From: a virus | Virus record (IMG/VR): IMGVR_UViG_3300045049_000041 | Span: 1 to 22,882 of that record | Reading direction: 5' to 3' (one strand) | DNA length: 22,882 nt | Shown here: piece by piece, positions 1-22,882 of the stretch | Position numbering within the stretch: position 1 is the stretch's first letter | Layout of the letters: each line of letters opens with the position of its first letter | Notes under the pieces: generated by a model | What the model saw: only the letters and a program-made list of their open reading frames with translations | What the model was told of the DNA's origin: nothing | The model's database searches: none | Translations under genes and position numbers: made by a program

Positions 1-113
1 TCAGGCATAGCTTCCTCGCCTAGAGGTGGAAGCTTTGGCATCTCCTGTAAAGCAAATAGGAAGTGGTAAAACGATATCTCAGCCAGCTCGCTCTTGTCTG
101 GAAAACTATTCAT
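1..113 (-). CDS. partial small hypothetical protein, C-terminus beyond the window
   Basis: The reading frame starts at an ATG at 113-111 and stays open to the left edge, giving at least 37 residues that begin MNSFPDKSELAEISFYHF. A strong AGGAGG Shine-Dalgarno lies about five bases upstream. The ATG shares one base with the TAA of the preceding gene (TAATG), so translation is probably coupled. It is the third gene of the leftward operon headed by the Cro-like protein. I recognise no family in the visible part, and the product cannot be assigned without the rest of the gene. Confidence 0.6.
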   Translation of the reverse strand, partial: MNSFPDKSELAEISFYHFLFALQEMPKLPPLGEEAMP

Positions 114-247
114 TATACTTCCTCCTGTTCTTCCTTCTCCTGAGCCTGCTCCAGCAGACGAAGAACATACGTGCGCCAGATCAGAGCGGCTTGTAGTGCC
201 AGGCTCTGGTCTGTGTAGACCTCAGAGCTTTCACATGTGGTTTCCAT
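113..247 (-). CDS. 44-aa hypothetical protein, second gene of leftward operon
   Basis: ATG at 247-245 opens a 44-codon frame closed by TAA at 115-113. A purine-rich AGGAAAGGAA sits just upstream, and the start lies two bases after the stop of the Cro-like gene. The product begins METTCESSEVYTDQS, continues as a probable amphipathic helix (LALQAALIWRTYVLRLLEQ) and ends in a very acidic tail rich in Glu. There is no clear membrane segment or zinc motif. The tight spacing on both sides supports a real co-transcribed gene. Function is unknown. Confidence 0.6.
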   Translation of the reverse strand: METTCESSEVYTDQSLALQAALIWRTYVLRLLEQAQEKEEQEEV

Positions 248-249
248 TG

Positions 250-450
250 TTATTCCTTTCCTTGTCGCCTCATCTCATCGCGCACCATGATCCAGAACAC
301 GTCCCGCTGATACACGAAGATGCGACCGATGGCAGCGAAGCCTAGTTCTTCCTTCATCTTGATAACGTTACGCGGCGTCGTGTGGAGCGCCTTGGCAGTC
401 AGAACGGTGCTGCCATCGAAGTGCTTCAACAGCTCAGACTTACGAAGCAT
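250..450 (-). CDS. Cro-like helix-turn-helix transcriptional regulator
   Basis: A 66-aa protein. Residues about 4-36 (KSELLKHFDGSTVLTAKAL, then TPRNVIKMKEEL) resemble the helix-turn-helix of P22-type Cro proteins, whose pattern is K-x-x-h-h-x-H-F-G, A-K-A-L, then a recognition helix. The rest is a short strand-like segment (RIFVYQRDVFW) and a basic tail. An AAGGAG ribosome site precedes the ATG. The gene heads a leftward operon divergent from the early genes, and a near-palindrome overlaps its own -35 box, as expected for a small repressor setting the balance between the two promoters. The fold assignment is by pattern only, and the Gly usual in the HTH turn is not obvious. Another small phage HTH regulator is possible. 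Confidence 0.7.
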   Translation of the reverse strand: MLRKSELLKHFDGSTVLTAKALHTTPRNVIKMKEELGFAAIGRIFVYQRDVFWIMVRDEMRRQGKE

Positions 451-478
451 TGGATTCTCCTTATGAATGCTTAACTGG

Positions 479-506
479 ATTATACGCCGTACTATTGTTC
501 TTGCAA
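479..506 (-). promoter_or_regulatory. leftward sigma70-type promoter of the Cro-like operon
   Basis: Read on the minus strand, a perfect TATAAT occupies 484-479 and TTGCAA (four of six matches to the -35 consensus) occupies 506-501, with a 16-base spacer. The start of transcription would fall near 472, giving a short leader before the Cro-like ATG at 450. The -35 lies inside the near-palindrome at 497-510. Confidence 0.65.
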
Positions 507-510
507 GGAC
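497..510. promoter_or_regulatory. candidate operator, 14-bp near-palindrome
   Basis: GTTCTTG followed directly by CAAGGAC forms an inverted repeat with six of seven matching positions. It covers the -35 box of the leftward promoter and lies about 13 bases upstream of the -35 of the rightward promoter. A dimer of the adjacent Cro-like protein is the natural candidate ligand. A flanking GTTC/GAAC pair (497-500 and 511-514) could be part of the site. No second well-matched copy was found, so this is a proposal. Confidence 0.4.
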
Positions 511-522
511 GAACTAAAGTGC

Positions 523-551
523 TTGACGGATAATTTCTGTGTGTTTATATT
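523..551 (+). promoter_or_regulatory. rightward early sigma70-type promoter
   Basis: TTGACG at 523-528 and TATATT at 546-551 are separated by exactly 17 bases, five of six matches to consensus in each box. Transcription would begin near 558 and read into the 51-aa repeat protein and the rest of the plus-strand early block. It is arranged back to back with the leftward promoter, 16 bases apart. Confidence 0.7.
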
Positions 552-600
552 GATCGCATCGACGCAGTAAGATGACCGCACAACCACGGAAGGAACTGAG

Positions 601-756
601 ATGATCGAACGCAATGACATACCGCTTGGGTACACCCGCGACGCCCATGGCAACGTGCTGACCTACAAGAACAGCAACGGCTACTGGCGCGAGTCCACCT
701 ACGACGACAATGGCCGCCTGATGACCTACAAGAACAGCGACGGCTACTGGCGCTAG
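601..756 (+). CDS. 51-aa RHS-like repeat mini-protein
   Basis: ATG at 601 preceded by GGAAGGAA; the frame closes at TAG 754-756. The protein consists almost entirely of two 21-residue units: YTRDAHGNVLTYKNSNGYWR, then TYDDNGRLMTYKNSDGYWR. The Y-D-x-x-G-x-L-x-T-Y pattern resembles RHS/YD beta-strand repeats. Similar small proteins with varying numbers of such units occur in other phages as far as I recall; none has a function I can name. It is the first gene after the rightward promoter, so it would be expressed first. No signal peptide or membrane segment is seen. Confidence 0.7.
   Translation: MIERNDIPLGYTRDAHGNVLTYKNSNGYWRESTYDDNGRLMTYKNSDGYWR
661..753 (+). repeat. 30-bp direct repeat, two copies at 63-bp period
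   Basis: The 30 bases at 661-690 and 724-753 both encode TYKNS(N/D)GYWR and differ at a single base (AAC versus GAC). This near-identity at the DNA level, including third codon positions, suggests recent unit duplication or recombination-driven change of copy number. Confidence 0.85.
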
Positions 757-819
757 TACATATAGGAAGAACAACCATTCAATCAATGTCCCGGCACAGT
801 CTCGGGCCGAAAGGAAATC

Positions 820-1902
820 ATGGCACTCTTTCAGAGAGCAACAAATACCCAAGCTTTTCTAAAGATGGGTCTAATGGGTTTTGCCGGTGATGGTAAGACG
901 TTCACAGCAACTGAAGTCGCAATCGGACTCATCGAGTTGATGCGGCAACGCGGTATTGAGCATGGTGATCGACCTGCCATGTTCCTTGATACTGAGACTG
1001 GATCTGATTGGGTTAAGCCACGATTCGATGCTAGCAATATTGAACTATTTACGGCAAAGACGAGAGCTATGCCTGATCTTAAGTCAGCGATCATCGAAAC
1101 TGAGCAGTCAGGCTCTGTGCTGATCATCGATTCGATTACGCATTTCTGGACAACATTCACGGAGGAATATGCAGAGCGCAGAAATCGCAAGCGTGGTTTG
1201 GAATTCGCTGATTGGGCATTTCTGAAAGCAGAATGGAGAAAATTTACCGACCTATTCGTAAATAGCCAGGCGCATATCATTCTATGTGGCCGTGCTGGAT
1301 ACGAGTACGACTTTTTCGAGGACGACAATGGTAAGCGCCAGCTTGCAAAAACTGGCGTCAAGATGAAGGCTGAAGGAGAAACAGGATATGAGCCTTCAAT
1401 CCTAGTTCAGATGGAGAAGCATCGAGACCTTGACACAGGTAGAGTGTGGCGTACCGCGTTTGTTATCAAAGATAGATCGACTCGCATTGACGGAATGCGT
1501 TTCGAAAACCCTACTTTCAACGATTTCCGACCGCACATTGAATTCTTGAATATTGGCGGAAAGCATACTGGCGTTGATACCACACGTGATAATGGAGAAC
1601 TATTCAGCGATGAAGGCGTGCCACGCTGGATCATGGAAAAACGGGCAAAAGAAATCGCCCTAGATGAGATTGGGGAGGTGATTGGTAAGCATTACCCAGG
1701 CTCAACGGCCGACATGAAGAAAGCTAAGGGCGATCTTCTGGAGGAAATTTTCGGAACTCGTTCTTGGGAGCGTATCAAGACATTCGACTGGCCAACTATC
1801 CAGATCATGCGCGAATCAGTATGGCAGAAGCTAGAGGGACAATCTTACAGGATTGAGAAATCCGTAAGTGAAGAAGAGCACATTGATGATTTGCCTCAGT
1901 AG
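820..1902 (+). CDS. phage P-loop NTPase (AAA_24 / Sak4-like type)
   Basis: A 360-aa protein with Walker A GFAGDGKT at residues 20-27 and Walker B SVLIIDS around 99-105. A conserved acidic DTETGSDW follows strand 2 (57-64). This layout fits the phage nucleotide-binding proteins grouped as AAA_24, and resembles the single-domain RecA-like Sak4 proteins that act with an SSB in phage recombination and replication. The C-terminal third (about 270-360) is charged and mostly helical, with no recognised domain. AAAGGAAA precedes the ATG. It is the largest early gene and presumably the main DNA-metabolism enzyme here. The NTPase call is firm; the recombination role is an inference. Base composition looks richer in A+T than the genes at 2860-3881, suggesting mosaic origin. 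Confidence 0.8.
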   Translation: MALFQRATNTQAFLKMGLMGFAGDGKTFTATEVAIGLIELMRQRGIEHGDRPAMFLDTETGSDWVKPRFDASNIELFTAKTRAMPDLKSAIIETEQSGSVLIIDSITHFWTTFTEEYAERRNRKRGLEFADWAFLKAEWRKFTDLFVNSQAHIILCGRAGYEYDFFEDDNGKRQLAKTGVKMKAEGETGYEPSILVQMEKHRDLDTGRVWRTAFVIKDRSTRIDGMRFENPTFNDFRPHIEFLNIGGKHTGVDTTRDNGELFSDEGVPRWIMEKRAKEIALDEIGEVIGKHYPGSTADMKKAKGDLLEEIFGTRSWERIKTFDWPTIQIMRESVWQKLEGQSYRIEKSVSEEEHIDDLPQ

Positions 1903-1913
1903 GAGCGCGTAGC

Positions 1914-2168
1914 ATGACAGAAAAAACCTGCATCCGCTGCGGCGTGGAGTATAACGGGATGAACTGGGCACGTGCTGAACGTGTGAATAAGAAAGACGGA
2001 ACTCACACCGGAAATATCTGCTACGACTGCCACAAGAAGCAAGTGCACGAATGGCAGAAAGCTAATCGTGACCGTATGCGCACCAATGCTCGACGGTACA
2101 ACGAGCGCCATAAAGATGAGCTAAAAGCTAAACGCATGGCCAAGAAGGCGAAGGAGAAGGCGGCATGA
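1914..2168 (+). CDS. zinc-ribbon protein with basic helical tail
   Basis: An 84-aa protein with two CxxC pairs, C6-x2-C9 and C36-x2-C39, that should bind one zinc ion. Beyond residue 40 it is a long, strongly basic helix rich in Lys and Arg (KANRDRMRTNARRYNERHK onwards). The arrangement resembles the N-terminal zinc ribbon of some HNH nucleases, but no HNH residues follow, so a small DNA- or RNA-binding accessory protein is more likely. An AGGAG overlapping the upstream stop codon serves as ribosome site. Its TGA overlaps the ATG of the next gene. Confidence 0.7.
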   Translation: MTEKTCIRCGVEYNGMNWARAERVNKKDGTHTGNICYDCHKKQVHEWQKANRDRMRTNARRYNERHKDELKAKRMAKKAKEKAA

Positions 2169-2284
2169 CTGGCTACAGCTACTGGTGGCCCAGGCATGGC
2201 GCCGGCGCGCCGCAAGTGCGCTGGGTCCACATCGGGTATCGCAATGAAAAGCCGCTGCTGCGTGCAGTCTGGCTGACTTACTGA
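2165..2284 (+). CDS. 39-aa hypothetical protein
   Basis: ATG at 2165 overlaps the TGA of the zinc-ribbon gene (ATGA), and AAGGAG lies about seven bases upstream. The frame of 39 codons ends at TGA 2282-2284. The product begins MTGYSYWWPRHGAGAPQVRW and is rich in aromatic and basic residues. The overlap and the ribosome site argue for a translated gene despite its size. I recognise no family. Confidence 0.5.
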   Translation: MTGYSYWWPRHGAGAPQVRWVHIGYRNEKPLLRAVWLTY

Positions 2285-2334
2285 GTCACAGGCTGGGTTC
2301 ACTAGCAAGAAACACAGCAACGGCGCGGAGTTAT

Positions 2335-2370
2335 GGCGCCCCCGTATTTTGTAGGGCGCCAATAGGGCGC
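2335..2370 (+). promoter_or_regulatory. set of alternative GC-rich hairpins before the 145-aa gene
   Basis: GGCGCCC at 2335-2341 pairs with GGGCGCC at 2354-2360 around a 12-base loop. The downstream arm can instead pair with GGCGC at 2366-2370 as GCGCC-AATAG-GGCGC. The two hairpins are mutually exclusive. No T-run follows, so it is not a classic intrinsic terminator. It could modulate readthrough or translation of the next gene, whose ATG lies at 2397. Confidence 0.3.
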
Positions 2371-2396
2371 GTTTCATCAAGAGGAACGACAGTCAC

Positions 2397-2834
2397 ATGG
2401 AAATCGAACTGAATTCGGCCAGAACGGCAAATGTTGCATTCATCGAGGTAAGCGCTGGAGTGCGATATTGGGAGGATACATATATCAACGGCGTGGCCGA
2501 TGACGATGGCCAAATCCCGCTGCGCAATGGTGATCTCTGGTGCCCTGTGATCGATCTACAGACCGGTGAAGTTAATGGCTGGCCAACTGGCATGGTGGCC
2601 GATGTGCATTACAAAGTCTGCGATGACGGTGAATACTGGCTGCAAGATGAAAACGGTGCGCGTGTCGCCAAATGGGACGGTTACTATGTCCCGGATGACA
2701 TCCTATGTGTCGGCGAGAATGGGTACGGCGACTATATCATTTTCAAAATCGGCGCGGATGGGAAGGTGACTGGCTGGAAGACACCGGTCATCAAGGCGGA
2801 CGAATGGACCGCCGTTCAGGCTGACAGCCAGTAA
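2397..2834 (+). CDS. conserved phage protein of unknown function
   Basis: A 145-aa acidic protein, preceded by AGAGGAA. The core reads VSAGVRYWEDTYINGVADDD, then GDLWCPVIDLQTGEVNGWP and ADVHYKVCDDGEYWL. These segments look like a conserved family seen in phages and prophages of beta- and gammaproteobacteria, with no known role that I can name. It is probably an all-beta soluble domain: short strands separated by DG/NG turns, no membrane segment and no signal peptide. It lies in the early block, so it is likelier a host-takeover or accessory protein than a virion part. Confidence 0.65.
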   Translation: MEIELNSARTANVAFIEVSAGVRYWEDTYINGVADDDGQIPLRNGDLWCPVIDLQTGEVNGWPTGMVADVHYKVCDDGEYWLQDENGARVAKWDGYYVPDDILCVGENGYGDYIIFKIGADGKVTGWKTPVIKADEWTAVQADSQ

Positions 2835-2859
2835 CCGCGTCCCAGCGCAAAGGACAACC

Positions 2860-3669
2860 ATGGAAACGAAAGAGCAGATGCGGGCGGAGTTTGAAGAGTG
2901 GGCATCGAATGTCGGTAAGTGGCCAAAAGCGATTGAGAAGGATGAGCTTGGGAACTACCAGCTAATGCAGACTTATTTGTACTGGAGCGCATGGTCTGCA
3001 GCCTGGCAAGCCGCCCTCGCCAATGTGACTGGGAAGGCGGCCAGAGAACAGGCAATGCAAGCGCTTGTGGACATATCACAGGAGCTGGAGGCCGAGCAGC
3101 CCCAGCCGAGCGGGTGGTACTGCGCACACTGCAAGCGCGGCGTTGACCCGTCTGAAGTCACTTACAACGAGTCGCATACGGTGTGCGGCCGGATCATCAC
3201 CAACGATGAGCAACCCAAGCCGACTCAGCCGAGCGGAGAGCAGCGGGCTGATTTTGAGGCGTGGGTAGAGTCCGAGCCGTTTTTCGCGATGCACCGTTCC
3301 GAGATTGAGCGCGACACGCAAGATGGCGGCTATCTGGATGCTAATGTGCATGCGGCGTGGATGGCAGTGCAGCGGTTTGGGCAATCCGCCCTCGCCAGCC
3401 AGGCCGCGGAGCCGGGCGGAGAAGTTGAGTCGGATCGGTACGGCCAATCAATCCCTATGCTGTACGGGGAATACCCAGTCGGCACCAAGCTTTACGCCCG
3501 CCCGCAGCCGGCCGCGCAGTGCGTGCCGGAGGGGTGGCAGTTGGTGCCGATCAAGCCCACCCCTGTTATGGGGCACGCCGGAGAAGATGCGCTGGTAGAT
3601 ACCGACTCGGCCTGGGCAATCTGGGCCGAAATGCTCGCCGCTGCGCCGACTTGGGAGGCAAAACCATGA
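2860..3669 (+). CDS. modular early phage protein with duplicated F-E-x-W segment and possible zinc site
   Basis: A 269-aa protein starting METKEQM. Three parts can be seen. A segment beginning AEFEEWAS (9-16), followed by a Trp-rich helix near 41-52, recurs as ADFEAWVE (130-137) followed by AAWMAVQRF, suggesting an internal duplication. Between the copies, C88-x2-C91 and H106-x2-C109 may form a zinc site. The C-terminal part, with PEGWQLVPIKPTPVM (223-237) and MLAAAP (258-263), matches a tail found at the end of many small phage proteins. The function is unknown. Composition is distinctly G+C-rich relative to the NTPase gene. The stop overlaps the next ATG. Confidence 0.65.
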   Translation: METKEQMRAEFEEWASNVGKWPKAIEKDELGNYQLMQTYLYWSAWSAAWQAALANVTGKAAREQAMQALVDISQELEAEQPQPSGWYCAHCKRGVDPSEVTYNESHTVCGRIITNDEQPKPTQPSGEQRADFEAWVESEPFFAMHRSEIERDTQDGGYLDANVHAAWMAVQRFGQSALASQAAEPGGEVESDRYGQSIPMLYGEYPVGTKLYARPQPAAQCVPEGWQLVPIKPTPVMGHAGEDALVDTDSAWAIWAEMLAAAPTWEAKP

Positions 3670-3881
3670 CCACTCAGCAAGTCACCATCACCGCCACCAT
3701 GGACGAGGAACAGGCTGAGCAATTGGCGCAGTTCTGCAAGCGCTGCATGGTGGATACGTTCCTGCCGTTGACAGAAGCACATCTTCCGGAAGACGAGCGC
3801 AATTACCGTGCGGTCCTGATGTTCGACGGCATCCGGCAGGTGCAGCGTGGGTTGGCTGAAGCTGGCTTCGCGCCGCGATGA
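3666..3881 (+). CDS. 71-aa phage protein, DUF7706-like
   Basis: I chose the ATG at 3666 because it overlaps the upstream TGA as ATGA; an in-frame extension to 3519 would lie inside the previous gene. The product begins MTTQQVTITATMDEEQAEQL and ends GLAEAGFAPR. The pattern of a strand (VTITATM), a helix with AEQLAQFCKR, and a final AL/GLAEAGFAPR helix resembles small phage proteins grouped as DUF7706. The family label is from memory and moderately certain. No function is known. It is coupled to the modular 269-aa protein. Confidence 0.65.
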   Translation: MTTQQVTITATMDEEQAEQLAQFCKRCMVDTFLPLTEAHLPEDERNYRAVLMFDGIRQVQRGLAEAGFAPR

Positions 3882-3933
3882 GGATTTCTTCGTAGCTTGT
3901 TTTGTTTCCAACAATGAGTAAGGAGTACAAGCA

Positions 3934-4128
3934 ATGAACAACAGCGAAAGATTCGTCCCTCATTCAGAGGCGTCGATTATCCTAGGATTGAATCCACGCG
4001 ATCTATACCGAGTTGTGATGCAAGAAATTGAATTGTACGGAATTCGTACTCGCGTTCAAGATGGACGGCGATTCTGGTCGCTTGCAGACATCATGAATTT
4101 CATTACACCAACAGGCAGCATGAACTGA
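3934..4128 (+). CDS. small MerR/excisionase-type DNA-binding protein candidate
   Basis: A 64-aa protein with a good AAGGAG site. The segment from HSEASIILGLNPRDLYRVV to the GRRFWSLADIMNFI end matches the layout of winged-helix excisionase/MerR-like domains: a first helix with a hydrophobic turn (ILGLNPRDLY), a beta wing around an R-x-x-x-G-R-R-F motif, and a final helix. It would bind DNA as an architectural or regulatory factor. No integrase is in the window to pair with, so excisionase function is only a possibility. The tyrosine-rich recognition helix is somewhat unusual. Confidence 0.5.
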   Translation: MNNSERFVPHSEASIILGLNPRDLYRVVMQEIELYGIRTRVQDGRRFWSLADIMNFITPTGSMN

Positions 4129-4137
4129 TTGGCGATC

Positions 4138-4368
4138 ATGAGGAAGGTTTACAAACAACTTGTCATCTTCGTAGAGCTTGAATTATGCGTTATCGCTGCC
4201 GCTATCATAGGGCTGCAGGTAAAGATTTTCCTTAGGCTCAATGGTGATGAATTCTGGTATCACGAATACACAGGATGGTTGTTCATCCTTGGACTATTCA
4301 TTGTGCCTGTGTATAGCTTGATTCGTGTTCTGAAGGCACTAGCAGGTTACTACGACAAGGAGGCATGA
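4138..4368 (+). CDS. small two-helix membrane protein
   Basis: The ATG at 4138 gives 76 residues; a TTG at 4129 immediately after the upstream stop is an alternative. Neither has a strong ribosome site, so coupling to the preceding gene is likely. Two hydrophobic segments are visible, about 7-28 (QLVIFVELELCVIAAAIIGL) and about 45-66 (GWLFILGLFIVPVYSLIRVL), separated by a charged loop, with a short charged C-terminus. It is an inner-membrane protein of unknown role. A holin-like or host-membrane role cannot be excluded, but it lies in the early block, away from the endolysin. Confidence 0.55.
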   Translation: MRKVYKQLVIFVELELCVIAAAIIGLQVKIFLRLNGDEFWYHEYTGWLFILGLFIVPVYSLIRVLKALAGYYDKEA

Positions 4369-4580
4369 TGCGTAATGAAAAATTGCTTAATAAGGCCCTG
4401 GCGGATGACCTAGACACACAAGACCGTCGCGCAGCATTGGAAGCACTTCGTACTTCTTTCTGGCTTGGATCGAAACGCAATCGTGCGAAGACTCTTCTGG
4501 AAGGCGCTGAGTTCTCGAGGCAACCGACCGTTCTGGTAGGCTCGCAAATCGGCCTACCTGGCATTGCAGTATTGGTATAG
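4368..4580 (+). CDS. 70-aa hypothetical protein, last early gene
   Basis: Two adjacent ATGs exist at 4365 and 4368. AAGGAGG ends at 4363, which is too close to the first and about four bases from the second, so I prefer 4368. The ATG at 4365 would overlap the previous stop as ATGA. The product begins MRNEKLLNKALADDLDTQDR, is charged and helical for about 45 residues, and ends in a hydrophobic segment (TVLVGSQIGLPGIAVLV). No family is recognised. The bidirectional terminator follows 13 bases after the stop. Confidence 0.5.
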   Translation: MRNEKLLNKALADDLDTQDRRAALEALRTSFWLGSKRNRAKTLLEGAEFSRQPTVLVGSQIGLPGIAVLV

Positions 4581-4593
4581 TTGATCAAACCAT

Positions 4594-4618
4594 AAAAGCC
4601 GGCTTATGCCGGCTTTTT
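4594..4618. terminator. bidirectional intrinsic terminator between early and late units
   Basis: AAAAGCCGGC (4594-4603), loop TTAT, then GCCGGCTTTT (4608-4617) forms a perfect ten-pair stem. A T-run follows on the plus strand, and the A-run on the left gives the equivalent on the minus strand. It lies exactly where the rightward early genes and the leftward late genes converge. It also touches the stop codon of the 71-aa minus-strand gene. Confidence 0.9.
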
Positions 4619-4833
4619 CATTTCTTCTTACTTTTTCCTAGGATTTTGTTAGCCTTTGCGTCAATTTTTTCCTTGGAACTCTCGGAAAGTTTTCCAGCTT
4701 TTTCCATCTGCGATGCTCGGGACTTGGCGTTTGCCGCGTGGCTACGATCAGGCATAGGATATTTCTCGCTACCAGGCAATCCGAAGTCTTTCTTAGGAAG
4801 GTCTTTTCGTGCTTTGGTGGTAAGTTTTGCCAT
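4618..4833 (-). CDS. 71-aa basic conserved phage protein
   Basis: Begins MAKLTTKARKDLPKKDFGLP and ends in KKK; about a quarter of its residues are Lys or Arg. Small proteins with the same opening and the same middle (YPMPDRSHAANAKSRASQ, then KLSESSKEKIDAKANKIL) are frequent in tailed phages. Their role is not established, though they are often described as structural or nucleic-acid-binding. The start is two bases after the holin stop, with GAGG upstream, making it the last gene of the late unit. Its stop lies at the edge of the terminator stem. Confidence 0.7.
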   Translation of the reverse strand: MAKLTTKARKDLPKKDFGLPGSEKYPMPDRSHAANAKSRASQMEKAGKLSESSKEKIDAKANKILGKSKKK

Positions 4834-4835
4834 AA

Positions 4836-5366
4836 TTAACCTCGCATATCAGATTGAACGCGTGGATCAGCTTGTGCTTTCCCACGAAAGAATGATGCGA
4901 CACCCAAAATTCCACCTACGGTAAGCGTCAAGTCAGGAGAAAGCGCTACCGGTTGAACATGGAACAGTGGAAGAACCCACATTGCGGCGACATATAGGCC
5001 AAACATAAACCCAATGAATGGACGCCAGCTATAGCTTGGCCAATGATCCTTAGCCGCCTCAATCTGCATCGTCTGGTTCACGGCCTGCACTTGAGCAATA
5101 TCAGCCTGCAGCTCTGCCATCGTCTCATCGTGCGCGAGCTGGGCTAGTTGAAGATGCTGGGACAGTACAGCCTCTTGAAACTTCTGCGCCATCGCTGGGT
5201 CATTCTGTATAGCTGCCACTGCCTGATCGGGATTGCTGGTATTGGTGACGGCCTGTGCAATCCCGACTACTTTTTGCGCTACGTCCTGCGCTTTGCTTCC
5301 GCCCAGCCAGCCGGCTATTGTTGGCGCGAACTGCGCTAACGCCATGCATATGGTAATCGGGTCCAT
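4836..5366 (-). CDS. putative holin (GTA_holin_3TM-like)
   Basis: A 176-aa protein with a hydrophobic N-terminus (about 1-22), a long Gln/Ala-rich, probably coiled-coil segment (about 60-105), then WRPFIGFMFGLYVAAMWVLPLF (about 114-135) and a second membrane segment LTLTVGGILGVASFFRG (about 146-162). The charged helix followed by a WRP motif and two to three membrane segments matches the 3TM holin family of gene transfer agents and many phages. Its ATG overlaps the endolysin stop as TAATG, a typical lysis-cassette junction. It would form the inner-membrane lesion that starts lysis. No spanin (Rz/Rz1) pair is seen. Confidence 0.75.
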   Translation of the reverse strand: MDPITICMALAQFAPTIAGWLGGSKAQDVAQKVVGIAQAVTNTSNPDQAVAAIQNDPAMAQKFQEAVLSQHLQLAQLAHDETMAELQADIAQVQAVNQTMQIEAAKDHWPSYSWRPFIGFMFGLYVAAMWVLPLFHVQPVALSPDLTLTVGGILGVASFFRGKAQADPRVQSDMRG

Positions 5367-5848
5367 TACTCCACCGCCTTCAGCAGATTATTGGCAATGC
5401 GCCGGCTCCAGCCACGGCTAAAAGTCGGCCAAGGATGGCAGCTAGTCAGATAGAGCAGCCGATATGCCGTGAAAGCCATAACGAAACGCAATGGATCAGC
5501 AGCGCGAAGTGCAGACATCGTAGCTGGACCTAGCTTACCATCCGCCTTAACTCCGACCGCCTGCTGTGCCCATAGCACAACATGTCCGCCGTTGTAATTG
5601 GCATCCAGCATGGCAAAGCTCATCCGATCATCAAACTCATCTAGCCTGAGCGGGTCCCAATAAAGCTTTTTAGCCACAGAGCGAGCCGAATCAAGCGGGT
5701 AGTCCCGCATGTCGCCTTGGTAGCCATTGGCACGGGCGACGCGCTGAGTAATCCCCCAGCGTGTTGCGCCGCCTGGATCGGCTGGATTATCGACATACCC
5801 GCCTTCGTTTCCGACAAGAACGGACCATGCCTTATTGAAGTCCGCCAC
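5366..5848 (-). CDS. endolysin, glycoside hydrolase family 108 muramidase
   Basis: A 160-aa protein with NEGGYVDNPADPGGATRWGI at about 14-33. This is the signature of the GH108 lysozyme-like family, and Glu15 in EGGY is the expected catalytic acid. Residues about 78-120 (MLDANYNGGHVVLWAQQAVG, then DGKLGPAT) match the associated peptidoglycan-binding domain (PG_binding_3). It would cleave the glycan strands of peptidoglycan. There is no signal peptide, so release should depend on the holin. The start is GTG with a weak ribosome site, four bases downstream of the previous stop, so translation is probably coupled to the 65-aa gene. Confidence 0.9.
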   Translation of the reverse strand: MADFNKAWSVLVGNEGGYVDNPADPGGATRWGITQRVARANGYQGDMRDYPLDSARSVAKKLYWDPLRLDEFDDRMSFAMLDANYNGGHVVLWAQQAVGVKADGKLGPATMSALRAADPLRFVMAFTAYRLLYLTSCHPWPTFSRGWSRRIANNLLKAVE

Positions 5849-5851
5849 GTC

Positions 5852-6049
5852 TTAGAGGCTTTTCGAGCCGAGCAGGAAGGCCGCCTTTACCTTCTCTTCC
5901 GCGCTAGTGGCGTCATTGATGATTGCATCTAGCGCGTGATGCATTGCGCCGAGAGTAAAAGCGGCCTCGATGCGCTCTTCTACTGAACGGGCATCTTGCT
6001 TCAGCATTTCAATCTCGTTATGTGCGCGGTTCTTAATGGAATCAAACAT
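5852..6049 (-). CDS. 65-aa protein with internal duplication, upstream of endolysin
   Basis: ATG at 6049 with a strong AAGGAG site. The sequence contains two matching segments 27 residues apart: SVEERIEAAFTLGAMHH (22-38) and SAEEKVKAAFLLGSKSL (49-65). This suggests two copies of a short helix, perhaps a helical hairpin. There is no membrane segment or signal. It sits at the head of the lysis genes and its translation probably feeds the weak GTG start of the endolysin. A role in lysis timing is possible but nothing in the sequence shows it directly. Confidence 0.6.
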   Translation of the reverse strand: MFDSIKNRAHNEIEMLKQDARSVEERIEAAFTLGAMHHALDAIINDATSAEEKVKAAFLLGSKSL

Positions 6050-6078
6050 TTTTAGCTCCTTTTAGCGTGGTACTAGCA

Positions 6079-6087
6079 TGATATGCT
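6079..6087 (+). promoter_or_regulatory. extended -10 promoter for the protease gene
   Basis: TG-A-TATGCT matches the extended -10 form (TGnTATAAT, with TATGCT as a four-of-six box). The -35 region is poor, as often in extended -10 promoters. An alternative -10, TATATT, lies at 6089-6094. Transcription would start near 6094, about 25 bases before the protease ATG, giving this plus-strand gene its own expression. Confidence 0.4.
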
Positions 6088-6118
6088 CTATATTGGCATT
6101 TCGCCACTAGGAGATATC

Positions 6119-7273
6119 ATGCCTGTAGAAAACTATGCGATTGTTGACGATATCAACAATTCAGCCGGAATAAATCACGCTTCAGTGGTAGAGGGAACGA
6201 TTGAGCACTATCTCGAACTCTACGGCGATACCGGCAACGTAAGCGCTAGCGCACAGTTTCCGCAACCGTCTGGTGGCAATATGGGTGTTTGCTACACGAC
6301 GGCGACTGCAAGCGCTGCGACCGTGGAAAACAACAGTTGGGGCAGCCCTGGCACGATGGCACTTGGCACGCTGCAGACATCGTATCCGAGCGACAATACT
6401 AATCTCGAAAATGCCTTCCTGGCTAATAAGACGCTTGTATTCGCAGCCGGAAATTGGGGATCTGGCAATTCGAATAATATCGACGTAGAGTGCTCCTCTT
6501 CTTGGACGATCAACGTCAGCGCAGCGGACGACATCGGAAGCGGCTCGCTCGGTAATCTTACCTATTACAGCTACGCTAATCCGGGTCTAACCAACTATGT
6601 GATGAGCGGGCAAGCTGTGAACTCAACGATGGTTGGCACAAGCTTTGCCGCCCCGCGCTTGTCAGCGCTAGCGCTCATCCTGCAAGCACAGCACAATAAC
6701 CAATTGACGCAATCTGAGATTCACACGCTGCTAGACACTTACAGTGATGGTGTGAACCTGACGCAAGATGCTCAAGGTGGCGGTAGTGTGGCCGCCGCTG
6801 GTAATTTCGTGTGGCATCGTATCGATGACGCCACGTTCGGCCGTATCGTCAATGCATCCGCTAGCTATGTGCCGGGCACCGTTAACACCACAACACAAGC
6901 CGAAGGGCTGTATGCGCTTGAACTTGACCGCGTTGGGGATTCTGGTGGCGTTGCGTGGTTGGCGGGTGTTATCGCGTCGCAAGGTATTGCACAAGCAGCA
7001 GCGGACCTCAAGGGAAGCGCTGAATACCAGACGGTAAGCCAACACCAATTCAACAACGTCACACTGTTTGAAAAAGTGCAGGCGCTATATCACGACGGCC
7101 TTGGCCGCGAGTCGGACGATGGTGGTATGGCCTACTGGCTAAATCGCGTCGTCAGCGATCATCTACCTAACTTCAATCAGATTTCCTCAACCGGCCAATT
7201 CATCGATCTGCATCAATACTATGCAGCATTCTTTGGGGCTGCCGGAGTCGCACAGCCCACATGGCTAAGTTAA
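6119..7273 (+). CDS. subtilisin-like serine protease with C-terminal DUF4214 region
   Basis: I chose the ATG at 6119 because TAGGAGA lies seven bases upstream; an in-frame ATG at 6083 lacks a site. The 384-aa product has subtilase (S8) hallmarks: GTSFAAP at 173-179 with nucleophile Ser175, AAGN at 109-112 with oxyanion-hole Asn112, and NNSWG at 71-75. Asp10 in AIVDD and His20 in NHASVVEG are the likely remaining triad members, though their spacing is much shorter than in classical subtilisins. The C-terminal part holds two DUF4214-like units, one from about 264 (LYALELDRVGDSGGVAWLAG) and one from about 323 (LYHDGLGRESDDGGMAYWL); that domain is typical of secreted bacterial surface proteins. 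No signal peptide is present. The gene is read opposite to the late genes around it, as a moron. The substrate is unknown. Confidence 0.8.
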   Translation: MPVENYAIVDDINNSAGINHASVVEGTIEHYLELYGDTGNVSASAQFPQPSGGNMGVCYTTATASAATVENNSWGSPGTMALGTLQTSYPSDNTNLENAFLANKTLVFAAGNWGSGNSNNIDVECSSSWTINVSAADDIGSGSLGNLTYYSYANPGLTNYVMSGQAVNSTMVGTSFAAPRLSALALILQAQHNNQLTQSEIHTLLDTYSDGVNLTQDAQGGGSVAAAGNFVWHRIDDATFGRIVNASASYVPGTVNTTTQAEGLYALELDRVGDSGGVAWLAGVIASQGIAQAAADLKGSAEYQTVSQHQFNNVTLFEKVQALYHDGLGRESDDGGMAYWLNRVVSDHLPNFNQISSTGQFIDLHQYYAAFFGAAGVAQPTWLS

Positions 7274-7614
7274 GTTCCGATCGGATATGCTGGCATTGTC
7301 GGTAGCGTTGACTGCGTGCCGTTCACCACGGCGCGCAGGTTCATCCTATAGGATTGCCAGATAGTCGGAACGGGTACGCCGGCCGAATAGCAGCGCAGAA
7401 CGACTCTATCTGATTGCTCAAGGAGTGCTTTTGCTTGAAGCGCAAGAATCTCCTGCGCTTTGGCAGATGCATTCGGGTCAGGTCCGAAGACGGAACCATT
7501 CCATGTTCCCCCGATGATGCAACCTGAAGCAAAGGGAATCCACGAAGCATCAAGCGCGTGCTCGGCCTCTGCGATGTTGACCACAATGCCGTTTTGTACG
7601 ATTGCGAACTGCAT
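7270..7614 (-). CDS. small tail-fibre-associated protein
   Basis: The ATG at 7614 overlaps the tail-fibre stop as TAATG, with GGGGAG upstream. The 114-aa product begins MQFAIVQNGIVVNIAEAE, followed by SWIPFASGCIIGGTWNGSVF. Proteins with this opening (a short beta strand reporting on 'I-V-x-N-G-x-V-x-N') are regularly found right after tail-fibre genes and are annotated as tail-fibre assembly or tail proteins. The role here rests on that position and pattern. Its stop codon overlaps the protease stop codon on the opposite strand by three bases. Confidence 0.6.
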   Translation of the reverse strand: MQFAIVQNGIVVNIAEAEHALDASWIPFASGCIIGGTWNGSVFGPDPNASAKAQEILALQAKALLEQSDRVVLRCYSAGVPVPTIWQSYRMNLRAVVNGTQSTLPTMPAYPIGT

Positions 7615-9473
7615 TAGATCACTCCCCAAATACGTAGTTCACCACGCGCCCCGGCTCCGCTGGATGTGCCTTGACTGCCACCTCCTCCACCGGCTGGAGC
7701 ACTTCCCGCTGTAGCTGCGCCACTCGTCGCACCTGCTCCGCCTGCACCCCCATTTTGGCTTGTGCCTGCTGTTGTTAGAGCGTTAGAGCTATTTACTCCT
7801 CCGCCTGATCCGCCACCATAAAGAGAATTTCCCGCAACAGCATCAGTACCATTGGAGGCGTATCCTCCCGCATATGTACCGTTAACATTGTTACCAGATC
7901 CAGCGGATGAATAATAGACTGATTCAAAGCCATAACTTCCATTCTCTGGAGCTATAGCTGTACGGCGAAGCTGACGGGTACCTACTTTCAAAGAACCAGG
8001 CCATTGGCCAGCTTGAGCCCCTGAGACTGTAAACCAATTGCCAAAACTCGTATCGCCACCTGAATTACCTGTACCAGCAGAAGATATAGCAGCACCACCA
8101 GCACCAATAGTTATCGTTTCCGATGAAGCTAGACCAGAGGCCAAAAGTTTAAATGGGAAACTACCACCACCATGTCCGCCTGGAGCAGCAGTTCCTGCTG
8201 AAGACAAATTACCACTTGCCCCACCAGACCAGGCCATGCCCTCAAAATATTGATATCCAGGGGACTTATTAAACGTGCCGGATGAGGTATACGTCATGTA
8301 AAACGGTTGAAGCACAATCGAGTAGCATGAGGTGCCGTCGCTGACGATGAGCCGCGCTTCATTCGGGTAGCTGATAAAGCTATTTACGCCGTCAATCGTC
8401 TCCGCCGCGTTCATCTGGAACGTAATTGGCTGACCACTGCTATTGCGAGTGTAGACAAACCATCCATTACCCAACGTGGCATTGGCGGAGAAGGTCTGCG
8501 TGAAGGGACCCGCGGTAAAATCGATCAGTGTGGAATTATCTGCGACGCCTAGAATCGTATTGGAGCTGCGAGGGCTTCTCTTAACTGAGGCAGCCGTTGC
8601 CTGAGGACTAAGATGTACAATCGTGGAATAGAGCGCTGTCCCATCAGTAAAGACTAGTCGCACTTCCCCAGGAAGCATCGTGGCACTAGATGCGCCGTCG
8701 ATGGTTTCAACACCGTTCGGCTGCAGCATAATGTTTCCAGAGCCGTTGTTATTGCGCACATAGACAAACCATCCGTTCGTCAGCGATGCACTAGCGGAGA
8801 ACGTCTGCGTAAACAGGGCGTTGATGTCAATGAACGTCGAATCATCTGCATAGGCAAGCACAGTGTTACTCGTTCGAGGACTGCGCTTGATCGTAGAGGG
8901 CAAGCCTGGATGGATCACAACGGAATACAGCGCTGTGCCATCACAGAAGACAAGGCGCGTTTCAGTCGGCAGGACGGTTGCCGAAGATGCGCCGTCGATG
9001 GTTTCGCCGCCGTTCGGTTGCAAGGTAATGGCTGAGCTTGCATCATTGCGGATATAGCAGGACCATCCGTTTCCTAGCGTCGCGCTCGCTACGAACGTTT
9101 GCGTGAAGACGTTTTGAACTTCAATGAAGGTCGAGTTGTCTTCTACAGCTAGGGCTGTATTCGAGGTACGAGGACTGCGAACGATGGTGAAGCCAGATGT
9201 TCCACTACCGGAACTGGTCTGCTGGTCCCAGATCGTATTACCTGCTGAGTCCTTGACGATCTGGCGGAAGTCTCCCGCCCCCCAGATCACCGCACGGCCT
9301 GCAGAGTCCAGAACTACCGGATTGGTGTTCAGGATAGTCAGCGCTTCGTCCTGGTAAGTATTCTTGAACGTGGTAGTGTTAGGAATGTAGAAGGTGACGC
9401 TACCGCCGTTCAGCGGTACGCCATTATTATCAAAGAACTGTTGTTTGCCATTCGGCAGCGGCAGAGCGGCCAT
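7614..9473 (-). CDS. tail fibre with three repeated modules and a glycine-rich tip
   Basis: A 619-aa protein. Residues 1-90 (LPLPNGKQQFFDNNGVPLNG, then ILNTNPVVLDSAGRAVIW) form the conserved N-terminal domain that attaches many podovirus fibres to the tail. Three modules of about 92 residues follow (about 99-190, 197-288, 298-391), each opening with RSPR(T/S)SNT and containing FTQTF, GNGW or TNGW, ETIDG and DGT. From about 413 to the end the protein is very Gly/Ser/Ala-rich, with GGGSGGG and GGAGGAGA runs, closing with GARGELRIWGVI. Gly-rich tips that fold as packed polyglycine helices are known in phage receptor adhesins, so the C-terminus is the likely receptor-binding part. AAGGA precedes the ATG. 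Confidence 0.85.
   Translation of the reverse strand: MAALPLPNGKQQFFDNNGVPLNGGSVTFYIPNTTTFKNTYQDEALTILNTNPVVLDSAGRAVIWGAGDFRQIVKDSAGNTIWDQQTSSGSGTSGFTIVRSPRTSNTALAVEDNSTFIEVQNVFTQTFVASATLGNGWSCYIRNDASSAITLQPNGGETIDGASSATVLPTETRLVFCDGTALYSVVIHPGLPSTIKRSPRTSNTVLAYADDSTFIDINALFTQTFSASASLTNGWFVYVRNNNGSGNIMLQPNGVETIDGASSATMLPGEVRLVFTDGTALYSTIVHLSPQATAASVKRSPRSSNTILGVADNSTLIDFTAGPFTQTFSANATLGNGWFVYTRNSSGQPITFQMNAAETIDGVNSFISYPNEARLIVSDGTSCYSIVLQPFYMTYTSSGTFNKSPGYQYFEGMAWSGGASGNLSSAGTAAPGGHGGGSFPFKLLASGLASSETITIGAGGAAISSAGTGNSGGDTSFGNWFTVSGAQAGQWPGSLKVGTRQLRRTAIAPENGSYGFESVYYSSAGSGNNVNGTYAGGYASNGTDAVAGNSLYGGGSGGGVNSSNALTTAGTSQNGGAGGAGATSGAATAGSAPAGGGGGSQGTSSGAGARGELRIWGVI
8301..9179 (-). repeat. three tandem modules of about 92 codons in the tail fibre
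   Basis: The modules lie at about 9179-8904, 8885-8610 and 8582-8301. Similarity is visible in the DNA: the bases around 8693 and 8990 share GCGCCGTCGATGGTTTC. The first two modules are closer to each other than to the third. The linkers between modules are short, 6 and 9 residues. Confidence 0.8.
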
Positions 9474-9487
9474 GAGGAATCCTTGTT

Positions 9488-9685
9488 ATGGATGCAAGTC
9501 AGTTACAACATGCTCATACAGTTGAATATGTGGCACGGTTCATCGGTGCTGCTATCGGCATTGGCTTGATAGCTTGGTACACAGAGCGCCGCGATGTAGC
9601 CGGCGACTCCCATTGGACAAAGCGTGCTGATCGGTGGATGTTCAACAAATTTCGTTCGCTCATTGGGAAGCAGCCGAAGGCGTAA
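9488..9685 (+). CDS. candidate 65-aa membrane protein on the opposite strand
   Basis: ATG at 9488 preceded by AGGAA at suitable distance, 14 bases from the divergent tail-fibre start. The product starts MDASQLQHAHTVEYVARF, has one hydrophobic segment (FIGAAIGIGLIAWY, about 18-31) and a basic C-terminus (KRADRWMFNKFRSLIGK). This frame fills a 186-base stretch that holds no minus-strand gene, which is unusual in this tightly packed unit, and it ends 26 bases inside the 3' end of the minus-strand transglycosylase gene. No convincing promoter was found. It could be a small inner-membrane protein; translation is not proven. Confidence 0.45.
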   Translation: MDASQLQHAHTVEYVARFIGAAIGIGLIAWYTERRDVAGDSHWTKRADRWMFNKFRSLIGKQPKA

Positions 9686-11777
9686 ATAACACTGGCGTAG
9701 CCAATGGAGCATATCCCCCCAAGCGCATAAACAGATTGCCAACAGGTGCTGCAGCCGCAGGGCGAGCCGTAAGCAAAGCGCCAGCCAATTTTTGACCAGG
9801 CTGACTATAGCCAAGGTTAGCCAATAGTCCAGGAACTAGAGAAAGCCCTTTTGTTGGGATAGCTGCTGCCAATGAAGCGCCAGAAAGCAAACGGCCAGCA
9901 GTTCCAGAATCAGGATATTTTTGTCCTAGAACGTCCTGAGCAGCCTGCGCGAAATCTGTGTTCAATCCATTGCCCGTGGCACGCTGGCTAAGCGTAGACC
10001 CAGAACGAACAGCATTCAGGTATTGAGCCGGCGTAAACACATTGTCTCGCCCCATAGCGCCAACCATACCAGCCGCTTTTTCAATTTGCTTGTATTGCGC
10101 CCATGCGGCATTGGCCTTTTGAAGTTGAGCCGTAACTTCTGCCGGACTGGATCGAGCAACGCTAGAATTCACCGCATCATTCAGATCACCGAGGGCGGAA
10201 GCAAGAGAACGGTCATCCGGTGTTGCATTGCCAAGCATTCGATTGCGAGCCAGTCCAGCAATGGAAGAACGTGTGTCACCCCATTGCTTGCCGGTCATGA
10301 TGCCCTCTGGCGTGAGCTTGTCAGTGATCTGGTTCTTAACGATATTGTCGAACGTTTGGACGGCAGCCGGAGATTCTTGCGCAAGAGTGCTACGAATGGC
10401 GTTTACATCATTCATGAAGGGCTGATCTTCTTGGAAGCTGGCCAGCGGCTCAATGGACTTGTATACCTTCCCGATGGCCTGTTGGACATGCTCCACGCCT
10501 GCCGATCCGGTTTCAACCGATGCAGGCAGCGTCTCGCCAATAGGATCAAGTGCCCTCTGATAGACGGCACGATTGAACTGACCAACGGCTCTGGCCTGCG
10601 CATCTGTGATTGCACTACCTCCAGGCATGCTAGTAAGACGGCCTTCTGTTTGAGCTGCTGCACCACCAAGAATCTGGCCTGGGGTCGGCTGAATGCCTGC
10701 ATCCTGCAGCATTTGAACTTCAGGACGCACAGAGGGACTAATAGCCCGGCCAAGGGCAGTGATAGACGGTGCTAGCACAGCGCCTGCAGCGCTCCCCGCT
10801 AGCATGTGAGCGGTGCGACTGTCGTTGACGCCAACAGGCGCTATAGCGCCAGCCACTGTGCCTTGGCCAGCTCCAGTAGCAGCAAGACGCAATAGACTTG
10901 CTCCACGCGCTGGAGCGGCCACCATTCCAAGAGGAGCCGTTGCTGCGATATTTCCGGCGATGTTACCCGCAAAGCCCGCGCCGGTCGCCATCAAGGGTGC
11001 GTCGCGCTGTGCCGTCTCGTCAGCTTGCTGGCGCAGTTGTTGCACAGTCTGATTGCTCACTAGATTGGGATTAATCCAATTGAGTGCTTCAGCACCAAGC
11101 TGTTTTCCGCCATGGAACGTATCAACGAAGGCTTTACCCATACCAGCGAGGAATTTTTCTCCACCGCTCATCCCTTCGGTTGGATCATAAGTTTGCTGAG
11201 CATTCTGCAGGCTTTGCTGAGTAGGTGCGGCCATTGCACGCGAGAATGCGTCATTGGTGTTTCCTGCTGCAGCCGGCGCACTTCCCATTGCGCGTGAAAA
11301 TGCATCGCCTCCCTGTGTCGAAGGAGCCGCGTTAAGCGTGGGAATGCCAGGCAGCATGGGGCTAGCTTGCTGTTGCTGCGGCTTGATACGTGCCATGACC
11401 TGTTGAGCGTAAGGATTCAATGCCTGCTGCTGGGCTGCCCCTCCATCGCCAAGATTATAAGCCATTGCTGCTTTGGCCGGGTCGCCCCATTTGTTCAGGC
11501 GCTCGTTCAGATACCACGTGCCGACCTGAATACCCTTGTTCGGGTCTTTCATGTCTTGCAGCGTAAGCTTGGTGCCGTTTGCCGCGTTGAAGTCATCAAG
11601 AGCCTGTTGACGCACCTGCATAGCGCCCCATGCGCCTGGATCTGTAGGCTTTGCCTTGTTAACAGCATTCGGATCGCCGTGTGATTCCTGCGTGACAATG
11701 GAATTCACATAAGCCGGATCAAGGTTAAATGCTCGGGCCCATTGATTGATGATTGGCGACAGATCAGGCTTTGCCAT
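9660..11777 (-). CDS. internal virion / DNA-ejection protein with lytic transglycosylase domain (P22 gp16 position)
   Basis: A 705-aa protein. Residues about 5-130 form an SLT-type transglycosylase: catalytic Glu31 in TQESHGDPNAVN, GAMQV (51-55) and AYNLG (106-110) match the E-S, G-L-M-Q and A-Y-N motifs. A Gln-rich linker carries DAFSRAM twice (158-164 and 176-182). A Gly/Ala-rich stretch with membrane character follows at about 265-335, then a long helical C-terminal half. It would be ejected with the DNA and open the peptidoglycan for genome passage. AGGAG lies within the end of the preceding gene. P22 gp16 itself lacks an obvious SLT domain of this kind, so only the position and role are alike. 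Confidence 0.8.
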   Translation of the reverse strand: MAKPDLSPIINQWARAFNLDPAYVNSIVTQESHGDPNAVNKAKPTDPGAWGAMQVRQQALDDFNAANGTKLTLQDMKDPNKGIQVGTWYLNERLNKWGDPAKAAMAYNLGDGGAAQQQALNPYAQQVMARIKPQQQQASPMLPGIPTLNAAPSTQGGDAFSRAMGSAPAAAGNTNDAFSRAMAAPTQQSLQNAQQTYDPTEGMSGGEKFLAGMGKAFVDTFHGGKQLGAEALNWINPNLVSNQTVQQLRQQADETAQRDAPLMATGAGFAGNIAGNIAATAPLGMVAAPARGASLLRLAATGAGQGTVAGAIAPVGVNDSRTAHMLAGSAAGAVLAPSITALGRAISPSVRPEVQMLQDAGIQPTPGQILGGAAAQTEGRLTSMPGGSAITDAQARAVGQFNRAVYQRALDPIGETLPASVETGSAGVEHVQQAIGKVYKSIEPLASFQEDQPFMNDVNAIRSTLAQESPAAVQTFDNIVKNQITDKLTPEGIMTGKQWGDTRSSIAGLARNRMLGNATPDDRSLASALGDLNDAVNSSVARSSPAEVTAQLQKANAAWAQYKQIEKAAGMVGAMGRDNVFTPAQYLNAVRSGSTLSQRATGNGLNTDFAQAAQDVLGQKYPDSGTAGRLLSGASLAAAIPTKGLSLVPGLLANLGYSQPGQKLAGALLTARPAAAAPVGNLFMRLGGYAPLATPVLFTPSAASQ

Positions 11778-11779
11778 GG

Positions 11780-13237
11780 CTACTCCTGAATCAATCCTTG
11801 TGCTACAGCGTTATTATATTGACCACGGAACGTGTTCAACTGCTGTGGATTCATGCGTTTTACGAATGCCTGACGCTGAGTCGGAGACATTGAGTTGAAT
11901 ACAAACAGATTCGGGTCAACCGCCTTGTTCCATTGGCTTTGCCATTGGTTGAATTTGTCCGTCGTCAGGCCAGATTGCTGGAACGCATAGTCCTGAGCGG
12001 CACGCATTTTCTCAGCGGCAATCGTCTTAGCCAAAATATCTTCGTTCGCCAGCTTCGAAATATTCGGGTTGGCGTTTCCTGTAACGGCAGCATTCAAGCG
12101 TGCATCCGTACCTGTTCCTAGCGAGCCAGACACGCTCGATGCGTAGTTCGTAAGAATTTTCTTGAACTCATCGTAATTGGCAATCTGGCGCGGATCAGAG
12201 CCAAGGAAGCTAGGGCCGAAGTTATTAAGCCATGACTTGATGTGGTTCCATTGGTCCGTAGATGGGCCGGTAGCTGCAATGCCTTGCAGTACATCACGTG
12301 CCTGATTCAGCAGGTTAATACGCATTGGAGCGTCAGAGGCCGCATTGTGCAGTGTCTGTGCCGCCGCATTGGACGTAGACCCCATGGCAGTCAATGCAGA
12401 CTGCTCGGATGGCCCAAGGCCAGTCAGGAGTCCAGGTGGCTGGCCACCGGCTCCAGGACGGCCTGTATAGCCACTCCCTCCTCCTTGGCCAACTCCTTCA
12501 AGTTGCTGTTGCTTGGTGATCGTATATTGCCGCCCAGTAGTAAGATCGGTATACGTCACATTGGACGAAGCTTCACCAGGCGTAAGCGTCTTGCCAATCA
12601 CGCCGGTTACATTCGTTTCACCGGTCAGCGGATTGGTATTCAGCACATTGACTTGGCCACCAGTATCGACCGTCTGCACCTTCGGCAACAGCGCCTGCAT
12701 CTTCGCTTCACCAGCCATAGAATTGAGAAAATGCTGTGTAAGAACATTTGCCTGCTGACGAGGATCTATTGGAAAGTTCTGTATCTCTTGCAAACCCTGT
12801 TCCATCGGAATAATGCCATTCCGTACAAGTTCTGATATATTTCTGATGACTTTGCTGCTCATGTCATTCTTTCCCATATCGGGATCATTCATCAAGCTTC
12901 CGAGCGCTCCTCGAATCTGCTGCTGCTTCTTGATATTCATATCCAGCACGCTGGTATCGTATTGCTGCTGCTGATTGCGCTGCGCCGCGATCTTGCCCAT
13001 GAATTCCGGCAAAAACGCCCCGGCTCCGTTCTGAGCGGCAATCGTCTGGAGTTTGCCAAAGTCAACAGAACCATCCGGATTCACGGATTGCTGATATGCG
13101 CTTGCCAACGCCTGGTTAGCGCCAATCTGCATCTGTTGGCCACGTAGCTGCATGATCGTACTGGCTTGCTGCAATGGTTGCAGAAAGTTGTTCTGAGGCA
13201 TTTGCCCTTGTAGCGGGATTGATGGATCGATCGGCAT
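11780..13237 (-). CDS. internal virion / DNA-ejection protein (P22 gp20 position)
   Basis: A 485-aa protein beginning MPIDPSIPLQGQMPQNNFLQ. The N-terminal 115 residues are Gln-rich and helical, with an IMQLRGQQMQIGANQAL segment. A Gly/Pro linker (about 265-285) separates them from a helical C-terminal half ending in a Gln/Asn-rich region (MSPTQRQAFVKRMNPQQLNT). There are no enzymatic motifs. Its place between the repeat-rich gp7-position protein and the transglycosylase, each a few bases away, follows the gp7-gp20-gp16 order of P22. The assignment rests mainly on order and composition. Confidence 0.65.
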   Translation of the reverse strand: MPIDPSIPLQGQMPQNNFLQPLQQASTIMQLRGQQMQIGANQALASAYQQSVNPDGSVDFGKLQTIAAQNGAGAFLPEFMGKIAAQRNQQQQYDTSVLDMNIKKQQQIRGALGSLMNDPDMGKNDMSSKVIRNISELVRNGIIPMEQGLQEIQNFPIDPRQQANVLTQHFLNSMAGEAKMQALLPKVQTVDTGGQVNVLNTNPLTGETNVTGVIGKTLTPGEASSNVTYTDLTTGRQYTITKQQQLEGVGQGGGSGYTGRPGAGGQPPGLLTGLGPSEQSALTAMGSTSNAAAQTLHNAASDAPMRINLLNQARDVLQGIAATGPSTDQWNHIKSWLNNFGPSFLGSDPRQIANYDEFKKILTNYASSVSGSLGTGTDARLNAAVTGNANPNISKLANEDILAKTIAAEKMRAAQDYAFQQSGLTTDKFNQWQSQWNKAVDPNLFVFNSMSPTQRQAFVKRMNPQQLNTFRGQYNNAVAQGLIQE

Positions 13238-13249
13238 TGTGGCTACCTC

Positions 13250-14812
13250 TTAGCCATAGTTGTCCGGATTATCAAAACCCGAGTAGCTGGATTGATAGTA
13301 GGGATTAAAACCACCGCCGCCTTTTCCATTCAGCAAAGAATACAGCATAGCATTGTTACTGATACCACCAAGTGCCCCGCTAACCGCATTGGCACTTCCT
13401 ATTTGGCCTGCAGCTTGCGCATTTGCTCCGCTCATCATGGCATTGCCCATGTTTGCAGCAGTCTGGATTCCTGCATTGCCAACACCAGCAGCAGCATTCT
13501 GTCCAAGTCCTAGCAGCCCAGCAAGGCGGTTGTACTGGTCGCTGCTAATGCCGTAATTGGTCTTGAATGCATTGAGCGCATTGTTGTAATTTGTGCCGTA
13601 CGTGCTAAGTCCCGTATTGTAATTCGTGTTGTACTGATTCAGCGCATTGTTGAAGTTGCTATTGTACTGATTCAATTGATTGCCAGTATTAGCGATATAT
13701 CCTTCCAACTGATTCTTGTACTGGTCGTTATAGGCGTTCAACTGATCATTGAAGTTCGTATTGTATGCGTTAAGCTGATTGGAAAAATTTGCGTTATACG
13801 CATTGAATCTGTTGTTGAAGTTTGTATTGTAGGTATTTGCAGCAACACCATAGTTGGTGTTATATCCTTGCAGAGCATTCTGGAATTGCTGCTGATAGGT
13901 TTGATCGGCAAGACCGGTCGTGTAATCAGCGATTCCTTTAGCCTGCGCACCAGACAAGTTCAGCCCCTTGGCAGCCAATCGACTATCAAGGTTGTTTAGC
14001 CCCTGATTGAGCGTGAACTGATATCCTGGCGTTTGCTCTAGCTGCTGTTCAGTTGGATTGAAATTAAACTTGTCATAGCTGAATTGTTGACCTACTTCGA
14101 ACGGAGCCGGAGCCTGGAACAACCCAGGATTATTGAAGTTCGGACCGACGAATGTACTAAGAGACAGCGGCGCACCACCGTTGAAATCTCCACCCCCCAC
14201 AAACGGCGCAGCACCATTGAATCGTTGATTTATAGGCGCGTTCGGATTCGCTGTGTAATTGATCGGCTGCACAGAAGTATTCAGGCCGCTTTGCGGCTGT
14301 CCAGCAGATTGTGCAGGAGCCGTCATGGGCTGCCCACCAACTGGCGAGAAGCCGCCGCTAGGCGTCATCGTGCCGAGGAAGTTGCCGTTAGCGTCGTAAT
14401 AGCCTGCACCATTTGGGCCGGCATTGTGGGCATTCTCATAGAATGATCCCGACGGCGGACCACTGTTAGCCGGAGCGGACTGCTGACCGCCACCGCCGAG
14501 CGATGTCAGGCTGCCAGCCGGCTGTCCGTTGACAGAGACGGGAGCTCCAGCAACTGGACCAGTAGCAGGTGACGAACTTCCAGGCTGTGCCGTATAGCCA
14601 AGCGCCTGCATAAGCAATGGAATCGACGACAACCCAAGCTGCATGTATGGCTGCTGATTGGCCTGGAGTTGCTGAAATTGCTTGTACTGAAGCTGAGAGG
14701 CATTGTTAGCTGCGCTTGCCTGAGTGTCGGCAGCGCTCTGCGCGGCATCGGATTGCTGCGATGCGCTATATGCTCCAAGTGCGGCACTTCCGACGACTGC
14801 GGCAGCTACCAT
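13250..14812 (-). CDS. internal virion / DNA-ejection protein with 11-residue repeats (P22 gp7 position)
   Basis: A 520-aa protein. It opens with an Ala-rich segment (MVAAAVVGSAALGAYSASQQ) and a Gln-rich helix to about 55, as in phage proteins that enter membranes. Residues 75-240 are Gly/Pro/Ser-rich and probably disordered. From about 306 to 427 an aromatic residue recurs every 11 positions in an Asn-rich array. The last 90 residues are Gly/Ala-rich and end in a Tyr-rich tail. This resembles ejection proteins of P22-like and related podoviruses, which assemble a conduit across the envelope. GAGGGAT precedes the ATG. Assignment to the gp7 role is by position and general architecture. Confidence 0.7.
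   Translation of the reverse strand: MVAAAVVGSAALGAYSASQQSDAAQSAADTQASAANNASQLQYKQFQQLQANQQPYMQLGLSSIPLLMQALGYTAQPGSSSPATGPVAGAPVSVNGQPAGSLTSLGGGGQQSAPANSGPPSGSFYENAHNAGPNGAGYYDANGNFLGTMTPSGGFSPVGGQPMTAPAQSAGQPQSGLNTSVQPINYTANPNAPINQRFNGAAPFVGGGDFNGGAPLSLSTFVGPNFNNPGLFQAPAPFEVGQQFSYDKFNFNPTEQQLEQTPGYQFTLNQGLNNLDSRLAAKGLNLSGAQAKGIADYTTGLADQTYQQQFQNALQGYNTNYGVAANTYNTNFNNRFNAYNANFSNQLNAYNTNFNDQLNAYNDQYKNQLEGYIANTGNQLNQYNSNFNNALNQYNTNYNTGLSTYGTNYNNALNAFKTNYGISSDQYNRLAGLLGLGQNAAAGVGNAGIQTAANMGNAMMSGANAQAAGQIGSANAVSGALGGISNNAMLYSLLNGKGGGGFNPYYQSSYSGFDNPDNYG
13532..13897 (-). repeat. array of 11-residue repeats in the ejection protein
   Basis: Tyr occurs at residues 306, 317, 328, 339, 350, 361, 372, 383, 394 and 405, Phe at 416, and Tyr again at 427: an unbroken 11-residue period over twelve positions. 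A second aromatic lies four residues later in nearly every unit (310, 321, 332, 343, 354, 365, 387, 398, 409, 420). Leu mostly occupies the eighth offset (347, 358, 369, 380, 391, 402, 413). A typical unit reads AYNTNFNDQLN. A period of 11 is that of right-handed hendecad coiled coils. Confidence 0.85.
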
Positions 14813-14822
14813 TTTTTATCCC

Positions 14823-15275
14823 TCACAACCATTTTTCGTAAGTTGTTTCCACCGGCTGAAAGTCCAAGAATCGGAAAAGGGCCGATGCATCATGCTTCAC
14901 TTTGCTTCCAACTGCCCAGCGTTTCACGCCACGCCGCTTTAGCTCTGCCTCCACAAACCTGAACATCTTCACGCCGTTATGTGCGCCGCGCTTTGTAGGC
15001 TCAACATAGAAGATATCCGGCAAACAGGTAAGACAAGAACGGTAATGTAATCCGGGCGCGACAAAGGCCACAAAATAAGCCTTGATTGCACCTTCCTCGC
15101 GCCCAATTACCATCAGCAATGACCCGGCCATCTCATGCGCTTGATACGACTCTACAACCGGATCTAGCGGCACATCATAATGATGATGCGTAGAAATCTC
15201 GGCATAGTGCTGATGCAATAACGGCAGAAGCTCGCCATAAACATCAGAGAATCGTTCAATCGCAAATGTGATCAT
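14823..15275 (-). CDS. GNAT family N-acetyltransferase
   Basis: A 150-aa protein. The strand IFYVEPTKRGAHNGVKMFRF (about 88-107) holds the acetyl-CoA-binding loop, R-G-A-x-N-G in place of the usual Q/R-x-x-G-x-G/A. It is followed by a helix (EAELKRRG), a strand (KRWAVGSK) and a final ALFRFLDFQPVETTYEKWL that matches the GNAT C-terminus. An N-terminal HHHYD segment could contribute to the substrate site. The acceptor is unknown. The ATG overlaps the hydroxylase stop (ATGA), so the two are made together, within the virion gene cluster. GNAT proteins occur in structural regions of several podoviruses. Confidence 0.75.
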   Translation of the reverse strand: MITFAIERFSDVYGELLPLLHQHYAEISTHHHYDVPLDPVVESYQAHEMAGSLLMVIGREEGAIKAYFVAFVAPGLHYRSCLTCLPDIFYVEPTKRGAHNGVKMFRFVEAELKRRGVKRWAVGSKVKHDASALFRFLDFQPVETTYEKWL

Positions 15276-15850
15276 GAGAACCTCAGATCAATAACCATGT
15301 GGATACGGTCATTAGCGCTGTTGTTGATTACCTCATGTTCCTTCGCATTCTGGAACCACCATACCTCGCCAGGACGCATCCATAGTTGCTCATCCTCACA
15401 CCGGAATACGTTACCCGGCTCAGACTGCAGGACAATGTGATACCGGTCCCAATACGATGCATGCCATTCCGTATCCTTGTGCGGGAAAATACGTCCGCCA
15501 GGCTTGACGCGATTGATCACACATCGCCCCAGACGAGTCGCACCCAGCGAACCCATCAGCGCCATGATATGCGCTTTAGCCTCTGGCAGTTCCGATACCT
15601 CCGGACGCCACGGGCATTCATGCAAATCATGGCCAGCTAGCTTGTTCTGCTTGTACAGTTCAAGCTCCGCATCGTCCTTTGCGTGAACATGATCCTGAAA
15701 GCGCAAATAGATCGTGTCCGTATCGCCAAATGGCCCTTGAGGATATTTCCGCAAAAAATCATCTGCCAGCCAAAGCTGCTCTTTACGATATAGCGCGTTC
15801 AGAAGCGGAGTTACATTCACGCCTTCTGCGATCTTGTGAAAGTTTCGCAT
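15272..15850 (-). CDS. aspartyl/asparaginyl beta-hydroxylase-like Fe(II)/2-oxoglutarate dioxygenase
   Basis: A 192-aa protein whose C-terminal half is a double-stranded beta-helix oxygenase of the Asp/Asn (Asp_Arg_Hydrox) type. His124-x-Asp126 in FPHKDTEWH and the distal His172 in KEHEVINNS are the likely iron ligands, and Arg182 in NDRIHMVIDL is the likely 2-oxoglutarate contact. GEVWWFQNAKEH is typical of the family. It should hydroxylate a protein side chain, or a related substrate, using 2-oxoglutarate and oxygen. All key residues are present, so it is probably active. It overlaps the GNAT gene downstream and the preceding virion gene by one base (TGATG). The substrate is not evident. Confidence 0.8.
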   Translation of the reverse strand: MRNFHKIAEGVNVTPLLNALYRKEQLWLADDFLRKYPQGPFGDTDTIYLRFQDHVHAKDDAELELYKQNKLAGHDLHECPWRPEVSELPEAKAHIMALMGSLGATRLGRCVINRVKPGGRIFPHKDTEWHASYWDRYHIVLQSEPGNVFRCEDEQLWMRPGEVWWFQNAKEHEVINNSANDRIHMVIDLRFS

Positions 15851-16443
15851 CAGTTATTGAACGCCACATCAAAGAGCTGGCCAACAACATCATTTGCCGC
15901 ACCACTAGTTGAGCTAGCGCCGGTGATAGTGATGTTGATAATGCCGCTTTCGTTAGCAGTAAGCAAAGCTGGTGCAATCGTACCAGTATGCGTACCACCA
16001 GCAACCACAGCAGCATTAGAGCTCAACTGAGTATTCGAAGCCGCCGCACCGTATTTGGTGACTTGAACACCAGCAGACCAGCCGCCGCCATTGGTAGTTA
16101 CCACGCCAGAATCAGCGATAAGCGTGCCACCAGCAACAGCAGACCCAACCGTTTGCGTAGTAGTGCCCCACCAAATCTTGATCCGTTTGTTGTTGCCATT
16201 GGCAGCAAACTTGCCTGCTGCGGTAATCGTGACTTGACGGCCAGCTACATCGAGAGCACTAGCCGGGAGAGCGTATGTTGCCAGAACATCATCAGTGGTA
16301 TCAGCTCCGTTGCCCTGACCGGTCGCATTAACCTGAATGCTCACATTGCCACCGAGGCGTGCGCCCAAACCAGATTGGCCACACTGCGAGGTCATCGTAG
16401 AGGGGCGGATTGCATCCGAATCGACGCCGAGGTAATTTGCCAT
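15850..16443 (-). CDS. virion-type beta-rich protein of unknown function
   Basis: A 197-aa protein beginning MANYLGVDSDAIRPSTMTSQ, low in charge and rich in Thr, Gly, Ala and Asn. The segment QVTITAAGKFAANGNNKRIK followed by IWWGTTTQTVGSA looks like a beta-sandwich of the kind found in phage capsid decoration, tail and fibre proteins. No catalytic motif is seen. AAAGGAA precedes the ATG. It sits among tail and head-completion genes, so a virion role is likely, but which part it builds cannot be told. Confidence 0.6.
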   Translation of the reverse strand: MANYLGVDSDAIRPSTMTSQCGQSGLGARLGGNVSIQVNATGQGNGADTTDDVLATYALPASALDVAGRQVTITAAGKFAANGNNKRIKIWWGTTTQTVGSAVAGGTLIADSGVVTTNGGGWSAGVQVTKYGAAASNTQLSSNAAVVAGGTHTGTIAPALLTANESGIINITITGASSTSGAANDVVGQLFDVAFNN

Positions 16444-16446
16444 GTC

Positions 16447-16977
16447 TTATTCCTTTGCCTTAGTTCTGTTGTTTCCTGAAAATTCGCCGTAATGCGTGGC
16501 CCTTGCCAACTCTGCTACCTTACCGGCTTCTTCAGGAGAATCAAAGACGCCGAGATGCTTGTTCTTACCATTAATGCAGATAGAAGCTATCCACTTCTCT
16601 CGGCCAGTATGCTTGGTGACACCACGGAAACCAGACTTGTTCCGCTTACTCAGTCCAGCATTTTTTCCGTTTTCGCTCTTCTTGCAGTCTCGCAAATTAG
16701 CGAAGCGATTGTCAGCCTTATTCCCGTTTATATGGTCGATTTCACCTTTAGGTTCTTCGCCAGTCATGTAGAACCATGCCAGACGATGAGCTTTATATCG
16801 CACACCAGAAACCGTAATCACAACATATCCGTTGGATGGGTCCACTCCACCCGCTTTACATCCTGAATGGCGTCCACCCATCCCTCCGAATCCTTCATTC
16901 CATGTGAAGAATCCGGTTTCTTGATCATATGAAAGTTGGGCTTTGAGCGCAGAAATCACAGGCATTTTCAATGTCAT
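16447..16977 (-). CDS. HNH homing endonuclease with AP2 DNA-binding domain
   Basis: A 176-aa protein. HRLAWFYMTGEEPKGEIDHI (64-83), then NGNKADNRFANLR, is the HNH core, with the Asp81-His82 pair, Asn90 and Asn94 as the expected metal-site and structural residues. NKSGFRGVTKHTGREKWIAS (113-132), followed by HLGVFDSPEEAGKVAE, is an AP2 domain. This is the common free-standing phage homing endonuclease, which cuts related genomes lacking it and spreads by repair. It stands alone between two virion genes, with a 55-base non-coding gap upstream, as expected for an inserted selfish gene. The neighbouring genes look intact. GGGGAT serves as ribosome site. Confidence 0.9.
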   Translation of the reverse strand: MTLKMPVISALKAQLSYDQETGFFTWNEGFGGMGGRHSGCKAGGVDPSNGYVVITVSGVRYKAHRLAWFYMTGEEPKGEIDHINGNKADNRFANLRDCKKSENGKNAGLSKRNKSGFRGVTKHTGREKWIASICINGKNKHLGVFDSPEEAGKVAELARATHYGEFSGNNRTKAKE

Positions 16978-17032
16978 TTTTTCATCCCCGGTATTGGTAA
17001 TGAATCATAACATATGAAACTGGATGTGAGCC

Positions 17033-17374
17033 TCAAGAGCCCGACGTTTCGTAGACGCCGCCCTGAATATTCACCACGCTACCAGTTGCGGCGAGCGCCT
17101 GTAGCGAAGCACCTGCACCTAAATGCAATCCAATACACTGTGGCGGGTTATAGGTCTGTCCTGCCGCAATACTGAATGCAGAAAGCAGTTGATTACCTAC
17201 CCCAGCCGATCCACCATTAGGGACATTATACAGCGTCACAGCCACAGGGTTTGCAGAAGTATTGGTTAGCGACAAGTTGCTAATCGTCGCCGTCACACCC
17301 GTTCCGGCAGTGTAATACGGTACCGCACTCGTTGTAAGCGCTGCCGCTGCTATGGGTTTTGGAATTCTTTGCAT
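17033..17374 (-). CDS. small virion-type beta protein
   Basis: A 113-aa protein beginning MQRIPKPIAAAALTTSAVPY and continuing with a Thr/Asn-rich beta pattern (TATISNLSLTNTSANPVAVT, then LYNVPNGG). The layout resembles small phage structural proteins with an immunoglobulin-like sandwich that help build tails or decorate capsids. A GAGG site precedes the ATG, three bases after the previous gene. No exact family is recognised; position in the tail-completion cluster supports a virion role. Confidence 0.6.
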   Translation of the reverse strand: MQRIPKPIAAAALTTSAVPYYTAGTGVTATISNLSLTNTSANPVAVTLYNVPNGGSAGVGNQLLSAFSIAAGQTYNPPQCIGLHLGAGASLQALAATGSVVNIQGGVYETSGS

Positions 17375-17376
17375 GA

Positions 17377-17928
17377 TTACCTCGGGAGTACCGTTACCGT
17401 CGGGACGGATGAATAAGTGATGGTGAGGCTATCACCGGGGCTTAGCTCAATAAATTGAGGAAGCGTAGAACTAAGCGTTAGCGTTGTCGTGCTGCGTTTA
17501 TAGCTTATGGCAGATACTGTACCGCTGTTGATATGTATACCCTGACGGCTTGTTGCCGTATAGGTCGCTGGTGATGTGCCAAGCGTAACAGTGAACGCTG
17601 CCTGTGCATAATCTGTGGATGAAATAGGGGAAAACGTTATCTCATCAGCAAAATGCGCGGCATTCAGATCAGGCAATGGCTGTGCATAACTCACCTCATC
17701 CGAAAAATGCGCGGCATTCAAGTCTGGAAGCGGAATGGATTGCGTTGTGTCCAAACCGATTACATCAGCTATAGAAACACTGCCACCACTTCCAGATGAG
17801 ATTGCTCCGCCAGTCCTACGCCAAAGCTGGATCAGGAACAAAAGCCACGCTTCCGTAATGCGTCCGGTCTGTGGATCAACCAAAGAATCACTTACGAGCG
17901 GAACGTTTGTAGTGAGATTGGCCGCCAT
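17377..17928 (-). CDS. tail-associated protein with an 18-residue tandem repeat
   Basis: A 183-aa protein. The N-terminus (SDSLVDPQTGRITEAWLLFL, then IQLWRRTGG) matches a motif that opens several phage tail and baseplate-type proteins. A duplicated segment follows: PLPDLNAAHFSDEVSYAQ, then PLPDLNAAHFADEITFSP. The C-terminal half is beta-rich with a Ser/Thr composition. The ATG overlaps the gp10-like stop (TAATG). In P22 this position holds the tail needle gp26, but no needle-like coiled coil is visible here, so it may be a different tail component. Confidence 0.6.
   Translation of the reverse strand: MAANLTTNVPLVSDSLVDPQTGRITEAWLLFLIQLWRRTGGAISSGSGGSVSIADVIGLDTTQSIPLPDLNAAHFSDEVSYAQPLPDLNAAHFADEITFSPISSTDYAQAAFTVTLGTSPATYTATSRQGIHINSGTVSAISYKRSTTTLTLSSTLPQFIELSPGDSLTITYSSVPTVTVLPR
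17641..17733 (-). repeat. 54-bp-period direct repeat, two copies
   Basis: The plus-strand bases from 17641 and from 17695 both start CTCATC and share AAAATGCGCGGCATTCA. They encode the two copies of LPDLNAAHF in the tail-associated protein. The copies have diverged by several bases, so this is not a very recent duplication. Confidence 0.75.
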
Positions 17929-19358
17929 TATTGATTATTCGAGTGGGCATCAACCCACGCGCCTAGCAGTGCAGTCTTGCACGGGGCAGACCAACTTAGT
18001 TCAAAGACACGATCTCGCGCCATTCCCAAACGTCGCCATTGAACGGAAATCAGGAATTCCCCTTCTTTTCCAAGCTGACGAATCACAGGATTTCCCCAAG
18101 ATTTGCCGCGAGTATCGCTCCAGCGCAAGGAAACCGGGTTTACCGTCTCGCTTCCATTGCCATTGCCAACTTCCATATTGGCGATGAACTCCACATAGTG
18201 GATACGGCTAGAGCTGTCATCTACACCGTGGGGGAAACTGCGGATACGGGTGATTGGCTGGCCGTTATCCGTGTAGTTGTTTATGTCCCACATGTATAGA
18301 TTACCGTTCTGCCAATCGCCTACAACAGGCGTGTTATAGGCATTCGCGTAGCAGTTAGCGCGATGGCGATGCATGCCACCGTTGCTATCCAGCCATGCCA
18401 GCTCGTTCCATTGCTGCGTACTCAAGTCGAACTGCCAGGTCTTATCTGAGACCGGGAAATTCAGCACATAGAACATATGCCCTTCGATCTGATAGACGAA
18501 GGCATTCGCTTGATTCAGATCCGTGTACTTCTGCATTGCATCATCCAGCGCGAAGGTGCTGATCTTCATCGCGTTGAACTGCTCGGTTTTCAGGACGATT
18601 GCGCGGCCTTGTGGGTCTTGGCCTAGCCAATATACATCCCCATCCATTTGCGCCACGCTAGCAGCGCTCATACAGCCGTGCTGGATGAATACGCCTGGCA
18701 AGCGGTCATACGGGAACGGCGTATCGCCTGCATCAAACCACATTTCCGTTGATTGCTGGCCGATGAGATAGACGTAACGCTTTGCCACCGCGCAGGCAAC
18801 TAGATTGTCTTGCGCCCCGCTCTTGGAGGCAAAGAACGTCGGGTCAAACGTGATTTGGTTGTTCAGCGACACGTACCATTGCTGCGTGCCAGGACGGTTG
18901 AAAATCAGATAGCCGTCTGCGAAGTTAGCCGAATTGCTTCCGTAGAAAGCGGCGGAACTGATGGTGGCGAATGCGTTATTCGCCAGATGGATGGTATAGC
19001 CATTGGCGGAGCCATCCACCAGCACAAGATCCGTATTGTTGTCTGTCATCCAGCATTGGCCGCTGGTTGTGCCAATGGTTCCTAGTTGAGTAAGTGCCCA
19101 GGAACTAGAAATGGCATAGACGGTGTTACCGCATACGCCATAAAGTTGATTGTTCGAAGCGTAATAAAGCGCCCTCCAGCCATTACCGCTGGCCGGCGTG
19201 GCCGTTGCGAGTTGGGTGAGACCTGGAGTCGGGTAATAGGTGAACGGGAACGGCGAATCATCGGGATTACGCTCTCCATAGAGATTTACACAGCGCTGAG
19301 CTTCTGCCACCAAGGACCGAGCCGAATATGCGCCAGTTGTGAGAGCCATCTTAGCCAT
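17928..19358 (-). CDS. tail accessory / DNA-stabilisation protein, P22 gp10-like
   Basis: A 476-aa protein opening with TGAYSARSLVAEAQRCVNLY, then ERNPDDSPFPFTYYPTPGLT. This is the signature of the phage stabilisation family of P22 gp10, which closes the portal after packaging and carries the tailspikes and needle. The body is a series of beta strands with Trp/Gly motifs, as expected for a propeller-like middle region, and the end (VFELSWSAPCKTALLGAWVD) also matches the family. Its length equals that of P22 gp10 (about 470 residues). It is joined by TAATG overlaps to the gp4-like gene before and the 183-aa gene after, keeping P22 order. Confidence 0.9.
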   Translation of the reverse strand: MAKMALTTGAYSARSLVAEAQRCVNLYGERNPDDSPFPFTYYPTPGLTQLATATPASGNGWRALYYASNNQLYGVCGNTVYAISSSWALTQLGTIGTTSGQCWMTDNNTDLVLVDGSANGYTIHLANNAFATISSAAFYGSNSANFADGYLIFNRPGTQQWYVSLNNQITFDPTFFASKSGAQDNLVACAVAKRYVYLIGQQSTEMWFDAGDTPFPYDRLPGVFIQHGCMSAASVAQMDGDVYWLGQDPQGRAIVLKTEQFNAMKISTFALDDAMQKYTDLNQANAFVYQIEGHMFYVLNFPVSDKTWQFDLSTQQWNELAWLDSNGGMHRHRANCYANAYNTPVVGDWQNGNLYMWDINNYTDNGQPITRIRSFPHGVDDSSSRIHYVEFIANMEVGNGNGSETVNPVSLRWSDTRGKSWGNPVIRQLGKEGEFLISVQWRRLGMARDRVFELSWSAPCKTALLGAWVDAHSNNQ

Positions 19359-20119
19359 TACGGCGTGCTCCCAATATACATATCTCCATATATATTGTAT
19401 GTCCCGCCACCATTTCCACGCACAGCAGGAGGCAACTGCAATTGCGGAATCTGCGCATTGGCTTCCTCGATAATGCGCAATGTTGCCTCTGCCTTCTTGG
19501 TCACACGATCTGCCGTAGCAGGGTCCGCCATGATGCCGTAGAAGGTATACAACTCAGGAACCAAGTTCCATAACAGTGCGGCCTTGTACTCAGGCGGCAA
19601 CGCAATCGTATCAGCCACAGTCTGAAACTGCTGGAGCTGCAGCATGGTACTGATATGGAGCGTATATGTCGAATTCGGCAGTGGCCATACGTACAGATTG
19701 CCAAGCGGATAGGCTGGCTCATAGTACGCATAACGCGGGAATGCGTTCAGATTCTTGATACTGATTCTGTTGTAGTCTTCGCGTGATTTGAGGATTTCAA
19801 GCGGATAATCAACAGGAAGCGGCGTATTGATGTTCTGGCTGAAGTAGGCGCTTTCAATCTTCGGCACCCATGTCGGCAAGTTAAATTGCCCACCAGCACC
19901 CACCGTATAGCTCAGCGAGCCATTCGCCTGAAGATTGGTCGTAACAAGCTGATAGATGAAATAGCGACGGCGCTGGAGTTGCGCCATCAGCATATTCAGC
20001 AGATTGAACGCATCGTTCATGTCCTCCGGTGCCGGAGTCTGCCCCACCCCGACCACGTTTGCAGTCTTCAGAGCCAGCGTGATGATGTCACTTGGCGTGG
20101 TCGGAAGTGGAGTAGTCAT
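19358..20119 (-). CDS. head-completion / tail accessory protein, P22 gp4-like
   Basis: A 253-aa protein. The start (TTPSDIITLALKTANVVGVG, then PEDMNDAFNLLNMLMAQLQRR) is the helical head of the gp4-like family that binds under the portal and begins closure of filled heads. The middle is beta-rich (YYEPAYPLGNLYVWPLPNST), followed by helices (LPPEYKAALLWNLVPELYTF, then KKAEATLRIIEEAN). P22 gp4 is shorter (about 166 residues), so the C-terminal part is an extension. The gene lies directly before the gp10-like gene, as in P22. Ribosome site GGAG. Confidence 0.8.
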   Translation of the reverse strand: MTTPLPTTPSDIITLALKTANVVGVGQTPAPEDMNDAFNLLNMLMAQLQRRRYFIYQLVTTNLQANGSLSYTVGAGGQFNLPTWVPKIESAYFSQNINTPLPVDYPLEILKSREDYNRISIKNLNAFPRYAYYEPAYPLGNLYVWPLPNSTYTLHISTMLQLQQFQTVADTIALPPEYKAALLWNLVPELYTFYGIMADPATADRVTKKAEATLRIIEEANAQIPQLQLPPAVRGNGGGTYNIYGDMYIGSTP

Positions 20120-20122
20120 CTG

Positions 20123-20518
20123 TTATGCTCCGGTGCCTTTTGCTTCTGCGATCATGGCGCGAATGGAATCAGGACTAAAACGGCGATTGGCGTTCAGGCC
20201 GAGAGATTTAGCTTCTTCGATGAGCTGTTGCAGCTCATCCATTTCTTCAACTGCTGGCGAATAGCAGCCAGTCGAAGTAATGCCAAGTTCCGCATCGATT
20301 TCGGCAAGCCGTGCCATCAGTTGTTCACGCTCCTGCATCAGCTCATTGCGTTTCGCCTCTGGATCTGGCTCACCAACAGCGGCCAATTCTTCCGCGGCGT
20401 TATGCACAAGAATCGGCGTTCCATCAGCCAAGTTCACCCACTTCGGGTATTCCTCAAACTTGTAATCCGCCGTGAAATTACGCCAATTTCGGCTTTTCAG
20501 GTCTTCAGTTACTTGCAT
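20123..20518 (-). CDS. 131-aa protein with C-terminal HeH/LEM-like helix pair
   Basis: The N-terminal segment includes YPKWVNLADGTPILVHNAAE, a short strand pattern seen in small proteins near phage head genes. Residues about 55-78 (RNELMQEREQLMARLAEIDA) form a coiled coil. The end (ELQQLIEEAKSLGLNANRRF, then SPDSIRAMIAEAKG) looks like a helix-extended-loop-helix/LEM-type domain that other phage head proteins use for DNA or protein contact. A GGAGAG site precedes the ATG. It could be a head-completion factor. Assignment of the domain is by pattern only. Confidence 0.6.
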   Translation of the reverse strand: MQVTEDLKSRNWRNFTADYKFEEYPKWVNLADGTPILVHNAAEELAAVGEPDPEAKRNELMQEREQLMARLAEIDAELGITSTGCYSPAVEEMDELQQLIEEAKSLGLNANRRFSPDSIRAMIAEAKGTGA

Positions 20519-20542
20519 TGTTCTCTCCGCGTGTTATCGGCC

Positions 20543-21595
20543 TTAGCCGAGATATTCTAGCTTGATATGAAGCGCGTACTTCATAACACCAGCAGAACCT
20601 GATGCATAGTTCGATGTTTGGTAGTTAATGTTGGTGGATGCCTTGGCGTAGAACACTTGAACGCCCTGGCCAAATGCACCGGTAGCGTTATTGGTATTTG
20701 TTGGCGTAACAGTGCCTGCTACTAGCGCCACACTTGTATCCGAATCAGTCCAGCCAATTCCAGTGTTTGGCAGCGTGGATGATGCGCCATCCGGTGTAGT
20801 TTCCACAGCGTAACAGGTCGCACGATAGAACCCCGCGCCACTCGCAGGAACTGCATAAAGCAGCGTGCTGCCAATGTTCGCGTTTTGGTTAGTGAGATTA
20901 ATCTGCGCCACTTCCGCCGCTACGCCATTGGCAACGGTAGAAACCCCGTTATAGCTGCTAATGCCTGCTGAAAGGGTAGCCGCTCCAGTTACAGCCAGCG
21001 TCGAACTAACAGTCATTGCACCTGTATGTGCCCAAGAGCCAGAGCCACTATTCGAAGTGATCCCGGTAATGCCGGAGGCTTGGCCGCCGTTTATAACAAG
21101 CGGTTCAAGAGCAGTCCCATGGGCATCGTTATACAGGCGAAGTCTCAGCGCGCCGCTATAGAACAGCAAAGAGCCGGTTTTATTGTTTGCTGACCGCGAT
21201 GAGTCATACAAATCGACAATGCCGCCACCGCCAGAAATAAACCCAAGCGCGGAGCCTGAATTGGAGATGCTTGCAGGCGTCGCACCGCTAGATGAACTAA
21301 CAGGAGCAAGGCCAGCAATGTTACCGGATGCTGTAACAGTGGTAAAAGAAGCGGCTGCTGGAGTAACGCCGCCGATTACGTCGTTATCAAGCGCAGTGCC
21401 AGTTATTGACCCACCAGTGATTTGCACAGCAGAAGCCGATTGGTCGCCAAGGGATGGCGGTTGCGTGCAAGGATTAGAGGTTCCAAGATCGGACCAAGGC
21501 GGCGTACTTTGGAAGTAATGGCCACCTTGTAGATAATAAACACCGCAGTTTGTACCTACGGCTGAATAGGAACCATTTGGATCGAAAGTGGCCAT
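20543..21595 (-). CDS. fibre-like virion protein downstream of coat gene
   Basis: The ATG at 21595 (MATFDPNGSYS) is preferred to an upstream TTG because it is a standard start with GGGG six bases before it. The 350-aa product is rich in Ser, Thr, Gly and Ala. It carries repeated segments such as ITGGSITGTALDNDVIGGVT, then PAAASFTTVTASG, which are typical of trimeric phage fibre shafts. A probable C-terminal globular domain starts near 220. No enzyme motif is seen. Being placed straight after the coat gene and far from the main tail fibre, it may be a head fibre or decoration protein, or a second adhesin. Confidence 0.65.
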   Translation of the reverse strand: MATFDPNGSYSAVGTNCGVYYLQGGHYFQSTPPWSDLGTSNPCTQPPSLGDQSASAVQITGGSITGTALDNDVIGGVTPAAASFTTVTASGNIAGLAPVSSSSGATPASISNSGSALGFISGGGGIVDLYDSSRSANNKTGSLLFYSGALRLRLYNDAHGTALEPLVINGGQASGITGITSNSGSGSWAHTGAMTVSSTLAVTGAATLSAGISSYNGVSTVANGVAAEVAQINLTNQNANIGSTLLYAVPASGAGFYRATCYAVETTPDGASSTLPNTGIGWTDSDTSVALVAGTVTPTNTNNATGAFGQGVQVFYAKASTNINYQTSNYASGSAGVMKYALHIKLEYLG

Positions 21596-21605
21596 GATGT
21601 ACCCC

Positions 21606-21635
21606 AAAAAACCCGGCCAGCCTGAGCCAGCCGGG
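21606..21635 (-). terminator. intrinsic terminator after the coat gene
   Basis: Read on the minus strand, CCCGGCTGG and CTGGCCGGG form a nine-pair stem (two G-T wobbles) around a six-base loop (CTCAGG), followed by six T. It lies between the coat stop (21661) and the start of the fibre-like gene (21595). Partial termination here would give more coat transcript than downstream transcript, which suits a capsid made in hundreds of copies. Confidence 0.8.
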
Positions 21636-21660
21636 AAAGTACCACGCGGAGGAAATGGAG

Positions 21661-22857
21661 TTACAGCACGTCAGCAACGATCACGGACCATTCCGGACGG
21701 ATGGCGGCATAGCCATACAGGATGTCCAGACGAGTGATCAGGTTATCGCCCATGATGTCGTAACCGGTGATCATACGCATCGCCACGCCATCGAATTCGG
21801 CACGGGCCGATTCCACTACACCAGAAGTCGGCATCACTAGATCAGCGGTTGCCAGGGTGAATGCTTCAGGGTAGAAGGCGAGGTTTTGGCGATATTTGGT
21901 GCTGGCCGGAATCACCAGATTGATAGCAGCGCCGTTGCCAGGAGTAGCAGTAACGGTGTTGAACGCTGCCGGCGCAGCGACGATTGCCGGATAGATCGGA
22001 ATCGAGGTTGCGCCGTTTGCTACGTTTGCAGTAACTACGAACTGCTGCAGCGTGCCGTAATCTTGGCCAGTCAAGCGGTTGATTGCGTTCACGCCGGCAA
22101 TGGTGATGATGTCGCCTTTGTTCAGCGTACCGGTGATGGCGTTGACGGTAAGCGTGTTACCGGTCTGGCCTGCGCCGTTCACGGTGCCAGCACTGAAAGT
22201 GCCGACAGTGTGAACCTGCGTAGTCTGGTCCATCATCCAATCGAAACCAAGGGTATCGGTGGTGATGAGGCCAGTTTCATACTGGTCGCTGATCTTACGT
22301 TGCGGGTTGAACAGGCCAGCCAGCGAGCTGACGGTACGTGCCTGAGTCAGGGGGTCCATCATAATCTTGCGATCCATGCGCGGGGCAAGAGTTTGGTCCA
22401 GAATCGCGCCAGCGGTTAGCCAGGTAGAGGCGTCAGGCGATACAGTGGCATTCGACTTTGCCACGATGTTCGAGCTGGATGCCGCAACGTTCATCAGGTC
22501 ATTGGCCACATATGCGGCAAGACGATTCACAGCCGGTGCAAGAATGCGCTCAGAGTAGTCGTCCAAGCTCATGGTACGTTCTTGCGTTCCGAAGCTCACA
22601 GGAACGTTTGCTTGGGTCGCCACGGTAAGCGTGGTGTTTTGTTCGCTGGTGCCCTGAGGTGTAATGGCCGGACCAGTCGAAACGGTGTAATCGTTCGGGA
22701 GGCGGACGCGCAGCGTATTACCAATCTTCGCGCCATCGCGGGCGAATTGGTCATCGTACTGGCGGTCAACGTTGCGGAGGAAGGCATTAGTCTGGGTGAA
22801 CAGACGTACCGCCTCATTGGTGATCTGATTGATCGTAAGAAGGCTGTTAGTAGCCAT
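21661..22857 (-). CDS. major capsid protein, P22 coat (gp5) family
   Basis: The ATG at 22857 (MATNSLLTINQIT) follows TTTGGAG; an upstream in-frame TTG at 22869 is less likely. The 398-aa protein matches P22-type coat proteins: N-terminal segment with NEAVRLFTQTNAFLRNVDRQ, then GNTLRVRLPNDY, a middle segment with LAPAVNRLAAYVANDLMN, and a C-terminal region with DLVMPTSGVVESARAEFDGV. An insertion near 235-295 (TLTVNAITGTLNKGDIITIA, then GVNAINRLTG) is rich in beta strands and probably forms the surface-exposed insertion domain of this family. It builds the icosahedral shell on a scaffold, which should be encoded just to the right of the window. Confidence 0.9.
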   Translation of the reverse strand: MATNSLLTINQITNEAVRLFTQTNAFLRNVDRQYDDQFARDGAKIGNTLRVRLPNDYTVSTGPAITPQGTSEQNTTLTVATQANVPVSFGTQERTMSLDDYSERILAPAVNRLAAYVANDLMNVAASSSNIVAKSNATVSPDASTWLTAGAILDQTLAPRMDRKIMMDPLTQARTVSSLAGLFNPQRKISDQYETGLITTDTLGFDWMMDQTTQVHTVGTFSAGTVNGAGQTGNTLTVNAITGTLNKGDIITIAGVNAINRLTGQDYGTLQQFVVTANVANGATSIPIYPAIVAAPAAFNTVTATPGNGAAINLVIPASTKYRQNLAFYPEAFTLATADLVMPTSGVVESARAEFDGVAMRMITGYDIMGDNLITRLDILYGYAAIRPEWSVIVADVL

Positions 22858-22882
22858 GATGAACTCCAAAAACAGTAGATGA

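Follow-up and report, generated by a model that had tools for sequence, protein, structure and literature searches.

A gene encoding a compact subtilisin-like protease with two C-terminal DUF4214 units was found in a 22,882-base virus record, IMGVR_UViG_3300045049_000041, the whole of which is herein referred to as the window. In our preferred reading, to which we assign a probability of about 0.55, the product is a moron-type accessory protease with its own promoter that cuts a particular protein in the infected cell or in the cell envelope, is guided by DUF4214, and is not structural. This reading is based on the gene itself, its domains, their conservation, the predicted fold, the alternative genomic sites, and purifying selection between two relatives. 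The S8 + DUF4214 protein is a new and testable phage accessory enzyme, the subtilisin type itself being known.

Locus of the protease gene

The late genes of the window are located on the minus strand, opposite to the protease gene, and encode a major head protein, a P22-type head closure protein, tail proteins, a 705-aa protein with a transglycosylase, a tail fibre, a tail-assembly-like protein, a GH108 endolysin, and a GTA-type holin. The protease ORF is intact, encoding 384 aa with no internal stops. The ORF map and the Pfam matches agree with the sequence-only reading, which had placed the gene between the tail-fibre and lysis genes and against the late strand. Homologues of this gene are present in G001 and G002, two IMG/VR genomes that are close relatives of the window phage. 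The features of the locus are as follows:

4594..4617, plus strand: terminator-like stem-loop at the convergence of the early and late operons; the same position holds the protease gene in G001 and G002
4836-5848, minus strand: GH108 endolysin/holin pair on one flank of the protease gene
5852..6049, minus strand: small gene B, separating the insert from the endolysin; it adjoins gene A in G001, where the insert is absent
6077..6088, plus strand: extended -10 element CATGATATGCTC; conserved in G001 and G002, where it precedes the homologous gene
6079-6087, plus strand: extended -10 sequence TGATATGCT, seen in the window
6109..6113, plus strand: AGGAG ribosome-binding site, seen in the sequence
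6119..7273, plus strand: protease gene (384 aa), with a compact Peptidase_S8 domain and two DUF4214 units (ORF, Pfam, and model)
7270..7629, minus strand: gene A, tail-assembly-chaperone-like by a weak Pfam match, flanking the protease gene; their stop codons overlap
7270-9473, minus strand: tail-fibre/tail-assembly pair on the other flank

The compared head, tail, and lysis proteins of the window phage are mostly 84-99% identical to those of G001 and G002, and gene A is more variable (43-45% identity). In G001, genes A and B are adjacent, ~15 bases apart, and the insert site of the window is empty; an extra gene missing from its site in a close relative is what is expected of a moron, and the proposed moron-like insertion between tail and lysis genes was thus borne out. 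In both G001 and G002, the protease gene is located at the convergence of the early and late operons, where the window has the terminator-like hairpin only. The GC content of the protease gene is 0.531, like that of its neighbours. Atypical base composition is a common but not necessary mark of morons. Overall, the protease gene is a moron-like accessory gene. A role in a lysogen had also been suggested; it is unsupported, since the related genomes yielded neither a tyrosine integrase nor a serine recombinase, the window itself being a fragment. One match to a transcriptional regulator and one to a PHROG named RDF were found in G001; the protein with the latter match is, as we read its sequence, presumably a small lipoprotein, and the name is treated with caution.

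The window, G001, and G002 each contain a single copy of the 12-mer CATGATATGCTC, located 30-33 bp upstream of the start codon. By our own arithmetic, the chance of a 12-mer being common to two unrelated 60-base stretches is roughly 1e-4; the shared 12-mer would also be expected if the inserts had a common ancestor. In pattern scans, promoter-like sites were no commoner in the window than expected by chance. The idea that the gene has its own promoter and ribosome site is thus supported by the conservation of the 12-mer and not by the pattern scan. Upstream of the G004 allele, a terminator-like hairpin, TGGTATAAT, and a ribosome site follow in this order. No convincing terminator was found directly downstream of the protease gene in the window. 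In G003, the protease gene is located directly after the holin gene on the same (late) strand, which suggests late expression and co-transcription with the holin gene; therefore, the timing of expression may differ among phages. An alternative start at 6083 was rejected, being inside the conserved -10 element; the homologues start at the position corresponding to 6119.

Domains, catalytic residues, and predicted structure

Both domains of the window protein scored above the Pfam cut-offs, confirming the proposed S8 + DUF4214 fusion. Peptidase_S8 (PF00082) was found with E 2e-8 and 34.5 bits (cut-off 21.8), the match spanning only profile positions 104-273 of 288, and DUF4214 (PF13946) with E 4e-5 and a marginal 24.0 bits (cut-off 23.2). 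Most homologues have higher scores: 42-46 bits for S8 and 39-41 bits for DUF4214 in G001, G002, and G004 (41.3 bits for DUF4214 in G001), and both DUF4214 units are scored in the close homologues. The residues and units of the protein are encoded as follows:

6146..6148, plus strand: Asp10, catalytic Asp, the last residue of predicted strand 6-10; aligned in 40/40 viral S8 domains
6176..6178, plus strand: His20, catalytic His (HGT motif), with which predicted helix 20-34 begins; aligned in 40/40
6452..6454, plus strand: Asn112, oxyanion-hole Asn; aligned in 40/40
6641..6643, plus strand: Ser175, nucleophile (GTSFAAP motif), where predicted helix 174-191 starts; aligned in 40/40
6827..7240, plus strand: two helical DUF4214 units, residues ~237-305 and ~316-374 (Pfam, close homologues, and model)

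In alignments made under three MAFFT settings, Asp10, His20, Ser73, Asn112, and Ser175 share their columns with the canonical residues of all 40 canonical viral S8 domains, which were gathered via an unrelated motif, and Ser73 is the substrate-binding Ser by this alignment. The motifs NNSWG, AAGN, and GTSFAAP are all present, and the earlier assignments of Ser175, Asn112, and NNSWG are therefore upheld. The protein thus has the Asp, His, Ser order with GTSxAxP, the oxyanion Asn, and the substrate-binding Ser of S8 peptidases. Asp10, Asp11, His20, Asn112, and Ser175 are invariant in the proteins of the window and of G001, G002, G003, and G004, with ~40% identity among four alleles. By these residues, the window protein is probably an active protease.

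The spacing between the catalytic Asp and His is 10 in the window protein versus 23-106 in 85 canonical viral subtilases, a sample selected by the motif GTSMAxPHV and no census. This agrees with the short Asp10-His20 spacing and reduced N-terminal subdomain noticed from the sequence. The shortened segment raises the question of the minimal size of a subtilisin.

An AlphaFold (AF2) model of the window protein, built on an alignment of 49 sequences, has a mean pLDDT of 84.4 and a pTM of 0.90; an earlier prediction from three sequences (pLDDT 36) was discarded. The S8 part of the model benefits from the 40 canonical S8 sequences that the alignment included, and the model is thus not a fully independent proof. 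In the Foldseek search, the model matched subtilisin BPN' and its engineered derivatives (best E 3e-8, probability 1.00), with a TM-score by target length of ~0.5-0.6 for subtilisins. Strand 6-10 ends with Asp10, helix 20-34 starts with His20, and helix 174-191 has Ser175 near its beginning, so that in the predicted structure these residues take the positions expected for a subtilisin; judged by secondary structure and the Foldseek scores, the case that would have spoken against the assignment, Asp10 and His20 far from Ser175, did not arise. The S8 domain is followed by two helical bundles (~237-305 and ~316-374).

The N-terminal propeptide is absent, the first strand beginning at residue 6 of the model, and no signal peptide was seen in most family members. 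The window protein therefore does not have the signal peptide plus N-terminal propeptide of a classical secreted subtilisin. The close homologues share the N-terminal start position, with an in-frame stop 7-15 codons upstream. A truncated host gene, i.e., a fragment of a longer gene with a displaced N-terminus, is thereby ruled out.

Among known systems, the subtilases (MEROPS S8, PF00082; BPN', Tk-subtilisin) share with the window protein the catalytic order, the substrate-binding Ser, the oxyanion Asn, GTSxAxP, and the predicted fold; the window protein differs from them in the spacing given above for viral S8 proteins and in lacking a propeptide. Bacillus phage vB_BcoS-136 'subtilisin DY' and the Lactococcus phage AM4 protease are phage-borne S8 proteins whose fold matches the window model. 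Three other family members match the phage S8 proteins of PHROG 3677 ('protease'), whereas the window protein has no PHROG match better than E 0.049. The IetS subtilase of the IetAS anti-phage system (PADLOC) also has an S8 domain and gave weak matches (E down to 3e-4), with only the Ser-motif region matched in the window protein.

Distribution and genomic positions of the family

In total, the family includes nine records, eight of them full-length: the window and eight other uncultured phage contigs, of which seven have full-length members. The S8 + DUF4214 architecture ranges from podoviruses to T4-like contigs. The DUF4214 pair scored above the cut-off in the close group and was weakly detected, yet alignable, in G005, G006, and G008. 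Single-sequence scans of viral and genome contigs found no relatives, whereas alignment-based and motif scans of viral contigs succeeded. The homologues in G003 and G004 were found by alignment-based scans. The motif scan (GTSFAAPR, with Ala two residues on) yielded eight contigs only, all belonging to the family: G001-G004 and the more distant G005-G008. A seven-member profile had one match in each of these eight contigs; six of these matches were there by construction, and only those in G007 (a fragment) and G008 are independent. No bacterial relative of the family was found in the genome contigs by the single-sequence scan or a later one.

In tblastn searches of 50,697 phage records, the window protein had no match at E <= 0.01 and three other family members had none at E <= 1. 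Among viral structure models, phage or giant-virus S8 proteins were matched by Foldseek, and none matched the S8 and DUF4214 parts together. The earlier remark that no phage protein of this architecture has been described thus holds for these phage records and viral structure models. No further S8 or DUF4214 proteins were found in the podovirus relatives, and no other DUF4214 proteins in the phages studied here.

The window protease is 40% identical to the versions in G001 and G002, 39.9% to that in G003, and 38.1% to that in G004; the proteases of the close relatives are thus no nearer to it than those of more distant phages (38-40%). The genomic positions also differ. Elsewhere in the family, the gene is located between a RusA-like gene and the terminase genes in G004, near mazG in G005, after the DNA ligase gene in G006, and between nrdA and COQ7-like genes in G008. 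The different loci together with ~40% identity fit repeated independent acquisition of an accessory gene, and the presence of a small propeptide-free subtilisin at differing loci in unrelated phages suggests a recurrent benefit. For the G001 and G002 copies, dN/dS is 0.056, and the gene is therefore considered to be under purifying selection between these two genomes.

Possible roles of the protease

Phage accessory proteases are little studied. From the above we infer proteolytic activity, use of the promoter, a role for DUF4214, a target, and a place of action for the window protein. Transcription by host RNA polymerase would start at the extended -10 promoter of the gene itself and would not depend on the late operon, and the product would be a compact subtilisin (Asp10/His20/Ser175; Asn112 in the oxyanion hole) that has no propeptide and is ready as made. 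The C-terminal DUF4214 pair may provide recognition or tethering, so that cleavage is directed at one particular protein, either within the infected cell or in the cell envelope. In this way, the protease would contribute to host takeover, counter-defence, or exclusion without being a structural component of virions; such a component would not be expected from the putative independent promoters or from where the diverged members are located. The link between DUF4214 and a catalytic domain in a phage family offers a way to test DUF4214 binding. Several points are against this explanation: the late-strand position in G003, a lipobox (LLLAAC) in the G005 member, the ordinary base composition, and the chance-level promoter scan in the window. 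Additionally, a free subtilisin lacking a propeptide could be toxic to the producing cell. A bolder version, which we regard as a tentative possibility, is that these proteins form an undescribed phage protease family, each a minimal propeptide-free subtilisin that DUF4214 guides to a particular defence or surface protein of the host, which it destroys, and that the promoter and gene are exchanged as a cassette between unrelated phages.

Second to host-directed action we place extracellular action, which is rather unlikely. The protease would be released at lysis or exported by a host type I secretion system and would degrade extracellular or surface proteins, such as the S-layer, adhesins, the biofilm matrix, or the receptors of competing phages. 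DUF4214 has been described from surface proteins, and we know of no function for it; bacterial proteins with this domain have received little study. In one plasmid, a DUF4214 gene adjoins that of an HlyD-type type I secretion adaptor, and the DUF4214 protein Halo4214 has been argued to be an anchored extracellular protein (PMC11970703). The protease gene is located near the lysis cassette in the window, G001, G002, and G003. The G005 lipobox points to the envelope for that member only, whereas neither a signal peptide nor an RTX-like repeat was seen in most members; proteins with no signal peptide could act in the cytoplasm, be released at lysis, or be exported by type I secretion. No ABC/HlyD neighbours or RTX repeats were noticed in a reading of the ORF list of the window. 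The putative own promoters also point outside the lysis programme, and the diverged members are located in metabolic gene clusters.

A virion-associated or injected protease that aids envelope crossing and is held in the particle by DUF4214 is improbable. The pair of DUF4214 units is not foreign to phage virions, as had been supposed: such a pair was found by Pfam at the end of a siphovirus-like tape-measure protein (TMP_3; L014:3096-8429). In addition, the insert adjoins tail genes, and G005, along with its compact S8 protein, has another S8 domain, of the canonical type, within a 922-aa protein of the tail region (L028:1-1647; G005:14794-15840). Against this stand the strand opposite to the structural genes, the candidate promoter, the empty site in a close relative, the absence of another DUF4214 partner protein in the related genomes, and the metabolic and replication gene clusters in which the diverged members are located.

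A diverged branch of the family has Glu instead of the catalytic Asp (IMETPFNG) and may be inactive by its sequence. Its copies are as follows:

L031:877-2016: Glu-for-Asp copy
L027:7382-8119: Glu-for-Asp copy
L161:9444-10580: Glu-for-Asp copy of G008

This branch (G006, G007, and G008), in which Pro is found at the aligned His position in G008 and a different His (YAYHG) is conserved throughout, would fit a binding protein on a subtilisin scaffold that has lost cleavage, an explanation to which we give little credence, ranking it last with the virion component, since the window allele and its close group, at ~40% identity, show no change in any catalytic residue.

A tape-measure protein similar to that of L014 was found in another contig (L015:3279-8429). 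The tandem units of the tape-measure C-terminus and of EBPR siphovirus 2 gp15 (L167:3915-5198; two N-terminal DUF4214 units) resemble those of the window protein, whereas no S8 domain was found in these proteins. Having no Pfam peptidase domain, gp15 was set aside as a relative, and its 'protease' annotation looks doubtful. In the G008 contig, the COQ7-like ubiquinone biosynthesis gene (L161:11691-12224) adjoins a cytochrome-c-like gene.

A match of the window to Klebsiella phage S9a, of just 107 bases in the region of the endolysin and small gene, was ignored. An HNH-type endonuclease-like ORF (16447-16977, minus strand) is located amid the structural genes, with no matching stretch in G001 or G002. 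A Sak4-like ATPase is encoded at 820-1902 (plus strand), where the close relatives have genes that we take from their sequences to be RecT-like and YqaJ-like; the recombination module seems to have been swapped between the window phage and these relatives. The tail fibre (7614-9473, minus strand) has three tandem repeats of ~95 aa each (RSPRTSNT...LYS), which also align out of register between relatives.
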